Source: Sphingopyxis sp.
GTDB lineage: Bacteria; Pseudomonadota; Alphaproteobacteria; Sphingomonadales; Sphingomonadaceae
DNA length: 64,000 nt
Reading direction: 5' to 3'
Assembly: GCA_030145715.1 (NCBI GenBank)
Contig: JAIXHQ010000016.1
Span: forward strand, 1-64,000
In this document: one piece after another, positions 1-64,000 of the stretch
Numbering within the stretch: the first letter of the stretch is position 1
Layout of the letters: every line of letters begins with the position of its first letter
Made by a program: the position numbers and the translations under genes
The notes under the pieces: model-generated
The model's input: the letters and a program-made list of their open reading frames with translations, nothing else
The model's database searches: none
What the model was told of the DNA's origin: nothing

Positions 1-121
1 ACCGATTTTGCCCATTGCTTCGTCGAAAAGTCTTGAAATATTGACATATTCCTTCGCCTTTCCTCCTCGCACTGAGCAAAATCGCTTCAAACCTCGACCG
101 GGGAATTAATGGGTCCTGACC
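1..121. mobile_element. Terminal part of an IS5/IS427-type element or MITE (enters from left edge)
   Basis: The segment ends in ATGGGTCCTGACC directly against a CTAG tetranucleotide (122-125). The same terminal sequence, also abutting CTAG, bounds the deleted IS5-type element at 16384-16879. The internal sequence is unlike that copy, so this is a related element sharing the same ends. On the minus strand a purine-rich GAGGAGG-like stretch precedes an ATG at 47-45 that opens a reading frame running out of the window (MSIFQDFS...). This may be an element gene, but it cannot be judged from about 15 codons. The CTAG contains the stop codon of mfd. Confidence 0.5.
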
Positions 122-3100
122 CTAGGCGACCTGTTTCGCCAGCTTGCCCAATCCCTTGGACAATTGCAGCGCGCCGTTCAGCCGCGCGCCGGTGCTGATC
201 CAGTCGCCGCTGACCGACAGCTTGTTGTCGGGACGGATGCGCGCGCGGCCCTTCAGCCGCTCGACATAGGCGATCAGGCCCGGAACATTCGCGAATGCGT
301 CGCCATGGAAACTGACCAGCGCGCCCTTGGTGCCGACGTCCAGCTTGGCGATACCGGCCAGCTTGGCGTTCGCCTTGATCTCCATCAACTGGATCAGGTT
401 CGCGGTTTCGGGTGGCAGCGGCCCGAAACGGTCGATCATCTCCGCCGCAAAGGCATCGAGCGCCGGGCGGTCGCCCGCATCGTTCAGGCGGCGATAAAGC
501 GCCATGCGCAGCGGCAGGTCGGGGACATAATCCTCGGGGATCAGGATCGGCGCATCGACGGTGATGACGGGCGACAGGGCTTCGCGCGGCGGCAGCTTTC
601 CCGCGCCTTCGGCCTTGGCCATCAGGATCGCTTCTTCCAGCATCGACTGATAAAGTTCGAAACCGACCTCGCGGATATGCCCCGATTGTTCATCGCCGAC
701 CAGATTGCCCGCGCCGCGAATGTCGAGGTCGTGGCTGGCAAGCTGGAACCCCGCGCCCAGCGTATCGAGATCGCCAAGCAGCTTGAGCCGCTTTTCGGCG
801 GTGTCGGTGATCGCACCGCCCTCCAGCGTCGTCAGATAGGCATAGGCGCGCGTCTTGGACCGCCCGACCCGGCCGCGAAGCTGATAGAGTTGGGCCAGCC
901 CAAACCGGTCGGCGCGGTGGACGATCAGCGTGTTCGCACTCGGAATGTCGAGCCCGCTTTCGACGATGGTCGTCGACACCAGCACATCATATTTGCGGTC
1001 GTAAAAGGCGCTCATCCGCTCCTCGACCTCGCCCGGCGCCATCTGGCCGTGCGCGACGACATATTTGATTTCGGGAACCCGGTTGCGCAGAAATTCCTCG
1101 ATGTCCGGCAGGTCCTTGATCCGCGGCGTCACGAAAAAGCTTTGCCCGCCGCGATCATGTTCGCGCAGCAACGCCTCGCGGATCACCACCGGATCCCATG
1201 GCGCCACATAGGTGCGCACCGCAAGGCGATCGACCGGCGGCGTCTGGATGACGCTCAGTTCGCGCAGGCCCGACATCGCCATCTGCAACGTGCGGGGGAT
1301 CGGCGTCGCGGTCAGCGTCAGGACGTGGACGTCGGTCTTGAGCTGTTTCAGCCGTTCCTTGTGGACGACGCCGAACCGTTGTTCCTCGTCGACGATGACA
1401 AGGCCCAGATTCTTGAACTCGACCGATTTGGCGATGACCGCATGGGTGCCGACGACGATGTCGATCGTGCCCGCCGACAGCCCATCGCGCGTCTTTTGCG
1501 CCTCGGCGGCGGGGACAAGGCGCGACAGGCGGCCGATGTTGATCGGAAAGCCTTTGAAACGCTCGGCGAAATTCGTGTAATGCTGGCGCGCGAGCAATGT
1601 CGTGGGGACGACCACCGCGACCTGCACCCCCGCCATCGCCGCGACGAAGGCGGCGCGCAGCGCGACCTCGGTCTTGCCGAAACCGACGTCGCCGCAGACG
1701 AGCCGGTCCATCGGGCGGCCCGACGCCATGTCGGCCAGCACGTCACCGATCGCCCGGTCCTGATCGTCGGTTTCCTGATAGGGGAAGCGGTCGGCAAAGG
1801 CCGGATAGGACGCATCCTGCGCCAGCAGTTCGCCCGACCGCAGCGCGCGCTGCGCCGCGGTGGCGAGCAGTTCGCCCGCGATCTCGCGGATGCGTTCCTT
1901 CATCCGGGCCTTGCGGCGCTGCCACGCTTCGCCGCCCAGCTTGTCGAGCGCGACGCCGTCGCTCTCGCCGCCGTAACGCGACAGCACGTCGAGATTTTCG
2001 ACAGGGACATACAGCTTGTCGCCGCCGGAGTAGGTCAGCGCGACGCAATCATGCGGGCTGCTGCCGACCGGGATCTGGGTCAGCCCCTCATAACGGCCGA
2101 TGCCATGGTCAAGGTGGACCACCAGGTCGCCGACGCTGAGCGTCGCGAGTTCGGCCAGAAAGGCGTCGGCGCTCTTGCGGCGCTTTTGACGGCGGACCAG
2201 CCGTTCGCCCAGAATATCCTGTTCGGTGAGCAGGCTGATCGCATCGCTCGCGAACCCGTGATCGAGCGGCAGGACGACCAGGGCGACGTTGCCGACCTTC
2301 GATCCGCTGGCCTCACCATTCCCGTTCGCGTCGAGCGAAGTCGAGACGCCTGTCGGCGTGGCGCCATCTCGATGGGTGTCTCGACTTCGCTCGACACGAA
2401 CGGACGAAAGGGGGGCGGTGAGCGCCAGCGCCTCCTGCCATGTGTCGGCCTGAACCAGCCCCGTCACCCCATGGTCGCGGAGCAGCCCCGATAATCGGTC
2501 GCGCGCGCCGCCCGAATAGCTGGCGATGATCGTGCGGCGTCCCTTGCGCCGTTCATCCGACAGGTGATCGGCCACCTTGTCATAGATGTTGAGGTCGGCG
2601 GTGCGTTCGGGCGTGAAATCGCGCGCCGCGAATGTTTCCAGGTCGACAACCGTCGCGGCGGGCGGCGCGTCGAACGGGGTGACGACATGGATCGGGCGTG
2701 CCTTCGCCGCGCCGGTCCATTCGTCGTCGGTCAGGTACAGCGTCTCGGGCGCCAGCGGGCGATAGCTGCCCGGCGATTCGCGTTCGGCGGCGACGCGATT
2801 GGCATGATAGTCGGCAATCGCGGCAAAACGGGTGTCGGCCGTCGCTTCGGTGCGGTGGCCGCGCAGCACCGGGGCGGCGGGATCGATATGGTCGAACAGC
2901 GTCCCCAGCCGTTCCTCGAACAGCGGCAGCCAATGGTCCATCCCCGCCTGTCGCCGCCCGTCGCTGACCGCCTGATACAGCGGGTCGCCGGTCGCCTGCG
3001 CGCCGAACAGGTCGCGATAGGCCGACCGAAACCGCTTGATCGTCGCCCCGTCGAGCAGGGTTTCGGATGCCGGAAGCAGTTGCAGCGCCTTGGCCGGGCC

Positions 3101-3724
3101 CAGGCTGCGCTGGTCGGCGGGGTCAAAGCGGCGGATGCTTTCGATCTCGTCGCCAAAGAAATCGACCCGCAGGCCATTTTCCTCGCCTGCCGGAAACAGG
3201 TCCAGAATGCCGCCGCGCACCGCGAACTCGCCCTGGTCGGCGACGGTATCGACGCGGCTGAAACCATTGGCGACAAGCAGTTCGGCCAGCGCGTCGCGGT
3301 CGATCCGCTGTCCCGGCGCCAGCGTCGTCGCAAGCTGGCGGATGCGGAACGGGGTCAGCGTCCGCTGGGTGATCGCCGCGACGGTGGTCAGGATCAACTC
3401 GCCACGCCGTGCGGGCAGTTGCAACGCCGACAATGTCGCCAGCCGGTCGGCGCTGACGCGCATCGAGGGGCCCGCGCGATCATAGGGCAGGCAATCCCAC
3501 GCCGGAAAGCGATGGACGATCAGGTCGGGCGCGAAAAAGGGCGCGGCGTCGGCGATCGCCTGCATCGCGCTGTCATCCGTCGCGACATAGACCAGGCGCC
3601 TGTCGCTCGCCCGCGCCAGATCGGCCAGCAACAGCGGCAGGAAACCGTCGGCGGCGCGCGCCAGTGTCAGCGGCGCCGATGCCGATCCGATCGCGGCGAA
3701 AATGTCGGCGGCGGCGATGGTCAT
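122..3724 (-). CDS. mfd: Transcription-repair coupling factor Mfd
   Basis: Mfd is a DNA translocase that removes RNA polymerase stalled at lesions and recruits UvrA. The 1200-residue product has an N-terminal UvrB-like module, the RNA-polymerase-interacting region (VVHLDHGIGRYEGL, about residue 535), and a RecG-like SF2 motor with Walker A GDVGFGKT (about 675), DEEQ (about 777) and TATPIPRTL. The start at 3724 (MTIAAADIF) was chosen over the longer ORF because its ATG overlaps the sdhE TGA (ATGA), giving translational coupling. Residues about 440-468 are encoded by an inserted palindromic repeat that is absent from the family, in the D3 surface loop. The amber stop lies in a CTAG that is the target copy of a flanking IS-type element, so the C-terminus appears intact. 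Confidence 0.96.
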   Translation of the reverse strand: MTIAAADIFAAIGSASAPLTLARAADGFLPLLLADLARASDRRLVYVATDDSAMQAIADAAPFFAPDLIVHRFPAWDCLPYDRAGPSMRVSADRLATLSALQLPARRGELILTTVAAITQRTLTPFRIRQLATTLAPGQRIDRDALAELLVANGFSRVDTVADQGEFAVRGGILDLFPAGEENGLRVDFFGDEIESIRRFDPADQRSLGPAKALQLLPASETLLDGATIKRFRSAYRDLFGAQATGDPLYQAVSDGRRQAGMDHWLPLFEERLGTLFDHIDPAAPVLRGHRTEATADTRFAAIADYHANRVAAERESPGSYRPLAPETLYLTDDEWTGAAKARPIHVVTPFDAPPAATVVDLETFAARDFTPERTADLNIYDKVADHLSDERRKGRRTIIASYSGGARDRLSGLLRDHGVTGLVQADTWQEALALTAPLSSVRVERSRDTHRDGATPTGVSTSLDANGNGEASGSKVGNVALVVLPLDHGFASDAISLLTEQDILGERLVRRQKRRKSADAFLAELATLSVGDLVVHLDHGIGRYEGLTQIPVGSSPHDCVALTYSGGDKLYVPVENLDVLSRYGGESDGVALDKLGGEAWQRRKARMKERIREIAGELLATAAQRALRSGELLAQDASYPAFADRFPYQETDDQDRAIGDVLADMASGRPMDRLVCGDVGFGKTEVALRAAFVAAMAGVQVAVVVPTTLLARQHYTNFAERFKGFPINIGRLSRLVPAAEAQKTRDGLSAGTIDIVVGTHAVIAKSVEFKNLGLVIVDEEQRFGVVHKERLKQLKTDVHVLTLTATPIPRTLQMAMSGLRELSVIQTPPVDRLAVRTYVAPWDPVVIREALLREHDRGGQSFFVTPRIKDLPDIEEFLRNRVPEIKYVVAHGQMAPGEVEERMSAFYDRKYDVLVSTTIVESGLDIPSANTLIVHRADRFGLAQLYQLRGRVGRSKTRAYAYLTTLEGGAITDTAEKRLKLLGDLDTLGAGFQLASHDLDIRGAGNLVGDEQSGHIREVGFELYQSMLEEAILMAKAEGAGKLPPREALSPVITVDAPILIPEDYVPDLPLRMALYRRLNDAGDRPALDAFAAEMIDRFGPLPPETANLIQLMEIKANAKLAGIAKLDVGTKGALVSFHGDAFANVPGLIAYVERLKGRARIRPDNKLSVSGDWISTGARLNGALQLSKGLGKLAKQVA
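2322..2404. repeat. REP-like palindromic repeat inserted in frame in mfd
   Basis: Two roughly 30-base arms, CGTTCGCGTCGAGCGAAGTC... and its near-exact inverse ...GACTTCGCTCGACACGAACG, flank a spacer of about 22 bases. The arms differ at only about three positions. The unit has the look of the REP/BIME elements seen between genes in sphingomonads, but here it lies inside mfd. It is read through without a stop or frameshift, giving a hydrophilic peptide (VRVERSRDTHRDG...). Confidence 0.85.
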
Positions 3725-3981
3725 GGCAGGGGGATATAGTCCAGTCGGCGCATCGCGGCGATCATCTCCGGCCGGTCGAGGTGCGCGGGCGGCTCCCCGG
3801 TGCCGAGCGCCCACGCCATGATGTCGACGTCGTCTTCCTCGACAATCAGTTCGTACCACGCAATCTCGTCTTCGCCCCATTCCGCCGAATGACGGTCGAA
3901 AAACCCGCCGATCATATAGTCGGCCTCGCGCGTGCCGCGGTGCCATGCGCGGAATTTCAGGCGTTTCAGGCGGTCTTGCAT
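3721..3981 (-). CDS. sdhE: FAD assembly factor SdhE (succinate dehydrogenase assembly factor 2)
   Basis: This 86-residue product matches the SdhE/YgfY/SDH5 family, which promotes covalent FAD attachment to the flavoprotein subunit of succinate dehydrogenase. The family signature is visible: RLKFRAWHRGTREADYMIGGF with the characteristic RGTRE-D pattern, followed by an acidic helical C-terminus (EEDDVDIMAW). The start at MQDRLKRL was chosen because the upstream extension in the track does not look like family sequence. Its TGA overlaps the mfd ATG, forming a two-gene unit transcribed away from recG. Confidence 0.93.
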   Translation of the reverse strand: MQDRLKRLKFRAWHRGTREADYMIGGFFDRHSAEWGEDEIAWYELIVEEDDVDIMAWALGTGEPPAHLDRPEMIAAMRRLDYIPLP

Positions 3982-4020
3982 GGCGGGCCTTTTATACGTC
4001 TCAATCGATCTGGCAACGGG

Positions 4021-4044
4021 GACGGCATCGGCGACGGCATCGGC
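4021..4044. repeat. 12-bp tandem duplication in the sdhE/recG intergenic region
   Basis: GACGGCATCGGC occurs twice head to tail in the 253-bp divergent spacer between sdhE and recG. A further short direct repeat (GTGACCTTT twice) lies near 4180-4200. The spacer must hold both promoters, but no convincing -35/-10 pair stands out. Confidence 0.6.
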
Positions 4045-4234
4045 GATTTTTCGCTGTCCTACATTCTCGCGGCGCGATAGCGTCGCCGGATGACCCCGAT
4101 GATCCGCCTGCCGATTGCGTCCCGCCATGCCCTGTCCCAAGGCCGGGGAAGAACGGAAAGCAAAGGGGGACGTGGTGTGACCTTTGTGACCTTTGGAATA
4201 AAATTACACGGGCGCGGGGTCTGATCGAAGCGCG

Positions 4235-6301
4235 ATGCGACCCGAAATCCTCAATCCGCTTTTTGCCGCGCTCACCGACCTGAAAGGCGTCGGGCCACAG
4301 CTTGCCAAGCCGCTGACCCGGCTGGGGCTGGAACGCGTCGTCGACGTGCTGTTCCACCTGCCGACCGGCCTGATCTCGCGTTTTCCGGTCGACCGGCTCG
4401 ATCAGGCACAGGCCGGACAGACGATCATCGTCAACCTGACCGCGCAGGATTATCGCGCCGGCCGCAGCCCCCGCGCGCCGTTCGGGGTCGAGGCGTCCGA
4501 CGATGCCGGCGGTCATGTCCGGCTCGTCTATTTCGGGCGCACGTCGGGGCTGGCGCGCAAGCTGTTCCCGCTGGGCGAGAAACGCCGCGTGTCGGGGCGG
4601 CTCGACCTATATGGCGACATGCGGCAGATCGTGCATCCCGATCAGGTCGTCGAACCGGGTGACGAGGCGGGGATCGCCGAACATGAGCCGGTCTATCCGC
4701 TGACCGAGGGGCTGACCAACGCGCGATTGTCGCAACTGGGACAGGTCGCGCTGGAACGGCGCCCCGACCTTGCCGAATGGATCGACGCGCCGCTGCTGGC
4801 CAGCCGGGGCTGGCCGTCGTGGCACGAAGCGATGGAGCGCGCCCACGCCAGCCCGCGCGACGAGGCGGCCCGCGACCGGCTGGCATATGACGAAATTTTC
4901 GCGAGCCAGGTCGCGCTGATGCTGATCCGGCAGGGGCTGCGGACGCGCCGGGGCAGGGCGATCACCGGCGACGGGCGGCTGACCGACGCGCTGAAACTTC
5001 CCTTTGGCCTGACCGGCGCGCAGGAGCGCGTCGGGCGTGAAATCGCGGGCGACATGGCACAGGACACGCCGATGCTGCGGATGCTGCAGGGCGACGTCGG
5101 ATCGGGCAAGACGCTGGTGGCGCTGCGCGCGATGCTCGCGGCGGTGGAGGCGGGGACACAGGCGGCGCTGCTCGCGCCGACCGAGATATTGGCGCGCCAG
5201 CATCATGCGACCTTGCAGCACATGCTGGGCGGCTTGCCGGTCAACGTCGCCATCCTGACCGGGCGGGACAAGGGGCGGGCACGCGAATCGACGCTGATGG
5301 GGCTGGCCGACGGCAGCATCGACATATTGGTCGGAACCCACGCCATCTTTCAACAGGCGGTCGCCTATCGCGACCTCGCGCTTGTCGTGGTGGACGAACA
5401 GCATCGTTTCGGGGTCGCGCAGCGGCTGATGCTGACGCAAAAGGGCGCGCGGCCGCCGCACCTGCTGGTGATGACCGCCACCCCGATCCCGCGCACGCTG
5501 CAACTGGCCAACCATGGCGAAATGGATGTGTCGCGGATCGACGAGATGCCGCCGGGACGCACCCCCGTCGATACGCGCGTCGTATCGGTCGATCGGCTGG
5601 ACGAGGTGATCGACGGGCTCGACCGGCACCTTGCCACCGGGGCACAGGCCTATTGGGTCTGTCCGCTCGTCGCCGAAAGCGAGATCAGCGAACTCGCCGC
5701 CGCCGAGGAACGGGCCGCGCTGCTGCGCGCCCGGCTGGGCGATGCGCGGGTCGGGCTGGTCCATGGGCGGATGAAGGGGCCGGAAAAAGATGACGTCATG
5801 GCGCGCTTTCAGGCGGGGGAGATCGGCGTACTGGTCGCGACGACGGTGATAGAGGTGGGCGTCGATGTGCCCGCCGCCAGCCTGATGATCGTCGAACATG
5901 CCGACCGGTTCGGGCTGGCGCAGCTCCACCAGCTTCGCGGTCGTGTCGGGCGCGGCACCGCCAAATCGATATGCCTGCTGCTCCGCTCGCAGAACCTGTC
6001 CGAAACGGCGCGCGAGCGGCTGGCCCTCATGCGCGATACCAACGATGGTTTCGTGATCGCCGAAAAGGATCTGGAATTGCGCGGCGGCGGCGAATTGCTT
6101 GGGCTGAAGCAATCGGGCGATGCCGATTATCGGCTGGCGACGCCCGAACAGCTCGTGCGGCTGTTGCCCGTCGCGCATGACGACGCGCGACTGTTCGTCG
6201 AACGCGATGGCGGGATGGACGGGGCGCGGGCGGACCCGGTGCGCCTCTGCCTCTATCTTTTCGAACGCGATGCGGCGGTGCCGCTGCTTCGCAGTGGTTA
6301 G
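4235..6301 (+). CDS. recG: ATP-dependent DNA helicase RecG
   Basis: RecG remodels stalled replication forks and Holliday junctions. The 688-residue length is normal for the family. An N-terminal wedge/OB region (about 50-150) is followed by SF2 helicase motifs: Walker A GDVGSGKT (about 287), DEQHRFG (about 387), TATPIPRTL (about 415) and the VATTVIEVGVDVP...HQLRGRVGRG block of motifs V/VI. It is divergent from sdhE-mfd and its TAG overlaps the stop codon of the convergent PilZ gene by four bases. The ATG at 4235 (MRPEILNPLF) gives the expected N-terminus. Confidence 0.96.
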   Translation: MRPEILNPLFAALTDLKGVGPQLAKPLTRLGLERVVDVLFHLPTGLISRFPVDRLDQAQAGQTIIVNLTAQDYRAGRSPRAPFGVEASDDAGGHVRLVYFGRTSGLARKLFPLGEKRRVSGRLDLYGDMRQIVHPDQVVEPGDEAGIAEHEPVYPLTEGLTNARLSQLGQVALERRPDLAEWIDAPLLASRGWPSWHEAMERAHASPRDEAARDRLAYDEIFASQVALMLIRQGLRTRRGRAITGDGRLTDALKLPFGLTGAQERVGREIAGDMAQDTPMLRMLQGDVGSGKTLVALRAMLAAVEAGTQAALLAPTEILARQHHATLQHMLGGLPVNVAILTGRDKGRARESTLMGLADGSIDILVGTHAIFQQAVAYRDLALVVVDEQHRFGVAQRLMLTQKGARPPHLLVMTATPIPRTLQLANHGEMDVSRIDEMPPGRTPVDTRVVSVDRLDEVIDGLDRHLATGAQAYWVCPLVAESEISELAAAEERAALLRARLGDARVGLVHGRMKGPEKDDVMARFQAGEIGVLVATTVIEVGVDVPAASLMIVEHADRFGLAQLHQLRGRVGRGTAKSICLLLRSQNLSETARERLALMRDTNDGFVIAEKDLELRGGGELLGLKQSGDADYRLATPEQLVRLLPVAHDDARLFVERDGGMDGARADPVRLCLYLFERDAAVPLLRSG

Positions 6302-6666
6302 TTGACGTCGCCGCGCGCGCCCATGGCGCGGATCATCGGCAGATAATCCTCGACGGAGATGGACTTGTCGAACTGCACACCGGTCTTGCCGCCCAGCGAC
6401 CAGACGACCTTGGCCGCGGTCCGCCCGATGATCGGCATACGGAAAACGATCAGGTCGCCGATCTCCAGCCCGCGTTCGAACCGCATCAACATGCCGTCGG
6501 CGCTGATGTTCACGCAGGTACACATTTCCTGCCGTCCGTCGGGCATGACAAAGGGCAGGCGGCAATATACGTCGCTACGCGGGGCGATCCGCTGGTCGAG
6601 CCCGACATAATGGGCCTTGCTGGTGTCGATCTTGCGCATATCCGTGGACCTTGTTGATTTGGCCAT
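6298..6666 (-). CDS. PilZ domain protein
   Basis: This 122-residue single-domain protein carries the two PilZ signatures for cyclic-di-GMP binding: an RxxxR-type element (DQRIAPRSDVYCRL, about 25-38) and NISADGM (about 53-59, matching D/NxSxxG). Such stand-alone PilZ proteins usually act as c-di-GMP receptors controlling motility, polysaccharide or envelope outputs; the target here is unknown. An internal start at residue 10 (MRKIDTSK) is possible. It converges on recG with a 4-base overlap of stop codons. The EAL protein at 18356 is the only other c-di-GMP gene in the window. Confidence 0.85.
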   Translation of the reverse strand: MAKSTRSTDMRKIDTSKAHYVGLDQRIAPRSDVYCRLPFVMPDGRQEMCTCVNISADGMLMRFERGLEIGDLIVFRMPIIGRTAAKVVWSLGGKTGVQFDKSISVEDYLPMIRAMGARGDVN

Positions 6667-6713
6667 GACGATCCATCCGATTGCTGAAGAAGTGGTAAAT
6701 GCTGTTTTGCGCC

Positions 6714-7940
6714 CTACCGCGTCACAAGGCCATGTTTTTTTGACCCGAGGCTGACCGCTATGGCGTCGGCGCCCGGCAAAATCAGATGCTGCGGGTCGCG
6801 AACGACCTCGCCGCCAACCTTGACCGCGCCCTCGTCCAGCTTGCGGCGCGCCTCCTTGTTCGACGCTGCAAAGCCCAGTTCGCGCAGCGCGTCGACGACG
6901 CTGATCCCTTCGGCGGGCGCGACGGCTTGCGGCAGGTCGCCGCCAATCTGTCCCTTTTCAAAGGTTTGCGACGCGGTTTCCAACGCCGCCTTTGCTGCAT
7001 CGGCGCCGCGGCACATCGCCGTCGCCTCATTGGCCAGGATTTTCTTCGCCTCGTTGATCTCCGCGCCCTGCAGCGCCTCCAGCCGCGCGATCTCGTCAAG
7101 CGGCAGGTCGGTGAACAGCTTCAGGAATTTCCCAACGTCACGGTCGTCGCAGTTCCGCCAATATTGCCAATAGTCAAAATGGGACAGTTGTTCGGGATTA
7201 AGCCACACGGCACCAGCGGCGGTTTTGCCCATTTTGGCTCCCGCCGCGGTGGTCAGCAGCGGAGTCGTCAGGCCATAAAGATCGGCGCCGTCCATCCGGC
7301 GACCCAGTTCCATGCCGTTGACGATATTGCCCCACTGGTCCGAACCGCCCATTTGCAGCCGCACGCCCATGTCTTTCGACAGATGCCGAAAGTCATAGCC
7401 CTGAAGGATCATATAGTTGAATTCCAGGAACGTCATCGGCTGTTCACGATCAAGCCGCAGCTTGACGGAATCAAATGTCATCATGCGGTTGATGGTGAAA
7501 TGGGTGCCCACTTCCTGCAGCAATTCGATATAGCCAAGCTGGCCCAGCCAGTCCTGATTGTCGACCATCACCGCATCGGTCGGGCCGTCGCCAAAGGTCA
7601 GATAGCGTTCAAAGATGCTGAAAATCGACGCGATGTTCGCGGCGATCATGTCGTCCGACAACATCTTGCGGCTTTCGTCGCGGCCGGTCGGGTCGCCGAT
7701 CCGCGTCGTCCCGCCGCCCATCAGCACGACGGGCTTGTGCCCCGTCTGTTGCAGGCGGCGCAGCATCATGATCTGGACCAGGCTGCCGACATGCAGGCTG
7801 GGCGCGGTTGCGTCGAAACCGATATATCCCGGGACGACCTGTTTCGCGGCAAGCGCATCCAGCCCTTCCGCGTCGGTGGTCTGATGGATATAGCCCCGTT
7901 CATCGAGCAGGCGCAGCAGGTCGGATTTGTAATTGGTCAT
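6714..7940 (-). CDS. tyrS: Tyrosyl-tRNA synthetase
   Basis: This is a class I aminoacyl-tRNA synthetase of 408 residues. Visible elements are the N-terminal [14 protein letters not shown] block (HIGH-equivalent HVGS, about residue 45), the tyrosine pocket sequence around MILQGYDF and GGSDQWGNI, the KMSKS-equivalent KMGKT (about 237), and a C-terminal S4-like RNA-binding domain (about 345-408). The start [12 protein letters not shown] is preferred over a 13-residue upstream extension. Confidence 0.96.
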
Positions 7941-8010
7941 AGCGGGCGGGCGCTTAGCATGATGCACCGTCAAACCCAACAGCGTTCACCCGCCCCAAAA
8001 TCCATTTGCC

Positions 8011-8030
8011 CGGAGCTTGTCGAAGGGCCG
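8011..8030. repeat. Fragment of a REP-type repeat (GAGCTTGTCGAAG core)
   Basis: CGGAGCTTGTCGAAGGGCC, upstream of the DOMON gene, matches the half-site of a dispersed REP sequence common in many proteobacteria. No paired arm is present nearby, so it is a solitary half element. Confidence 0.45.
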
Positions 8031-8106
8031 CTTTCCCCTTTACACCGGAGCGATGAGTTTTTGGGCCGGCCCTTTGGCAAGCTTGGGACGAACGGAGGAA
8101 AATTAC

Positions 8107-8676
8107 GTGTCCGACCATGAGGTCTGCCGACAAAGCCTGCTGATCTGTCATCCCGACACCCCGGCCAGGGCCGTCCGATCGGTCGCGGTCGAAATCACCC
8201 TGTCGTTCGATGACGGCTTTGCGCTGCGCTATATGATCGACGGCGCGATCGGCGAACTGGTGCTGCCCGATGGCGAGGGCGAACTGGTCATCGCCGACAG
8301 TGCGACCGACGGCCTGTGGCAAAGCACTTGTTTCGAGGCGTTCCTGACGGAGGAGGGGCAGCCCGATTACACCGAGTTCAATTACAGCCCCGATGGGCGC
8401 TGGGCCTGTTACCAGTTCGACGATTATCGGTCGTTGCTGCGTCCGGACGAACTGGCCCCATGGGAAATGGCGGCGGAAAAGGGCGAGCAAAGCTATGCGC
8501 TGCGCGTCGAGCCCGGCATCTTTCCCGACAGGGGGGCAAAGCTTGCGCTCTCGGCCGTGATCGAGGAGCTGGACGGCACCAAAAGCTATTGGGCGCTGGC
8601 GCATCCGCCGGGCCAGCCCGACTTTCATCATCCCGATTGCTTTGCGCTCACGCTTGGGGCACCCGACGCGGCATGA
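8107..8676 (+). CDS. DOMON-like domain protein (NamZ-associated)
   Basis: The 189-residue product resembles the DOMON-like type 2 proteins often found beside peptidoglycan-salvage genes: a beta-rich ligand-binding fold with FEAFL, YTEFNYSPDGRWACYQFDDYR and a C-terminal HPDCFALTL. DOMON folds bind sugars or haem; no ligand can be assigned here. A GTG start at 8107 is chosen because GGAGGA lies about 8 bases upstream, whereas the longer ORF reads through a REP fragment. The TGA overlaps the ATG of namZ (ATGA), which implies coupling to muramic-acid metabolism. Confidence 0.75.
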   Translation: MSDHEVCRQSLLICHPDTPARAVRSVAVEITLSFDDGFALRYMIDGAIGELVLPDGEGELVIADSATDGLWQSTCFEAFLTEEGQPDYTEFNYSPDGRWACYQFDDYRSLLRPDELAPWEMAAEKGEQSYALRVEPGIFPDRGAKLALSAVIEELDGTKSYWALAHPPGQPDFHHPDCFALTLGAPDAA

Positions 8677-9878
8677 CTGTGCATTTCGGCATCGATCGCC
8701 TGCTCGCTGACCCGGCGCTCCGCAAACCGCTCGAAGGACGGCGGGTCGCCTTGCTCGCGCATCCGGCCTCGGTCACCGCCGACCTGACGCACAGCCTTGA
8801 CGCGCTGATCGCCGCGGGCATCGATGTGACGGCGGTGTTTGGGCCACAGCATGGCGTACGCGGTGACCTTCAGGACAATATGATGGAGTCGCCCGACTTC
8901 ACCGATCCGACCCATGGGATGCCGGTGTTCAGCCTGTATGGCGAGGTGCGGCGGCCGTCGGGGCAGTCGATGCACACGTTCGACGTGATGCTGATCGACC
9001 TGCAGGACCTTGGCTGCCGCATCTATACCTATGTGACGACGTTGCTCTATGTCCTTGAGGCGGCGGCGCAGCACGGCAAGGCGGTGTGGGTACTCGACCG
9101 GCCCAATCCCGCGGGGCGCCCGGTCGAGGGAACGCGGCTGCTGCCCGGCTGGGAAAGCTTTGTGGGCGCCGGGCCGATGGTCATGCGCCACGGGCTGACG
9201 ATGGGCGAGATGGGGCGCTGGTTCATCCGGCAGTTCAAACTGGACGTCGATTACCGCGTGATCGAAATGGAGGGATGGGAGCCGGAGGGGCCGGGCCACG
9301 GCTGGCCGACGGATCGCGTGTGGATCAACCCCAGCCCCAACGCGGCGAACGTCAATATGGCGCGTGCCTATGCCGGCACGGTGATGGTCGAGGGCGCGAC
9401 GCTGAGCGAGGGCCGCGGGACGACGCGCCCGCTCGAACTGTTCGGCGCGCCCGACATCGATGCGAAGGCCGTGATCGCCGAAATGCAGCGGCTGGCGCCG
9501 CACTGGCTGGCCGGATGCAAGCTGCGCGACATCTGGTTCCAGCCGACCTTTCACAAGCATGTCGGCCAATTGAGCAGCGGCGTTCATATCCATGCCGAGG
9601 GCGCGTGGTACGACCATGCCGCCTTCCGCCCGTGGCGCGTGCAGGCGCTGGGGTTCAAGGCGATCCGCCGCCTTTATCCGGATTATCCGATCTGGCGCGG
9701 CAAGGATTTCAAATATGAATATACCGACGATGTGCTGGCGATCGACGTGATCAACGGCGGTCCGGGCCTGCGCGAGTGGGTCGACGATGCGGGTGCGGAT
9801 GCGGGCGATCTGGACGCGCTGGCGCTGCCCGACGAGGAGGCATGGCTGGGCGAGATCGCCGACCTGCTGGTCTATTAG
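8673..9878 (+). CDS. namZ: Exo-beta-N-acetylmuramidase NamZ family (DUF1343)
   Basis: This 401-residue protein belongs to the DUF1343/YbbC family, whose characterised members release terminal MurNAc from peptidoglycan fragments. Features: the N-terminal Rossmann-like block GRRVALLAHPASVTADLTHSLD, the family motif VFGPQHGVRGDLQDNM (about 50-66), and the conserved NPSPNAAN...YAGTVMVEGATLSEGRGTTRPLE core (about 210-255). No signal peptide is apparent, suggesting cytoplasmic action or atypical export. It is coupled to the DOMON gene by ATGA and followed eight bases later by the M24 peptidase. Confidence 0.88.
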   Translation: MTVHFGIDRLLADPALRKPLEGRRVALLAHPASVTADLTHSLDALIAAGIDVTAVFGPQHGVRGDLQDNMMESPDFTDPTHGMPVFSLYGEVRRPSGQSMHTFDVMLIDLQDLGCRIYTYVTTLLYVLEAAAQHGKAVWVLDRPNPAGRPVEGTRLLPGWESFVGAGPMVMRHGLTMGEMGRWFIRQFKLDVDYRVIEMEGWEPEGPGHGWPTDRVWINPSPNAANVNMARAYAGTVMVEGATLSEGRGTTRPLELFGAPDIDAKAVIAEMQRLAPHWLAGCKLRDIWFQPTFHKHVGQLSSGVHIHAEGAWYDHAAFRPWRVQALGFKAIRRLYPDYPIWRGKDFKYEYTDDVLAIDVINGGPGLREWVDDAGADAGDLDALALPDEEAWLGEIADLLVY

Positions 9879-9886
9879 AGGACGTG

Positions 9887-11134
9887 ATGATGCAGCGTCG
9901 ACAGCTTCTTGGCACCGCTGCCCTTGGCGGGCTGGCGGCGATGCTACCGCTCTCCGCAAGGGCAGCCAACACGTCGGGGCTGCCCAATCTGGCGGCCAGC
10001 GCGGTCCCCATCGCCGCCGCAGAACGCATCGCGCGGATCGCCAAGGCAAAGGCGCTGATGGCCGCGAACGACATCGGTGCATTGCTGATCGAGCCGGGAT
10101 CGAGCCTGATCTATTTCACCGGCGTCCAATGGTGGCGCAGCGAGCGGCTGACCGCCGCCGTGCTGACGCGCGAGGGCGAAGTCGCGATCGTCACGCCCTT
10201 TTTCGAAGAACCGTCGGTGCGCGAAAGCCTGGGGGTCGAGGCCGAGGTGTTGGCATGGAATGAGGATGAGAATCCGCTTGCCGCCGTCGCCGCGTGGCTG
10301 GGCAAGCGCGGGCTGGCCAAGGGCAGGATCGGCATTGAAGAGACGGTGCGCTATTTCGCCGTCGATGGCCTGAAACTGGCGATGCCGGGCGCGCAGATCG
10401 TCAATGGCGCGCCGGTCGTGCGCGGATGCCGGATGCACAAATCGGCCGCCGAAATCGCGCTGATGCAGATCGCGGCCGACATCAGCATCGCCGCCTATCG
10501 CCACACCGCGCCGCGCGTCGAGGAGGGGATGACGCCGGCGGAGATCGGCGGAATTATGAAGGCGGCGACCGAGGCGCTGGGCGGCAAGAGCGAGTTCGAA
10601 TTGATCCTGCTGGGCGAAGCGAGCGCCTATCCGCATGGGTCGGGCAAGCCGCAGGCGGTGAAGAGTGGCGAGGTCGTGCTGATGGATTGCGGCGCGACCG
10701 TCCATGGCTATCAATCCGACATTTCGCGCAGCTTCGTTCATGGCAAGGCGACGGCGCGCCAGCGGCAGGTGTGGGACCAGATGCGCAAGGGGCAGGATGT
10801 CGCCTTTGCCGCAGCGAAGCTGGGGGCGCCTGCGGGGCAGGTCGACGATGCGGTGCGCGCTTATTATGCCGGACTCGGCTGGGGTCCGGGGTATCAATTG
10901 CCCGGCACATCGCACCGCACCGGCCACGGCATCGGGCTGGACGGACATGAGCCGGTGAATTTCGTTCGTGGCGAGCCAACCAGGCTGGCCCCGGGCATGT
11001 GCTTTTCGAACGAGCCGGGCATTTATATTCCCGGCGAGTTCGGGATCCGGATTGAAGACTGTTTTTACATGACCGAGAGCGGGCCGAAGTGGTTCAGCGA
11101 GCCGCCGCCGTCGATCGACAATCCGTTTGGGTAA
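9887..11134 (+). CDS. M24 family Xaa-Pro peptidase with export signal
   Basis: A metallopeptidase of the aminopeptidase P / prolidase (pita-bread) family, 415 residues. The N-terminus MMQRRQLLGTAALGGLAAMLPLSARA looks like a Tat-type (RRQLLG) or Sec signal, so the enzyme is probably periplasmic. An N-terminal creatinase-like domain precedes the catalytic domain. Metal ligands can be followed as the two Asp of MDCGATVHGYQSDISRSF, His of HRTGHGIGLDGHEP, Glu in NEPGIY and Glu in RIED. AGAGGA lies about four bases upstream of the first of two adjacent ATGs. It follows namZ closely, suggesting joint salvage of wall or dipeptide material. Confidence 0.88.
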   Translation: MMQRRQLLGTAALGGLAAMLPLSARAANTSGLPNLAASAVPIAAAERIARIAKAKALMAANDIGALLIEPGSSLIYFTGVQWWRSERLTAAVLTREGEVAIVTPFFEEPSVRESLGVEAEVLAWNEDENPLAAVAAWLGKRGLAKGRIGIEETVRYFAVDGLKLAMPGAQIVNGAPVVRGCRMHKSAAEIALMQIAADISIAAYRHTAPRVEEGMTPAEIGGIMKAATEALGGKSEFELILLGEASAYPHGSGKPQAVKSGEVVLMDCGATVHGYQSDISRSFVHGKATARQRQVWDQMRKGQDVAFAAAKLGAPAGQVDDAVRAYYAGLGWGPGYQLPGTSHRTGHGIGLDGHEPVNFVRGEPTRLAPGMCFSNEPGIYIPGEFGIRIEDCFYMTESGPKWFSEPPPSIDNPFG

Positions 11135-11136
11135 AT

Positions 11137-11160
11137 TTCCCTCCCTGTAAGGGAGGGGAG
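11137..11160. terminator. Stem-loop between convergent genes
   Basis: CCCTCCC and GGGAGGG arms around a short loop lie between the stop codons of the convergent M24 peptidase and DUF817 genes. There is no T tract, so it is at best a weak or bidirectional terminator. Confidence 0.35.
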
Positions 11161-11175
11161 AAGCAGGCGCAGGCG

Positions 11176-12030
11176 CTATGGATGATCGGGCGCCTTCGTC
11201 CGCTGGACCAAACTCACCAGCACGAACGAGATGATCATCAGCAGATACCAGCTTCCGAGCTTTTCAAGGCCGACCATGTGCCAGCCGTTGTCCTGGCTGG
11301 GGTAGGTCCAGGCGCGCGCGAAGGTGCCGATATTCTCGGCGAACCAGATGAACAGCGCGACCAGGCCCCAGCCGACGAGAAGAGGCATCCGGCGGTGGAC
11401 GTGGAGCGGGCGGAACCACACCTGACAGCGCCAGAACAGCAGCGCGGTCACCGCGAACAGGATCCAGCGGATGTCGTAGGTCCAATGATGCGCGAAGAAA
11501 TTGATGTAGATCGCGGCAGCAAGGGCATAGCTGGTCCATGCGGGCGGATAGCCGGTGTAGCGGAAATCGAAAATGCGCCACACGCGGGCGATATAGCTGC
11601 CAACCGCGGCATACATGAAGCCCGAAAACAGCGGTACGGCGCCGATGTGGAGCAGGCTGGCCTCTGGATATTGCCACGATCCCGCCGCGGTCTTGAACAA
11701 TTCCATGACCGTGCCGACAATATGAAAAATCAGGATGACGAGAGCTTCCCTTGGCGTTTCCAGCCGGAAGGCGAGCATGGCAAGCTGGATCAGGATCGCG
11801 CCGATCGTGATTGCGTCATAGCGGTGGAGCGGCGCGTTATCTGGCCAGAATAGATGGGTGCCGAGCAAAAGCGCGAGCATCAGTGCGCCAAACAGGCAAG
11901 CCCATGCCTGTTTGAAGCCGAAGACGAGAAATTCGAGGAACCAGCCGCGCGGTCCCGGCTCGACCGCCATCGCCTCAAGCTGGGCGCGGACGGCGTGAAA
12001 GCGGCTGTGGCCGCCTGCCGGTTCAGACAT
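11176..12030 (-). CDS. DUF817 family membrane protein
   Basis: A 284-residue polytopic protein with about eight hydrophobic helices, matching DUF817. Visible blocks include the N-terminal amphipathic EFLVFGFKQAWACLFGAL, ELFKTAAGSWQYPE, GFMYAAVGSYIARVWRIFDFRY and FAENIGTFARAWTYPSQ. The conserved W, H and Y residues near membrane edges (NFFAHHWTYDIRW) hint at an enzyme or transporter rather than a structural protein. No function is established. Its start codon lies inside the 3-prime end of the upstream Amj gene (8-base overlap), so the two are translated together. Confidence 0.8.
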   Translation of the reverse strand: MSEPAGGHSRFHAVRAQLEAMAVEPGPRGWFLEFLVFGFKQAWACLFGALMLALLLGTHLFWPDNAPLHRYDAITIGAILIQLAMLAFRLETPREALVILIFHIVGTVMELFKTAAGSWQYPEASLLHIGAVPLFSGFMYAAVGSYIARVWRIFDFRYTGYPPAWTSYALAAAIYINFFAHHWTYDIRWILFAVTALLFWRCQVWFRPLHVHRRMPLLVGWGLVALFIWFAENIGTFARAWTYPSQDNGWHMVGLEKLGSWYLLMIISFVLVSLVQRTKAPDHP

Positions 12031-12829
12031 AGACGGCGACCCACGCGATCAGCATCGCGGCCGGGAGCAGCAGCGCCTGGGCAAGGATCGTGCCGACGAG
12101 GCGGCTTAACGAGATGAAGGTGATCGCGCGGCGGAAATCGGCCTCGTCGACCTTTCCCTCGACCGCATCGTCGGTCATCACCGACAATTGCGGGTCGATG
12201 AAGGCGAACAGCAGAATGGTCGCGAAACCGTTGATGAGCGCCGAAAGCTGCGATGCGGTGACGCGAAATTCGGGCGCGAGATAGCCGGCATAGAGCGAGG
12301 CGACGACGCCGACGGCGAGCAGCGATTGCGCCAGGCAATTGGCGATCAATACGCCCCAGCCGATCCCATGCGGCATTTTCCACCCCCGAAGATGCGAAAG
12401 GCTGGGGATGGTGAGCGAACGGCGCAGCGTCCGCAGCCCGCCGGGGCTCATGGCCTTTAGCGCGAGTTTCGTCGTCGAACGATTGTCTTGATACCATCCG
12501 ATCGCGGCGGCAAATATCCGCTGTCCGGTGGGGACGAGAAATATGCCGATCAGCGTTGCGACGCTCGCCGCCGCCAAGACCAATTGCATGTCAAAGAACA
12601 GGGCGGCGCCGCTGCCGTCGTGGATCCGCGTTTCGATCCGCTTGGCGAGGAAGGGGCCGAGGAAGCTGTTCGAGGTGCGCGAGAAAAGCACCAGAATGTT
12701 GAACAGCGCAAAGGACATGGCGATGCGGCGGGTGCGGACCCCGGCGATCCGCGCGGCATAAGCGAGCGCGCCTATGACGTTGATGAAAGCGGAAAGGAGG
12801 AGGATGGTGACGAGCGGGAGGTCGATCAT
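12023..12829 (-). CDS. amj: Amj-family lipid II flippase (alternate to MurJ)
   Basis: This 268-residue integral membrane protein matches the Amj (DUF2837) family, first known as a MurJ-independent lipid II flippase in Bacillus. Diagnostic stretches are LLSAFINVIGALAYAARIAGVRTRRIAMSFALFN near the N-terminus and FATILLFAFIDPQLSVMTDD in the second half. Several hydrophobic helices are visible with a central soluble loop. The start MIDLPLVTIL is preferred to an upstream extension. The gene overlaps the DUF817 gene downstream, suggesting a joint membrane function. I cannot tell whether this organism also has murJ. Confidence 0.82.
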   Translation of the reverse strand: MIDLPLVTILLLSAFINVIGALAYAARIAGVRTRRIAMSFALFNILVLFSRTSNSFLGPFLAKRIETRIHDGSGAALFFDMQLVLAAASVATLIGIFLVPTGQRIFAAAIGWYQDNRSTTKLALKAMSPGGLRTLRRSLTIPSLSHLRGWKMPHGIGWGVLIANCLAQSLLAVGVVASLYAGYLAPEFRVTASQLSALINGFATILLFAFIDPQLSVMTDDAVEGKVDEADFRRAITFISLSRLVGTILAQALLLPAAMLIAWVAVYV

Positions 12830-12856
12830 GGGTGGCCTAGTCGAAAACCTGGGCCG

Positions 12857-12939
12857 CGTCATTGCGAGCGAAGCGAAGCAATCCAGGGCGGTTTACGCAG
12901 ACTCTGGATTGCCACGGGCCTGCGGCCCTCGCAATCACG
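12857..12939. repeat. Intergenic REP-like imperfect palindrome
   Basis: CGTCATTGCGAGCGAAGCGAAGCAATCCAG is followed about 40 bases later by CTGGATTGCCACGG...CTCGCAATCACG, giving nested inverted arms. It resembles the widespread alphaproteobacterial repeat built on TCATTGCGAGCGAAGCGAAGCAATC. It fills most of the spacer between the amj and VWA genes, which are co-directional on the minus strand. Confidence 0.75.
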
Positions 12940-12957
12940 ATTAAGTGAGCCGGGCGC

Positions 12958-14136
12958 TCAATGCTTTCGCGTCAACTCACGCATCGCGTCGTCGAGCCCC
13001 GCAAGCGTCAGCGGATACATGCGGTCGTTCATCAACTGCCTGATGAGCTTGACCGACTGGGTATAGCCCCAATGCGCCTCCGGCACGGGGTTCAGCCACA
13101 CCGCGGCGGGATAGACATGGGTGATGCGCTGCATCCAGACCGCGCCCGATTCCTCGTTGAAATGTTCGACGCTGCCGCCCGGATGGGTGATTTCATAGGC
13201 GCTCATCGACGCATCGCCGACGAATATTACCTTATAATCATGGCCATATTTGTGCAGAATGTCCCACATCTGGTGGCGTTCGGACCAGCGGCGCCGGTTG
13301 TCCTTCCACACGCCCTCATACGGGCAATTGTGGAAGTAGAAAAATTCCAGATTCTTGAACTCGGTCGTCGCGGCGCTGAACAATTCCTCGCACAGCTTGA
13401 TGAACGGGTCCATCGACCCGCCGATGTCGAGGAACAGCAGCAATTTGACCGCGTTGCGCCGTTCGGGCCGCATCTTGATGTCCAGCCAGCCCTGCCGTGC
13501 GGTGCCGTCGATCGTGCCGGGAATGTCGAGCTCGTCCGCCGCGCCCTCACGGGCGAATTTGCGCAGGCGGCGCAGCGCGATCTTGATGTTGCGGGTGCCG
13601 AGTTCCTTGGTGTTGTCGAGATTCTGAAACTCGCGCTTTTCCCAGACTTTCAGCGCCCGCTTATGCTTGCTTTCGCCGCCGATCCGGACGCCCTCGGGAT
13701 TATAACCCGAATTGCCAAAGGGGCTGGTGCCGCCGGTGCCGATCCACTTGCTGCCGCCCTCGTGACGCTTTTGCTGTTCCTCAAGCCGCTCTTTCAGCGT
13801 CTCCATGATCTTGTCCCAATCGCCCAGGGATTCGATCGCGGCCATTTCCTCTGGCGTCAGGAATTTCTCCGCAACGGCTTTCAGCCAGTCGGCGGGAACG
13901 TCGACGGGATTCTGCCCATAATCGGAAATGATGCCCTTGAAGACCTTGTTGAACACCTGGTCGAAACGGTCGAGCAGCCCCTCGTCCTTCACGTAAATCG
14001 CGCGGGACAGGTAATAGAATTGCTCGGGACTGCGGTCGATCACCTCGCGGTCGAGCGCCTCCAGCAGCATCAGATGCTCTTTCAGACTGGCGGGAATACC
14101 CGCGGCGCGAAGCTCGTCGAGAAAGCCGAAAAACAT
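12958..14136 (-). CDS. CoxE-like VWA domain protein
   Basis: A 392-residue cytoplasmic protein of the CoxE/VWA family. The first half is helical (LDELRAAGIPASLKEHLMLLEAL). The second half is a von Willebrand A-type domain with a MIDAS-like motif in which the usual DxSxS reads DIGGSM (FLDIGGSMDPFIKLC), followed by VIFVGDASMSAYEI. Such proteins commonly pair with MoxR-type AAA ATPases in metallo-enzyme or complex assembly. No AAA partner is adjacent here; the upstream neighbour is the accessory island. The start MFFGFLDELR is chosen; the longer ORF adds only low-complexity sequence. Confidence 0.85.
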   Translation of the reverse strand: MFFGFLDELRAAGIPASLKEHLMLLEALDREVIDRSPEQFYYLSRAIYVKDEGLLDRFDQVFNKVFKGIISDYGQNPVDVPADWLKAVAEKFLTPEEMAAIESLGDWDKIMETLKERLEEQQKRHEGGSKWIGTGGTSPFGNSGYNPEGVRIGGESKHKRALKVWEKREFQNLDNTKELGTRNIKIALRRLRKFAREGAADELDIPGTIDGTARQGWLDIKMRPERRNAVKLLLFLDIGGSMDPFIKLCEELFSAATTEFKNLEFFYFHNCPYEGVWKDNRRRWSERHQMWDILHKYGHDYKVIFVGDASMSAYEITHPGGSVEHFNEESGAVWMQRITHVYPAAVWLNPVPEAHWGYTQSVKLIRQLMNDRMYPLTLAGLDDAMRELTRKH

Positions 14137-14195
14137 TGGCGAAGGACTATCGCGTCGCGGCGGCGGGCGCAATCACTTTACGTTTACGGAAAGCG

Positions 14196-14687
14196 ATGGC
14201 GAGCCGTTCCCATGAATATCCGCCAATCGATCTGACGGTCATGGGGGCAGTCGGTATATTCAAGCAGGGCCAGGTGGCCGCAACATTCCGCCGATGCTTT
14301 GATTTCATTGTGGAAGATGTGGCCGAGGTGGACCGGTCCCAACGTTCAAAAGGCGATGATCTGTCCAAAAGTGGTAAGTGGCTCGCCGGGGTCGACGAAA
14401 ATACGAATTACGAATTCGCCGTAGTACTACGATTGGGCACGCCAGAGCCGCAGAAAATGCGAAAACGTGACCGGGACCGCGCGGAAGCACTACGCCTTGC
14501 CGGCGGGCCGCCGCCGTCGCTCAGGGATCGCGCCGTTGCGCTGGCGCGCGACCGGGGCGAGGTTCGGACTCGTGATCTCACGGATATCGGTATTCCGCGA
14601 TGCTATCTGTCGAAGATGTGTGAGGAGGGCCTGCTTGTGAAGGTGGGCTATGGCCGATATCGAGCCGCGCTTCTAAAGGTGGCCTGA
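14196..14687 (+). CDS. Protein with C-terminal AbiEi-like winged-helix domain, probably a fragment or fusion
   Basis: The first roughly 105 residues match nothing I recognise. The C-terminal part (SLRDRAVALARDRGEVRTRD.., about 110-163) strongly resembles the winged-helix domain at the N-terminus of AbiEi-type antitoxins (RTRDLTDIGIPRCYLSKM..GYGRYR). In complete AbiEi proteins this domain is followed by a second domain, but here the protein stops right after it. It may therefore be a truncated antitoxin joined to foreign sequence. Local base composition is more AT-rich than the flanks, fitting acquired DNA. The ATG at 14196 is the first plausible start. No AbiEii nucleotidyltransferase is nearby. 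Confidence 0.5.
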   Translation: MASRSHEYPPIDLTVMGAVGIFKQGQVAATFRRCFDFIVEDVAEVDRSQRSKGDDLSKSGKWLAGVDENTNYEFAVVLRLGTPEPQKMRKRDRDRAEALRLAGGPPPSLRDRAVALARDRGEVRTRDLTDIGIPRCYLSKMCEEGLLVKVGYGRYRAALLKVA

Positions 14688-14689
14688 TC

Positions 14690-15100
14690 TCAAGCCGCAC
14701 CATGTTCGCCATAGGCCTGGGCTGCCTCAATGACCTCGCTGATATGTCCTTCACGCAGGGCATCGACCGGGCGCTTGCCGCCAAGGCGGGCATCGCCGGT
14801 CAGCATGAAGTTCACCCGCATCCAGGGTTCGTCGATCGCGAACGCCTCGACCACGGCGCTGATGCCGGGAAGCAGTCCACCGTCAACGATCTGGAAAGTG
14901 GGATAGACGCGCTTGCCATCGATATCGAGCCACAACAGCGGCTGCGTTTCGAAGGCCGCGGCTGGGATGTCGATGCGGCTTGCAAATTCATCGGCCGACA
15001 GGACGCCGCCTTCCAGTTGAAGCATATCGCGCTTCATGACCGCGCCGCGCGTGAAAGCCTCGGCGAAGATAGCAGTGTCGGCGATTGCTCCTGTTTCCAT
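14690..15100 (-). CDS. Orphan antitoxin-like protein with MbcA/ParS/Xre toxin-binding domain
   Basis: This 136-residue product ends in the pattern seen in the toxin-binding domain of MbcA/ParS/Xre antitoxins: a helix, then LTGDARLGGKRPVDALREGHISEVIEAAQAYGEHG. Such antitoxins normally sit beside RES-domain toxins. No RES gene is present on either side, so this is an orphan or a remnant. The N-terminal half (MKRDMLQLEGG...) fits the DNA-binding or linker portion but shows no clear HTH. GGAGAA upstream of the ATG at 15100 supports the start. Confidence 0.65.
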   Translation of the reverse strand: METGAIADTAIFAEAFTRGAVMKRDMLQLEGGVLSADEFASRIDIPAAAFETQPLLWLDIDGKRVYPTFQIVDGGLLPGISAVVEAFAIDEPWMRVNFMLTGDARLGGKRPVDALREGHISEVIEAAQAYGEHGAA

Positions 15101-15231
15101 GACACATTCTCCAAACGCTGGCGTCTGATCACGACCCGAAGCCCAACTTAAGAAAGAAACGCTGTCGAATCCAGAATGTCGCTCGCGGCTGCGCCGTCCT
15201 GACAGCGCAGCCGCGAGCTTTCTGATGCTAT

Positions 15232-15495
15232 TTACGCCTTTCGATCAGCCGATCCGCACTGCGGAGCCGCCGGTCGAATGTTTCCGGAGCGCGGATCGGA
15301 TGTCGAGCATACCGTGGCTGAGTCCGCCCACTGCTGCAGATCGGCAAGCGCATAGACGACCCGGCCTCCCAGCTTGCGGTAGGTCGGGCCGGTGCCATAG
15401 GTGCGATGCTTCTCCAGCGTTCGTGGCGATAGCCCGAGAAAGCGGGCTGCCTCGCTCGTGCGAAGGTGGCGTGGCGGTAGGTGTGATGTTTGCAT
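15232..15495 (-). CDS. Excisionase/AlpA-like helix-turn-helix protein
   Basis: An 87-residue protein with a MerR/AlpA-like wHTH: HLRTSEAARFLGLSPRTLEKHRTYGTGPTYRKLGGRVVYALADLQQWA (about 10-57). The recognition helix SPRTLEKHR and wing KLGGRVVY are typical of small regulators in alphaproteobacterial conjugative/integrative elements, where they control excision or transfer genes. The tail after residue 60 is low-complexity. No integrase or transfer genes accompany it, so it is probably a leftover of a larger mobile element. Confidence 0.75.
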   Translation of the reverse strand: MQTSHLPPRHLRTSEAARFLGLSPRTLEKHRTYGTGPTYRKLGGRVVYALADLQQWADSATVCSTSDPRSGNIRPAAPQCGSADRKA

Positions 15496-15673
15496 TGGAT
15501 GTCTCTTTCATGAGCGCGCGTCGGGAATGACACGCGTCAGGAGACGTCGAGGGGTCATTGCCATATCAGGGAAGGAATCCGTTGGACCGCGCGGCTTGCA
15601 TCACCCGCCAGCAGGTATTGAACTGGACCATTAAATAGTCTAAATATGCTATAAATCTTTGAGAGTGAAGCTC

Positions 15674-15931
15674 ATGCAGATATCCGTGACTGAAGCGAAA
15701 GGGCAACTCACCGACCTGGTGCGGCGGGCGGAAGCAGGAGACGACATTATCCTGACCCGTCACGGCCACGCCGCCGTGCGGCTGGTGCCGGTCAAGCTGG
15801 TCGCCGACGCGAAATCCCGCAAGGCATTGCTCGACGCGGTTCGCGCTTCTGCCGCCACGAAAGCCACGGCTGGTCCCAATGCCGCACGCAGCCAGGATTT
15901 CCTCTACGGTGAGGATGGTCTTCCCGGATGA
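15674..15931 (+). CDS. vapB: Type II antitoxin, Phd/VapB-like
   Basis: This 85-residue protein of the prevent-host-death (Phd/YefM) family begins QISVTEAKGQLTDLVRRAEAGDDIILTRHGHAAVRLVPV, the classic DNA-binding N-terminal fold, followed by a disordered toxin-binding tail ending DFLYGEDGLPG. Its TGA overlaps the ATG of the PIN toxin gene (ATGA), the usual TA arrangement. The ATG at 15674 is chosen rather than the in-frame codon at 15659 because the Phd fold begins here. Confidence 0.9.
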   Translation: MQISVTEAKGQLTDLVRRAEAGDDIILTRHGHAAVRLVPVKLVADAKSRKALLDAVRASAATKATAGPNAARSQDFLYGEDGLPG

Positions 15932-16314
15932 TTGCGGTCGATACGTCCGCGCTGATAGCGATTGTATTGAGTGAACCCAAGGCGGATGCGTGTGCCGCCG
16001 CACTTGAGGCCGAGGATCGTCTGCTGATCTCGGCCGGTACGGTGGCCGAAGCACTGATCGTCGCCGGACGGCGCAATGTCGGCGAGGAAGTGGCGCAACT
16101 GATCGACGGGCTTGGGTTCGAGATCGTTAGCGTGACGCCGGCCTCGGCAAGGCGCATAGCCGCGGCCTATGAAAAATGGGGGAAGGGCGTTCACCCGGCG
16201 GCGCTGAATTTCGGGGACTGCTTTGCTTATGAGGTGGCGAAGGAGCATGATTGCCCGCTGCTCTTTGTCGGGGAGGATTTCTCTCGTACTGATATCGAGG
16301 GTGCTCTCGGCTGA
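15928..16314 (+). CDS. vapC: VapC-type PIN domain ribonuclease toxin
   Basis: A 128-residue PIN-domain toxin expected to cleave tRNA or other RNA in a Mg-dependent manner when free of antitoxin. The acidic active-site set can be read off: D5 in MIAVDTSAL, E in VAEAL (about 41), D in LNFGDCFAYEVA (about 98) and D in FVGEDFSRTD (about 116-121). The gene is intact and coupled to the antitoxin by ATGA. This pair is the only complete system in the 14.2-17.1 kb island. Confidence 0.92.
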   Translation: MIAVDTSALIAIVLSEPKADACAAALEAEDRLLISAGTVAEALIVAGRRNVGEEVAQLIDGLGFEIVSVTPASARRIAAAYEKWGKGVHPAALNFGDCFAYEVAKEHDCPLLFVGEDFSRTDIEGALG

Positions 16315-16383
16315 GCGCTCATCAGCGCTTGACGCAATGCTCGCGATGCCAATGTAGAAAGCGCGGATGGGCGCATATGCTAG

Positions 16384-16879
16384 GGTCAGGACTCATTGAT
16401 CAGAGCCAGAAGATGACGGTGGCAGCGAGGGCGACGGCGGAGAAGAAGGCCTTCGGGCACCGATCGTAGCGTGTTGCGACCCGTCTCCAGTCCTTCAGGC
16501 GGCCGAACATGATCTCGATGCGGTTGCGGCGTTTGTAGCGGCGCTTGTCATATTTGACGATCTTGTTCCGTATTTTTCGGCCCGGGATGCAGGGCGTGAT
16601 GCCCTTTTCCTGCAAAGCGTCGCGGAACCAGTCGGCATCATAACCCCTGTCGGCGAGCATCCATTGCGCTTTGGGTAGACTGTCGAGCAAAGCGGCCGCG
16701 CCCGTGTAATCGCTGACCTGCCCGCCGGTCATCAACGCGCTCGCGGCCATGGCTCTTCGGGAAATAGGGCTGAAGACGCGCCATCTGCTCGTCCGTCAGC
16801 CAGAATAAATCGCTCAAATTCAGGCTCCTTCACGGTCGCCTGAATCATAATCGCTACCTCAAATCAATGGGTCCTGACC
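16384..16879 (-). mobile_element. Internally deleted IS5-family (IS427-like) element with CTAG target duplication
   Basis: Ends GGTCAGGACTCATTGAT and (inverted) GGTCAGGACCCATTGAT differ at one base and are flanked by CTAG on both sides (16380-16383 and 16880-16883), a clean target duplication. The body is only 496 bp. It encodes the first roughly 30 residues of a transposase (LSDLFWLTDEQMARLQPYFP..., read from near 16817 leftward) fused out of frame to the C-terminal DDE part. About 300-400 bp of the catalytic middle is missing. The ends look intact, so it might still be mobilised in trans. Confidence 0.88.
16400..16750 (-). pseudogene. IS5-family transposase, C-terminal remnant
   Basis: The 116-residue frame carries the last part of an IS427-group transposase: TGGQVSDYTGAAALLDSLP, WMLADRGYDADWFRD (second catalytic Asp region) and RRNRIEIMFGRLKDWRRVATRYDRC with the final catalytic Glu. 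The first catalytic Asp region is deleted. The N-terminal frame upstream (DEQMARLQPYFPKSHGRERVDDRR) joins this frame with a shift at about 16740, so no functional transposase can be made. Confidence 0.88.
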
Positions 16880-16883
16880 CTAG

Positions 16884-17120
16884 GAGGCGCGTGGGCTTTG
16901 GCGACGCTGATGTCCGCTAAGCTGCGGTTCAAATAAGGAGAACGCGTATCGGATGCAGGGATGACGGAGGAAGATGCGGAGGTCAGGCGCGCTAAACTAC
17001 GCGCAGATCCGCTCCACTACTCCGATCGAGAGCAGCGTAGCGTCATAAATCGGCGCAAATCGTAGAAACGGCGGCGAAATCGCACCACGATTTCGGCGAT
17101 TATCTCACTATGTGAGATGT
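16884..17120. other. Non-coding spacer between IS remnant and tRNA-Asn
   Basis: About 235 bp without a supportable gene, between the right end of the IS and the 3-prime end of tRNA-Asn. A short inverted motif (TATCTCACTATGTGAGAT, 17101-17118) sits directly beside the tRNA. I see no repeat of the tRNA 3-prime end that would mark a second attachment site. Confidence 0.5.
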
Positions 17121-17195
17121 TGGCTCCCCGGGTAGGATTCGAACCTACGACCGATCGATTAACAGTCGATTGCTCTACCGCTGAGCTACCGAGGA
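17121..17195 (-). tRNA. tRNA-Asn (anticodon GTT)
   Basis: Read on the minus strand the sequence folds as a cloverleaf: acceptor TCCTCGG/CCGGGGA, D-arm AGCTCAGCGGTAGAGC, anticodon arm ATCGACTGTTAATCGAT with GTT, T-arm GTAGGTTCGAATCCTAC, and an encoded CCA end. Its 3-prime end faces the accessory island at 14.2-17.1 kb, a common integration arrangement. Confidence 0.97.
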
Positions 17196-17256
17196 ACGCG
17201 CCGCCGAAGCGGACAAGGCGGTCCCTTTGCCGTTGGTTGCGGCAATTTGCAAGACC

Positions 17257-18027
17257 TCAAACAATAAATTGTTCCATCGCGATGCGTTCGTCCAGTCCCT
17301 GGTCGGGATCGAACAGCAAGGTGAGCGGTCGGCTGCGGTCCGTGGTTACCAAAACCGTCTTCACGTCGCGGATTTCGCGCTGGTCGGCGACCGCGCTGAC
17401 CGGGCGCTTTGCCGCTTCGCGGACGTTGAAGCGGATGCTTGTCGATTCGGGGACCAGCGCGCCGCGCCAGCGCCGAGGGCGAAAGGGACTGATCGGCGTA
17501 AGCGCCAGCATTTCCGATTCAAGCGGCAGGATCGGTCCGTTGGCGCTGAGATTATAAGCGGTGGACCCCGCGGGGGTCGATACCAGCACGCCGTCGCACG
17601 CCAGTTCCTCCAGCATCGTCTTTTCGTTGATCATCACTTCGAGCTTTGCCGCCTGACGCGTTTCGCGCAGCAGCGAAATTTCGTTGATGGCCGGCAGGAT
17701 ATGGCGTTCGCCGCCGACCGTCGTGATGTCGCCGCTGAGCGGATGGATCAGAAAAGGGCGCGCGGCGGCCAGTCGGTCGATCAGCCCTTCGACCCGAAAT
17801 TCATTCATCAGAAAGCCGATCGTGCCGCGGTTCATGCCGAACACCGGCAGACTGCGCCGCTCATCTAGCAACTGGTGCAGCATGTGGAGCAGAAAGCCGT
17901 CGCCGCCGAGCGCGATCAACAGGTCGGCCTCGGCAAGATCGACGAAGTCGTAGAGCGGGCGCAGGTCCGCTTCCGCCTCCATCGCCGCGGGGGCGTTCGA
18001 TGCGACGAGCGCGATCTTGCGATGCAT
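17257..18027 (-). CDS. nadK: NAD kinase
   Basis: This enzyme phosphorylates NAD to NADP. The 256-residue product has the family GGDG motif (LLIALGGDGFLLHMLH, about 37-52), the NMNRGTIGFLMNEF-type block (GMNRGTIGFLMNEF), the NE/D substrate segment (AINEISLLRE) and the glycine-rich LVSTPAGSTAYNLSANGPI. It is cytosolic. It lies downstream of tRNA-Asn on the same strand, with an uncertain small ORF upstream. Confidence 0.95.
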   Translation of the reverse strand: MHRKIALVASNAPAAMEAEADLRPLYDFVDLAEADLLIALGGDGFLLHMLHQLLDERRSLPVFGMNRGTIGFLMNEFRVEGLIDRLAAARPFLIHPLSGDITTVGGERHILPAINEISLLRETRQAAKLEVMINEKTMLEELACDGVLVSTPAGSTAYNLSANGPILPLESEMLALTPISPFRPRRWRGALVPESTSIRFNVREAAKRPVSAVADQREIRDVKTVLVTTDRSRPLTLLFDPDQGLDERIAMEQFIV

Positions 18028-18056
18028 ATTGGTCCGCTTCCCCTGGGGGCGCTGTT

Positions 18057-18335
18057 TCAGCCGCCTGTTGCACTCATATAACGCGCGACCGCCGGTTTGG
18101 ATTTCCCGTCGATATGAAAGTCATGCGCGCGCGGTTTGCCAGCCAATGCCGCATCAATCAAGCCATCGACATCGCCTCCGCACCGCAGCGCGCGACAATC
18201 GGCGACCGACAGGCGCAAATCGCTGATCCTGAGCCCCAATGCTGTCCATCCGGGGGCGTCGTCGATAGGGTGCGGTGGAAAATGTGGCAACCACGCGGAT
18301 ATTATGATGCAAAAGGGGAAGCGCCTGGCCAACAA
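18057..18335 (-). CDS. Uncertain small ORF upstream of nadK
   Basis: A frame of up to 92 residues, co-directional with nadK and ending 29 bases before it. The part from about residue 24 (IDDAPGWTALGLRISDLRL..) reads like a plausible small protein with a helical segment GDVDGLIDAALAG and a basic HIDGKSKPAVARYM tail. The first 20 residues are less convincing, and third-position GC is lower than in neighbours. I do not recognise a family. The rest of this 328-bp nadK/EAL spacer shows nothing else. Confidence 0.35.
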   Translation of the reverse strand: MLARRFPFCIIISAWLPHFPPHPIDDAPGWTALGLRISDLRLSVADCRALRCGGDVDGLIDAALAGKPRAHDFHIDGKSKPAVARYMSATGG

Positions 18336-18355
18336 AGCCTGTTAGAGGGATCGCC

Positions 18356-19555
18356 ATGAGTCGCCTGTCGAAATCCCTGTCCGCCTGTGTCCGTAAGCTC
18401 GAAGCCCTGCATGAGCGTCACGATGCCGATGCGGGCGTCATCCTGGTCCAGATCGACCAGATGGCGCGCATCAACAACAGCGCGGGGACGGCAACAGGCG
18501 ATTCGGTGCTCGACGAGATCGGGCGGCGGCTGGAAAATTTCGCGAGCGACGAATTCGGGCAGGGATCGTGCGTCGACCGGCTCGATGGTCCGCGTTTCCT
18601 GATCGTGCCGTCGACGCCCTTTTCGCTTGGCGCCCTGCGCGCGCAGGAACGCGCGCTGCACGTTGCGCTGGCCGAACCGATCGTCGGCGACCCCCACGGA
18701 CGTCTCGCCATTCGTATCGCCGCGGCGTTGATCACGCGCGACGAACCGGTGGTGGACCAGTTGCGCGAGGCCAGCGAACAACTGGCGCGGCCCGCGTCGG
18801 CGCGCGACGGGGTGATGGTCCATGCCGCGCTTTCGCGCGACGAGGTGGTGATCCATTATCAACCGCAATATGACGTCGCGTCCGGCGAAATGACGGGGGT
18901 CGAGGCGCTGCTGCGCTGGCAGCATCCCGAACTCGGGCTGCTCGGCGCCGGGCCGCTGGTGACCGCGGCACGGGCGGCGCGGCTCGAATGCGAGTTGACC
19001 GAACATGCCCACCGCGTGGCGCTGGCCGAAATGGCGACATGGCCAAAGTTGCTGGCAAAGCTGCGCGTCTCGCTCAACATCACCGCCGCCGATCTTGGCG
19101 ATCCCGAATTTGCCGGCCGTTTCGCGGCCATGGCGAAAGCGGCGAAGGTCGATCCCGACCGGCTGACGCTCGAACTGACCGAACAGGCGATGTTGAGCGA
19201 CCCGGCCAGCGCCGCGGAACAACTGGCGCAGATCCGCCGACTGGGCTGTGCGATCGCCATCGACGATTTCGGCACCGGCTATTCCAGCCTGTCGCTGCTT
19301 GCCCGGTTGCCGATCGATTACCTGAAGATCGACAGCGGTTTCACCCGCACCATCGACGGCAGCGACCGCGACCGCATCGTCGTGCGGGCGATCGTCGATC
19401 TGGCGCGCGCGCTTGGGCTGCTGGTCGTCGCGGAGGGGATAGAAAACGATCGCCAGCTCGCCCGGCTGACCGAATTGGGCGTGGCGACCTGGCAAGGATT
19501 TTTGCGGTCCGGTCCGGTTCCGGCGGATCAACTGGCGTCATTGATGAAGGGTTAG
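18356..19555 (+). CDS. EAL-domain cyclic-di-GMP phosphodiesterase with degenerate GGDEF-like N-terminus
   Basis: A 399-residue cytoplasmic protein. Residues about 20-130 follow a GGDEF fold, but the signature is replaced by DGPRF, so no cyclase activity is expected. The C-terminal EAL domain (about 155-395) keeps the catalytic set: EALLRW, the Asn of LNIT, ELTEQ, IDDFGTGYSSL, LKIDSGF and AEGIE. It is therefore probably an active phosphodiesterase hydrolysing c-di-GMP to pGpG. No TM segments or sensor domain are visible; the degenerate GGDEF may be regulatory. It is divergent from nadK. Confidence 0.88.
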   Translation: MSRLSKSLSACVRKLEALHERHDADAGVILVQIDQMARINNSAGTATGDSVLDEIGRRLENFASDEFGQGSCVDRLDGPRFLIVPSTPFSLGALRAQERALHVALAEPIVGDPHGRLAIRIAAALITRDEPVVDQLREASEQLARPASARDGVMVHAALSRDEVVIHYQPQYDVASGEMTGVEALLRWQHPELGLLGAGPLVTAARAARLECELTEHAHRVALAEMATWPKLLAKLRVSLNITAADLGDPEFAGRFAAMAKAAKVDPDRLTLELTEQAMLSDPASAAEQLAQIRRLGCAIAIDDFGTGYSSLSLLARLPIDYLKIDSGFTRTIDGSDRDRIVVRAIVDLARALGLLVVAEGIENDRQLARLTELGVATWQGFLRSGPVPADQLASLMKG

Positions 19556-19718
19556 TTTTCGCATCGCACGCCTTGAGAGTCCGATCCTTGGGCTGGAATG
19601 GACGGAAGCGACACGCGCAACCACCGCAAGATCGCTCCATAGCCGCTGACCACCCGCCATGGCGTTCCGGCACCCGCCGCCTCGACTTTTGGCGCTTTCG
19701 CGGCCATAGGCGCGCGCG

Positions 19719-20843
19719 ATGACGACACGATTCACCTTTACCATCGCCGCGACCGACGGGGCCGCGCGCACCGGTACGATCCAGATGCAGCGCGGCGCGA
19801 TCCGCACCCCGGCTTTCATGCCCGTCGGCACCGCCGCGACGGTCAAGGCGATGCGTCCGGCCGAAGTTCGCGCGACGGGCGCGGACATCATCCTGGGCAA
19901 TACCTATCACCTGATGCTGCGGCCGACCGCTGAACGCATGGCGCGGCTGGGCGGGCTGCACAATTTCATGGGTTGGGACCGGCCGATCCTGACCGACAGC
20001 GGCGGTTATCAGGTGATGAGCCTGTCGGCGCTGACCAAGCAGAGCGAAGAGGGCGTTGCGTTCAGAAGCCACCTCGACGGATCGCGCCACATGCTGACGC
20101 CCGAACGATCGATGGAAATCCAGCGCTTGCTGGGCAGCGACATCGTCATGGCGTTCGACGAATGCCCGCCGAACGGCGTCGATGCCAAGCGCGCCGAGGC
20201 GAGCATGGAGCGGTCGATGCGCTGGGCGCTGCGCAGCCGCGCGGGGTTCGATGCGGGCGAGGACCATGCGGCGCGCGCGGCGCTGTTCGGGATTCAGCAG
20301 GGGTCGTTGGACGAAAAGCTGCGCGCGCGGTCGGCGGCGGCGCTCACCGACATCGGCTTTGACGGCTATGCGATCGGCGGGCTGGCGGTGGGCGAGGGCC
20401 AGGAAGCGATGTTCGGCGTGCTCGATTATGCGCCGGGCCAGCTACCCGCGGATCGGCCGCGCTATCTGATGGGTGTCGGCAAGCCCGACGATCTGGTCGG
20501 TGCGGTCGCGCGCGGCGTCGATATGTTCGATTGCGTTCTGCCGACGCGGTCGGGACGTAACGGACAGGCCTTTACGCGCGATGGCCCGATCAACATCCGC
20601 AACGCGAAATTCGCCGAGGATCAGGAGCCGGTCGACCCGGATTGCGGCTGTCCCGTGTGCACGACCTGGTCGCGCGCCTATCTGCATCATCTGGTCCGGT
20701 CGGGCGAAATGCTGGGCGCGATGCTCATGACGCAGCATAATCTGCATTATTATCAGGATTTGATGCAGGATATGCGCGACGCGATAGGCGCGGGCCGGTT
20801 CGCCACTTTCCAAAGCGATTTTTCGGCGCGTTACCGGCGCTGA
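19719..20843 (+). CDS. tgt: tRNA-guanine transglycosylase (queuine/preQ1)
   Basis: Exchanges guanine-34 for preQ1 in GUN anticodons (Asn, Asp, His, Tyr). The 374-residue length is standard. Visible: [13 protein letters not shown], the catalytic Asp block [12 protein letters not shown] (about 89-100), MAFDECPP, the second Asp of [18 protein letters not shown], and the zinc site CGCPVC...H (about 308-340). It converges on nepR, with stop codons four bases apart. No que biosynthesis genes are adjacent. Confidence 0.96.
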
Positions 20844-20847
20844 AGCG

Positions 20848-21018
20848 TCAATCGAGTTTACCCAGCAGATCGAGCAGCGACTGCGGAATCGATTCATCGA
20901 CCGTCGATTCATAGGCACGGCGCAGGGCGCCATTGACGTCCTGACCCTTGGCCACGGGCTTTTTCTCCGCGTCCTTTCCGGGGGTTTCGCCACGTGGCGC
21001 GCCGGTTTTAGACGACAT
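20848..21018 (-). CDS. nepR: Anti-sigma factor NepR (too short for the ORF track)
   Basis: This 56-residue ORF is missing from the supplied track. Translation from the ATG at 21018 gives a polar N-terminus (MSSKTGAPRGETPG) followed by the diagnostic NepR core ALRRAYESTVDESIPQSLLDLLGKLD. NepR sequesters the ECF sigma factor EcfG until phosphorylated PhyR binds NepR in its place. The gene is divergent from phyR across a 207-bp spacer, the classic general-stress arrangement. No ecfG follows: the next gene downstream is the convergent tgt, four bases away. The sigma factor must be encoded elsewhere, or this locus is one of duplicated copies. Confidence 0.93.
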   Translation of the reverse strand: MSSKTGAPRGETPGKDAEKKPVAKGQDVNGALRRAYESTVDESIPQSLLDLLGKLD

Positions 21019-21099
21019 TATAGGGGCATCCGCTGAACATGGGGCCTTTTGCTAATCGCGCGCGCACCAAACTGCAATGGCGCGTTTGTCCTGCGCGAT

Positions 21100-21126
21100 G
21101 AAACTATTTTACCGATAAATCGTTCC
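21100..21126. promoter_or_regulatory. Overlapping divergent EcfG-type promoters for nepR and phyR
   Basis: On the minus strand GGAAC, 16 bases, then AGTT points to nepR. On the plus strand GAAAC, 16 bases, then CGTT points to phyR. Each is one base from the alphaproteobacterial EcfG consensus GGAAC-N16/17-CGTT. Because AACG read backwards is CGTT, the -35 of one promoter is the -10 of the other. Predicted leaders are about 75-95 bases. Confidence 0.6.
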
Positions 21127-21225
21127 CTATCGAAGAAATATATTGGATGGTGCGGGGCAGGCGCGACGATTTGTGTTTTTTGGGCACGTCCGCGCACGAT
21201 CAGGCGACTAATCAGGAGGTAAAAT

Positions 21226-22020
21226 ATGTCATTGGGTCAGTCGGTTGCACCGCATCTTCCCTATTTGCGGCGCTATGGCCGGTCCATTTCCGGAAGCCAG
21301 CAAAGCGGCGATGCTCTGGTTGCGCGGCTGCTGGAAACGCTGGTCGCCAATCCTGATGCGGTCGATGCCGCCAGCGACCTTCGGATTCAGTTGTACCGGA
21401 TGATTCACGACAATTTCGGCCTGATGAACGAACAGGCGGCGGCGACCGCCGAATCCACGTCGAGCGACATCGCCATTGCCGATGCCCGGCTGCGCCGCAT
21501 CCCGTCGCTCGCGCGTCAGGCGCTGCTGCTGACCGCGGTCGAGGGGTTCAGCGCCGAGGATACCGGACGGATTATCGGCCGCGATGTCGATGCCGTAAAT
21601 GGGCTGATTGCCGAGGCCACCGACGAAATCGATCGGCAGACGCGGGCGCGCATCCTGATTATCGAGGATGAACCGATCATCGCGATGGACATTGAAATGA
21701 TCGTTCGCGAACTGGGTCATGAGGTCGTCGGCGTCGCCACGACGCACCGCGAAGCGGTCGAGGAAGCGCACAAGCATCAGCCGGGTCTGGTTCTTGCCGA
21801 TATTCAGCTTGCCGATAACAGTTCGGGAATCGAAGCAGTACAGGAAATCCTGACCGATGTTTCGGTGCCCGTCATCTTCATCACCGCCTTTCCCGAACGG
21901 CTGTTGACGGGCGACCGGCCGGAGCCGGCGTTTTTGCTGACCAAGCCTTATCAGCCCGCGACGCTGCGCGCGGCGATTTCGCAGGTGCTGTTCTTTGATG
22001 AAAGTACCGTTCCGGCCTGA
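21226..22020 (+). CDS. phyR: General stress response regulator PhyR
   Basis: PhyR is the anti-anti-sigma factor of the alphaproteobacterial general stress response. The 264-residue protein has the diagnostic order: an N-terminal sigma-factor-like domain (about 1-125, helices ALVARLLETLVANPDAV and IPSLARQALLLTAVEGFSAEDTGRIIG) and a C-terminal receiver (RILIIEDEPIIAMDIEMIV with the acidic pair, phospho-acceptor Asp in LVLADIQLAD, Lys in LLTKPYQP). AGGAGG lies seven bases before the ATG. Phosphorylation exposes the sigma-like domain, which titrates NepR, encoded divergently next door. Confidence 0.95.
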   Translation: MSLGQSVAPHLPYLRRYGRSISGSQQSGDALVARLLETLVANPDAVDAASDLRIQLYRMIHDNFGLMNEQAAATAESTSSDIAIADARLRRIPSLARQALLLTAVEGFSAEDTGRIIGRDVDAVNGLIAEATDEIDRQTRARILIIEDEPIIAMDIEMIVRELGHEVVGVATTHREAVEEAHKHQPGLVLADIQLADNSSGIEAVQEILTDVSVPVIFITAFPERLLTGDRPEPAFLLTKPYQPATLRAAISQVLFFDESTVPA

Positions 22021-22105
22021 CGCTTTCGCTTTCATGGCTTGCCTAGACCAGTGGTGGACGAGTGGGGCTTGCCCATGCGGCGGGAGCGGGCGATAGCGGC
22101 GTTCG

Positions 22106-24820
22106 ATGACCCAATTGGACGCCGCCAGCCGCCAGTCGGCACTCGACCGGCTTAACGCCCACGCGCCCTTTCTGGCGCGGCTTGCCGAACTCAACCCGGA
22201 TGACGTCGCGCGCTTTCTGGCCGAGGGGACCGACGCCGCGCTGGCAAAGGTCGTTTGCCCGCCCGCCGATGACGACATCATGCGGTCGCTGCGCCAGTGG
22301 CGCGGACGGATGGCGTTGCTGCTGGCACTGGGCGACCTGTCGGACGAACATGACGTGGCAACGACGACGCAGCACCTGTCGCGTTTTGCCGACGAAGCCT
22401 GCGACGCCGCGCTTGCCGCGGCCTTTGCCGAGCGCGTGCCGGGCGAGGAGCCGCGCGGTCTGGCGGTCATCGCGCTGGGGAAATTGGGCAGCCACGAACT
22501 CAACTTTTCGTCCGACATCGACCCGATCCTGATTTTCGACCCCGAAACGCTGCCGCGCCGGTCGCGCGACGATCCCGGCGAAGCGGCGGTGCGGATCGCG
22601 CGGCGAATGGTCGAGATATTGGGCGCGCGTACCGGCGACGGCCATGTGCTGCGCGTCGACCTGCGGCTGCGTCCGCATCCGGAGGTGACGCCGATCGTGC
22701 TGCCGGTCAACGCCGCCATATCCTATTATGAATCCGAAGCCCTGGCATGGGAACAGGCGGCGTTCATCCGCAGCCGTGCCTCGGCGGGCGATCGCGCGCT
22801 GGGCGGGCAGTTCCTTTCCGCGATCCAGCCATTCATCTGGCGCCGCAGTCTCGATTTCCGTCAGTTGAAGGAAATCGGCGCGATGAGCGACCGGATTCGC
22901 GACCATTTCGCACAGGGACAGGCATTCGGTCCGGGGTTCGACCTGAAGCGCGGCCGGGGCGGCATTCGCGAGATCGAGTTTTTCGCGCAAGTGCATCAGC
23001 TCATCTATGGCGGGCGCGATCCGTCGCTGCGTGTCCCCGCGACGGTCGATGCGCTCGCGGCGCTGGCGGCCGCCGGACGCATCGATGCCGACGACGCCAG
23101 CCGGCTGTCGGGGCATTATGCGACGTTGCGGCGTATCGAGCACCGGCTCCAGATGATCGAGGATCAGCAGACGCATTGCCTGCCCACTCAGGCCGGGGCA
23201 CTCGATTGCGTCGCGCGGCTGGACGGCGCGGACAATGGCGCCGCGCTGCTCGGGATGCTCGAACCCGTCGTGATCGACGTGGGTGCCTGTTATGATCGCC
23301 TTGTCGCCGACCGCGCGGTGACGACAGGCCTGTCACGCGACGATGATGGGCTGGCGACGCAATTGATCGCCGCGGGGTTCGACCCACCCGATGCCGCGCT
23401 GCGCACGATTGCCGAGTGGCGCGGCGGCAAGCAGCGCGCGCTGCGCAGCCCCGCCGCGCTCGACGCGCTTGAAACCATGTTGCCCGAACTGGTCAGGGCG
23501 CTGGGCGCGGCGCCCGACCCCGACGCGACGCTGATCCGTTTCGACAAGCTGGTCGCGGGGTTGCCCAGCGCGGTCGGATTTTTCCACCTGCTCGCGGCGC
23601 AGCCCGCGCTGGCACGGATCGCGATGCGTATCCTGTCGCTTGCGCCGACGCTGGCCGACGCGCTGGGGGTGCGGGTCGAATTGATCGAAGGATTGATCGA
23701 TCAGCGCGCGTTCGACGCACCGGCGAACAAGGAGCAGTTGCTGGCCGAATGGCGGCCGGGGCTGGCATCGCTCGATTATGAGCGGCTGCTCGACCGGGTT
23801 CGCGATCATGTCGGCGAACGGCGCTTTGCCTATGGCGTTCAACTTGTCGCGGGGGCGACCGACCCGCTGACGATCGCGTGCGGCTATTCCGAACTGGCCG
23901 AAGCCGCGCTTTGCGTGCTGGCCGATGCGGCGGTCGCCGAATTCGTCACGGCGCACGGGCGCGTTCCCGACAGCGAACTGGTGGGGCTGGCACTGGGGCG
24001 GCTGGGGGGCAGGGCGCTGACCCACGCCTCCGACCTCGACCTCATCTATTTGTTCACCGGCGATCATCTTGCCGAATCCGACGGGCCGCGTCCGCTGGGC
24101 GCGACCACCTATTATAATCGCCTCGCACAGCGCGTGACCGCCGCCATGTCGGTGCCGACGGCGGCAGGCAAGCTTTACGACGTCGATACGCGCTTGCGGC
24201 CACAGGGCGCGCAGGGGCCGCTCGTCGTCACACTCGACAGCTTTGAACGCTATCAGCGCGAAGAGGCGTGGACGTGGGAGCATATGGCGTTGCTGCGCGC
24301 GCGCGCGGTCTATGGCTCGGACGGGGCGAGGGCGGAGGTGCAGCGCATCATCGACAATCTGCTGGCGGCCCCTCGCGATCCAGGGAAACTGACGGCGGAT
24401 GCCGCGGCCATGCGCGACAAGATCGCCGCCCACAAACCCGCGACCGGGGCGCTGGACATCAAGGGCGGGCCGGGCGGACTCGTCGATCTGGAATTCGCGA
24501 TGCAGGTGACGCAGTTGGCGAGCGGGGCGTGCCACGACCCGAATATCGCGGCGGCACTCGGCTGCATGGCGGCAGCCGGACTCGTGCCGACAGACGTGGT
24601 TGCGGCGCACGGCCTGCTGGCGCGGATGCTGGTCATGCTGCGCCTGACCGCGCCTGAGGGCGAACCGCCGACTGCTGCGGCACGGCAATTGGTGGCAAGC
24701 CAGTGCGGCGAGCCGGGTTGGCCGCAACTGCTTGCGGCGCATGATGCGGCGCGGCAGGAGGTCGCGGATTGGTGGGACTCGATTCGGGCCGCCGCGCCAG
24801 CGCAGCAGGAGACTGAATGA
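22106..24820 (+). CDS. glnE: Bifunctional glutamine synthetase adenylyltransferase/deadenylylase GlnE
   Basis: A 904-residue two-domain nucleotidyltransferase that adenylylates and de-adenylylates glutamine synthetase in response to PII. Both catalytic modules are visible: ALGKLGSHELNFSSDIDPILIFD (about 130-152, GS...DxD) with RVDLRLRPHPEVTP, and LGRLGGRALTHASDLDLIYLF (about 632-652) with DVDTRLRPQGAQGPL. A PII-interacting helical linker lies between them. The length is slightly below the E. coli enzyme. Its TGA overlaps the ATG of bcp (ATGA). Confidence 0.95.
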   Translation: MTQLDAASRQSALDRLNAHAPFLARLAELNPDDVARFLAEGTDAALAKVVCPPADDDIMRSLRQWRGRMALLLALGDLSDEHDVATTTQHLSRFADEACDAALAAAFAERVPGEEPRGLAVIALGKLGSHELNFSSDIDPILIFDPETLPRRSRDDPGEAAVRIARRMVEILGARTGDGHVLRVDLRLRPHPEVTPIVLPVNAAISYYESEALAWEQAAFIRSRASAGDRALGGQFLSAIQPFIWRRSLDFRQLKEIGAMSDRIRDHFAQGQAFGPGFDLKRGRGGIREIEFFAQVHQLIYGGRDPSLRVPATVDALAALAAAGRIDADDASRLSGHYATLRRIEHRLQMIEDQQTHCLPTQAGALDCVARLDGADNGAALLGMLEPVVIDVGACYDRLVADRAVTTGLSRDDDGLATQLIAAGFDPPDAALRTIAEWRGGKQRALRSPAALDALETMLPELVRALGAAPDPDATLIRFDKLVAGLPSAVGFFHLLAAQPALARIAMRILSLAPTLADALGVRVELIEGLIDQRAFDAPANKEQLLAEWRPGLASLDYERLLDRVRDHVGERRFAYGVQLVAGATDPLTIACGYSELAEAALCVLADAAVAEFVTAHGRVPDSELVGLALGRLGGRALTHASDLDLIYLFTGDHLAESDGPRPLGATTYYNRLAQRVTAAMSVPTAAGKLYDVDTRLRPQGAQGPLVVTLDSFERYQREEAWTWEHMALLRARAVYGSDGARAEVQRIIDNLLAAPRDPGKLTADAAAMRDKIAAHKPATGALDIKGGPGGLVDLEFAMQVTQLASGACHDPNIAAALGCMAAAGLVPTDVVAAHGLLARMLVMLRLTAPEGEPPTAAARQLVASQCGEPGWPQLLAAHDAARQEVADWWDSIRAAAPAQQETE

Positions 24821-25287
24821 TGAGCGCGCTTGAAATCGGAGATGCCGTTCCGGCGGTAAAGCTGGTCGCCGCCGATGGCGCGACGATCGACCTTGCGGCG
24901 ATGGCGGGCGCGCCGCTTGTCGTCTATTTCTATCCCAAGGCCGACACGCCCGGCTGTACCACAGAGGCGCAGGATTTCACCCGTCTGGCGCCTGAGTTCG
25001 CGCATCTGACGGCGCAGGTGTTGGCGGTGTCGCGCGATGCGCCGGCGAAATTGTGCAAGTTCCGCGACAAATATGGGCTGACCGTTCGGCTGGCGTCGGA
25101 CGAGGACGGCACGGTGTGCGAGGCGTTCGGCACCTGGGTTGAAAAGCAGAATTACGGCCGCACCTATATGGGCATCGAACGATCGACCTTCTTGTTCGAC
25201 CGCGACGGCAAGCTGGCAAAGATATGGCGCAAGGTGCGCGTGAAGGGCCATGCCGACGCGGTGCTGGAGGCGGCAAGGGCGCTCTGA
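24817..25287 (+). CDS. bcp: Thioredoxin-dependent peroxiredoxin (BCP/PrxQ type)
   Basis: A 156-residue thiol peroxidase. The peroxidatic Cys is in YPKADTPGCTTEAQDF (about residue 48). The CxxxxC form of E. coli BCP is absent: the position five residues on is not Cys, but a Cys is present in KLCKFRDKYG (about 79), where other PrxQ proteins carry the resolving Cys. A third Cys lies in GTVCEAFG. It is translationally coupled to glnE. Either of two adjacent ATGs can start it. Confidence 0.93.
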   Translation: MMSALEIGDAVPAVKLVAADGATIDLAAMAGAPLVVYFYPKADTPGCTTEAQDFTRLAPEFAHLTAQVLAVSRDAPAKLCKFRDKYGLTVRLASDEDGTVCEAFGTWVEKQNYGRTYMGIERSTFLFDRDGKLAKIWRKVRVKGHADAVLEAARAL

Positions 25288-25288
25288 C

Positions 25289-26080
25289 ATGCGTTCGCTG
25301 GGCGAAGCCGCGCGCGCGGTGCTGCTGACCCCCGATCCGCACGACAAGCGCCGTGCGGCGCGGGGACTGGCGCGGGCGTGGCGGCAGGGGCGGCTGATCC
25401 ATCAATGCGATGTCGCGATGCCCGACCGGCCGGCCTGGCCCGCCAAGCCCGAACTGGTTCCGCCCAACCGTATGCCGCGGCGCGGAAAGGGCGGTTCCGA
25501 ACGTGGCCGCATCGCCTTGCTTCATGCGCTGGCGCACATCGAATTCGCCGCGATCGACCTTGCGGTCGATCTGGTGGGGCGTTTTGGCGGTGCCTTTCCC
25601 CGCGAGTTCATCGACGACTGGATCGGTGTCGCGGCGGACGAAGCCATGCATTTCGCGCTGCTCGATCGGCGTCTTCGCCAACTGGGCAGCTATTATGGTG
25701 CGCTGCCCGCGCATGGCGGATTGTGGGAATCGGCCGAACAGACCGCCGACGACGCGCTGGCGCGGCTGGCGATCGTACCGATGGTGCTGGAGGCGCGCGG
25801 GCTGGATGTCACTCCGGCGACCATCGATCGCTTTCGCGCGGCGGGGGACGAGGTTTCGGCAAAGATTTTATCGAGGATTTACAACGATGAAATCCGGCAT
25901 GTGACCGCCGGCACAGTCTGGTTCGGGCGCTTGTGCGACGAACGGGGATTCAACGCCGTTGAAACGTGGCAGAGCCTGGTAAAAGCGCGCTTTCGCGGCA
26001 CTCTTAAGCCGCCGTTCAACGACTCGGCGCGTCGTGACGCCGGTTTAACGCAAGAATTCTACGCCGTTATTGCTTCGTAA
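25289..26080 (+). CDS. DUF455 ferritin-like protein
   Basis: The 263-residue protein belongs to DUF455, a ferritin-like helical family with probable di-metal ligands. Glu/His pairs on helices are visible: ALAHIEFAAIDLAVD, GVAADEAMHFALL, MVLEARGLDV and YNDEIRHVTAGTVWF, the pattern of a four-helix di-iron centre. The family is sometimes linked to tRNA or fatty-acid hydroxylation by analogy, but no function is proven. It starts two bases after the bcp stop, so glnE-bcp-DUF455 form one transcription unit; an oxidative-stress or iron role would fit. Confidence 0.85.
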   Translation: MRSLGEAARAVLLTPDPHDKRRAARGLARAWRQGRLIHQCDVAMPDRPAWPAKPELVPPNRMPRRGKGGSERGRIALLHALAHIEFAAIDLAVDLVGRFGGAFPREFIDDWIGVAADEAMHFALLDRRLRQLGSYYGALPAHGGLWESAEQTADDALARLAIVPMVLEARGLDVTPATIDRFRAAGDEVSAKILSRIYNDEIRHVTAGTVWFGRLCDERGFNAVETWQSLVKARFRGTLKPPFNDSARRDAGLTQEFYAVIAS

Positions 26081-26180
26081 GCTTTGGAACAGCAGACAGG
26101 CTTCCGCGGGGGATGAGCAATCATCCAAACCAAGAAACACCGGCGCCAAGGCCCAATTCAGGACTTCGGCGACATGGCAA

Positions 26181-26897
26181 ATGCGGGGTCGTACTTTGAT
26201 AAACACTCTTCTGACGCAGAAGTTGCATCAGGTCGCAATTCTCTGCGCCGCGGCAAGCTTCGGATTGGCGACGCCTGCCGTCCATGCTGCTTCGACCAGC
26301 GCCGATGCTTCCATTGTCACCCCGGACGAACCCGATGACGAAAGCTTTACCGCCGCCATGCCTTCGGCTGGCGAAGACAGCGAAGCCCGCGCAATCTTTC
26401 AGGCGTGGAAACGCCTCGACACCGGCCTGACCGCGTCGATCGGTGTCGCGGTGCCCTCGCGTCGCCCGCTCGACCAGATGTCGCTGTCGTCATCCTATGG
26501 TATGCGCGTCCACCCGGTCACTGGAAAGGTCGCGCGCCACAATGGTATCGACGTTCCGGCACCGCACGGCACCCCGATCTATGCCACCGCCGACGGCATC
26601 GTCGGCCGCGCCCAGCGCCTTGGCGGCTATGGCAACTATGTCGAAGTCGAACATGGCAACGCGATCCAGACGCGCTATGGCCATATGTCTTCCTATATCG
26701 TCGTCCCCGGCCAGTCGGTGAAAAAGGGTGACGTCGTCGGTTATGTCGGTTCGACCGGCCGTTCGACCGGCAACCATCTTCATTATGAAGTTCGCATCGA
26801 AGGCGCGGCGGTCAATCCGATGCCGTTCGTGCGTTCGGACCAAATGGCGATTGCCGCCATCACCGGCAAGAATGCCGCGATGGGCGGGCCGGAATAA
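26181..26897 (+). CDS. Secreted M23 (LytM) family peptidoglycan endopeptidase
   Basis: This 238-residue exported protein has a signal/anchor segment (VAILCAAASFGLATPAVHA, cleavage likely after AHA) and a C-terminal LytM domain from about residue 120. Zinc and catalytic residues are in RHNGIDVPAPHGTP (HxxxD) and GNHLHYEVR (HxH). It is expected to cut peptide cross-links in the periplasm or to activate amidases. I chose the first ATG (26181); the track frame begins at a TTG inside the DUF455 gene and adds sequence with no signal character. Confidence 0.88.
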   Translation: MRGRTLINTLLTQKLHQVAILCAAASFGLATPAVHAASTSADASIVTPDEPDDESFTAAMPSAGEDSEARAIFQAWKRLDTGLTASIGVAVPSRRPLDQMSLSSSYGMRVHPVTGKVARHNGIDVPAPHGTPIYATADGIVGRAQRLGGYGNYVEVEHGNAIQTRYGHMSSYIVVPGQSVKKGDVVGYVGSTGRSTGNHLHYEVRIEGAAVNPMPFVRSDQMAIAAITGKNAAMGGPE

Positions 26898-26922
26898 GAT
26901 TCTTTCCTGGGTCGGAGAGAAG

Positions 26923-26960
26923 GGGCGCCGGACGGGAAACCGTCCAGGCGCCCTTTTTAT
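26923..26960 (+). terminator. Rho-independent terminator after the M23 gene
   Basis: GGGCGCCGGACGG-GAAA-CCGTCCAGGCGCCC is a near-perfect 13-bp stem with a GAAA loop, followed directly by TTTTTATTTT. It separates the M23 peptidase from the ErpA-like gene. Confidence 0.93.
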
Positions 26961-26988
26961 TTTCGCCCGGCGCGCCTATCTAGCGGGT

Positions 26989-27330
26989 ATGGCCACGCAG
27001 CTATCCGATATAACACTGTCGCCCGCCGCCGCCGCGCGCGTCCGCTGGATCGCCGACCGCAAGGGCGGGACCGACGCGGCGCTGCGCCTTTCGGTCGATG
27101 GCGGGGGTTGTTCAGGCTTTACCTATCGTTTCGGCCTGGCCGAGGCGATCGATGCCGATGATGTCGTCACCGAAACCGATGGCGTAAAGCTGGTCGTCGA
27201 TCCGATCAGCATCGATCTGGTGCGCGGATGCATCGTCGATTTCGTCGATTCGCTTGGCGGGTCGTCGTTCAAGGTCGAAAATCCCAATGCGGCTTCTGGC
27301 TGCGGATGCGGGTCGAGCTTTTCGATCTGA
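26989..27330 (+). CDS. erpA: Iron-sulfur carrier protein, ErpA/IscA family
   Basis: A 113-residue A-type Fe-S carrier. The three invariant cysteines are present: GGGCSGFTYRF (about 41) and the C-terminal CGCG pair in SGCGCGSSFSI. Such proteins accept Fe-S clusters from the Isc/Suf scaffold and hand them to apo-enzymes. No suf genes are adjacent, which favours an ErpA-like dedicated carrier over a SUF operon subunit, but the split is by context only. The start MATQLSDITLS lies just after the M23 terminator. Confidence 0.88.
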   Translation: MATQLSDITLSPAAAARVRWIADRKGGTDAALRLSVDGGGCSGFTYRFGLAEAIDADDVVTETDGVKLVVDPISIDLVRGCIVDFVDSLGGSSFKVENPNAASGCGCGSSFSI

Positions 27331-27369
27331 CGCCTTTCGCAGCGCATGGCTTGCTGGCATAGCGGGCCG

Positions 27370-28179
27370 ATGAAAATCGCGACCTTTAACATCAACGGGA
27401 TCAAGGCCCGTCTGCCGCGCCTTGTCGAATGGCTGGAGGAAACCCAGCCCGATGTCGCCTGTCTGCAGGAACTGAAATCGAGCGACGAAACCATGCCGAC
27501 CAAGGAGATTGAGGCGGCGGGATATGGGTTTCTCTATCACGGGCAAAAGGGTTTCAACGGGGTAGCGATTCTGGCGAAAGGCGCCCAGCCGGTCGAAACG
27601 CAGCGCGGGTTGGCGGGCGAGGCCGAGGATGAACAGTCACGCTATCTGGAGGCGGACGTCCATGGCCTGCGCGTCGCGTCGATCTATCTGCCCAACGGCA
27701 ATCCCCAGCCGGGACCGAAATTCGATTACAAGCTGCGCTGGATGGCGCGGCTGCGCGAGCGGGCGAAATTCCTGCTCGCCGCGGAAATTCCGACCATCCT
27801 GACCGGCGACTATAATGTCATCCCGCACAACGACGATGTGTGGGACCCGCGCGTCATGGCGACCGACGCGCTGATGCAGCCCGAATCGCGCGACGCATGG
27901 TTCCGCCTGCTGGGGGACGGATGGACCGATGCGCTCCGCAGCCGGTATCCGGCAGGTGGCGTCTGGACATTTTGGGACTATCAGGCGGGCGGCTGGCAGC
28001 GCGATCATGGCTTTCGCATCGATCACCTGTTGCTCAGCCCCGAACTGGCCGATCGCCTGGTCGATGCGGGCGTCGACAAGGATCATCGCGGGCGGGAAAA
28101 GGCGAGCGATCATGCTCCGACCTGGGCGGTGCTGGGGCCTGACCCGGTCGTCGGCCGGATCGGTCAGACGTCGGGGTAG
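27370..28179 (+). CDS. xth: Exodeoxyribonuclease III
   Basis: A 269-residue AP endonuclease / 3-prime exonuclease of the EEP fold. Motifs in order: KIATFNINGIKARL, CLQELKSSD (catalytic Glu), SIYLPNGN, LTGDYNVIPHNDDV (Asp/Asn), VWTFWDYQAGGWQRDHGFRIDHLLLS and SDHAPTWAVL with the catalytic Asp-His. Its last 16 bases overlap the convergent DUF1501 gene. Confidence 0.95.
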   Translation: MKIATFNINGIKARLPRLVEWLEETQPDVACLQELKSSDETMPTKEIEAAGYGFLYHGQKGFNGVAILAKGAQPVETQRGLAGEAEDEQSRYLEADVHGLRVASIYLPNGNPQPGPKFDYKLRWMARLRERAKFLLAAEIPTILTGDYNVIPHNDDVWDPRVMATDALMQPESRDAWFRLLGDGWTDALRSRYPAGGVWTFWDYQAGGWQRDHGFRIDHLLLSPELADRLVDAGVDKDHRGREKASDHAPTWAVLGPDPVVGRIGQTSG

Positions 28180-29285
28180 AGCGTCGTCATCACCCGCTGC
28201 GGATCGAGCGCATAATGATGCGCGACCGCACCGGCGATCACGCTTTCCAGGCTGCGCGTGGGTTTCAGGTCGCGCCCCTCGTAACGCGCCGCGGTGTTCA
28301 GGCCCGGCCAGTCCGCCGACACCGTGCCGCCCGCCGCCAGCCCGCCGCCCAGCAACATCGCGGTCGATGCGGTGCCGTGGTCGGTGCCGCCCGTTCCGTT
28401 GACTTCGACCGTGCGGCCAAATTCCGTCGCGACGATGACCAGCGTGTCGGTCCATGCAGCGCCAAGGCCGGTCTGAAGCGCGCCCACGAGTTGATCGAGC
28501 CCCCGCAATTGTGCCGCAAGGCGTCCGCGCTGGCCGCTGTGGGTATCCCAGCCGCCGGTTTCTACCATCATCACGCGGGCGCCGTCGGCGGGCAGCATCA
28601 GCGATGCCGCCAATTTGCCAAGATCGGCGCCGTTGCGTCCGTTGTTGCCGCCTATGTCGCTGGCCAGTTCCTGCGTTCGGATCGCGCTGTCCCATAGCGG
28701 GTTCAACAGGGGATCGTCCTGATACAGCGCCGTCAGCCGTGCGATCAGGTCGGCGTCGGCCTGTGGCAGGCGGCTGGGCGCGTAAGTGCCGACCTGCACC
28801 GATCCCCGCATCGCCAGCGGCACGGCAGGGGCGATCGCGATCGCGTCGCGTTCGGCGGCGGGAAGCAGTGTCAGCAACCTGCCGACCCAGCCGTCGTCAC
28901 GGCCATAGGGCCGCGACCCGCCGCCTTCGAGCATATTCTGTCCGTCGAAATGCGACCGATCGCGATAGGATGTCGCAACCGCGTGCGCGAAATGCGCCTG
29001 CCGCCGCGTATAAAGGCCCGCTGTCGCCGCCAGGGCGGGGTGCAGGGTGAACATCGGATCGATCTTTGCCCCGCCCGCCGTTTCGTCGGCCATCGCGCGG
29101 CGCGCGGCGGCAAAGGCGGGGTCGCCGGTCGGTGCGACGGTGGCCAGGCCGTCCGCGGCGCCCCGCTGGATGACAAAGACAAGGCGTTTGGGCGTTGCCG
29201 CGGCGGCATAGGCAAAGCCGGGCAGGGCACCCGCCGCTGCGACGGAAATGCCCGACAGGATGATCGAACGGCGTGACAGGATCAT
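28164..29285 (-). CDS. DUF1501 domain exported protein
   Basis: A 373-residue protein with a twin-arginine-type leader (LSRRSIILSGISVAAAGALPGFAYA), so it is probably exported folded. The DUF1501 fold is sulfatase/alkaline-phosphatase-like; visible blocks are RLVFVIQRGAADGLATVAP, DTHSGQRGRLAAQLRGLDQLV, VIVATEFGRTVEVNGTGGTDHGTAS and the C-terminal DPQRVMTTLYPDV. It is always paired with DUF1800 proteins, as here (three-base gap), but the substrate of the pair is unknown. Confidence 0.87.
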   Translation of the reverse strand: MILSRRSIILSGISVAAAGALPGFAYAAAATPKRLVFVIQRGAADGLATVAPTGDPAFAAARRAMADETAGGAKIDPMFTLHPALAATAGLYTRRQAHFAHAVATSYRDRSHFDGQNMLEGGGSRPYGRDDGWVGRLLTLLPAAERDAIAIAPAVPLAMRGSVQVGTYAPSRLPQADADLIARLTALYQDDPLLNPLWDSAIRTQELASDIGGNNGRNGADLGKLAASLMLPADGARVMMVETGGWDTHSGQRGRLAAQLRGLDQLVGALQTGLGAAWTDTLVIVATEFGRTVEVNGTGGTDHGTASTAMLLGGGLAAGGTVSADWPGLNTAARYEGRDLKPTRSLESVIAGAVAHHYALDPQRVMTTLYPDV

Positions 29286-29288
29286 GAT

Positions 29289-30710
29289 CTATCTCCGCAG
29301 AAAGGCTGGGCTGGCGAACAGCATGGCGAGGCCCTGTCCGGGGCTGTCGGCACGGGCGATCGCCTGCGCCGTTTCCGGGGGCAACGCATCGGCAAGGACG
29401 AGCGGCGCGATCTGGCGCGCGTCAACGCGGTCGCCGATCCGCCCGGCGATACGGCTGGCGAGTTCGACGCGCTGCATCAGCGCGGCCGACCCGGCCCAGG
29501 TCGCGACCATATCGTCATAACCCTTTGGCGATCCGGGGCGCCATACCGGCTGGCCCAACTGGGTGAACATCGCCGCGATATTCTGCCGTTCGCCCAGCGC
29601 GGGCGCCTTTAGGGAGCGCAGCATCGACACGCACCAGTCCCAGGGCGATTTGAACATCATGGGCGCGCCGGTCCATGTTTCGGGGGAGGCGATCAGGACG
29701 CGATAGAGCGACGGAAGGTCGCCGCCGCTCCGTTCAAAATCGCGGGTCAGCCGATCGACAAGCGACGTGGGCGGGTTGTCCGTCGTGAAGTGGCGCGCCA
29801 GCTTGGTCGCGACATGGCGCGCGGTGGCGGGATGGACGGCAAGGTCGCGCAGCACCGCTTCCGCCTGTTGGCCCCTCGGCTGATCATATTTTTTTCCAAG
29901 GATCGTCTGCGCCCCCGGTTGGTGCAGCCGTTCGATGAACAATATATCCCCCGGCCGCGCGTCGGCGGGCATGAAACGCGGTCCCGCGGCGCGCCCGAAC
30001 CCCGCGACGGTCAGGCCTGTGAGCGCCTTGGCAAAGCTGGTGACGTCGGCCTGCGTATAGCCGGTCCGCACGCCCAATGTGTGCAGTTCCATGACCTCGC
30101 GCGCCAGATTTTCGTTGAGGCCGGGGGCCTGTCGGCTGCCGCGATTGCGGATACGGGCTGCGAAAACGCTGTCGGGGCCAAAGCTTTGCGCCTGATCGAG
30201 ATAGAGCAGCATCGCGGGATGCCGGACGGCGGCGATCAGCAGGTCGGAAAATTTGCCCATGATGTGCGGGCGGATCGCCATATTCTCATAATCGCCGGCA
30301 AAGCCCACCACTGTCTGCTTATCCGCCGATACGGCGAAATGATTGGCCCAGAAATGGACGAGCCGTTCGGGGAAGGGCGTCGGAGTCGCGATCGCGGCGG
30401 CAAGGCGGGCGCCCGCGGCCTCGGCATAATAGCGGCGAAAGCCCGCACGCGCCATGCGCTGCGCCATTTGCGGCATGGCGTCTTCGCCCTCGGCCGTCGC
30501 CATTTCGCGGCGCATCGCCTGGCGCTCGTCGCGATATTCGGCATAGGCGTTGGCGATCGCCTCACGCCCGGCCAGCCCCGCCAGCGCGGCGGGCGCGGAA
30601 TCATATTCGTCAAGTTGGCGGGTCAGCCAGCCCTGGGGATCGCTGACCGCCGGATCATCGAACCGGCGGCCCAGGCCAAAGCGGTTGGCGGCAAGATACT
30701 GGACTGCCAT
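29289..30710 (-). CDS. DUF1800 domain protein
   Basis: The 473-residue product matches DUF1800, partner of DUF1501 proteins. Blocks include AANRFGLGRRFDDPAVSDPQGWLTRQL, VHFWANHFAVSADKQTVVGFAGDYEN, NENLAREVMELHTLGVRTGYTQADVTSFAKALTG, HVATKLARHFTTDNPP and FASPAFLRR at the end. No clear signal peptide is seen at this start. The family is linked to large exported polysaccharide- or aggregate-associated systems in planctomycetes, but no biochemical role is established. It is transcribed first in the DUF1800-DUF1501 pair. Confidence 0.87.
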   Translation of the reverse strand: MAVQYLAANRFGLGRRFDDPAVSDPQGWLTRQLDEYDSAPAALAGLAGREAIANAYAEYRDERQAMRREMATAEGEDAMPQMAQRMARAGFRRYYAEAAGARLAAAIATPTPFPERLVHFWANHFAVSADKQTVVGFAGDYENMAIRPHIMGKFSDLLIAAVRHPAMLLYLDQAQSFGPDSVFAARIRNRGSRQAPGLNENLAREVMELHTLGVRTGYTQADVTSFAKALTGLTVAGFGRAAGPRFMPADARPGDILFIERLHQPGAQTILGKKYDQPRGQQAEAVLRDLAVHPATARHVATKLARHFTTDNPPTSLVDRLTRDFERSGGDLPSLYRVLIASPETWTGAPMMFKSPWDWCVSMLRSLKAPALGERQNIAAMFTQLGQPVWRPGSPKGYDDMVATWAGSAALMQRVELASRIAGRIGDRVDARQIAPLVLADALPPETAQAIARADSPGQGLAMLFASPAFLRR

Positions 30711-30773
30711 GACAATGCCTTTCCACGCCCCAAACGCATGGTGGCGGCCATTTGTCGCAAAGCTGTCCCGGCG

Positions 30774-31940
30774 TCAGAGCGATTTGTCGTAGATCTGATA
30801 CACCCGGTTGACCTTTGCCTCGATCGCGTCGGCCACCGCGTTCATTCCCTGATTATCGTCGAGAACCCAGCCGATGTCGCCGCGCCCCGCACCATAATCG
30901 CGCACGGCGTCGCGGCGGATATATTCGATCATCATGAAAGCGAGTGTGCTGGCCATGCGGCTGTTCTGCAATTTCTTTGTAACGCCCATCAACGGCACAC
31001 GCAGGATATGGCTTTGCGGCTTGCGCAGCCACCACAGCAGGCGCGCCCAATTGAAGGGGAGCAGCGACCCGCCCATGTCGGCCAGCAACTGGTTGATGTT
31101 CGGCAGCACGATCATGAACGCGACGGGTTCGCCATCGACTTCGGCCACGCGGATCAGGTCTTCGAACACAATGTCCTTCAGCTTTTTGCCGACATAGGCG
31201 ATTTCGCTGTCGGTCAATGGGACAAAGCCCCAATTGTCCGACCAGGCATCGTTGAGCAGCCCCATGATGAGCGCCGCTTCTTCGGCAAAGCGGCGCTTGT
31301 CGACATTGCGGATGCGGATGCGCGCGTTTTTGGCGCCTGCCGCGACGATACGGTTCACGAGCGGCGGAAAGCCGTCGGCGATCGCGACGTCATAGTTCAA
31401 AAGCTGTTTGACTGGCCGGTATCCGGACGCCTCAACCCAGCCGCGATAGAGCGGGCTGTTGTGGCCCATCATCACCGTCGGCCGGTTGTCGAACCCCTCG
31501 ATCAACAGGCCGGGCTCGTCCCAGATCGATATGGACAGCGGACCCAGTGAGCGATGCATCCCCTGACCCCGCAGCCAGTCCTCGGCGGCGAGAAGCAGGG
31601 CCTGTGCGGCGGGTTCGTCTTCGGCTTCGAGCAGGCCCCAGTTGCCGGTGCCGGGCCCCATGCCCTGTTCGGCGGGCTGCAAAAGCGCGAGGTCGTCGAT
31701 ATGCGCGGATATGCGGCCGACGGTGCGGCCGTCGCGGCGCGCCAGAAACTGGTGCGCCCTGCCATGCTCGAACCACGGATTCTTGCCGGGCGTCAGGAGG
31801 GCATATACCTCGCCCTTCAGCGGTGGCACCCATGCCGGATCGCCGCGATTGAGGCGATATGCAAGCTCAACGAACTCGCGCAAATCGGCCTTTGTCTGAA
31901 CCGGATGGATAGTAATCGGACCGTCGTTATGAGCACTCAT
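30774..31940 (-). CDS. GNAT-fold acyltransferase, probable bacterial ceramide synthase (bCerS)
   Basis: The 388-residue protein begins with a GNAT-like half (ITIHPVQTKADLREFVELAYRLN, AHQFLARRDGRTVGRISAHID) and has a second acyltransferase-like half (LRSLGPLSISIWDEPGLLIEGFDNRP, FLPFNWARLLWWLRKPQSHILRVPLMGV). In Caulobacter the enzyme that N-acylates the long-chain base is a GNAT-type protein encoded near spt. This gene's length and its position about 10 kb from spt, beside a desaturase, fit that enzyme. Orthology rests on family impression and context, not on alignment. It is divergent from the desaturase. Alternative: an unrelated GNAT protein. Confidence 0.62.
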   Translation of the reverse strand: MSAHNDGPITIHPVQTKADLREFVELAYRLNRGDPAWVPPLKGEVYALLTPGKNPWFEHGRAHQFLARRDGRTVGRISAHIDDLALLQPAEQGMGPGTGNWGLLEAEDEPAAQALLLAAEDWLRGQGMHRSLGPLSISIWDEPGLLIEGFDNRPTVMMGHNSPLYRGWVEASGYRPVKQLLNYDVAIADGFPPLVNRIVAAGAKNARIRIRNVDKRRFAEEAALIMGLLNDAWSDNWGFVPLTDSEIAYVGKKLKDIVFEDLIRVAEVDGEPVAFMIVLPNINQLLADMGGSLLPFNWARLLWWLRKPQSHILRVPLMGVTKKLQNSRMASTLAFMMIEYIRRDAVRDYGAGRGDIGWVLDDNQGMNAVADAIEAKVNRVYQIYDKSL

Positions 31941-32058
31941 ATTGGTTTCCTGAAAAGCGCGTCCTATATATATGGCGACGCATTAGGGCATTGCTGTGGC
32001 GCTGACGACCCGCTTTTGGCCATTTTGCTGCCACGAAACTATGGTTTTGGGATGAGTT

Positions 32059-33198
32059 ATGACGACGATTGCCACCCCCGCCGATCGGATAGCGACTCTG
32101 TTTGTGAAGTCGGTAACCAAGGCCGCCAAATCCGCGATTCCCGACGATATGGCGATGATCCGTGCCGCATCTGAACTGACGCGGGATTTGGTACAGCCGA
32201 ACACGCGCATTTATTGGACCGACTTTCTGGGTTCGACCCTTGTCGGTTATGCGGGCATCGCGGCGGCCATATTGGCGCCGTCGGTGATGTGGATGTTGGT
32301 CGCCGCAGCGGTCGCGATCGTCGCGCTCTATCGTGCCGGCAGCTTCATTCACGAACTCACCCATATTCGCAAAAACGCGCTGCCGGGCTTTCGCGTGGCG
32401 TGGAACGTTCTGGTCGGTGTACCGATGCTGATTCCATCCTTCATGTATGAAGGGAGCCACAGTCTGCACCACAACCGCACCAAATATGGCACGGTTGACG
32501 ACCCCGAATATCTGCCGCTGGCGTTGATGAAGCCGTGGACGGTCCCGCTGTTCGTCGCCGCCGCGGCATTGGCGCCGCTTGCACTGGTGTTTCGCTTTGC
32601 GGTCCTCACGCCGCTGTCGTTGCTGATCCCGCCGCTGCGCCGCGTCGTTGTCGCACGCTATTCGGGCATGATCATCAACCCGATGTTCCACCGCAAACCG
32701 CCGACGGGCGATTTTCGTCGCCAATGGGCGTGGCAGGAAGGCGGCGCCTGGGCCTGGTCCAGCTTGCTGGTCGCAGCGGGCGTGTTCGGCTGGGTGCCGC
32801 TGCGCGCTCTCGTCATTTTCGGCGTGATCGCCGCCGCTACGCTGGTGCTCAACCAGATCCGCACGCTTGTCGCCCATCTGTGGGAAAATGACGGATCGGT
32901 GCTGACCGTGACCGGCCAGTTCCTGGACAGCGTCAACGTGCCTCCGCCCGGTGTTCTGCCCGAATTATGGGCGCCGGTGGGGCTGCGCTATCACGCGCTG
33001 CATCACCTGCTGCCCGGCGTGCCCTATCATGCGCTGCCCAAGGCGCACCGCCGCCTCAAGGCCGCGCTGCCGGTCGATTCGCAATATCATGCCGCGAATT
33101 ACGACAGCCTGCCGAAACTGGTGGGGAACCTGATCGCCGGGTCGGCGAAGGGGGAGGGCGCCGATAATGTTGGTCGGGGGTCATCGACCCTACAGTGA
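32059..33198 (+). CDS. Membrane fatty-acid/sphingolipid desaturase-like protein
   Basis: A 379-residue membrane di-iron desaturase/hydroxylase. The three histidine boxes are present in order: HELTH (about 98-102), HSLHHN (about 135-139) and HALHHL (about 314-318), with hydrophobic pairs between them. The substrate is not evident. Its position divergent to the putative ceramide synthase and beside lptG suggests the acyl chain or long-chain base of a sphingolipid, but an ordinary phospholipid acyl desaturase is also possible. Confidence 0.8.
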   Translation: MTTIATPADRIATLFVKSVTKAAKSAIPDDMAMIRAASELTRDLVQPNTRIYWTDFLGSTLVGYAGIAAAILAPSVMWMLVAAAVAIVALYRAGSFIHELTHIRKNALPGFRVAWNVLVGVPMLIPSFMYEGSHSLHHNRTKYGTVDDPEYLPLALMKPWTVPLFVAAAALAPLALVFRFAVLTPLSLLIPPLRRVVVARYSGMIINPMFHRKPPTGDFRRQWAWQEGGAWAWSSLLVAAGVFGWVPLRALVIFGVIAAATLVLNQIRTLVAHLWENDGSVLTVTGQFLDSVNVPPPGVLPELWAPVGLRYHALHHLLPGVPYHALPKAHRRLKAALPVDSQYHAANYDSLPKLVGNLIAGSAKGEGADNVGRGSSTLQ

Positions 33199-33225
33199 GG
33201 TGACGGTCGGTCGCTTTCCTGCGAC

Positions 33226-34326
33226 CTATTCCTCGGTTCGGATCAGGATCATCTCGCCGATCAGGGCGAACAGGATGAACGGCCCCCACGCCGCGAGAAA
33301 GGGCGAATAGGCGCCCAGATCACCCATCGCGAGCGCGAAATTGTCGGCGACGAAATAAGCGAAACCCAGCGCCATGCCCAGGATCGCGCGCACGAACAGC
33401 TTGCCCGACCGCGCAAGGCCGAACGCCGCGACGGCGCCGAGCAGCGGCATCAGGATTGCCGACAGCGGTCCCGAAATCTTGTGCCACAACACGCCCTTCA
33501 GCGCGCCGACGGGCCGCCCCGCGGCTTCGAGGTCAGCGATCGCCGACTGAAGCTGAAGGAAGGGAATTTCGCTGCCGTCCACTTGCGCCAGCGTGAACTG
33601 ATCGGGGCGCACATTCCTGGCCGCGACGATCGTTCCCAATTGTTCGAGAGTCCCCGAACGGCGAACGAAGCGCCTCGCGTTGGTGAGTTCCCATCCGCCA
33701 CCCGCAATCGCGCGCGCGCTGTCGGCTGACAGCATCGACGACAATACGCCGCCGGTGCGCTCATAGATGGTGACATAGCCCAGAATGATCGCCGGGCCGC
33801 TGGTATCGACGGTCGTCGCATTGATAAGGTCATTGCCGTCGCGAACCCAGATATTGGTCCGTATCCCGCTGTCTTTCGGGACTTTCTTATACTCGACCTT
33901 TTGCCACGCGCTAAGCGCCGCGGTTGATCGGGTAACGATGCGTTCGTTAAAGACGAAGCTGATCCCGGCGACGAGAAAGGCGGCGAGGAACAAGGGGGCG
34001 AGCACCTGATGCGCCGACATTCCCGACGCCTTCATCGCGACGACTTCGCTGTTCTGATTGAGCGTGATCAGCGTCAGGATCGTCCCGAGCAACACCGAAA
34101 AGGGCAGGAAGGTCTCGATAATCTGGGGCAGCCGCATCCCGACATAACGCCACACGTCGGCGTTGCTGTTACCCGCCACGCCCAGGATCTTTCCGCTTTC
34201 GCCCAGAAGATCCAGCGTTTGCAGGATCAGCACCAGCGCGAACAGGATCGAGAAAGAGCGGACGAGGAACAGGCGGCCGACATAGAGCGCCATGGTACGC
34301 GACGGGAAAAAATGGAGTTGATGCAT
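33226..34326 (-). CDS. lptG: LptG, inner-membrane permease of the Lpt export complex
   Basis: A 366-residue LptF/LptG-family permease: three N-terminal helices (FLVRSFSILFALVLILQTLDLL, LPFSVLLGTILTLITLNQNSEVVAMKASGMS with the coupling-helix pattern), a periplasmic beta-jellyroll (about 120-265) and three C-terminal helices. With LptF and LptB2 it extracts envelope lipid from the inner membrane. Its ATG directly abuts the lptF stop codon. It lies between the desaturase and lipid-kinase genes of a putative sphingolipid cluster. Confidence 0.93.
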   Translation of the reverse strand: MHQLHFFPSRTMALYVGRLFLVRSFSILFALVLILQTLDLLGESGKILGVAGNSNADVWRYVGMRLPQIIETFLPFSVLLGTILTLITLNQNSEVVAMKASGMSAHQVLAPLFLAAFLVAGISFVFNERIVTRSTAALSAWQKVEYKKVPKDSGIRTNIWVRDGNDLINATTVDTSGPAIILGYVTIYERTGGVLSSMLSADSARAIAGGGWELTNARRFVRRSGTLEQLGTIVAARNVRPDQFTLAQVDGSEIPFLQLQSAIADLEAAGRPVGALKGVLWHKISGPLSAILMPLLGAVAAFGLARSGKLFVRAILGMALGFAYFVADNFALAMGDLGAYSPFLAAWGPFILFALIGEMILIRTEE

Positions 34327-35547
34327 TTAGGTCGAACTCTCCACCGCCGGTGCCTTGCGCTGGAACAGGCGGAACATGGCGCGAATTTTCTGCGCCGATT
34401 TGGCCGCGACGCGTTCGAGTGCGCCGATCGGCTGACCGCCGGGGACATGCGCGACGGTGTAATACATCCAGATCGCCAGCCCCGCGAACAAAAGGAAGGG
34501 GACCCACAGCGCGATCAGCGGATCGATCGTCCCGCGCGCGCCCATATCCTCCGCATATTGATTGATCTTGTGCTGCGTCACCAGCAGCACGATCGACAGG
34601 AAGACGCCGAGGGAGGAGGTGGATCGTTTCGGAGGGATGGCCAATGCGATGGCGATCAGCGGGATCAGGAACATCGACACGACCTCGACGATACGAAAAT
34701 GGAAATTCGCGCGCGTTTCGAGCCGGGTCTGTACCGACTGACGCGGATCCTTTCCGGCGACGAACAATTCGGGGATCGTCATTTCGCGATCGGCGCCGCC
34801 ACGGGTGCGGAACGCCTCGATCTTTGGCAGCGGGATCGGCAGGTCGTGGTTGTCGAACGTCAGCACGCGCGGCACCGCGAATTTCGGCGATTCGTGGATC
34901 AGCACGCCCTGCGACAGGCGCAGGATGATGGTGTTCGGATCGTCGGTGGCAAGGAACTGACCCCGCGCCGCGGTCGCCGAAACGCGCTGTCCGTCCTTGT
35001 TGTCGCCGCGGACGAAGATGCCGCGCAGCGATCGCCCTTCGTCATAGCTTTCCTCGATCCTGAGCGTCATGCGGTCGCCCAATTGGGTAAATTCGCCCAC
35101 CTTGATCGACGCGCCCAGTGCGCCCGACCGCAGTTCGAATTGCAGTCCTTCATAGGCATAGCGGGCGACGGGCTGAACAAAACCGACGATCGCCAGGTTC
35201 AGCGCGGCGAGCGCGATGGCATAGGCATAGGGCACACGCATCAGCCGCCCAAAGCTCATGCCGACACCCTTTAGCACGTCGAGTTCGCTTGACGTCGCCA
35301 GCCTGCGAAAGGCGAGCAGGATGCCCAGCATTAGTCCGATCGGAATGCCGAGCGAGAGATATTCGGGAATCAGGTTGGCGAGCATCCGCCACACGACGCT
35401 GACCGGCCCCCCTTCGGTCGCGACGAAATCGAAAAGGCGCAGCATTTTTTCGAGCACGAGCAGCATCGCCGACAGGACGAGGGTGCCCAGCATCGGAAAG
35501 AAAATGAGCCGCGCGATATAGCGGTCGATGGCAGGAAGCTTATTCAA
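34327..35547 (-). CDS. lptF: LptF, inner-membrane permease of the Lpt export complex
   Basis: A 406-residue partner of LptG with the same architecture: DRYIARLIFFPMLGTLVLSAMLLVLEKMLRLFDFV, PIGLMLGILLAFRRLATSSELDVLKGVGMS (coupling helix), a periplasmic domain (about 130-300) and C-terminal helices (VVSMFLIPLIAIALAIPPKRS). It is transcribed before lptG without a gap. In LPS bacteria the pair exports LPS. Sphingomonads carry glycosphingolipids instead, so the cargo here is probably a sphingolipid (inference). Confidence 0.93.
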   Translation of the reverse strand: MNKLPAIDRYIARLIFFPMLGTLVLSAMLLVLEKMLRLFDFVATEGGPVSVVWRMLANLIPEYLSLGIPIGLMLGILLAFRRLATSSELDVLKGVGMSFGRLMRVPYAYAIALAALNLAIVGFVQPVARYAYEGLQFELRSGALGASIKVGEFTQLGDRMTLRIEESYDEGRSLRGIFVRGDNKDGQRVSATAARGQFLATDDPNTIILRLSQGVLIHESPKFAVPRVLTFDNHDLPIPLPKIEAFRTRGGADREMTIPELFVAGKDPRQSVQTRLETRANFHFRIVEVVSMFLIPLIAIALAIPPKRSTSSLGVFLSIVLLVTQHKINQYAEDMGARGTIDPLIALWVPFLLFAGLAIWMYYTVAHVPGGQPIGALERVAAKSAQKIRAMFRLFQRKAPAVESST

Positions 35548-35678
35548 TCTTTCGTCGCCCCATCACCATGATTTGGCCGCAGTTGTTACCGATATGCCGA
35601 TTCAAGGGCGACAGGGACCCATGTCGGCGCGCGTTTTCGCTCGCGGGGATGGCTATAGCCTCTGGAGGTATTGAGGTC

Positions 35679-36185
35679 ATGTCGAAAATATATCTCGCCG
35701 GATTGCTTGCTGCCGGTGCGTTGATCGCGCCCGTCGCGGCGCAGGGTGCCGCACTGGGGCCGAGCGCCGCCCTGTGCAACAGCAACGCCACCGCCGTCCA
35801 GGTCGAGGTTCGCGGCTTCAAACAGCGCACCGGCACGGTCCGCGTACAGATTTACGGCGCGAACAACAGCTATCTGGAAAAGCGCAAATGGCTGGAGCGG
35901 ATCGATGTGCCGGTTTCGCGCGAGGGCACGATGGCGATCTGCGTCCCGGTCAAGGAACAGGGCAGCTATGTCGTTTCGGTTCGCCATGACATCAACGGCA
36001 ACGGCAAGTCGGACCGCAAGGACGGCGCGGGCCTGTCGGGAAATCCCGACATGAAGGTCAGCGACTTCATCTTCAAGCGCAAGCCAAAGCTGGCGCAGGT
36101 GAGTTTCGCGGTCGGCGACGCGACCAAGCGGGTGCCGGTGGTACTGAATTACGTCAACGGACTGTCTTTCGATCCGGTGAAATAG
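35679..36185 (+). CDS. Exported DUF2141 protein
   Basis: A 168-residue protein with a signal peptide (MSKIYLAGLLAAGALIAPVAAQGA) and a DUF2141 beta-sandwich. The DUF2141 core reads VEVRGFKQRTGTVRVQIYG, VPVSREGTMAICVPVKEQGSYVVSVRHDINGNGKSD and, later, MKVSDFIFKRKPKLAQVSFAV. It is periplasmic or outer-membrane-associated; the family function is unknown. GGAGGT lies about nine bases before the ATG at 35679. It is first in a tight operon with the lipid kinase (six-base gap) and Tam41-like gene, implying a role in handling or modifying the lipid product. Confidence 0.83.
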   Translation: MSKIYLAGLLAAGALIAPVAAQGAALGPSAALCNSNATAVQVEVRGFKQRTGTVRVQIYGANNSYLEKRKWLERIDVPVSREGTMAICVPVKEQGSYVVSVRHDINGNGKSDRKDGAGLSGNPDMKVSDFIFKRKPKLAQVSFAVGDATKRVPVVLNYVNGLSFDPVK

Positions 36186-36191
36186 GGACTT

Positions 36192-37166
36192 ATGGCCAGC
36201 GTCGCGCTTCTTTCGAATCCTCGCTCGACAGGTAATCGCGCCCTGTTGCCGCGCGTTCGCGAATATTGCGCGGCCCATCCAGATATTTTCCATTACGAGG
36301 TCGAGGATGTCGACCAGATCGAAAAGGCCGTCCGCACCATGGCGATGGTCGGTCCGCGCGTCGTCGTCATCAACGGCGGCGACGGGACGGTGCAGGCGGC
36401 GCTGACCGAGATTTACTCGGGTGGCCATTTCGATGGATCGCCGCCGCCGGTCGCCGTGCTTCCCAACGGCAAGACCAATCTGATCGCGCTCGATCTTGGC
36501 GCAGAGGGCAACCCGATCAAGGCGCTGCGCCGCGTCGTCGAACTGGTGGAAAGCGGCCGGCTGGAGGATCATGTGATCGAGCGCCAGTTGATTTCGCTCG
36601 ACAGCGGCGACGAAACGCGGCCGGTGCTGGGCATGTTCCTAGGCGGGGCCTATCTGGCCGATGTGATGATCTATTGCCGCGACCGTATCTATCCGCTGGG
36701 CCTGCCCAATGGGGTGTCGCATGTCCTGGCGGCCATCCTGGGCCTGTTCGCGATCATTTTCGGTATCGGTGGCGGGCGGTTCCCGCCCAAGCCGCAGCCG
36801 ATGACCGTGTCGCTGATCCGCCATGGGGAATTCGAGGGCAAATTCTCGCTGCTGATCGTCACGACGCTGGAAAAGCTGTTGCTCAGTATTCGTACCAGCG
36901 GGCCGCCCGGCAGCGACGGCAATATGAAATTGCTTGCGACCGACAGCAATGTCGGCGCCATGTTCCGGATGCTCGGCGCGACCTGGCGCGGAACATTGGG
37001 ACAAAAGCCGCTCGACGGTGTGCATTTCCAGCAGGGCGATGAAATCCGTATCGAAGGCGAACGATCGAGCGTCATTCTGGACGGAGAGCTGTTTCAGGCC
37101 AAGAACGGCATGCCGATCATCCTGACATCGACCCAGCCGGTTCCGTTCCTGCGCCTCGCCGCCTGA
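36192..37166 (+). CDS. Diacylglycerol/ceramide-type lipid kinase (YegS/LCB5 family)
   Basis: A 324-residue lipid kinase of the DAGK/sphingosine-kinase fold. The nucleotide site NGGDGTVQAAL (about 61-71) and VLPNGKTNLIALDLG (about 90-104) are clear, as is a C-terminal substrate domain with DGVHFQQGDEIRIEGERSSVILDGELF. A hydrophobic segment (HVLAAILGLFAIIFGIGGG) may contact the membrane. The Caulobacter ceramide kinase near spt belongs to this fold, so ceramide is a candidate substrate here; diacylglycerol is the alternative. It is tightly linked to a Tam41-like nucleotidyltransferase. Confidence 0.82.
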   Translation: MASVALLSNPRSTGNRALLPRVREYCAAHPDIFHYEVEDVDQIEKAVRTMAMVGPRVVVINGGDGTVQAALTEIYSGGHFDGSPPPVAVLPNGKTNLIALDLGAEGNPIKALRRVVELVESGRLEDHVIERQLISLDSGDETRPVLGMFLGGAYLADVMIYCRDRIYPLGLPNGVSHVLAAILGLFAIIFGIGGGRFPPKPQPMTVSLIRHGEFEGKFSLLIVTTLEKLLLSIRTSGPPGSDGNMKLLATDSNVGAMFRMLGATWRGTLGQKPLDGVHFQQGDEIRIEGERSSVILDGELFQAKNGMPIILTSTQPVPFLRLAA

Positions 37167-37172
37167 GCCGTC

Positions 37173-38033
37173 GTGCCTGAACTGATCGATCTGGTCCGCG
37201 ACGAATTGTCCGCCCCCGTCGACCCGCGCGCCGCAGCGATGGCGCGCGCGATCGCCGCGCAATATCCCGGCAGCGCGCGGGCGGTGCTTTTTTACGGAAG
37301 CTGTCTGCGCGAAAGCGAACTCGACGGGCTGATGCTCGATTTCTACCTGATCGTTTCCGATTATGGCGATGCCTATCCCCGGCGCTGGATGGCGGTGGCC
37401 AACCGGATGATCCCGCCCAATGTCTATCCGTTTCAGCACGACGGGCTGATCGCCAAATATGCGGTGCTGAGCGAAGCCGATTTCGACCGGCTGAACGGTG
37501 TCGAGACGCGCAACGTGTCGGTGTGGGCGCGCTTTGCCCAGCCGTCGCGGCTGGTGTGGGCGGTCGACGACACGGCGCGCGACCGCGCCATCGCTGCGGT
37601 GTCGCGCGCGGCCCCGACCTTGCTGGCGGCGGCGGGCGCGATCCCGGGCGAAGCTCCGCTCGACTGGTGGCGGCGCGCCTTCACGCTGACCTATTCGGTC
37701 GAGCTTCGCGCCGAAAGGACGAGCCGGGCCCAATCGGTGGTCGATGCCGATCCTGAAAGATATGAACGGTTCAGCCCGGCCTCGATAGCGGCGGTTCCGG
37801 CGGCGGCGCGCGGCGGCGGCTGGGCCCGGCGCCGATGGGAAGGAAAGCTGCTCAGCGTCGCGCGGCTGGCGAAGGCCAGCCTGACCTATGCCGGGGGAAT
37901 CGATTATCTGGCGTGGAAGATCAACCGCCACGCGGGCACGCGGATAGAGATCAAGCCATGGCAACGCCGCTGGCCGCTGGTCGCCGCGCTGACGCTGGTG
38001 CCCCGGCTGATGAAAAGCGGGGCGATCCGCTAG
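37173..38033 (+). CDS. Tam41-like nucleotidyltransferase, candidate lipid-phosphate cytidylyltransferase
   Basis: A 286-residue soluble protein. Residues about 40-64 (FYGSCLRESELDGLMLDFYLIVSDY) show a nucleotidyltransferase GS...D...D pattern. Further on come PPNVYPFQHDGLIAKYAVLSEADF (about 81-104) and VSVWARFAQPSRLVW (about 115-129). This order matches mitochondrial Tam41, which makes CDP-diacylglycerol from phosphatidate and CTP (YGSG...DFIF, KYGVIS, W..LY.AGRL..PV). It starts six bases after a lipid kinase whose product would be its substrate. No bacterial function is established to my knowledge. Confidence 0.65.
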   Translation: MPELIDLVRDELSAPVDPRAAAMARAIAAQYPGSARAVLFYGSCLRESELDGLMLDFYLIVSDYGDAYPRRWMAVANRMIPPNVYPFQHDGLIAKYAVLSEADFDRLNGVETRNVSVWARFAQPSRLVWAVDDTARDRAIAAVSRAAPTLLAAAGAIPGEAPLDWWRRAFTLTYSVELRAERTSRAQSVVDADPERYERFSPASIAAVPAAARGGGWARRRWEGKLLSVARLAKASLTYAGGIDYLAWKINRHAGTRIEIKPWQRRWPLVAALTLVPRLMKSGAIR

Positions 38034-38131
38034 AGTGCCGGTTTTGACGGAATCAAAAAAGGCATTCTAGATTCTTGTTTTCCGTGATGTCCGAGCCGCG
38101 AAATGTCCCATTTCACTCGCAATCACCCTCA

Positions 38132-40105
38132 TCAACCGTGCAGGTGCTGGCGTTCGCCCGGCCGCGCATCGCCGCATCGCCGTATCGCCTGATCGAGCGC
38201 GGTCAGCGTAAAGGGTTTGCGCAGCACATCATGATCGCCAAAGCTGGCGACCTCGCTGGCGTCGCCAGCATAGCCGGTCACGAACAGAACCGACAGTTCG
38301 GGCCAGCGCCGTTTCAACTGGGCGACCATTTCGGGGCCGGTAAGTTCGGGCATCAGCACGTCCGACAGGATCAGGTCGAACCCGCCCGCGCCCTCCGCCA
38401 TCCGGCCTTCGACCAGCGCCTCTGCGTCCAGCGGATTGCCGCAGGCGACGGCCGTGTGGCCCAGTTCGCTGACCGCATCGACCGTCGCGGCCAGAACACG
38501 CTCATCGTCCTCGACGACCAGAATGCTCATCGCGTCCGCGGGCGCGGCGGGGCCCGTCGCGTCGCCGGGCGCTGTGTCGGCCACCGGGTCGGCCACCGGC
38601 TTTGCCATCGGCAACAGCATCGCGACGCTCGTGCCTTCGCCCTCGGTCGACGAAATCTGGACTTCGCCGCCCGACTGGCGGCAAAAGGCAAAGACTTGGC
38701 TCATGCCAAGGCCGGTGCCCTGACCCGCGGGCTTGGTCGTGTAAAAGGGGTCGAACACGCGTTCGAGAACCTCGGGCGACATGCCGCAGCCATTGTCGAT
38801 GACCCGCACGGCCAGCGCCCGTTCCGTCCCGTCGTCGAGCGTCTGGATCGTCAGCGACCCATGGCCGTTCATCGCATCGCGCGCGTTGACGGCCAGGTTC
38901 AGCAGCGCATTCTCGAACTGCTGGCGATCGACCCAGCAGGCCAGGCCGTCGGCCTGAAGGTCGAGAGTCAGGGCGATACGGTCGCCGATCGTTCGTTCGA
39001 TCAGTTCGGCAAAGCCCGCGATGCAATCGTCGATGACGGTCATTTCGGGGCGCGCCGGTTCCGACCGGGCAAAGGTCAACAGCCGCCGGGTCAGGTCGGC
39101 GGCGCGGTTGGCACCATCGAGTGCGTTGACCAGATGGCGCTGCGCCTTTTCCGGGGTGCCGGGCAACCAGCGTTGCGCCAGTTCCAGCCCGCCGACAACG
39201 ACGGCGAGCATATTGTTGAAATCATGCGCGATGCCGCCGGTCAACTGTCCGACCGCCTCCATCTTTTGCGCCTGGCGAAGCTGGGCTTCGGCGGCTTCGC
39301 GGTCGCTCATCTCATTGCGCAGCGCCGCGTTGGCGTGGGCGAGTTCGGCGGTGCGTTCCTCGACCGCGGTTTCCAGGTGCATCGCGCGGTCGCTCTCGAA
39401 AATCTGCTCGCGCCTTGCCAGCCGCCGTTCGCCGTCTGCGCGGATCAGCGAAAAGGTCGCGCCGATCGCGATGACCGCAGCGGCCGCGCCGAGCAGCGAA
39501 AACAGCAGGATAGCCTGATTCAGGTTCGCGCGGTCGGCGGCGGCCAGGCGGTTGCGATCGCGCAGCAGGGCGCGTTCGTTCACGATGATCTCGCTCAACA
39601 GCTTGTCGATCCGGCCCAGCCCCGGACCCTTGCCGGCGGCATAGAATTTCGAGATGGCGGCGACGGTCTGATTGTAATTGGCGCTGAGCGCGGCATCGCC
39701 CAGTTGGGCGCCGCGGCTGTCCATTTCGCGCGTCAATTGTTCGACGAGCGCCATCTGTTTCGGGTTGTCGCGGACATTTCGCTGCAATTGGGCCAGGAAC
39801 TGCCGCGCGCGGCCCCATTGATATTCGTAAACGCGCCCGTCCTCTTTCTGCAGTCCGACCGCGAAGCGCCCCAGCGCGGCTTCGGCGCGGGCGATCGCGG
39901 CATCGACCGAACGGGTCTGTGAAATGACCTCCATGCTCTGCGTCTGCCAGCCGAGCGAGCGGTCGTAATTATCGTTGGCGCGTGCGAGCAGCACGACGAG
40001 CGCCCCGACCACACCGGTCAGGATCGCCCCAAGGACGATCGTCGACCAAAAGCGCATACGCTCCCGCCGACCGTCGTTTTCGCTGTCGCTATCCCTCTCG
40101 AACAC
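38132..40105 (-). CDS. Hybrid sensor histidine kinase with receiver domain
   Basis: This 657-residue membrane kinase has TM1 (STIVLGAILTGVVGALVVLLA, about 20-40), a CHASE3-like helical periplasmic domain (about 45-210), TM2 (AILLFSLLGAAAAVIAIGATFSLI), a coiled segment, HisKA with GGIAHDFNNMLAVV, a HATPase_c domain (NLAVNARDAM, DNGCGMSPEV, GQGTGLGMS) and a C-terminal receiver (ILVVEDDERV, Asp in LILSDVLMPE, LRKPF). A GTG start at 40105 is chosen because TAAGGAG precedes it at good spacing. It lies between the lipid-kinase operon and spt; its output partner is unknown. Confidence 0.9.
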   Translation of the reverse strand: MFERDSDSENDGRRERMRFWSTIVLGAILTGVVGALVVLLARANDNYDRSLGWQTQSMEVISQTRSVDAAIARAEAALGRFAVGLQKEDGRVYEYQWGRARQFLAQLQRNVRDNPKQMALVEQLTREMDSRGAQLGDAALSANYNQTVAAISKFYAAGKGPGLGRIDKLLSEIIVNERALLRDRNRLAAADRANLNQAILLFSLLGAAAAVIAIGATFSLIRADGERRLARREQIFESDRAMHLETAVEERTAELAHANAALRNEMSDREAAEAQLRQAQKMEAVGQLTGGIAHDFNNMLAVVVGGLELAQRWLPGTPEKAQRHLVNALDGANRAADLTRRLLTFARSEPARPEMTVIDDCIAGFAELIERTIGDRIALTLDLQADGLACWVDRQQFENALLNLAVNARDAMNGHGSLTIQTLDDGTERALAVRVIDNGCGMSPEVLERVFDPFYTTKPAGQGTGLGMSQVFAFCRQSGGEVQISSTEGEGTSVAMLLPMAKPVADPVADTAPGDATGPAAPADAMSILVVEDDERVLAATVDAVSELGHTAVACGNPLDAEALVEGRMAEGAGGFDLILSDVLMPELTGPEMVAQLKRRWPELSVLFVTGYAGDASEVASFGDHDVLRKPFTLTALDQAIRRCGDARPGERQHLHG

Positions 40106-40208
40106 GCTCAACTCCTTACCGGACAAGCGCGGCGTCGCAAAGCGCGGAAATCCGCGCCGCATCAACTCGCCTCGAAAAGGAATCCGCTGGTCGGCCGATG
40201 TAACCGGT

Positions 40209-41411
40209 TCAACCGATGATCTGGGTGCGTTTGCCCGCGCGTTCAAAGCGTGCAAGGATTTCGCCGACCTGTTCGATACTATGTTCGGCGCACAGCGAAC
40301 AGCGCAGCAGCGTCATTCCCGCGGGGGTTGCGGGCGGGCGGGCAAGGTTGACGTACAATCCCTCTTCCAGCAACGCCTCCCACATCAGCGCACCGCGTTC
40401 GAGGTCGGGCATGATGACCGCGATGATCGCCGACTGCGGTTCGTCGGTGCCCAGCGTGAAGCCAAGGTCACGCAGCCCCTTGTGCAGCACCTTTGAATTT
40501 TCCCACAGATGGGCGCGCTTGTTCGACCCGTGCATCAGCTTGCGGATGCTGGTCGCGGCGGTCGCGACGACGCTGGGCGGCAACGAGGCGGTGAACACAT
40601 AAGGACGGCAGACGAGCCGCATGATCTCGAACTTCGGATGGTTCGATACGCAGAAACCGCCGACCGTCCCGACGCTCTTGCTGAATGTGCCGATGACGAA
40701 ATCGACATCGTCCAGCACGCCCTGCGCTTCGGCGACGCCGCGGCCATGTTCGCCGATGAAGCCCATCGAATGCGCCTCGTCGACCAGCACCATCGCGCCG
40801 GCTTCCTTCGATACGCGGATCATTTCCTTGAGCGGCGCAATGTCGCCGAGCATCGAATAGACGCCTTCGAGCACGACCAGCTTGCCGGCGTCGGCGGGCA
40901 GGCGCTTCAGCCTTTTTTCTAGCGCCTCGACATCATTGTGGCGAAAGGCGACGATTTCGGCGTCGCCCATCTTGCACCCGTCATAGATCGACGCATGGCT
41001 GTCGATGTCGAGGATGACATAGTCGCCCTTGCCCGCGATCGTCGAGATGATGCCGAGGTTCGCCTGATAGCCCGTCGAAAACACCATGGCATGATCCATG
41101 GCGTAAAATTCCTTGAGCGCGTCCTCGCACTCCTTGTGGCCCTGATAGGTGCCATTGAGGACGCGGCTGCCGGTGGTGCCGCTGCCGAATTTTTCAAGCG
41201 CATCCTTGCCCGCGGCGATGACATCCTCGTCAAAGGTCATGCCCATATAATTATAGGTGCCAAGCAGGATCGTCTCGCGCCCGTTGCAGATCGCGACGGT
41301 CGGGGAAATCACCTTTTCCATCACCATGCTGAACGGGTCGGTGATGCCGGTCGACAGCAAGGCTTCGCGCTGCTGGATCAGCGGGTCGAATTTCGAAAAG
41401 AGGTCGGTCAT
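40209..41411 (-). CDS. spt: Serine palmitoyltransferase
   Basis: A PLP enzyme condensing L-serine with an acyl thioester to 3-ketodihydrosphingosine, the first step of sphingolipid synthesis. The 400-residue protein follows the Sphingomonas SPT closely: GTYNYMGMTFDEDVIAAG, VFSTGYQANLGIIS, DSHASIYDGCKMG, LVDEAHSMG, the PLP lysine in GTFSKSVGTVGG, and RPPATPAGMTLLRCSLCAEH near the end. The SPT call over KBL/BioF rests on this last motif and on the adjacent acyl carrier protein. It is cytosolic. It lies 32 bases downstream of the acp gene. Confidence 0.93.
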   Translation of the reverse strand: MTDLFSKFDPLIQQREALLSTGITDPFSMVMEKVISPTVAICNGRETILLGTYNYMGMTFDEDVIAAGKDALEKFGSGTTGSRVLNGTYQGHKECEDALKEFYAMDHAMVFSTGYQANLGIISTIAGKGDYVILDIDSHASIYDGCKMGDAEIVAFRHNDVEALEKRLKRLPADAGKLVVLEGVYSMLGDIAPLKEMIRVSKEAGAMVLVDEAHSMGFIGEHGRGVAEAQGVLDDVDFVIGTFSKSVGTVGGFCVSNHPKFEIMRLVCRPYVFTASLPPSVVATAATSIRKLMHGSNKRAHLWENSKVLHKGLRDLGFTLGTDEPQSAIIAVIMPDLERGALMWEALLEEGLYVNLARPPATPAGMTLLRCSLCAEHSIEQVGEILARFERAGKRTQIIG

Positions 41412-41443
41412 ATCAAAAGTCCAAAACGGGTAAGGATTGGCGT

Positions 41444-41680
41444 TCAGCCCTGCAGTTTTTCGACCGCTGCGACCAACTGGCCGACCGTCTCGATCTCTGC
41501 CTGCATGTTCATGCTGATGATGATGTCGAACGTGTCTTCGACCTCGGCGACGAAATCCATCACCGTCAGGCTGTCCCATTCGAGGTCGCCGGCAAAGCTG
41601 GTCGTGTCGGTCAGTGCGACGCCCTTTTTGTTGAAGGGTTCGATCAGGCCGAAAATCTGGTCGCGCAGGGCGGTGCTCAT
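41444..41680 (-). CDS. Dedicated acyl carrier protein for sphingolipid synthesis
   Basis: This 78-residue acyl carrier protein has the 4-phosphopantetheine Ser in LEWDSLTVMDFVAEVEDTF (DSL motif, about 35-37). It precedes spt in the same direction. In Caulobacter a specialised ACP beside spt supplies the acyl donor for serine palmitoyltransferase, so the same role is likely here. No acyl-ACP synthetase or ketodihydrosphingosine reductase gene is in the window. Confidence 0.88.
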   Translation of the reverse strand: MSTALRDQIFGLIEPFNKKGVALTDTTSFAGDLEWDSLTVMDFVAEVEDTFDIIISMNMQAEIETVGQLVAAVEKLQG

Positions 41681-41835
41681 GTGGTGCGTCCCATATACAG
41701 AAATAATGTTGCGTGCGACATGCCGCGAAGGTTTCCGCTTGGCAAGCGAATGCGGCGGGAACGGGGCAGCATCTTGCCGCCTGTGGTACTTCATGGCATC
41801 CGTGTGGCGATTCGCCGGGGAGGGGCGCACTTGGC

Positions 41836-42408
41836 ATGGACAGCACGGATTCAACGCCTTCGCCGGACGCGCCGGCCACCTCCTTTCCGCCGAATGCGGT
41901 GCATCTTGTCCGCACCAATCAGCAGATCACGATGCAATTGTCGCAGATGGCGGATCAAAAGGCGTCGATCCTGATGGGCGCGACCTTTGTCGTCTTCACG
42001 CTGGCGATCGGTCAGGCGCGCGCGGGCGGCGGGACGCTTTCGATGCCGCTCGCGATCCTTGCGACCTTTTCCTTTCTGTCGGCGCTGCTCGCGGTGTCGG
42101 CGGTGCTGCCGCGCGTGGGCAAGGCGCCGCCCGCCAAACGGGGAGAAGGCAAGGGGCGCGGCAACATCCTGTTCTTTGGCCGGTTCGAACAGATGGACGA
42201 GGATGAGTTCATCGACGCGGTAAAGGCGCGGCTGCGGACCGAGGATGATATTTACGAAACGATGCTGCGCGATACCTATCAGAACGGCGTGGTGCTGGCG
42301 CGGCGGAAATATCGCTACCTTGCCTATGCCTATCGCCTGTTCGTCGTCGGCCTGACGTCGACCTTCGTGGCGTTCGGGGTAGAGATGACGATGCTCTGGG
42401 GCGGGTGA
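41836..42408 (+). CDS. Pycsar-effector-like membrane protein (DUF5706 type), orphan
   Basis: A 190-residue protein with two hydrophobic helices near the N-terminus (ASILMGATFVVFTLAIGQA and LAILATFSFLSALLAVSAVL) and one at the C-terminus (FVVGLTSTFVAFGVEM). Between them are the family blocks NILFFGRFEQMDEDEFIDAV and LRDTYQNGVVLARRKYRYLAYAYRLF. This is the pattern of the TM effectors of Pycsar phage-defence systems, where cyclic CMP/UMP triggers membrane damage. No pyrimidine cyclase is adjacent, so a housekeeping role for this copy is possible. It is divergent from acp-spt. Confidence 0.75.
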   Translation: MDSTDSTPSPDAPATSFPPNAVHLVRTNQQITMQLSQMADQKASILMGATFVVFTLAIGQARAGGGTLSMPLAILATFSFLSALLAVSAVLPRVGKAPPAKRGEGKGRGNILFFGRFEQMDEDEFIDAVKARLRTEDDIYETMLRDTYQNGVVLARRKYRYLAYAYRLFVVGLTSTFVAFGVEMTMLWGG

Positions 42409-42532
42409 GGTGTTTTCCCTTGCCATCGCGGCCCGACGGCGACGGGCGACCGACCAGATGCTGTTGCCTTTCTGCCACCCTTTTTCGGCAAATGATGCGA
42501 TCCGTCCGCGCTCCACTTGAACGGTAACATTC

Positions 42533-43951
42533 GTGCGCCTATCCGGGCCGGCTATGCTGCAGCGGGCTGCCCCCCTTGCCGCGGAAACCCCGCAGGGCCT
42601 TCGCACGGAATTTCGCGCGACGCTGGCGCTCGCGCTGCCGCTGGCCGCCGCCAATCTGCTCCAGATGATGGTCCATGCGATCGACGTCATTTTCGTCGCG
42701 CGGCTTGGTGACGCGGCGCTTGCCGCATCGTCGCTGGGGGTCGCGATATTCGGGCTTCTGTTGTGGACCGGATCGGGGCTGGTCGGCGCGTCGGCGCCCT
42801 TGATCGCGGCCGAACTGGGGCGGCGCAGACATGCGGTTCGCGAGGTGCGGCGGACCGTTCGCATGGCGCTGTGGATAGCCGTGCTGATCTCGCTTGTCTT
42901 CATGGGCATCTGCGCGGCGGGCGGGCCGATCATGATCGCGACCGGACAGCCGGCCGAAACATCGGCGCGCGCGGGCGATTTCCTGCTGATCCTGATGTGG
43001 GGCATGTTTCCGATGATCGCGGCGACGGTATTGCGCGTCTTCGTCTCGGCGCTCGGGCGGCCGACGATCGCGACCGCGATCACCTTTGGCGCGCTGTTCG
43101 TCAACGCGATCGGCAATTGGGCGCTGGTGTTCGGAAACCTTGCTATGCCGGCGCTCGGCCTGAATGGCTCGGCGATTTCCAGCGTTGCGACCAGCATATT
43201 GATGCTGCTGGCCTATGTCGCCGTCATTCAGGGCGACCGGCGGTTGCGGCGGTATCACCTGTTCGGAAACTGGTGGCGGAGCGAATGGAGCCGGTTCTTT
43301 GACATATTGCGCATCGGCACACCGATCAGCCTGACCATTTTGGCGGAGGCCGGGCTGTTCACCGGCGCGGCTTTCCTGATGGGCCGGATTGGCGAGGCGG
43401 AACTGGCGGGGCACACCATCGCGCTACAGGTCGCTTCGTTGGCGTTTCAGATACCGTTCGGCGTGGCGCAGGCGGCGACGATCCGCGTCGGGCTGGCCTA
43501 TGGCGCGCGCGACCATCGCGGCATCGCGCACGCCGGTACGGCATCGCTGGTGCTGGGCATCGGTTTCATGGCCTTTACCGCGCTTTTGATGTGGCTGTTC
43601 CCGACGCTGGTGCTGTCGATCTATGTCGATGTCGATGCGGCGCGCAACGCCGCGCTGGTCGGCTTTGCAATGCAGTTTCTGGTCGTCGCCGCCGCGTTCC
43701 AGTTGTTCGATGGCGCTCAGGCGGTTGCGGCGGGCGTATTGCGCGGGCTTCAGGACACGCGCACCCCGATGGTCATCGCGATCTGCGGATATTGGATCGC
43801 GGGATATGGCACCGCAATCTATCTGGGTTTCTGGACATCATTGGCCGGAGTCGGAATATGGATCGGGCTGGCCGTCGGGCTGATCGTGGTGTCCGCGGTT
43901 CTGCTTACCCGCTGGCGAATGCGCGCTCGTCTTGGCCTGCTTCCGGCCTGA
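42533..43951 (+). CDS. MATE family efflux transporter
   Basis: A 472-residue protein with twelve hydrophobic helices in two similar halves. Typical MATE features: LALALPLAAANLLQMMVHAIDVIFVARLGDAALAA at the N-terminus, GTPISLTILAEAGLFTGAAFLMGRIGEAELAGHTIALQVASLAFQIPFGVAQAATIRVG in the second half, and QLFDGAQAVAAGVLRGLQDT. It is an Na+/H+-coupled exporter of cationic compounds (NorM-like); the substrate is unknown. The GTG at 42533 or the ATG at 42554 may be the start. Confidence 0.9.
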   Translation: MRLSGPAMLQRAAPLAAETPQGLRTEFRATLALALPLAAANLLQMMVHAIDVIFVARLGDAALAASSLGVAIFGLLLWTGSGLVGASAPLIAAELGRRRHAVREVRRTVRMALWIAVLISLVFMGICAAGGPIMIATGQPAETSARAGDFLLILMWGMFPMIAATVLRVFVSALGRPTIATAITFGALFVNAIGNWALVFGNLAMPALGLNGSAISSVATSILMLLAYVAVIQGDRRLRRYHLFGNWWRSEWSRFFDILRIGTPISLTILAEAGLFTGAAFLMGRIGEAELAGHTIALQVASLAFQIPFGVAQAATIRVGLAYGARDHRGIAHAGTASLVLGIGFMAFTALLMWLFPTLVLSIYVDVDAARNAALVGFAMQFLVVAAAFQLFDGAQAVAAGVLRGLQDTRTPMVIAICGYWIAGYGTAIYLGFWTSLAGVGIWIGLAVGLIVVSAVLLTRWRMRARLGLLPA

Positions 43952-43985
43952 CGCAAAAACTTCGCAAAAATCTTGCAGCACGGTG

Positions 43986-44014
43986 CTTGACGCCTATTTG
44001 ACTCCCACCCATAT
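43986..44014 (+). promoter_or_regulatory. RpoH-like heat-shock promoter of groESL
   Basis: CTTGACG, 15 bases, then CCCATAT resembles the sigma-32 consensus (CTTGAAA ... CCCCATNT). It lies immediately before the CIRCE element. A sigma-70 reading (TTGACG ... CATATG) is also possible. Confidence 0.55.
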
Positions 44015-44024
44015 GCCGCCCGTG

Positions 44025-44051
44025 TTAGCACTCGGTCATTGTGAGTGCTAA
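44025..44051. promoter_or_regulatory. CIRCE operator (HrcA binding site)
   Basis: TTAGCACTC-N9-GAGTGCTAA is an exact CIRCE inverted repeat, placed between the promoter and groES. It predicts repression by HrcA, encoded outside this window. Confidence 0.98.
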
Positions 44052-44083
44052 ACGGCATTATTTCCATTTTTGGAGGGAGTTTC

Positions 44084-44374
44084 ATGGCTCAGTTTCGTCC
44101 GCTGCACGACCGCGTGCTTGTCCGCCGTATCGAAGCCGAAGAAAAGACGGCTGGCGGCATCATCATCCCCGACACCGCCAAGGAAAAGCCGCAGGAAGGC
44201 GAAGTCGTCTCCGTCGGCACCGGCACCCGCGCCGATGACGGCAAGGTGACCCCGCTGGACGTTAAGGCCGGCGACCGCATCCTGTTCGGCAAATGGTCGG
44301 GTACCGAAGTCAAGGTCGACGGCGAAGAGCTGCTGATCATGAAGGAATCGGACATCCTCGGCGTCATCGCCTGA
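44084..44374 (+). CDS. groES: Co-chaperonin GroES
   Basis: GroES caps GroEL. The 96-residue protein starts [33 protein letters not shown], including the mobile loop that contacts GroEL, and ends [20 protein letters not shown] lies about seven bases upstream of the ATG. It forms an operon with groEL (62-base gap) under CIRCE control. Confidence 0.98.
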
Positions 44375-44397
44375 GCGAACCCCTGAATCACGAATGA

Positions 44398-46080
<1,683 letters not shown>

Positions 46081-46115
46081 GTCCGTATCGTTCGGCGCTC
46101 AGCCAACAGGAAACG

Positions 46116-46149
46116 GGGCCGGGGGAGCAATCCTCCGGCCCTTTTCTTT
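46116..46149 (+). terminator. Rho-independent terminator after groEL
   Basis: GGGCCGGGGGA-GCAA-TCCTCCGGCCC forms an 11-bp stem followed by TTTTCTTTC, 35 bases after the groEL stop codon. Confidence 0.92.
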
Positions 46150-46214
46150 CGCCGATAAAATAGGGCGGGTGGGACATTGCCAGTTCATCCCGCCGCGCAT
46201 AGCTAGGGCATGTG

Positions 46215-46991
46215 ATGACGCTGTTCCTTGCCCTTGCTGCCGCTGCCGCTGCCGATCCCCCGGCTGTGACGCCGCCGCCATCCGCGCCGCCGGTCGAGCG
46301 TTGCGGCTATCGCATCGTGCAAACCTATCCGCACGACAGGTCCAGCTTCACCCAGGGCCTGTTTTGGCAGGACGGGCATCTGTATGAAGCCACCGGCCAA
46401 TATGGGCAGTCGCGCGTCGCCCGCCTCGACCTCGAAACCGGCAAGGCGCTGGCCGAGACCAGGCTGCCCGCCGATCAGTTCGGCGAAGGGATCACCCGCT
46501 GGGGCGACCAGATCGTCGGCGTCACTTGGCAGGGCGGCGTCGGCAACCGCTGGTCGATCAAGGACCTGCGCCCCGTCGGCACGTTCGAATATGCGGGCGA
46601 GGGTTGGGGGCTGACGATGGTGGGCGACAGCCTTGTGCTGAGCGACGGCACGCCCGAACTGCGTTTTTTCGACCCCGCCACGATGAAGGAACAACGGCGC
46701 GTCACCGTCCGGTTCCGCGACCGGCCCGTCGCCATGCTGAACGAGCTGGAGACGATCGACGGGCAGATCTGGGCCAATGTCTGGATGACCGACTATATCG
46801 TCCGCATCGATCCCGCGACGGGCAATGTCCCCTCGCTGATCGATCTGTCGGGATTAAAGGCCGACGCGGGCGTCAGCGGAAGCGACAGCGTGCTCAACGG
46901 CATCGCATGGGACGCGAAGCAGAAGCGCCTGTTCGTGACCGGCAAATATTGGCCAAAGCTTTACCAGATCGCGCTCGCCGACTGTCGCTGA
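46215..46991 (+). CDS. Glutaminyl-peptide cyclotransferase (glutamine cyclotransferase family)
   Basis: A 258-residue exported protein of the plant/bacterial glutaminyl cyclase family, a five-bladed beta-propeller forming N-terminal pyroglutamate. Signal-like start (MTLFLALAAAAAADPPA), then the family motif YPHDRSSFTQGLFWQDGHLYEATGQYGQSRV, ELETIDGQIWANVWMTDYIVRIDPATG and SVLNGIAWDAKQKRLFVTGKYWPKLYQI. It is probably periplasmic. ATG at 46215 is used; a GTG one codon earlier is possible. Confidence 0.9.
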   Translation: MTLFLALAAAAAADPPAVTPPPSAPPVERCGYRIVQTYPHDRSSFTQGLFWQDGHLYEATGQYGQSRVARLDLETGKALAETRLPADQFGEGITRWGDQIVGVTWQGGVGNRWSIKDLRPVGTFEYAGEGWGLTMVGDSLVLSDGTPELRFFDPATMKEQRRVTVRFRDRPVAMLNELETIDGQIWANVWMTDYIVRIDPATGNVPSLIDLSGLKADAGVSGSDSVLNGIAWDAKQKRLFVTGKYWPKLYQIALADCR

Positions 46992-47013
46992 ACGCGGCGT
47001 TGATAATGAACGC

Positions 47014-47214
47014 TTATTCGCCCGCATCCTGTGTCGCGGTGGTTGCGGTGTCCGCCGGAACGCTGTCGCGGCTTTCGAGCATTGCGGCGGCGTCGTCGAG
47101 CGCCTTGGCTTCGCTGACGGTCACGCCGCCGGGGCCGGGTTCATTGTCGGTTCGGCTGCATCCCGCCGCAAGCAGGATCAGCGGGGCGGCCACGGGCCAC
47201 AGATTTCGCATCAT
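47014..47214 (-). CDS. Small lipoprotein
   Basis: The 66-residue product has a lipoprotein signal ending LLAAGC (lipobox, Cys19) and then a short, acidic, Ala/Thr-rich mature part (TVSEAKALDDAAAMLESRD). No family is recognised. It is the third gene in a row of small leftward lipoproteins. Confidence 0.75.
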   Translation of the reverse strand: MMRNLWPVAAPLILLAAGCSRTDNEPGPGGVTVSEAKALDDAAAMLESRDSVPADTATTATQDAGE

Positions 47215-47225
47215 TCGCTCCCATG

Positions 47226-47259
47226 AAAAAGGGCCCCACCCGGAATGGATGGAGCCCCC
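47226..47259 (-). terminator. Rho-independent terminator of the 47287 lipoprotein gene
   Basis: On the minus strand GGGCTCCA pairs with TGGGGCCC around an 11-base loop, followed by TTTTT. Confidence 0.8.
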
Positions 47260-47286
47260 TTATCTTCGCGAAGGCGCGCCGACGAC

Positions 47287-47616
47287 TTACTTCTTGTCGT
47301 TGGCTTCGGCCTTCTTCGTTTCTTCGGCGATCTTGTCGCCGGCGTTGGATGCGGCTTCGCCAGCAGCGTTCACGGTGCCTTCGACGGCATTGCCGGCGTC
47401 CTTGGCGGCGGCGGCGGTTGCGTCGGCGGCTTCACCGGCAGCAGCGGCGGTCGCGTCGGCGGCACCGGCGGCTGCGTCTGCGGCGGCATCGCCAGCAGCG
47501 GCGGCGTCATCGGCTGCCGAAGTCGCGGTTTCCGACGCGGCGTCCTGCGTCTTTTCCGAGCAGGCGGTGAGGCTGAAGGCCGCAGCGGCCATCGATGCGA
47601 TGATGATCTTGCGCAT
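47287..47616 (-). CDS. Alanine-rich lipoprotein, copy 1
   Basis: A 109-residue protein: signal MRKIIIASMAAAAFSLTAC with lipobox LTAC, then about 90 residues that are mostly Ala, Asp, Glu and Gly in a quasi-repeating helical pattern (ADATAAAAGEAADATAAAAKDAGNA) and a lysine-rich end (KAEANDKK). It resembles LEA-like or coiled-coil envelope proteins and has no catalytic motif. It is the same length as its neighbour at 47786 and clearly paralogous. It has its own terminator. Confidence 0.8.
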   Translation of the reverse strand: MRKIIIASMAAAAFSLTACSEKTQDAASETATSAADDAAAAGDAAADAAAGAADATAAAAGEAADATAAAAKDAGNAVEGTVNAAGEAASNAGDKIAEETKKAEANDKK

Positions 47617-47715
47617 GGATATTCCTTTCGAATGCAATGACCGGGCGGCCGGTCAAGAATGGGAGAGTTAACGGGGGATCGCGGGATTGGCAACTCTGCT
47701 GCTTTATCCCGCTTC

Positions 47716-47751
47716 AAAAGAAAAGGGGCCGACGGCGAACCGGCGACCCCC
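47716..47751 (-). terminator. Rho-independent terminator of the 47786 lipoprotein gene
   Basis: On the minus strand GGGGTCG...CGGCCCC forms a stem enclosing CCGGTTCGCCG, followed by a TTTTCTTTT run. Confidence 0.8.
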
Positions 47752-47785
47752 CTTGCTTTTCGGCCCCGAAAGGCCGGAAAGAAGA

Positions 47786-48115
47786 TTACTTCTTGGCTTC
47801 TTCCATCGCGCCCTTGGCGGCGGCGGAAGCTTCCTTGGCCGCGTCGGCGGCTTCGGCGGCCTTGTCGGTCGCGGTCGCGGCGTCGCCAGCAGCGGCGGCA
47901 TCGCCGGTTGCGGCAGCGGCAGCAGCGGCATCGCCAGCGGCGGCAGTCGCGTCGGCAGCGCCAGCGGCTGCATCCATCGCGCCGTCAGCAGCGCCTTCGA
48001 CGGTTGCGGTCGCGTCTTCGGTGGTTGCGGCGGTGTCGTCGGCAGCCTTTTCAGCGCAGGCAGCGAGGCCCAGCGAAGCGGCGAGGACGAGCGAAAGAGT
48101 GATCGATTTCTTCAT
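47786..48115 (-). CDS. Alanine-rich lipoprotein, copy 2
   Basis: A 109-residue paralogue of the 47287 protein: MKKSITLSLVLAASLGLAAC with lipobox LAAC, then an Ala/Asp/Thr-rich helix-forming mature part (GAMDAAAGAADATAAAGDAAAA) and a lysine end (GAMEEAKK). Core segments such as AAAGAADATAAA are shared with copy 1. The antisense frames here are also long because of the repetitive GC pattern, but signal, lipobox and terminator support this strand. Confidence 0.8.
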   Translation of the reverse strand: MKKSITLSLVLAASLGLAACAEKAADDTAATTEDATATVEGAADGAMDAAAGAADATAAAGDAAAAAAATGDAAAAGDAATATDKAAEAADAAKEASAAAKGAMEEAKK

Positions 48116-48316
48116 GTGGGAATACCCCTTTCGGTTTGAACTGATCGACCGGCGCAGGAACAGATCGATCCCGGAACTTGCCAATCGCGCGCAGAATTAC
48201 CGCCTGGCCAAATGCGGCGCAACGCCATTTTTGTGCGATTCTGCCTCTTTCGTCGCAATTGCGCCGTGGACGCATCGCACGGCGCGGAAATTGTGGCGCG
48301 ACGCTTGGTTGACCAG

Positions 48317-48336
48317 ATATAAAGAAAGCTTTATAT
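48317..48336. promoter_or_regulatory. Palindromic operator upstream of the ArsR-methyltransferase/met operon
   Basis: ATATAAAG-AAAG-CTTTATAT is a perfect 8-bp inverted repeat only eight bases before the ATG at 48345, in a locally AT-rich patch. It is a likely autoregulatory site for the ArsR-type protein encoded immediately downstream. Confidence 0.7.
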
Positions 48337-48344
48337 GTTGCTTC

Positions 48345-49331
48345 ATGAGCGAGCTGATCGACATTTTTCGGGCCTTCGCGGACCCGACGCGATTGCGAGT
48401 CGTGGCGCTTTTACGTGAAATGGAACTGGCGATCGGCGAATTGGCGGCCGTTCTGGACCAAAGCCAGCCGCGCGTTTCGCGCCATGTCCGGATCCTTGTC
48501 GACGCGGGCATCGTCGAACGGCGGCGCGAAGGAAGCTGGGTTTTCCTGCGGATCGTCAACGATGGGGCCATTGCGGACATCATCGCGCAGGCTGAAAAAT
48601 GGCCATTTTCGCCGCGTGAGGCGCGGGTTATCGCGCATGATACGCGGCGGTTGACCGCCGTGCGCGACGAGCGGGCGGCGGTTGCCGAACGTTATTTCGC
48701 CGAACATGCCGCCGAATGGGACGCGATCCGTTCGCGCCATGTCGCGGAAAGCGAGGTTGAGGCCGCGATGCTGGCGATGATGCACAATCGCCGTCTGGGC
48801 CATCTGCTCGATATTGGAACCGGCACCGGCCGGATGGCGGAAATCTTTGCGCCGACGGCGCGCCGGATCACCGCGCTCGATCGCAGTCCTGAAATGTTGC
48901 GCATCGCGCGGGCGAAGCTGGCGAGCCAGCCGGTGCCCGTCGACCTGGTGCAGGGGGATTTTCTGAATCTGCCGGTCGCCGATGCTTGCATCGACACGAT
49001 CGTCATCCACCAGGCGCTGCATTTCGCGCACGAACCCGACCGCGTGATCGCCGAGGCGAGCCGCGTTCTGCGTGGCGGCGGGCATTTGCTGGTCGTCGAT
49101 TTCGCGCCGCATGAGGATGAAGGGCTGCGCAGCCTTGCCGCCCACGCGCGCCTGGGCTTTTCGGACGCGCAGATCCGCGGCTGGTTCGCATCGTCGGGAT
49201 TGCTGCTCGAAACGGCGCAGACGCTGGAGGGCGGGGAACTGGCGGTGAAGCTATGGCTTGGCCGCCGCCGCAGCGACGAAGATCAAAATCCCGCCATCGA
49301 GGGCGGGCAGAATAAAAGGCTTGCCGCATGA
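48345..49331 (+). CDS. ArsR-family regulator fused to a SAM-dependent methyltransferase domain
   Basis: A 328-residue two-domain protein. The N-terminal ArsR winged helix (IFRAFADPTRLRVVALLREMELAIGELAAVLDQSQPRVSRHVRILVDAGIVERRREGSW, about 5-65) lacks metal-binding cysteines. The C-terminal class I methyltransferase domain (LLDIGTGTGRMAEIFAP, LDRSPEML, VQGDFLNLP, about 145-320) could bind SAM or SAH. It is coupled by ATGA to metF and then metH, suggesting that it senses SAM/SAH to control methionine synthesis. The domain may have lost catalysis. Confidence 0.9.
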   Translation: MSELIDIFRAFADPTRLRVVALLREMELAIGELAAVLDQSQPRVSRHVRILVDAGIVERRREGSWVFLRIVNDGAIADIIAQAEKWPFSPREARVIAHDTRRLTAVRDERAAVAERYFAEHAAEWDAIRSRHVAESEVEAAMLAMMHNRRLGHLLDIGTGTGRMAEIFAPTARRITALDRSPEMLRIARAKLASQPVPVDLVQGDFLNLPVADACIDTIVIHQALHFAHEPDRVIAEASRVLRGGGHLLVVDFAPHEDEGLRSLAAHARLGFSDAQIRGWFASSGLLLETAQTLEGGELAVKLWLGRRRSDEDQNPAIEGGQNKRLAA

Positions 49332-50269
49332 CGTCGAACTTGAATCTGCTGGCAGAGGCGCGCCGCGCGGCGGCATCGCCGCTCTTTGCCAATCTCGAAG
49401 GCGATATTGGCGTCAGCTTCGAATTTTTCCCGCCAAAGACCGAGAAGATGGAAGCCCAACTGTGGGACACGTTCCGCACGCTCGAACCGCTGGGGCCGAG
49501 CTTTGTGTCGGTCACCTATGGCGCGGGCGGCTCGACGCGGGAGCGGACCCACGCGACGGTCGCGCGAATCGCCGCCGAAAGCCATGTTCCGCCCGCCGCG
49601 CACCTGACCTGTGTCGAGGCATCGCGGACCGAAATCGACGAGGTCGCACAGGCTTATTGGGACGCGGGCGTACGGCATATCGTCGCGCTGCGCGGCGATA
49701 TGCCGGGTGGAGCGCCCTATCGCGCGCATCCCGACGGCTATGCTAACGCGATCGAACTGGTCGCGGGGTTAAAGGCGATCGCGCCGTTCGACATCTCGGT
49801 CGCCGCCTATCCCGAGGTGCATCCCGATGCGAGCTGTGCCGAGGCCGACCTCGACAATCTGAAGCGCAAGCTCGATGCCGGGGCAACGCGGGCGATCACG
49901 CAATTCTTCTTTTCGCCCGAAGCCTTTTTGCGTTTTCGCGATTCCGCCGTTGCGGCCGGGATAGAGGCACCGATCCTCCCCGGCATCCTGCCCGTGTCCA
50001 ATGTGTCGCAGACGCGGCGCATGGCCGATATGTGCGGCACGGCGATCCCCAGCTGGATGGTGTCATTGTTCGATGGGCTGGACGATCTGCCCGCCGCGCG
50101 CCAACTCGTCGCCGCGACGGTGGCCGCCGAAATGTGCCGCCGCCTTTATGCGGGCGGGGTGCGCGATTTTCATTTCTATACGCTCAACCGGGCCGAACTC
50201 AGCTATGCCATCTGCCACCTGCTCGGGCTGCGGCCGGCGGCGGCCCCAGCAACGGAGAAAGCCGCATGA
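49328..50269 (+). CDS. metF: 5,10-methylenetetrahydrofolate reductase
   Basis: A flavin enzyme that reduces methylene-THF to methyl-THF, the methyl donor for MetH. The 313-residue TIM-barrel protein shows VSFEFFPPKTEKMEAQLWDTF (catalytic Glu), VSVTYGAGGSTRERTHAT, HLTCVEAS, HIVALRGDMPGG and ITQFFFSPEAFLRF. Its start overlaps the regulator's stop and its TGA overlaps the ATG of the next gene (ATGA each time), so the three genes are coupled. Confidence 0.96.
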   Translation: MTSNLNLLAEARRAAASPLFANLEGDIGVSFEFFPPKTEKMEAQLWDTFRTLEPLGPSFVSVTYGAGGSTRERTHATVARIAAESHVPPAAHLTCVEASRTEIDEVAQAYWDAGVRHIVALRGDMPGGAPYRAHPDGYANAIELVAGLKAIAPFDISVAAYPEVHPDASCAEADLDNLKRKLDAGATRAITQFFFSPEAFLRFRDSAVAAGIEAPILPGILPVSNVSQTRRMADMCGTAIPSWMVSLFDGLDDLPAARQLVAATVAAEMCRRLYAGGVRDFHFYTLNRAELSYAICHLLGLRPAAAPATEKAA

Positions 50270-51315
50270 CAAGCGCACGAGAAGCCCTGACGGCGGCGGC
50301 AAGGGAGCGCATCCTGCTGACCGACGGCGGCTGGGGAACGCAGATCCAGTTGAGGAAACTGACCGAGGCCTGTTATGCCGGGTCGCTCGGTCTGTCGCAC
50401 GATCAGAAGGGCAATAACGATATTCTGGCGCTGACGCGGCCCGATGTCGTCACCGCGATCGGAGAGGCCTATCTGGCGGCGGGGTCGGACATCGTATCGA
50501 CCAACACTTTCAGCGCCAACCGCATCAGCCAGGCCGATTATGGCGCCGAGCATCTGGTCGCCGACATCAATCATGAAAGCGCGCGCCTGGGCCGCGAAAC
50601 CGCGGTCAAATATGAAGGCATCGATGGCCGTCGCCGCTTTGTCGCCGGTGCGGTCGGTCCGACCAACAAGACCCTGTCGCTGTCGCCCGACGTCAACAAT
50701 CCCGGTTTTCGCGAGATCGATTTCGACGAACTGAAGGCCGTCTATCTGGATCAGGTCGTGGCGCTGGCCGAAGGGGGCGCCGATTTCATCCTGATCGAGA
50801 CGATCTTTGACACGCTGAACGCCAAGGCCGGTATCGCGGCGACGCTGGAGGCCGAGGCAAAGGTCGGGCGCGAACTGCCGCTGATGATTTCGATGACGTT
50901 GACCGACCTGTCGGGCCGCAATCTGTCGGGTCATACGGTCGAGGCATTCTGGTATGCGGTGCGTCATGCAAAGCCGCTGACGATCGGCCTGAACTGTTCG
51001 TTCGGCGCGGCGCAGCTTCGCCCGCATGTGCGGGTCTTGTCCGACATCGCCGACGCGCTGGTGATGGTCTATCCCAACGCCGGTCTGCCCAATGAACTGG
51101 GCGAATATGACGAGATGCCCGACACGACGGCGGCGCTCGTCCGCGAATGGGCCGAACAGGGGCAGGTGAATATATTGGGCGGCTGCTGCGGTTCGACGCC
51201 CGCGCATATCGCCGCGATGGCAAAGGCCGTTCAAGGGCTGGCGCCGCGCGCGATTCCCGACGTCCCGGTGCGAACGCGGCTTGCCGGACTTGAACCGTTC
51301 ACCATGGCAGCATGA
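50266..51315 (+). CDS. metH: Methionine synthase, homocysteine-binding subunit (MetH N-terminal module)
   Basis: This 349-residue protein covers only the first module of cobalamin-dependent methionine synthase. The zinc-bound homocysteine site is visible as Cys in GLNCSFGA and the CC pair of [11 protein letters not shown]; other blocks are DGGWGTQIQ and [16 protein letters not shown]. The methyltetrahydrofolate, cobalamin and activation modules are in the next ORF, so methionine synthase is split here at the Hcy/folate boundary. Confidence 0.93.
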
Positions 51316-51471
51316 CCAATCCGCCTCCCTTGGTTTTTGGGGGAGGGGCAACGATAGTTGGTCCGGCATCGCCGGGCCTTTAGTCAAGCGGGGTGCGGAC
51401 TTTCGCCCTTGCACCGCGCGCACAGACCTCATCCCAACCCCTGTCCTGAGGGCGAGGGGCTTGAAAAGAAG
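51316..51471. other. Spacer between the two metH genes
   Basis: 156 bp with no gene. It holds a C-rich/G-rich stem-loop (CGCCTCCC...GGGAGGGG, about 51324-51350) and a stretch resembling a dispersed intergenic repeat (CTCATCCCAACCCCTGTCCTGAGGG...). The start codon of the following gene is close to its end (ATGATG at 51472). It could modulate the ratio of the two subunits. Confidence 0.5.
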
Positions 51472-54099
51472 ATGATGACCGAAACCTCCTCCGCCTCTTC
51501 CAGCTTCGTCAATATCGGCGAGCGGACCAACGTCACCGGATCGGCGGCGTTCAAGAAGCTCATCCTCGCCGACGATTATGCGGCGGCGGTTGAAGTCGCG
51601 CGCCAGCAGGTCGAAAATGGCGCGCAGGTCATCGACGTCAACATGGACGAGGGCCTGCTCGACGCCGAATATGCGATGACGACCTTTTTGAAGCTGATCG
51701 CCGCCGAACCCGACATCGCGCGCATCCCGGTGATGATCGACAGTTCGAAATGGGACGTGATCGAAGCCGGCCTGAAATGCGTCCCCGGCAAGCCGATCGT
51801 CAATTCGATCAGCATGAAGGAAGGCGAGGAGCCGTTCCTGGCGCACGCCCGCAAATGCATGGCCTATGGTGCGGCGGTCGTCGTCATGGCGTTCGACGAG
51901 GTTGGACAGGCCGACACCAAGGACCGCAAGATCGAGATTTGCGAGCGCGCCTACAAGCTGCTCATGACCATCGGCTTTCCGCCGGAAGACATCATCTTTG
52001 ATCCCAATGTCTTCGCCGTGGCGACGGGGCTGGAAGAACATGACAATTATGCGGTCGATTTCATCGAGGCGGTAAAGGAAATCCGTATCCGCTGTCCGCA
52101 CGTCCATTTTTCGGGCGGGTTGTCGAACCTGTCGTTCGGTTTTCGCGGCAACGAGGTCGTGCGCCGCGCGATGCACAGTGTATTCCTCTATTATGCGATC
52201 CCCGCCGGGCTGGACATGGCGATCGTCAACGCGGGGCAGCTCGACGTCTATGACACGATCGATCCCGAACTGCGGCGGGCGGTCGAGGATGTCGTGCTCA
52301 ACCGCAAGGTCGAAGGGGAGGCTGAAAGCCCCACCGAACGCCTGATCGCGCTCGCCGAACGCTATAAGGGCACCAGCGCCGCGCAGGAAAAGGCTGCCGA
52401 GGAATGGCGCGGGTGGGAAGTGCGCAAGCGGCTTGAACATGCGCTGGTCAAGGGAATCGACGCCTATGTCGTCGACGATACCGAGGAAATGCGCCAGATG
52501 CTGCCGCGTCCGATCGAGGTGATCGAGGGGCCATTGATGGACGGGATGAACGTCGTCGGCGACCTGTTCGGATCGGGCAAGATGTTCCTGCCACAGGTGG
52601 TCAAGTCGGCGCGCGTGATGAAAAAGGCGGTCGCGCATCTGTTGCCCTTTATCGAGGCGGCGAAGGAGCCGGGCGCGAAGGGCAAGGGCAAGGTCGTGAT
52701 GGCGACCGTGAAGGGCGACGTCCACGACATCGGCAAGAATATCGTCGGCGTCGTGCTTCAGTGCAACGGGTTCGAAATCGTCGATCTGGGCGTGATGGTG
52801 CCCTGGTCAAAGATACTCGAAGCGGCCAACGAGAATGACGCCGATATGATCGGCCTGTCGGGGCTTATCACGCCTTCGCTGGACGAGATGGTGACGGTGG
52901 CCGAGGAAATGCAGCGCGCGGGGATGACGATGCCGCTGTTGATCGGCGGCGCGACGACGTCAAAGGTCCATACCGCGCTGCGCATCGATCCGGCGTATAA
53001 GGGGCCCGTTCTGCACGTCCTTGACGCGAGCCGCGCGGTCGGCGTTGCGACCGCCCTGGTCAGCGACACCGGGCGCGACGCTTATGTAAAAAGTTACAAG
53101 GACGATTATGAACATGTCCGCGACGTGCGCGCGGGCAAGGGCCAAACGGCCCTGATTTCGATCGAGGCCGCGCGCGCCAACGGCTTCAAGATCGACGATC
53201 AGATCCGGCCGTTCCAGCCGGAAAGGCCGGGCCTTCATGTTTTCGACAATTGGGACCTTGCCGAACTCGCCGAATGGATCGACTGGACGCCCTTTTTTCG
53301 TGCGTGGGAACTGGCGGGCAATTACCCGGCGATCCTGACCGACGCGGTGGTCGGGGAGAGCGCGACCAGCCTTTATAACGACGCCCGCGCGATGCTCGAC
53401 CGGATTATCGGCGAAGGCTGGCTGACGGCGCGCGGCGTCGTGGCGCTGTGGCCGTGCCGCCGCGAAGGCGACGATGTGATCGTCCATATCGAAGAAACGC
53501 AGCAGGATGTCCGTTTGCCGTTCCTGCGCCAGCAGATTGCCAAGCGTGAAGGTCGCCCCAACATGTGCCTGGCCGATTTCATCAGCCATGATGGCGACTG
53601 GATCGGCGGATTTTCGGTCGCGATTCACGGCATCGAGCCGCATCTGGCGCGTTTCAAGGCGGCGCACGACGATTATAACGACATATTGCTGAAGGCGCTG
53701 GCAGACCGTTTCGCAGAGGCTTTCGCAGAGCGGCTTCACGCGCATGTGCGAACCGATCTGTGGGGCTATGCGCCGGGCGAGCAATTGACCCCGGAAGCGA
53801 TCATCCGCGAGGAATATAGGGGTATTCGCCCCGCGCCCGGTTATCCGGCATGTCCCGACCACAGCCTGAAGCCGATCCTGTTCGACCTGCTCGACGCGGG
53901 CAGGACGTCGGGCGCGGTCCTGACCGAAAGCTTTGCGATGCTGCCGACCGCGGCCGTGTCGGGTTTCTATTTCGGTCATCCCGATGCGAGCTATTTCGGC
54001 GTTGCGCGGGTGGGGCCGGATCAGCTTGCCGAATATGCGGTGCGGCGCGGCGTCGACCTTGATACCGCGACCCGCTGGCTGCGGCCCAATCTGGATTGA
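51472..54099 (+). CDS. metH: Methionine synthase, folate/cobalamin/activation subunit (MetH C-terminal part)
   Basis: The 875-residue protein carries the remaining modules of MetH: pterin-binding domain ([19 protein letters not shown], about 10-270), cobalamin cap and binding domain with the axial-His motif GDVHDIGKN (about 415-420), and the SAM-dependent activation domain ([26 protein letters not shown], about 590-875). With the upstream Hcy module it forms one enzyme. The longer ORF N-terminus (from 51358) is GC-rich spacer, so the double ATG at 51472 is used. Confidence 0.94.
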
Positions 54100-54239
54100 G
54101 TTTGGCGTAGCGGGGTGTTTCCGACCTTTCGGGTGGAAAGACAGTAAGGCTTCTCGGCTTTTTGTCCGATAATGGGACATGTTGCCGATTAACCAGCTTC
54201 ACGAACGACTACGTCCCCGCGACCGTCTATAATCTCCCC

Positions 54240-55199
54240 ATGCTCAAAACGATCCTCCATCGGCCGCTGCTGCCGCTGCTCGCTCTCCCCCTGCTTCTTG
54301 CGCCGCTGCCGCTGCCCGCGCAGTCGGGGGCGGGGGCCTATGTCTTGGCCGAAAATGGCCGCAGCTTTGGACGGTTGCAGGATGCCGTCGATGCGATCGG
54401 CGAGGGTGAGGGGACGATCCGCGTCGCCCCCGGCTATCACCGCGACTGCGCCGTGCAGACCGCCGGCCGGATCGCCTTTGTCGCCGCCGAACCGGGGCGC
54501 GCGGTTTTCGACGGCGTTACCTGCGAAGGCAAGGCGGCGCTCGTGCTGCGCGGCGGGGGCGCCCGCGTCGACGGACTGGTGTTTCAGAACATGCGTGTCC
54601 CCGACGGAAACGGAGCGGGCATACGCCTCGAACAAAGCGACCTCGACGTCGTCAACAGCCTGTTCCGCACCAGCGAGCAGGGAATTCTGACCGCCGACGA
54701 TTCGGATGCGACGTTGACGATTGACCGTTCGACCTTCTCGCGCCTGGGCCGTTGCGATCGCGGCCTCAGTTGCGCGCACAGCGTCTATACCGGCCTGTAC
54801 GGCCGCGTGGTGGTAACCCGTACGCGCTTTGAAAAGGGCAGCGGCGGCCATTATCTGAAGACGCGCGCGGTCACCGTGGACGTCAATGACAATAGTTTCG
54901 ACGACACGCAGGGGACGGGCACCAATTACATGATCGACCTGCCTTCGGGTTCGACCGGCCGCGTCGTCAACAACCTGCTGATCCAAGGGCGCGACAAGGA
55001 AAATTATTCGGCGTTGATCGCCGTTGCGGCCGAGGACCGGACCAATCCGTCGCGCGGCCTGGTGATCGAGGGCAACCGCGCCAGCCTGCCCGCCGGTATG
55101 GGGCGCAAATCGGCATTTGTCGCCGACTGGAGCGGTGAAGCCTTGGCGATTGGACAGAATGAACTGGGCGCGGGTCTGACGCGCTTTGAAAAGCGATAG
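54240..55199 (+). CDS. Exported right-handed parallel beta-helix protein
   Basis: A 319-residue protein with a signal peptide (LLALPLLLAPLPLPAQS) and repeating short beta-strand coils (VLRGGGARVDGLVFQNM, IRLEQSDLDVVNSLFRTSEQGI, LTIDRSTFSRLG, VTVDVNDNSFDDTQGTG), typical of pectate-lyase-like beta-helices. No catalytic residues can be assigned; a polysaccharide-binding or -processing role is plausible. The upstream 140-bp spacer after metH holds weak stem-loops but no clear terminator. Confidence 0.8.
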   Translation: MLKTILHRPLLPLLALPLLLAPLPLPAQSGAGAYVLAENGRSFGRLQDAVDAIGEGEGTIRVAPGYHRDCAVQTAGRIAFVAAEPGRAVFDGVTCEGKAALVLRGGGARVDGLVFQNMRVPDGNGAGIRLEQSDLDVVNSLFRTSEQGILTADDSDATLTIDRSTFSRLGRCDRGLSCAHSVYTGLYGRVVVTRTRFEKGSGGHYLKTRAVTVDVNDNSFDDTQGTGTNYMIDLPSGSTGRVVNNLLIQGRDKENYSALIAVAAEDRTNPSRGLVIEGNRASLPAGMGRKSAFVADWSGEALAIGQNELGAGLTRFEKR

Positions 55200-55203
55200 G
55201 GTC

Positions 55204-55710
55204 TTACGCCTCGCCGCGGGTTTCGATCAACGACGCGGCGAGGGCCTCGGCGGGCGTCTTGCCGCCCCATAACACGAACTGGAACACCGGATAAAAGCGT
55301 TCGCACTCGTCGATCGCGCTTTCGATCAGCGTTTCGGCAAGGTCGAGAGGCAATCCGGCATCGCTGCCCAGCAACATGCCATGACGAAAAAGAATGGTCC
55401 CGCTGTTCGACCATAGTTCGAAATGGCCGAGCCACAATTGCTCGTTTATCATCGCCAGCGCCTCGTGCGCGACGGTGCGCTTGTCCTCGACGACCCGGAT
55501 GTCGGGAAAGGCGAGCAGTTGAACGACACCGTCGTCGGCGCGCCACACAGCGCGCAGTTCATAAGTGGTCCAGCTACCCTGCGCCGTCGCGACGATTTCG
55601 TCCTCGCCCACCATTTCGTGCGGCCAGTCGTGCGCGGCGAAATAGGACGCCAGCATCTCCATCGGCGCGGCGTCCTGATTGTCTTCGTCGTCGTAAATAT
55701 CGTCGCTCAT
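55204..55710 (-). CDS. YbjN domain protein
   Basis: A 168-residue protein of the YbjN family (TY3S chaperone-like fold; in enterobacteria a stress/motility modulator). Visible: MLASYFAAHDWPHEMVGEDEIVATAQGSWTTYELRAVWR, then LLAFPDIRVVEDKRTVAHEALAMINEQLWLGHFELWSNSGTILFRHGML. Acidic N-terminus (MSDDIYDDEDNQD). Molecular function unknown. Converges on the beta-helix gene; start at 55710 excludes a proline-rich non-native extension. Confidence 0.85.
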   Translation of the reverse strand: MSDDIYDDEDNQDAAPMEMLASYFAAHDWPHEMVGEDEIVATAQGSWTTYELRAVWRADDGVVQLLAFPDIRVVEDKRTVAHEALAMINEQLWLGHFELWSNSGTILFRHGMLLGSDAGLPLDLAETLIESAIDECERFYPVFQFVLWGGKTPAEALAASLIETRGEA

Positions 55711-55789
55711 GCGGGCGGCTTTAGCCGGTGTGGGCCAAGGTTGCGAGTCCGCAAAAGACGGCGATCCCCCACAATCGCGGGGTGAAATA

Positions 55790-56077
55790 TTATTTGGCTC
55801 TGGGCTTGGCAGCCGGCTTGGGCGACGGGGCGGGTTTGGCCGCACCCTCCAGCTTGTCGAGCCGGGCCTTTAACGCTTCGGCTTCGGCCCGCGCGGTCGC
55901 GGCCATCTGCTTTACCGCCTCAAATTCCTCGCGGCTGACGAAATCCATGCGGCCGACAAATTCCTTGGCGCGCTCCCGCATGGCGGCTTCGGCTTCGCGG
56001 CCCGCGCCGGCGACGGTCCCGGCGATGCCGTTCACCATCTTGGCCAGATCGTCGAAAATGCGGTTCTCGCTCTGCAT
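55790..56077 (-). CDS. ubiK: UbiK-family accessory factor (BMFP domain)
   Basis: A 95-residue protein of the UbiK/YqiC family: an amphipathic N-terminal helix (NRIFDDLAKMVNGIAGTVAGAGREAEAAMRERAKEF) followed by a C-terminal coiled coil (SREEFEAVKQMAATARAEAEALKARLDKLE) and a proline/alanine/lysine tail. In E. coli UbiK assists the soluble ubiquinone biosynthesis complex and membrane contact. It lies between ybjN-like and tspO genes, all leftward. Confidence 0.85.
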   Translation of the reverse strand: MQSENRIFDDLAKMVNGIAGTVAGAGREAEAAMRERAKEFVGRMDFVSREEFEAVKQMAATARAEAEALKARLDKLEGAAKPAPSPKPAAKPRAK

Positions 56078-56113
56078 ATCAAATTCCTTCGTCGGGCGAT
56101 TCGCCCCTTGCTG

Positions 56114-56665
56114 TCACCGTATCTGGGTACTCGCGGCGGCGGGAACAAGGGTTTCCGCGTCGGGGTTGCGCTGGTCGATCTGGAAATTCAGGATCGTCGC
56201 AAAGGACAACCACACCATGTAGGGCACCAGCAGCCAGGCCGCCGCCTTGCGGATCGGGGCAAAGGCAAAGGTGGTCGCGATCGTGACCATCAGAATGAAG
56301 ATGATAAGATAAAGCGCGCTGCTGACCTGATGCTGGCCAAAGAACAGCGGCGACCAGGCGAAATTGGCGAGCAATTGGACGAAGAACAGCAACAGGGCGA
56401 ATCCGCGCCCTTTCGCGCCGCGCGCGTGGAGGATCATCGCGAGCGACAGGCCCAGCATGATATAGAGGATCGGCCAGACGGTGCCGAAGACCCAGCCGGG
56501 CGGCGTTATCGGGGGCAGGTCGAGCGAGGCGAACCAGCGATTGTCATAGCCGCTGTTCGACATCATGCCCATCAGGCTGCCGATCAGGACGATTGCCGGA
56601 ACGGTGACGAGCGCCCAGCGCAAATAAGACATGCGTAGCTGGCCTTGGGTCGCAATCTCGCTCAT
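56114..56665 (-). CDS. tspO: TspO/MBR family protein
   Basis: A 183-residue five-helix membrane protein. The tryptophan-rich family pattern is clear: WFASLDLPPITPPGWVFGTVWPILYIMLGLSLAMI, then FVQLLANFAWSPLFFGQHQVSSALYLI and PYMVWLSFATILNFQI. TspO proteins bind porphyrins and are stress- or tetrapyrrole-responsive. An internal start at MSYLRWALV is possible because the first 11 residues are polar. Confidence 0.9.
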   Translation of the reverse strand: MSEIATQGQLRMSYLRWALVTVPAIVLIGSLMGMMSNSGYDNRWFASLDLPPITPPGWVFGTVWPILYIMLGLSLAMILHARGAKGRGFALLLFFVQLLANFAWSPLFFGQHQVSSALYLIIFILMVTIATTFAFAPIRKAAAWLLVPYMVWLSFATILNFQIDQRNPDAETLVPAAASTQIR

Positions 56666-56721
56666 TTGCCTGATCCCTTTGATTCTGCGTATTCAGGGTG
56701 TTGCGGTTGCGGCGTTCAGCG

Positions 56722-57462
56722 TCAAGCGGCTCGCTTTGTCGCGGCGATCAGAAATTCGATATTTCCTTCGGGCCCGGTGATCGGGCTTTCGATCAGATCG
56801 ACGATCTCCCAACCTTCGCCGACAAGCCAGTCGCGCACGTCGCCGCAGACGCGCGCATGGACAGCGGCATCGCGCACGACGCCTTTCTTGCCCACTTCAT
56901 GGCGTTCAGCCTCGAACTGCGGCTTGATGAGCGCGACCAGGCGAGCGCCGTCCTTTGCAAAGGACAGGGGCACGGGCAAAACCTTTGCGAGCGCGATAAA
57001 GCTGGCGTCGCACACGATCAGATCGACCGGTTCGGGAATATGGGCGCTTGTCAGGATGCGCGCACTCGTCTGTTCGTGGACGATGACGCGGTCATCCTGT
57101 CGCAATTTCCACGCGAGTTGGTTCGTGCCCGAATCAACCGCATAGACGCGCGCCGCATCCCGGCTCAGCAGCACGTCGGTAAAGCCGCCCGTCGACGATC
57201 CGACATCGATCGCGACAATATCCGTCACGTCCCAGCCGAGATGGACCAGCGCATGGTCCAGCTTGATCCCGCCGCGCGACACCCATGGGTGGTCGCGGCC
57301 CTTCACGCTGACCTCTGCATCGGCGGCGATCTGCTGGCCGGCCTTGTCTATCTTGCGGTCGCCGACGAACGCCAGCCCGGCAAGGATCAGCGCCTGCGCC
57401 CGCGTCCGGCTTTCGGCAAGACCGCGATCGACGAGCAACTGGTCGGCGCGCTGCTTTGCCAT
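56722..57462 (-). CDS. tlyA: TlyA-family rRNA methyltransferase (FtsJ-like)
   Basis: A 246-residue protein with an N-terminal S4 RNA-binding domain (KQRADQLLVDRGLAESRTRAQALILAGLAFVGDRKIDKAGQQI) and a FtsJ-type Rossmann methyltransferase (WDVTDIVAIDVGSSTGGFTDVLLSRDAARVYAVDSG, LIVCDASFIAL). TlyA 2-prime-O-methylates ribosomal RNA cytidines and was earlier called a hemolysin. Its ATG shares one base with the TGA of the upstream dsbD-like gene (TGATG), an unusual coupling of an rRNA modifier to an envelope redox protein. Confidence 0.92.
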   Translation of the reverse strand: MAKQRADQLLVDRGLAESRTRAQALILAGLAFVGDRKIDKAGQQIAADAEVSVKGRDHPWVSRGGIKLDHALVHLGWDVTDIVAIDVGSSTGGFTDVLLSRDAARVYAVDSGTNQLAWKLRQDDRVIVHEQTSARILTSAHIPEPVDLIVCDASFIALAKVLPVPLSFAKDGARLVALIKPQFEAERHEVGKKGVVRDAAVHARVCGDVRDWLVGEGWEIVDLIESPITGPEGNIEFLIAATKRAA

Positions 57463-59525
57463 CAGGACTGCGCCCTGGCGATAAGCAGTCCGGGGGTCAG
57501 TATCTGCGGCAGGATTTCGGGCTGCGCCGCGCCCGGCGCGTACCACAGATAAAGCGGGACGCTGTTGCGCCCATGTTCGGCGAGCGTTCGGGTGATGGCC
57601 GGATCGCCGTTCGTCCAATCCCCGACGAGGGTGATGACGCCCTGCTTTTTGAACATGTCCTGCACCGCTGCGCGGTTGATTGCGCCAGCCTCATTCGCCT
57701 TGCACGACAGGCACCAGTCGGCGGTGAAATAGACGAAGACGGGCTTTCCGGTGGCACGGGCCTTGGCCAGCGCGGCGGCCGAGAAACGTTCATAGGATTC
57801 GCCTTCGACGGACGAGGCGGGTTTTGAAAATTCCTGCCAGGCCTGTGACCCCGTCAGGGCAATCGTGATGGCGCTCAACGCGATGATCCAGCGACCGCTG
57901 CGGCGACCCGATCTCCAACCCAGGATCGCGGCGGCGACGGCCACGACGCCGAGCGTGACGAGCAGCCAGCCGTGAACGATCGGTCCGGTCTGGCGCCAGA
58001 GCAGCCAGCCGAGGCCGATCGCCGTGATGCCCATGGGCCATGCCATCCACCGCCGGAATTTTGTCATCCATGGCCCCGGCCTTGGCAGACGGTTTCGCAG
58101 CGCGGGAATGAAGCCGATCGCCAGAAAGGGCAGCGCCAGCCCCAGCCCGAGGCCGCCGAATATCGGCAGCGCGGCCCATGCGGGAAGGACGAGCGTGGCG
58201 CCGAGCGCAGCACCGAGCAGCGGGCCGCTGCACGGCGTGGCGACAAAGGCGGCGAGCGCGCCGGTCCAGAAGCCGCCTGCGGCACCGCCCTGGCTCGCCA
58301 GCGTCTGTCCACGTCCGAACGACGGCAATTCATAGGCCCCGGCAAGATTGAGCGTGATCGCGACGGCGAGCAACATCAGCACGAAGACGCTGGCCGGATG
58401 CTGAAGCTGAAAGGCCCAGCCGACCTGCTCGCCCGCCGCGCGAAGTGCGAGCAATGCGCCGCCCAGCAGCAGCGCGGTGACGACCGCGCCTGCCGTATAG
58501 GCCAGCGCCTCGACCCGCGCGGCCCGTGCGTTGCCGCCCGACCGCGCGAGGCTCAGCGCCTTGAGGCTGAGGATCGGGAAAACGCAGGGCATCAGGTTAA
58601 GGATCAACCCGCCGAGGATGGCACCCGCAAACGCGGTCCAGAACAGCGGCATGTCGATGGCCTGCGACACCCTGGCAATGGGTTCACCCGCAGGTCGCAC
58701 CGCCCGGGGTTCGAACCGCACGGTCAGGCCGCGCCCGTCGGATAGCTTCAGCAATCCGCGAACGGCGCCCTTTGCATCGCCCTTTGCCGTTGTTTCGACG
58801 ATGATCGACGCGCCGTTTCGACTGAACCTCTGTTCGGCGGAATAATCCACGACATTTTGCGTTTCGAGAAACAGGTGCGGCGCGTCGAGCGTCGTTGTGG
58901 GGGGCAGGGGGATGCCGAAGCGGACCGTGTCGCCCCTGCGTTCCCAGGAACCTGCCCGGTCGAGCGGCTGGGGCAGCAGCGCGCGCCAATCGTCGAAGCG
59001 TTTGCGCTGGTCCGGCGCGACCTTGCCATCGCCGGCCTTCAGCGCGACCGAAATCACCGCCCGTTCGGGGACGCATATCTTGTCGGTGCAGGCAAGCCAG
59101 CGGGCGATGCCCGACAGGGTCAGATCGGTGCCGGGAGCAACGCTTTTGTCGATCTCGACATCGGCAAGAAGCGCATAGGGATCTTCATAGACATGATTCA
59201 TCATGCCAAAGAGGATCAGCGCGTCGGGCACCGGATAACGGAAGGGCGCGACACGGACGCCCTCGGGCGGGTTCCATTCGACCGACAGGCCAAAGCCTGC
59301 GTCGCCGCCATTAATCCAATAGCCGTGCCAGGTTTTTTGGGGGGCCATGGTAAGCGCGATGGACATAGCGGTTCCGGGCGCAGGGGTTGCCGACTCGGCG
59401 ATCAGTTTGGGCTGGATATTCGTCGGCTGCGCCTGCGTCGGCGCCGCCGCCAGAAGGACGCCAGCCAGCAGGGTCAGCATCGCCCGCCATGTGCGTGTCA
59501 CAAAAGCCTCACTCTGCAAATACAT
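57462..59525 (-). CDS. dsbD: DsbD-family protein-disulfide reductase (thiol:disulfide interchange)
   Basis: The 687-residue protein has the three-part DsbD layout: an N-terminal periplasmic beta domain (LIAESATPAPGTAMSIALTMAPQKTWHGYW, about 40-290), a central membrane domain of about eight helices with paired cysteines (LNLMPCVFPILSLKALSL and TPCSGPLLGAALG, about 320-540), and a C-terminal thioredoxin-like domain with YFTADWCLSCKANE (CxxC). It transfers electrons from cytoplasmic thioredoxin to periplasmic proteins. The start is uncertain; 59525 or the internal ATG at 59480 is possible, and each is followed by a signal sequence. Confidence 0.9.
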   Translation of the reverse strand: MYLQSEAFVTRTWRAMLTLLAGVLLAAAPTQAQPTNIQPKLIAESATPAPGTAMSIALTMAPQKTWHGYWINGGDAGFGLSVEWNPPEGVRVAPFRYPVPDALILFGMMNHVYEDPYALLADVEIDKSVAPGTDLTLSGIARWLACTDKICVPERAVISVALKAGDGKVAPDQRKRFDDWRALLPQPLDRAGSWERRGDTVRFGIPLPPTTTLDAPHLFLETQNVVDYSAEQRFSRNGASIIVETTAKGDAKGAVRGLLKLSDGRGLTVRFEPRAVRPAGEPIARVSQAIDMPLFWTAFAGAILGGLILNLMPCVFPILSLKALSLARSGGNARAARVEALAYTAGAVVTALLLGGALLALRAAGEQVGWAFQLQHPASVFVLMLLAVAITLNLAGAYELPSFGRGQTLASQGGAAGGFWTGALAAFVATPCSGPLLGAALGATLVLPAWAALPIFGGLGLGLALPFLAIGFIPALRNRLPRPGPWMTKFRRWMAWPMGITAIGLGWLLWRQTGPIVHGWLLVTLGVVAVAAAILGWRSGRRSGRWIIALSAITIALTGSQAWQEFSKPASSVEGESYERFSAAALAKARATGKPVFVYFTADWCLSCKANEAGAINRAAVQDMFKKQGVITLVGDWTNGDPAITRTLAEHGRNSVPLYLWYAPGAAQPEILPQILTPGLLIARAQS

Positions 59526-59613
59526 GGCTGTGCCCGGAGCAGTTCCTTGTTCGAAGACTTGCCATATAGGCGGCTTTCGTCGAGAGGACAGCCCGCGCTG
59601 ACATCCCCCTCCT

Positions 59614-61302
59614 ATGGAGAAGCCGACCGTGATGCTGAAACATCTGACCACCGCCATCGCCGCCCTTCTGTGTTTCGCCAGCGCCGGAGCCGGTCTCGCG
59701 CAGGAAAAAGCCGATCCGGTCCAGAAGGTGACCGCGGCCACGCCGCCGCCCAAGCTGATCGTGATGATCGCCGTCGATCAATTTTCGGCCGACCTTTTTG
59801 CGGAGTATCGCCCACGCTTTACCGGCGGCCTCGCCCGCCTGGCATCGGGGGCGGTGTTTCCGGCGGGCTATCAGTCGCACGGGGCGACGGAAACCTGCCC
59901 CGGTCACTCGACGATCCTGACGGGCAATCACCCGGCGAACACCGGGATCATCGCCAATAATTATTTCGACCCGTCGACCGCCCGCGAGGACAAGCGCCTT
60001 TATTGCGCCGAAGACGAAAGCGTGGCCGGCACCACATCGGGCAGCGGGAAATATGCTCCGTCGGTCAAGCATCTGCTGGTCCCGACGCTCGGCGACCTGA
60101 TGAAGGCGCGCGACCCGAAGACGCAGGTCGTGTCGGTGGCGGGCAAGGATCGGGCGGCCATCATGATGGGTGGGCATCAGGCCGACGAGGTGATGTGGCT
60201 CGCGCCCACCGGCCTTGCCAGCTATCGCGGCACGACCCTGTCGCCGACTGCGCAGCAGGCGAGCAGCGCGATCGTCGCGGCCATCGCGCAGGCGCGTCCC
60301 GCGCTGACGCTGCCGGCCGATTGCACCGCGCACGACATCGCGATTCCGCTGGAAAAAGGCGGCACCGTCGGCACCGGCCGCTTTGCCCGCGAGGGCGGCG
60401 ACTTTCGCCGTTTCATGGCATCGCCCGAAGCCGACGGCGCGGTGCTCGCGACCGCCGCAGCATTGCGTCAGGCGCGCAAGATGGGCGAAGGCACTGGCAC
60501 CGACCTTTTGATCGTCGGCCTTTCGGCGACCGATTATGTCGGGCACAGCACAGGCACCGAAGGCAGCGAAATGTGCCTTCAGATGACCGCGATCGACCGC
60601 GAACTAGGCGATTTCTTTGCCCGGCTGGACGCGACCGGCATCGATTATGCCGTCGCGCTGACCGCCGATCATGGCGGGCACGATATGCCCGAACGCAACC
60701 GCCAGAACGCCTGGCCCGACGCCGAGCGCGTCGAAAAGACGCTCGACCCCGACATGATCGGCAAGGAAGTGGGGCAAAAGCTGGGGCTGCCGCAGCCGTT
60801 GCTGTTCAGCGATGGTCCCTTTGGCGACATGTATCTGTCGCGGACGTTGACCCCCGCGCAGCGCAAGGCCGCGCTTGCCGAAATTACCGCCCGTTTCCGC
60901 GCCCACCGCCAGGTGGAGATGGTGGCGACCGCGGAGGAACTGGCAATGCGGCCGATTTCGAAACAGGCCCCCGACACATGGTCCACGCTCGACAAATTGC
61001 GCGCCTCTTTCAACCCCCAACGTTCCGGCGATTTCGTCGTGGCGCTGAAACCCCGCGTCACGCCGATCCCCGAATCGGGCATGGGCTATGTCGCGACGCA
61101 TGGGTCGGTATGGGATTATGACCGGCGCGTGCCGATGCTGTTCTGGCGCAAGGGGCTTAGCGGATTCGAACAGCCCAACGCCGTGATGACCGTCGATATT
61201 TTGCCGACATTGGCACCGTTGGCCGGCCTGACGCTGGATATGAACAAGATCGACGGCCGCTGTCTCGACCTGCTTTCGGGTCCCGAGAGCAGTTGCCGGT
61301 AA
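59614..61302 (+). CDS. PafA/SPAP-type alkaline phosphatase
   Basis: A 562-residue exported phosphatase (signal TAIAALLCFASAGAGLAQ). It closely follows the Sphingomonas alkaline phosphatase SPAP: nucleophile Thr in HGATETCPGHSTILTG (about residue 94), ANNYFD (active-site Asn) and AGKDRAAIMMGGH (Lys-x-Arg pair of phosphate-monoesterase members). Metal ligands lie in GLSATDYVGHSTG and ALTADHGGHDMPE. Enzymes of this type are calcium- or zinc-dependent and not repressed by phosphate in some species. It is divergent from the dsbD-like gene across 88 bases. Confidence 0.92.
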   Translation: MEKPTVMLKHLTTAIAALLCFASAGAGLAQEKADPVQKVTAATPPPKLIVMIAVDQFSADLFAEYRPRFTGGLARLASGAVFPAGYQSHGATETCPGHSTILTGNHPANTGIIANNYFDPSTAREDKRLYCAEDESVAGTTSGSGKYAPSVKHLLVPTLGDLMKARDPKTQVVSVAGKDRAAIMMGGHQADEVMWLAPTGLASYRGTTLSPTAQQASSAIVAAIAQARPALTLPADCTAHDIAIPLEKGGTVGTGRFAREGGDFRRFMASPEADGAVLATAAALRQARKMGEGTGTDLLIVGLSATDYVGHSTGTEGSEMCLQMTAIDRELGDFFARLDATGIDYAVALTADHGGHDMPERNRQNAWPDAERVEKTLDPDMIGKEVGQKLGLPQPLLFSDGPFGDMYLSRTLTPAQRKAALAEITARFRAHRQVEMVATAEELAMRPISKQAPDTWSTLDKLRASFNPQRSGDFVVALKPRVTPIPESGMGYVATHGSVWDYDRRVPMLFWRKGLSGFEQPNAVMTVDILPTLAPLAGLTLDMNKIDGRCLDLLSGPESSCR

Positions 61303-61321
61303 GGAAACGAAAAGACGAGGC

Positions 61322-62152
61322 ATGACGAAAGCGTTGCGGAATTTTTCCGGCCGACTGTTGTTGGTCGGGTGCGGCAATATGGCGGGGGCGATGCTGGACC
61401 GCTGGTTGGCGGCGGGGCTTGACGCCGCGCAGGTGTCGATCGTCGATCCCCATGCCGAACCGCGCGGCGGGATCGTGCCGCACCCGTCAATCGATGCATG
61501 GCTGGCGGCCGGCGGCGGCGCGGACTGGATCATGCTGGGCATGAAGCCGCAGCAGTTGGGCGAGGCCGCCGAGGGATTGGCTCCGATCGTGACCGGCGAC
61601 GTCCATCTTCTTTCGATCCTTGCGGGTGTTTCGCTGTCCGACCTTGCCGCGCGCTTCCCCGATGCCAAGGCATTGGTTCGCATCCTGCCCAACCTGCCCG
61701 CGCGCATCGGCGCGGGCGTGACGGCCGTCGCGGCGCAGGGTGACGCCGACGCAAAAGCGATCGAAACGCTGCTGCGTCCGCTTGGCCGCACGGTGACGAT
61801 GGCCGACGATTCGACGATGGACCTCGTCACCGCCTTTACCGGCAGCGGCCCGGCCTTTGTCCTTCGCCTGATCGAATCTTATGCGGCGGCGGGCGAACGG
61901 CTTGGCCTGTCGACCGACGACGCGCTGGCGCTAGCGACCGCGACGTTCGGCGGCGCGACCGCGTTGCTGACCGACAGCGGCGAAAAGCCGGGTGCGTTGA
62001 TCGCGCAGGTCGCGAGCAAGGGCGGCACGACACAGGCGGGGCTGGACGTCCTCGACAGCGATGGCCAAATCGCCGCGCTGCTGACCAACGTGCTGCGCGC
62101 CGCGCGCGACCGGGGCCGCGAACTGGCCGATATTGCGCGGGGCGACGGCTGA
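61322..62152 (+). CDS. proC: Pyrroline-5-carboxylate reductase
   Basis: A 276-residue NAD(P)H-dependent enzyme that completes proline synthesis. N-terminal Rossmann motif LLLVGCGNMAGAMLDRWLAAG and C-terminal helical domain with DLVTAFTGSGPAFVLRLIESYAAAG and VASKGGTTQAGLDVLD (the substrate-site signature). The first 10 residues (MTKALRNFSG) may be absent in the native start. It starts 19 bases after the phosphatase gene, likely the same transcript. Confidence 0.94.
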   Translation: MTKALRNFSGRLLLVGCGNMAGAMLDRWLAAGLDAAQVSIVDPHAEPRGGIVPHPSIDAWLAAGGGADWIMLGMKPQQLGEAAEGLAPIVTGDVHLLSILAGVSLSDLAARFPDAKALVRILPNLPARIGAGVTAVAAQGDADAKAIETLLRPLGRTVTMADDSTMDLVTAFTGSGPAFVLRLIESYAAAGERLGLSTDDALALATATFGGATALLTDSGEKPGALIAQVASKGGTTQAGLDVLDSDGQIAALLTNVLRAARDRGRELADIARGDG

Positions 62153-62191
62153 CGCCGAATATCCCTTCCGTTCGGGTAGGCAGCGAAGGGC

Positions 62192-62209
62192 GCTAGGGTC
62201 CTGACCCTA
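62192..62209. mobile_element. Palindromic scar of an IS5/IS427-type element at the MarR stop codon
   Basis: CTAG-GGTCCTGACC-CTAG: two copies of the CTAG target flank ten bases identical to the IS terminus GGTCCTGACC seen at 120 and 16879. The IS body is missing. The right CTAG supplies the MarR stop codon. Confidence 0.65.
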
Positions 62210-62719
62210 GGTCGGGTCGCGGCCCAGCGCGGCGATGCGCGCGCGGTCGCGCGCGGGGATCAGTGCCTCGTTGACGTGCCAGAATCCCGTCACCGCCTGT
62301 TGACCGGCATTGGTATAGGCGCGGCTCATCGTGTCGCGCAGGATGCCAAAGACGGCGGCCTCGATACCGCGGCCGGCGTCGGTCAGGCGCAATTCCTTTT
62401 GGCGCCGGTCGCGGTTGCCGGGGCGCGTCGTCAACAGGTCGCGCGCCTCCAGCTCCTTTATCACCCGGCCCAGCGACTGTTTGGTGATCCCCAGCAGGGC
62501 GAGCAGGTCGGATATGGCCAGCCCCGGTTGCCGCGCGATGAAATAGAGCGCGCGATAATGGGCGCGGCCCAGATCATGTTCGGCGAGCCGCGCATCGATC
62601 GCGCGCCATAATGCGCCATGGGCGAAAAACAGAAATTCGATGCCACGGCGCACCTCCTCCTCGCGCAAGAAAAGGGCTGAAGCGGCGGGGACTTGTGAAA
62701 GAAAATTCTCATCCGGCAT
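62207..62719 (-). CDS. MarR family transcriptional regulator
   Basis: A 170-residue winged-helix regulator: LFFAHGALWRAIDARLAEHDLGRAHYRALYFIARQPGLAISDLLALLGITKQSLGRVIKELEARDLLTTRPGNRDRRQKELRLTDAGR is the complete MarR core (about 25-112). The ligand is unknown. It is divergent from ilvE (80-base spacer), which is the likely target. The ORF ends in ACC-TAG within an IS-derived palindrome; the product appears full length. Start MPDENFLSQV is chosen because the upstream extension is basic and low-complexity. Confidence 0.87.
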   Translation of the reverse strand: MPDENFLSQVPAASALFLREEEVRRGIEFLFFAHGALWRAIDARLAEHDLGRAHYRALYFIARQPGLAISDLLALLGITKQSLGRVIKELEARDLLTTRPGNRDRRQKELRLTDAGRGIEAAVFGILRDTMSRAYTNAGQQAVTGFWHVNEALIPARDRARIAALGRDPT

Positions 62720-62799
62720 AGTCGCTACCGTTGCGCGCCGCGCCCGTCTTTGGCAAGAGGCGCGCTTCACAGCCCCCTTCAAGCCATAGGGATTTTTGC

Positions 62800-63885
62800 A
62801 TGTCCGTTCCCGCTTTCGCCCATCTGCCGCATCCCGATCCGATCGCGGACGATGTACGGGCGGCGGCGATTGCCGATCCGGCATTCGGGCGGGTCTTTAC
62901 CGACCATATGGTGTCGATCCGTTATTCGGACGACAAGGGATGGCATGATGCGCAGGTGATGCCGCGCGGCCCGCTGTCGCTCGATCCCGCGACGGCTGTG
63001 CTGCATTATGCGCAGGAAATTTTCGAAGGGCTGAAGGCCTATCGCCTCGACGACGGTTCGATGGCGCTGTTCCGGGTCGAGGCGAACGCCGCGCGTTTCA
63101 ACGCCAGCGCGCGCCGCATGGCGATGGCCGAACTGCCCGAGGATATGTTCATCGCGGCGGTGAAGGAAGCCGTCGCCGCCGACGCGAGCTGGTTTCCCCC
63201 GGTCGATGGCGGCGCGCTGTACCTGCGCCCCTTCATGTTCGCGAGCGAGGTGTTCCTGGGCGTGAAGCCCGCAGCCGAATATCGGTTTCTGGTCATCACA
63301 TCGCCGGTCGGCAATTATTTCAAATCGGGCGTGCCGGCGATCTCGCTGTGGGTGTCGGAAGATTATACCCGCGCCGCGCCCGGCGGCACCGGGGCGGCAA
63401 AGTGCGGCGGCAATTATGCATCGAGCCTGGTGGCGCAGCGCGAAGCGATCGCCAAGGGGCATGATCAGGTCGTGTTCCTGGATGCCGCCGAACATCGCTG
63501 GATCGAGGAACTGGGCGGGATGAACCTGTTTTTCGTCTTTGACGACGGCAGCCTGGTGACGCCGCCGCTGACCGGCACGATCCTGCCCGGCATTACCCGC
63601 GACGCGATCATCACGCTGGCGCGCGACGCGGGGCTGACCGTTCGCGAGGAACCCTATGCGATCGACCAGTGGCAGGCGGATGCCGAAAGCGGCAGGCTGA
63701 CCGAAAGCTTTGCCTGCGGGACGGCGGCGGTGGTGACGCCGGTGGGCAAGGTGACGCGCGGCGACAGCAGCTTTACCATCGGGGCGGGCGGTCCGGGGCA
63801 GGTGACGACGAAGCTCAAGGACAAGCTGACCGACATTCAGCGCGGCCAGGCCGAAGATCCCTATGGCTGGGTGACGCGACTTTAA
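62800..63885 (+). CDS. ilvE: Branched-chain amino acid aminotransferase
   Basis: A 361-residue fold-type IV PLP aminotransferase for Leu, Ile and Val. Family blocks in order: LHYAQEIFEGLKAYRLDDGSMALFR, GALYLRPFMFASEVFLGVKP, the PLP lysine in GTGAAKCGGNYASSLVAQ (about residue 207), FLDAAEHRWIEELGGMNLFFVFDD and TESFACGTAAVVTPVG. It is divergent from a MarR-type regulator. Confidence 0.95.
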   Translation: MSVPAFAHLPHPDPIADDVRAAAIADPAFGRVFTDHMVSIRYSDDKGWHDAQVMPRGPLSLDPATAVLHYAQEIFEGLKAYRLDDGSMALFRVEANAARFNASARRMAMAELPEDMFIAAVKEAVAADASWFPPVDGGALYLRPFMFASEVFLGVKPAAEYRFLVITSPVGNYFKSGVPAISLWVSEDYTRAAPGGTGAAKCGGNYASSLVAQREAIAKGHDQVVFLDAAEHRWIEELGGMNLFFVFDDGSLVTPPLTGTILPGITRDAIITLARDAGLTVREEPYAIDQWQADAESGRLTESFACGTAAVVTPVGKVTRGDSSFTIGAGGPGQVTTKLKDKLTDIQRGQAEDPYGWVTRL

Positions 63886-63942
63886 ATCCACCAACTTGCC
63901 ATTCATGCGCTGCACGTTATAGACGCGCTCGCACCGGCCCGT

Positions 63943-64000
63943 TGGGGCGTCGCCAAGTGGTAAGGCAGCGGCTTTTGATGCCGCCATTCGCAGGTTCGAA
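63943..64000 (+). tRNA. tRNA-Gln (anticodon TTG), partial at window end
   Basis: TGGGGCG acceptor strand, D-arm CGCCAAGTGGTAAGGCA, anticodon arm GCGGCTTTTGATGCCGC with TTG, and the start of the T-arm (GCAGGTTCGAA). The 3-prime end lies beyond the window. Confidence 0.93.

Follow-up and report, generated by a model that had tools for sequence, protein, structure and literature searches.

The window, a 64,000-nucleotide stretch of DNA from a Sphingopyxis sp., carries lptF and lptG on the same strand, abutting with zero gap, and surrounded by genes of sphingolipid metabolism. The features considered here, in order of position, are:

30774..31940, minus strand: ceramide-synthase-like gene (cerS, CC_1154-like), with a weak GNAT match only
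32059..33198, plus strand: gene of the fatty-acid desaturase/hydroxylase family (PF00487), convergent with lptG
33226..34326, minus strand: lptG, sphingolipid-locus type (LptG2-like); TIGR04408 at 296.6 bits, cut-off 240
34327..35547, minus strand: lptF, sphingolipid-locus type (LptF2-like); TIGR04407 at 269.5 bits, cut-off 230
35568..36185, plus strand: DUF2141 protein gene (PF09912), divergent from lptF, its start probably near 35679
36192..37166, plus strand: lipid kinase, probably a ceramide kinase (CC_1160/CpgB-like), from PF00781 (DAGK_cat) and synteny with Caulobacter
37173..38033, plus strand: CC_1161 (CpgA)-like nucleotidyltransferase of the phosphosphingolipid pathway, named by synteny
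40209..41411, minus strand: serine palmitoyltransferase (spt), a firm call; NF047603 at 804.8 bits, cut-off 670
41444..41680, minus strand: acyl carrier protein, probably acpR, 32 bases upstream of spt; PF00550 at 38.3 bits
42533..43951, plus strand: MatE-family transporter, close to acpR-spt

Both proteins of the pair exceed the curated equivalog cut-offs and are thus members of the LptF/LptG permease family; the coordinates and names given by an earlier, sequence-only reading of this DNA were right. An AlphaFold2 model of the window LptF (pLDDT 90) has six transmembrane helices and a periplasmic beta-jellyroll, and in a Foldseek search its best PDB matches were LptF and LptG chains; the architecture of LptG was judged from its sequence.

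A sphingolipid locus around the pair

The neighbours are those described in the sequence-only reading, a desaturase on one side and a lipid-kinase pair (the PF09912 and PF00781 genes) on the other, and its placing of lptF-lptG in a sphingolipid locus is borne out by the high-scoring spt and the acyl carrier protein gene just upstream, placed as in published acpR-spt operons. Reading outward from the pair, the desaturase is followed by the cerS-like gene, and on the opposite side the DUF2141 gene is followed by the kinase, the nucleotidyltransferase-like gene and then acpR-spt. The kinase contains GGDG, a motif described in bacterial ceramide kinase (PMC10331486). The protein encoded at 37173..38033 gave no match in a Pfam search; in the majority of sphingolipid loci its gene adjoins spt and the kinase, as it does in Caulobacter vibrioides (L158). 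A cerS-like gene likewise lies near lptG in most sphingolipid loci and directly after it in Caulobacter. Other neighbours are less widespread: a related DUF2141 gene is present in 18 of about 100 sphingolipid loci, counting the window, and phmmer matches to the desaturase occur in four of about 100, these being the window, two other Sphingomonadaceae and one further locus. Lying between cerS and lptG, the desaturase gene could encode a sphingolipid fatty-acid hydroxylase or desaturase. We also considered the MatE-family gene as a conserved flippase and rejected it, there being no match in any other sphingolipid locus.

The linkage of spt, cerS, ceramide kinase and the CC_1161-like gene to the pair is seen both in the window and in two genomes of the same genus (G180 and G255). 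Two short motifs of the sphingolipid-type LptF, searched for in named genomes, gave 80 loci, and in 78 of them at least one of spt, cerS, the kinase or the CC_1161-like gene was found near LptF/LptG; with this frequency of association, chance adjacency of lptFG to sphingolipid genes can be ruled out.

Two types of LptF-LptG and the apparent loss of the LPS-type pair

We constructed trees of 54 LptF and 54 LptG sequences, drawn from loci of genomes that differ in whether they have spt and lpxC. Each tree split, at 100% bootstrap, into 20 loci with sphingolipid genes and 34 without, the latter being the LPS-locus type (pepA-lptF-lptG-lptD-surA). The window pair falls in the sphingolipid-locus clade, alongside the extra copies found in genomes that have an LPS-type pair as well, and so by phylogeny it lies outside the LPS-export group. 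Both groups held at 99-100% when Caulobacter, gammaproteobacterial and E. coli sequences were added; the placement of E. coli as root of the two types was weakly supported (64 and 42). The Caulobacter pair (L158) fits the profile of the sphingolipid type far better than that of the LPS type. On these trees the sphingolipid-type LptF/LptG is a separate lineage and did not arise by conversion of the LPS pair within the sphingomonads.

Copy number was compared across some 260 genomes, 143 of the class and 121 of the family. In the class sample, lpxC without spt is the commonest state (113 genomes, of which 106 have two LptF/LptG hits and one has four). Eight genomes carry both lpxC and spt, and seven of these have four or five hits, that is, two pairs. 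The 15 genomes with spt and no lpxC have two hits in fourteen cases and none in one, and the single pair is of the sphingolipid type in 14 of 14. Two pairs are thus found in 7/8 genomes with both genes vs 1/113 with lpxC only (Fisher 1e-9, a value that ignores relatedness and is descriptive only). An LPS genome without spt also has an additional, strongly divergent LptF/LptG pair scoring 76-82 bits (G015:C2:499772-501927).

The source genome (2.83 Mb in 89 contigs, 88% complete) fits the single-pair pattern, the window LptF and LptG being its only two PF03739 matches. LpxC was found neither in this genome nor in any of 121 members of the Sphingomonadaceae, among which are two near-complete congeners, so that the incompleteness of the source assembly is covered by its relatives. 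LptF/LptG is present in 120 of the 121 family genomes, with exactly two hits in 111; the exception, G157, is 96% complete in 5 contigs and gave no LptF/LptG match at all. Of the two genomic findings that the sequence-only reading had held to speak against sphingolipid export, a second lptFG pair did not appear, and a complete lipid A pathway, judged through LpxC as the one lpx gene covered, gave no sign either. The rest of the bridge is retained: the source genome has LptB (356 bits), LptD, and LptC and LptA side by side, LptA being identified by PF03968 and LptC by a weak match that is above the Pfam cut-off and below that of TIGR04409. An MsbA-like full ABC transporter gene follows lptC-lptA on contig C4 (L065:4600-6414, minus strand), LptB being on another contig; it scores 388 bits on TIGR02203, below the cut-off of 602, and in a genome without LpxC its product is a candidate lipid flippase.

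The place apparently vacated by the LPS-type pair can also be recognised. In LPS-type loci lptF-lptG lies nearly always between pepA and lptD-surA-pdxA-ksgA. The slot could be read in six LPS-free genomes, the source genome together with G009, G110, G027, G068 and G025, and in all six pepA adjoins lptD with no lptFG between them (in G138 lptD is not beside pepA and the slot is unreadable). It appears that the LPS-type pair was lost from its old position. The sequence-only reading had argued from the separation of the pair from other lpt genes, and the pair does sit apart; this is a weak argument by itself because lptFG of E. coli is likewise not beside the other lpt genes, and the informative point is its absence from the usual alphaproteobacterial pepA-lptD slot.

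Probable function, cargo and lipid specificity

Taken with the locus and the genome content, the most likely reading is that the window LptF and LptG form the permease of a sphingolipid-dedicated transporter of the Lpt type, and we hold this with good confidence. In such a transporter two LptB subunits would power the LptF-LptG inner-membrane permease, which would pull an anionic sphingolipid out of the inner membrane on its periplasmic side; the lipid would then pass by way of the jellyroll domains of LptF and LptG to LptC, LptA and LptD, the last of which would place it in the outer leaflet. Assembly with LptB, LptC, LptA and LptD, the direction of transport and the cargo are what we infer, the partnership with LptB, LptC and LptA from gene presence. 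The sequence-only reading had proposed that the Lpt bridge was repurposed for sphingolipids. Sphingolipid export is indeed the best-supported function, but the trees assign the pair to its own clade and not to re-used LPS permeases; it looks as though what was lost is the LPS-type pair and what was re-used is the remainder of the bridge (LptB, LptC, LptA and LptD).

That earlier version, in which the usual permeases of LPS export moved and were put to use for sphingolipids within the sphingomonads, could draw on the presence of a single pair and the retention of the rest of the bridge in the genome. It is rejected by both the LptF and the LptG trees, in which the pair lies outside the fully supported LPS-type clade and groups with copies that coexist with LPS-type pairs, and we consider it very improbable. 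Another possibility is that the position in the sphingolipid locus is historical and the pair exports some other envelope lipid or glycan, such as a phospholipid, a hopanoid, sphingan or a residual LPS-like molecule. The sphingomonads G009 and G110, which keep the pair without the CC_1161-like gene, would be compatible with this idea, but we think it unlikely given that nearly all named loci have spt, cerS or the kinase close by, that LpxC is absent from the whole family sample (121/121), and that the two spt-bearing genomes without the pair are also without the CC_1161-like gene, which ties the pair to sphingolipid modification.

Delivery might alternatively bypass LptC-LptA-LptD, with the pair and LptB acting as an inner-membrane extractor, and LptD then being retained to handle a different substrate or to keep the envelope intact. 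A bypass would allow for the faint or missing LptC signal of some LPS-free genomes, but among the 22 class genomes without lpxC, LptD is present exactly when LptFG is (17 of 17 with the pair, none of five without), which fits one pathway and leaves the bypass improbable. One observation counts against our preferred reading: G048, a complete alphaproteobacterial genome of 5.4 Mb with spt (locus L025) and a cerS-like gene, yielded no LpxC, LptF/LptG, LptC, LptD or CC_1161-like gene, and by its gene content some sphingolipid makers would manage without the LptFG system. In three genomes with neither LpxC nor spt (G042, G045 and G101) an LptF/LptG pair nevertheless lies beside LptD; the pair of G042 (L058), the only one of the three typed, is of the LPS type, and either lpxC was missed in these genomes or they may export another lipid.

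In each of the seven dual-lipid genomes that have two pairs, only one LptD was detected. Perhaps such bacteria use one bridge with two loading heads, the two LptF-LptG types feeding different lipids into the same LptD; in sphingomonads the LPS head would then have disappeared, leaving the bridge to sphingolipid alone. We offer this tentatively, at a little under even chances.

As to the cargo, a profile of the CC_1161-like protein run on the class-sample genomes found the gene in 19 of the 21 that have the sphingolipid-type pair; the two spt-bearing genomes without that pair (G048 and G057) and all 11 controls without spt gave no match. The sphingolipid-type pair therefore tracks head-group addition better than it tracks spt alone. 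Since G009 and G110 keep the pair and have no CC_1161-like gene, the cargo is not simply ceramide phosphoglycerate. It is probably a head-grouped ceramide, of the ceramide phosphoglycerate type where CC_1161-like genes exist and probably a glycosphingolipid in relatives such as these two that have lost that gene and kept the pair. Glycosphingolipid is known from sphingomonads (Kawasaki 1994, as cited in PMC11324152); proposed as the cargo in the sequence-only reading, it is only one possibility here because the locus also carries phosphosphingolipid head-group genes.

A comparison of the lipid cavity had been suggested alongside that proposal. The first transmembrane helix (TM1) lines the cavity of the solved LPS transporter (PMC6744409). 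In LptF, TM1 carries E33-[RK]34 (window numbering) in nearly all sphingolipid-type sequences vs [TS]-Q in the LPS type, and the arginine equivalent to R33 of E. coli LptF is frequent in either type. The residue aligned with K40 of E. coli LptG is R in LPS types (94%) and mostly T, S, D or G in sphingolipid types. These differences in LptF TM1 and at the LptG K40 position are candidates for lipid specificity. The lipid A contacts K34 and R136 of E. coli LptG are uninformative, being missing from alphaproteobacterial LPS-type LptG also, and because the phosphate-binding residues of E. coli LptG differ in these LPS types too, the cavity comparison is only suggestive.

Relation to known systems and wider meaning

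The export idea itself is already known, published for Caulobacter with sphingomonad orthologs, and the window pair is a further member. Olea-Ozuna 2024 described CC_1168, CC_1156 and CC_1155 of Caulobacter as a second LptC, LptF and LptG, respectively, and proposed them as a phosphosphingolipid exporter, listing orthologs in Sphingomonas wittichii and Zymomonas mobilis; the paper states that transport was not investigated and that the route of bacterial sphingolipids to the outer membrane is unknown (PMC11324152). We found no later experimental paper on LptF2/LptG2 transport, in a search that had preprints and most subscription journals outside it. What is added here is the separate clade, the copy-number pattern, the empty slot, the retained bridge and the clue to the cargo.

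The closest counterpart is LptF2/LptG2 (CC_1156/CC_1155) of Caulobacter crescentus, which falls in the same clade and follows the same locus logic; in Caulobacter vibrioides DSM 9893 (L158) the order spt, CC_1161-like gene, kinase, LptF, LptG, CerS is that reported for CC_1162 to CC_1154. Caulobacter makes LPS and has an LPS-type pair, whereas the window genome has only the sphingolipid-type pair, and the window locus differs further in its desaturase; no ortholog of CC_1158 or CC_1159 was identified beside the window pair. LPS-export LptB2FG, known from E. coli, Klebsiella and Shigella structures, shares the family, the fold, the paired F and G subunits and a genome with LptB, LptC, LptA and LptD. 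It differs in that the window genome is without LpxC and its pair is of a separate clade and outside the pepA-lptD slot, with another LptF TM1 motif and without conservation of a basic residue at the site of K40 in E. coli LptG. Like the acpR-spt loci of Rhodobacteria (PMC9386255), the window has acpR, spt, the kinase, the CC_1161-like gene and a cerS-like gene. Neither aasR nor cerR was identified in the examined part of the window; aasR is reported as distant in Sphingomonadaceae (PMC9386255).

The comparative evidence points to which genes to test for sphingolipid transport, and leads to the prediction that the permeases, not the bridge, set lipid specificity. Zosurabalpin is an inhibitor of LPS transport whose target is related to the LptF-LptG machinery, and the sphingolipid-type machinery bears on the selectivity of such inhibitors. 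For the Sphingomonadaceae, the arrangement suggests a way in which a whole bacterial family could drop LPS yet keep its outer membrane.

What the first reader, a model, noticed from the sequence alone, without database searches (positions are those of the whole stretch)
37173..38033. Bacterial Tam41-like protein paired with a lipid kinase
The protein shows, in order, a YGS...D...D nucleotidyltransferase core, KYAVLS, and SVWARFAQPSRL, matching the Tam41 layout (YGSG...DF, KYGVIS, W..LY.AGRL). Tam41 makes CDP-DAG from phosphatidate. The upstream kinase would make a lipid phosphate (ceramide-1-phosphate or phosphatidate), so a CDP-ceramide or CDP-lipid intermediate is possible. I know of no described bacterial enzyme making CDP-ceramide.
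Basis: partly seen in the sequence, partly recalled or inferred. Interest (0 to 1): 0.78.

Follow-up and report, generated by a model that had tools for sequence, protein, structure and literature searches.

The report
Likely CDP-ceramide synthase (CpgC relative)
This Sphingopyxis gene encodes a relative of CpgC, a protein needed for phosphate-containing sphingolipids in Caulobacter, and it most likely attaches CMP to ceramide-1-phosphate, a step whose chemistry is still unproven.

Summary
The ORF at 37173-38033 is real and conserved; the window is Sphingopyxis. Its predicted structure matches Tam41 (CTP:phosphatidate cytidylyltransferase) best of all solved structures: the top five Foldseek hits are bacterial and mitochondrial Tam41 (E 2e-7 to 2e-5). 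Pfam's Tam41 model misses the window protein but passes its cut-off in one diverged homologue. Across 23 diverse homologues D56, K95, W118 and R120 are invariant.

The gene lies with a CpgB-type kinase, serine palmitoyltransferase, acyl carrier protein, a ceramide-synthase-like acyltransferase and LptF/LptG. In 190 alphaproteobacterial genomes it occurs only where serine palmitoyltransferase occurs (21 of 21), and all 21 carriers checked for ordinary CdsA have it. So it belongs to sphingolipid rather than bulk phospholipid synthesis.

It is very probably the orthologue of Caulobacter CpgC (CC_1161), whose loss abolishes ceramide phosphoglycerate. An NDP-activated ceramide made by CC_1161 was already proposed in 2024; the mechanism was still called unidentified in 2026. 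The best explanation is CTP + ceramide-1-phosphate -> CDP-ceramide + PPi, unproven. This is a new member of a known but biochemically uncharacterised kind.

The parts
37173..38033 (+). Tam41-like nucleotidyltransferase, probable CpgC/CC_1161 orthologue (286 aa)
36192..37166 (+). lipid kinase, DAGK_cat with GGDG motif, probable CpgB/CC_1160-type ceramide kinase (324 aa)
   Evidence: PF00781, 9.9e-14; for linkage to the nucleotidyltransferase; PMC10331486 for CpgB activity
35679..36185 (+). DUF2141 protein (CC_1157-like position); its start is placed inside the ORF that begins at 35568
   Evidence: PF09912; also in other alphaproteobacterial and Roseomonas clusters
34327..35547 (-). LptG-type permease
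   Evidence: PF03739
33226..34326 (-). LptF-type permease
   Evidence: PF03739
32059..33198 (+). fatty acid desaturase/hydroxylase family protein
   Evidence: PF00487, 2.1e-29
30774..31940 (-). GNAT-like acyltransferase, counterpart of bacterial ceramide synthase (CC_1154) by cluster position; assignment inferred
   Evidence: weak Acetyltransf_1; conserved in the clusters
40209..41411 (-). serine palmitoyltransferase
   Evidence: NF047603, 803 bits, cut-off 670
41444..41680 (-). acyl carrier protein of the sphingolipid cluster
   Evidence: PF00550

Best explanation
The gene encodes the Sphingopyxis CpgC. The neighbouring CpgB-type kinase makes ceramide-1-phosphate. The Tam41-fold CpgC then uses CTP and Mg2+ to attach CMP to it, giving CDP-ceramide and pyrophosphate, much as Tam41 turns phosphatidate into CDP-diacylglycerol. 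A still unidentified CDP-alcohol-phosphotransferase-type enzyme would then exchange CMP for glycerate (or phosphoglycerate, followed by dephosphorylation) to give ceramide phosphoglycerate, which LptF/LptG-type machinery would carry outward. Shown here: fold, conserved active-site pattern, genomic context, strict co-occurrence with sphingolipid synthesis. Shown by others in Caulobacter: CpgB activity and the CpgC requirement for ceramide phosphoglycerate. Inferred: orthology to CpgC, CTP as donor, ceramide-1-phosphate as acceptor, CDP-ceramide as product, and the condensing enzyme.
For: Foldseek on two models puts Tam41 in ranks 1-5 (E 2.1e-7 for 7ecd with CTP-Mg; 276 aligned columns, query 286 residues), several hundred-fold or more ahead of other nucleotidyltransferases (model pLDDT 89.5). 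A homologue beside Spt and ACP passes PF09139 (that locus). A single invariant Asp in the nucleotidyltransferase motif fits Tam41, said to retain one of three acidic residues (PMC11646218). In 18 diverse alphaproteobacterial loci, serine palmitoyltransferase lies within about 10 kb in 16 (one only as a fragment at a contig end) and a kinase is detected next to the gene in 16. Nucleotidyltransferase and serine palmitoyltransferase co-occur 21/0/4/165 in 190 genomes, p = 3e-24, without correction for kinship. CdsA is present in all 21 carrier genomes checked, own genome included. Genetics: loss of CC_1161 removes CPG and CPG2 and moderately raises ceramide (PMC11324152). CpgB is a ceramide kinase (PMC10331486). 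Loss of CpgD, which makes CDP-glycerate, leaves CPG intact (PMC12275187), so activation for the first headgroup is more likely on the lipid side.
Against: No assay exists. The window protein has no Pfam or NCBIfam match of its own, and the TM-score to Tam41 is only 0.51-0.53. The enzyme that would use CDP-ceramide is unknown. The CC_1161 sequence could not be fetched for direct alignment. In Sphingobium the kinase is mostly not next to the gene. CpgA is not found in the own genome or most family members tested, so the final lipid here is uncertain.
Confidence: 0.66

Rival explanations
1. CpgC attaches glycerate directly to ceramide-1-phosphate with nucleotide hydrolysis, through an enzyme-bound CMP-lipid intermediate that is never released. 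It would then be a one-enzyme CPG synthase.
For: The original proposal assigns C1P to CPG conversion to CpgC alone, and no separate condensing enzyme has been found (PMC11324152).
Against: The protein has the plain nucleotidyltransferase plus helical-domain layout of Tam41 and no recognised second catalytic domain. The authors call direct attachment energetically not very favourable.
Confidence: 0.15
2. It is a second CDP-diacylglycerol synthase acting on phosphatidate, and its effect on sphingolipids is indirect.
For: Tam41 acts on phosphatidate, and a bacterial Tam41 makes CDP-DAG (PMC11646218).
Against: All 21 carrier genomes checked have CdsA. The gene occurs only with serine palmitoyltransferase and sits in ceramide clusters. 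Loss in Caulobacter removes phosphosphingolipids.
Confidence: 0.08
3. It makes a CDP-activated soluble headgroup (for example CDP-glycerate) for the first headgroup, while CpgD serves the second.
For: CpgD does this with phosphoglycerate for CPG2 (PMC12275187).
Against: The fold is Tam41, not the COG1213 type of CpgD. The first headgroup also needs the ceramide kinase, which would be superfluous if CDP-glycerate reacted with ceramide.
Confidence: 0.07

Closest known systems
CpgC (CCNA_01219 / CC_1161) of Caulobacter crescentus
   Same: Nucleotidyltransferase beside a ceramide kinase in the spt/acp/lptF/lptG/ceramide-synthase region; described as carrying an InterPro CDP-DAG-synthase domain
   Different: Caulobacter has an adjacent CDP-alcohol phosphotransferase (CpgA) and has LpxC; the window's assembly shows neither; sequences not aligned directly
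Tam41 / TAMM41 (PF09139), mitochondrial and bacterial; PDB 7ecd, 6ig2, 6ig4
   Same: Best fold match; single catalytic acid pattern; nucleotidyltransferase domain followed by a mainly helical domain
   Different: 12-14% identity in the structural alignment; below the Pfam cut-off; sphingolipid rather than phosphatidate context
CpgB ceramide kinase (CCNA_01218)
   Same: DAGK_cat kinase with GGDG motif paired with the nucleotidyltransferase
   Different: The window kinase is its probable counterpart by family and position only
CpgD (CCNA_01210), CTP:phosphoglycerate cytidylyltransferase
   Same: CTP-using enzyme of the same pathway
   Different: Unrelated fold (COG1213 type); acts on phosphoglycerate, for the second headgroup
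CdsA (PF01148)
   Same: Would be the same kind of reaction on phosphatidate
   Different: Integral-membrane family; no match to the window protein

Membership tests
Tam41 (PF09139) | Score above the Pfam gathering cut-off | tested here: not met
   No match for the window protein; homologue L115 passes with 28.8 against 24 bits and L117 reaches 23.1. Filed as Tam41-like, not as a Pfam member.
Tam41 (PF09139) | Tam41 fold over the whole chain | tested here: met
   Ranks 1-5 of the PDB search in both models; 7ecd E 2.1e-7, TM 0.51/0.53, 276 columns. The TM-score is modest.
Tam41 (PF09139) | One retained acidic residue of the usual three, with basic residues around CTP | tested here: inconclusive
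   The acid pattern is met: D56 invariant, Y58 not acidic, D51 not conserved; K95, R120, R179, R231, K234, K249 invariant; criterion from PMC11646218. E177 and E181 are also invariant, and no residue was mapped onto a CTP-bound structure.
Tam41 (PF09139) | Basic amphipathic C-terminal membrane helix | tested here: inconclusive
   Helices 262-266 and 268-281 with R/K-rich surroundings are predicted; membrane binding was not examined.
Tam41 (PF09139) | CTP:phosphatidate cytidylyltransferase activity | not testable with these tools
   Needs an enzyme assay.
CpgC (CC_1161) | Linked to a CpgB-type kinase and spt | tested here: met
   Window; 16 of 18 diverse loci with kinase and 16 of 18 with spt; kinase upstream in 59 of 80 sphingomonad loci, one of the rest truncated.
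CpgC (CC_1161) | Found only in sphingolipid makers | tested here: met
   21 of 21 carriers have serine palmitoyltransferase; 4 spt genomes lack the gene.
CpgC (CC_1161) | Sequence orthology to CCNA_01219 | not tested
   The Caulobacter sequence could not be fetched; a search for the published cpgB primer site found no match in 7 genomes of one candidate genus. PMC11324152 reports largely good orthologues of the cluster in Sphingomonas wittichii.
CpgC (CC_1161) | Deletion abolishes CPG | not testable with these tools
   Shown only in Caulobacter.
CdsA (PF01148) | Pfam match | tested here: not met
   No match; a separate CdsA exists in the genome.

The most novel reading that the evidence does not exclude
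A diverged Tam41 branch, widespread in sphingolipid-making Proteobacteria and carried on some plasmids, makes free CDP-ceramide. Bacteria would then run a CDP-lipid branch on the sphingoid side parallel to CDP-DAG, from which one or more headgroups are built.
Probability: 0.55. Interest if true: 0.75.

Novelty: new member of a known kind. Interest (0 to 1): 0.5.

Why it matters
CpgC's reaction is the missing chemical step between ceramide-1-phosphate and ceramide phosphoglycerate, the anionic lipid that helps Caulobacter survive without LPS. If it makes CDP-ceramide, it adds an activated lipid intermediate that I could not find by name in the open literature searched. It would also show that a mitochondrial-type CDP-DAG synthase fold has been used for sphingolipids. 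The Sphingomonadaceae tested, which lack LpxC, would be natural organisms for testing it.

Tried and rejected
Sequence profile searches against PDB chains gave no Tam41 hit; fold comparison was needed. A Pfam PF09139 search of the own genome and of 399 Pseudomonadota genomes found nothing over the cut-off, so Pfam misses this branch almost entirely. Identifying the Caulobacter locus through published cpgB primer sequences failed. CdsA membership was rejected (no match). The idea that CpgA (CDP-alcohol phosphotransferase) uses the CDP-ceramide for the first headgroup was considered and judged unlikely, because CPG forms without CC_1159 and most Sphingomonadaceae tested lack it.

Full report
What is there. 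The window is Sphingopyxis: the closest named relatives of the ORF are Sphingopyxis genomes at 85-89% identity. The ORF at 37173-38033 (+) encodes 286 aa from a GTG, 6 bp after a lipid kinase ORF (36192-37166). Across 23 homologues down to 29% identity, Y41-G42-S43, D56, P81-P82, K95, W118, R120, Q123-P124, E177, R179, E181, R231, K234, K249 and H253 are invariant, but D51 is not.

Is it Tam41-like? Pfam and NCBIfam give nothing for the window protein. Of 23 diverse homologues, two match PF09139; one, L115, passes the curated cut-off with 28.8 against 24 bits. L115 is alignable to the window protein over its length (31.6%, E 2e-46). AlphaFold models from a close alignment (pLDDT 82.8) and a diverse one (pLDDT 89.5) were compared with solved structures. 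In both, the five best hits are Tam41 chains, led by 7ecd, a Firmicutes Tam41 with CTP-Mg (E 2.3e-6 and 2.1e-7). The next families, an uncharacterised nucleotidyltransferase and aminoglycoside nucleotidyltransferases, follow at 1e-4 or worse. TM-scores are modest (0.51/0.53), so this is a distant relative. Tam41 is reported to keep only one of the three acidic residues usual for the fold (PMC11646218); the single invariant Asp of the nucleotidyltransferase motif here agrees. I did not map the residues onto a CTP-bound structure.

What it works with. The cluster holds serine palmitoyltransferase (803 bits, cut-off 670), an ACP, LptF/LptG, a DUF2141 protein, a GNAT-like protein in the ceramide-synthase position, a fatty acid desaturase and the kinase. 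A search of 190 alphaproteobacterial genomes found the nucleotidyltransferase in 21. Of 18 loci examined, serine palmitoyltransferase lies within about 10 kb in 16 and a kinase was detected in 16, with LptF/LptG and the acyltransferase in most. Conserved companions found by clustering and Pfam include an acyl-AMP ligase, a CDP-alcohol phosphotransferase (CpgA-like), a metallophosphoesterase (CC_1158-like) and an NTP_transf_3 protein (CC_1153/CpgD-like). This agrees with the published Caulobacter CC_1168-CC_1152 region. The gene occurs only where serine palmitoyltransferase occurs: 21 both, 0 gene alone, 4 spt alone, 165 neither (Fisher p 3e-24; relatedness not corrected). The 21 genomes checked for CdsA (20 of these carriers plus one more Sphingopyxis carrier) all have it, so CDP-DAG supply does not need this protein.

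What is known. In Caulobacter, CC_1160/CpgB is a ceramide kinase (PMC10331486). Loss of CC_1161/CpgC removes CPG and CPG2 and moderately raises ceramide (PMC11324152). CpgD makes CDP-glycerate for the second headgroup, and its loss leaves CPG (PMC12275187). The 2024 paper notes a CDP-DAG-synthase InterPro domain in CC_1161 and suggests an NDP-activated ceramide. A 2026 preprint still calls the CpgC mechanism unidentified (PMC13228409). Searches for the term CDP-ceramide and close variants in the open-access library found no paper; subscription papers are mostly not held.

Mechanism. The first headgroup needs the ceramide kinase and CpgC but not CDP-glycerate, so activation is most simply on the lipid side: C1P + CTP -> CDP-ceramide + PPi, using the Tam41 chemistry. 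This is inference from published genetics plus the fold. The enzyme that would then add glycerate is unknown. Two of the diverse clusters (L103 and L116) and the Diaphorobacter plasmid carry two CDP-alcohol phosphotransferase genes, which makes a second one a candidate. No strong CpgA match was found in the own genome (88% complete) or in 9 others of the 12 Sphingomonadaceae tested, while NTP_transf_3 relatives are common. The final lipid in Sphingopyxis is therefore open.

Limits. Orthology to CC_1161 rests on context, family and the published report of orthologues in Sphingomonas wittichii, because I could not fetch the Caulobacter sequence. In 20 of 80 sphingomonad loci, nearly all Sphingobium, the kinase is not adjacent (one further locus is truncated), and I did not locate it elsewhere.

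Noticed in passing
window 33226-35547; genome G000: The only LptF/LptG pair found in this genome (and in a complete Sphingopyxis genome) lies inside the sphingolipid cluster, while LpxC is absent from all 12 Sphingomonadaceae searched. The sole Lpt permease pair may therefore serve sphingolipids rather than LPS.
   Followed up: partly
L154, L155, L156: Phosphosphingolipid gene clusters with this gene lie on plasmids: Pseudomonas sp. JS425 pPNP1 (IncP replicon, near an integron), the conjugative IncP plasmid pDCB2 of Diaphorobacter (with mer genes), and Roseomonas mucosa megaplasmids. The gene is annotated 'hypothetical protein'.
   Followed up: partly
L103, L116, L155: These clusters carry two CDP-alcohol phosphotransferase genes, so one may be the missing CDP-ceramide:glycerate transferase.
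   Followed up: no
G386, G616 and other Sphingomonadaceae: Only 2 of 12 genomes have a strong CpgA match although 10 of the 12 carry the CpgC gene, so many may stop at CPG or make another headgroup.
   Followed up: partly
window 38132-40255: A hybrid sensor histidine kinase on the opposite strand lies between the CpgC gene and serine palmitoyltransferase. Sphingobium loci L053 and L061 have an opposite-strand ORF of about 660 aa at the same place, which I did not annotate.
   Followed up: no
G012, G145, G066, G079: Four genomes have serine palmitoyltransferase but no CpgC homologue, possibly making only glycosylated or other sphingolipids.
   Followed up: no
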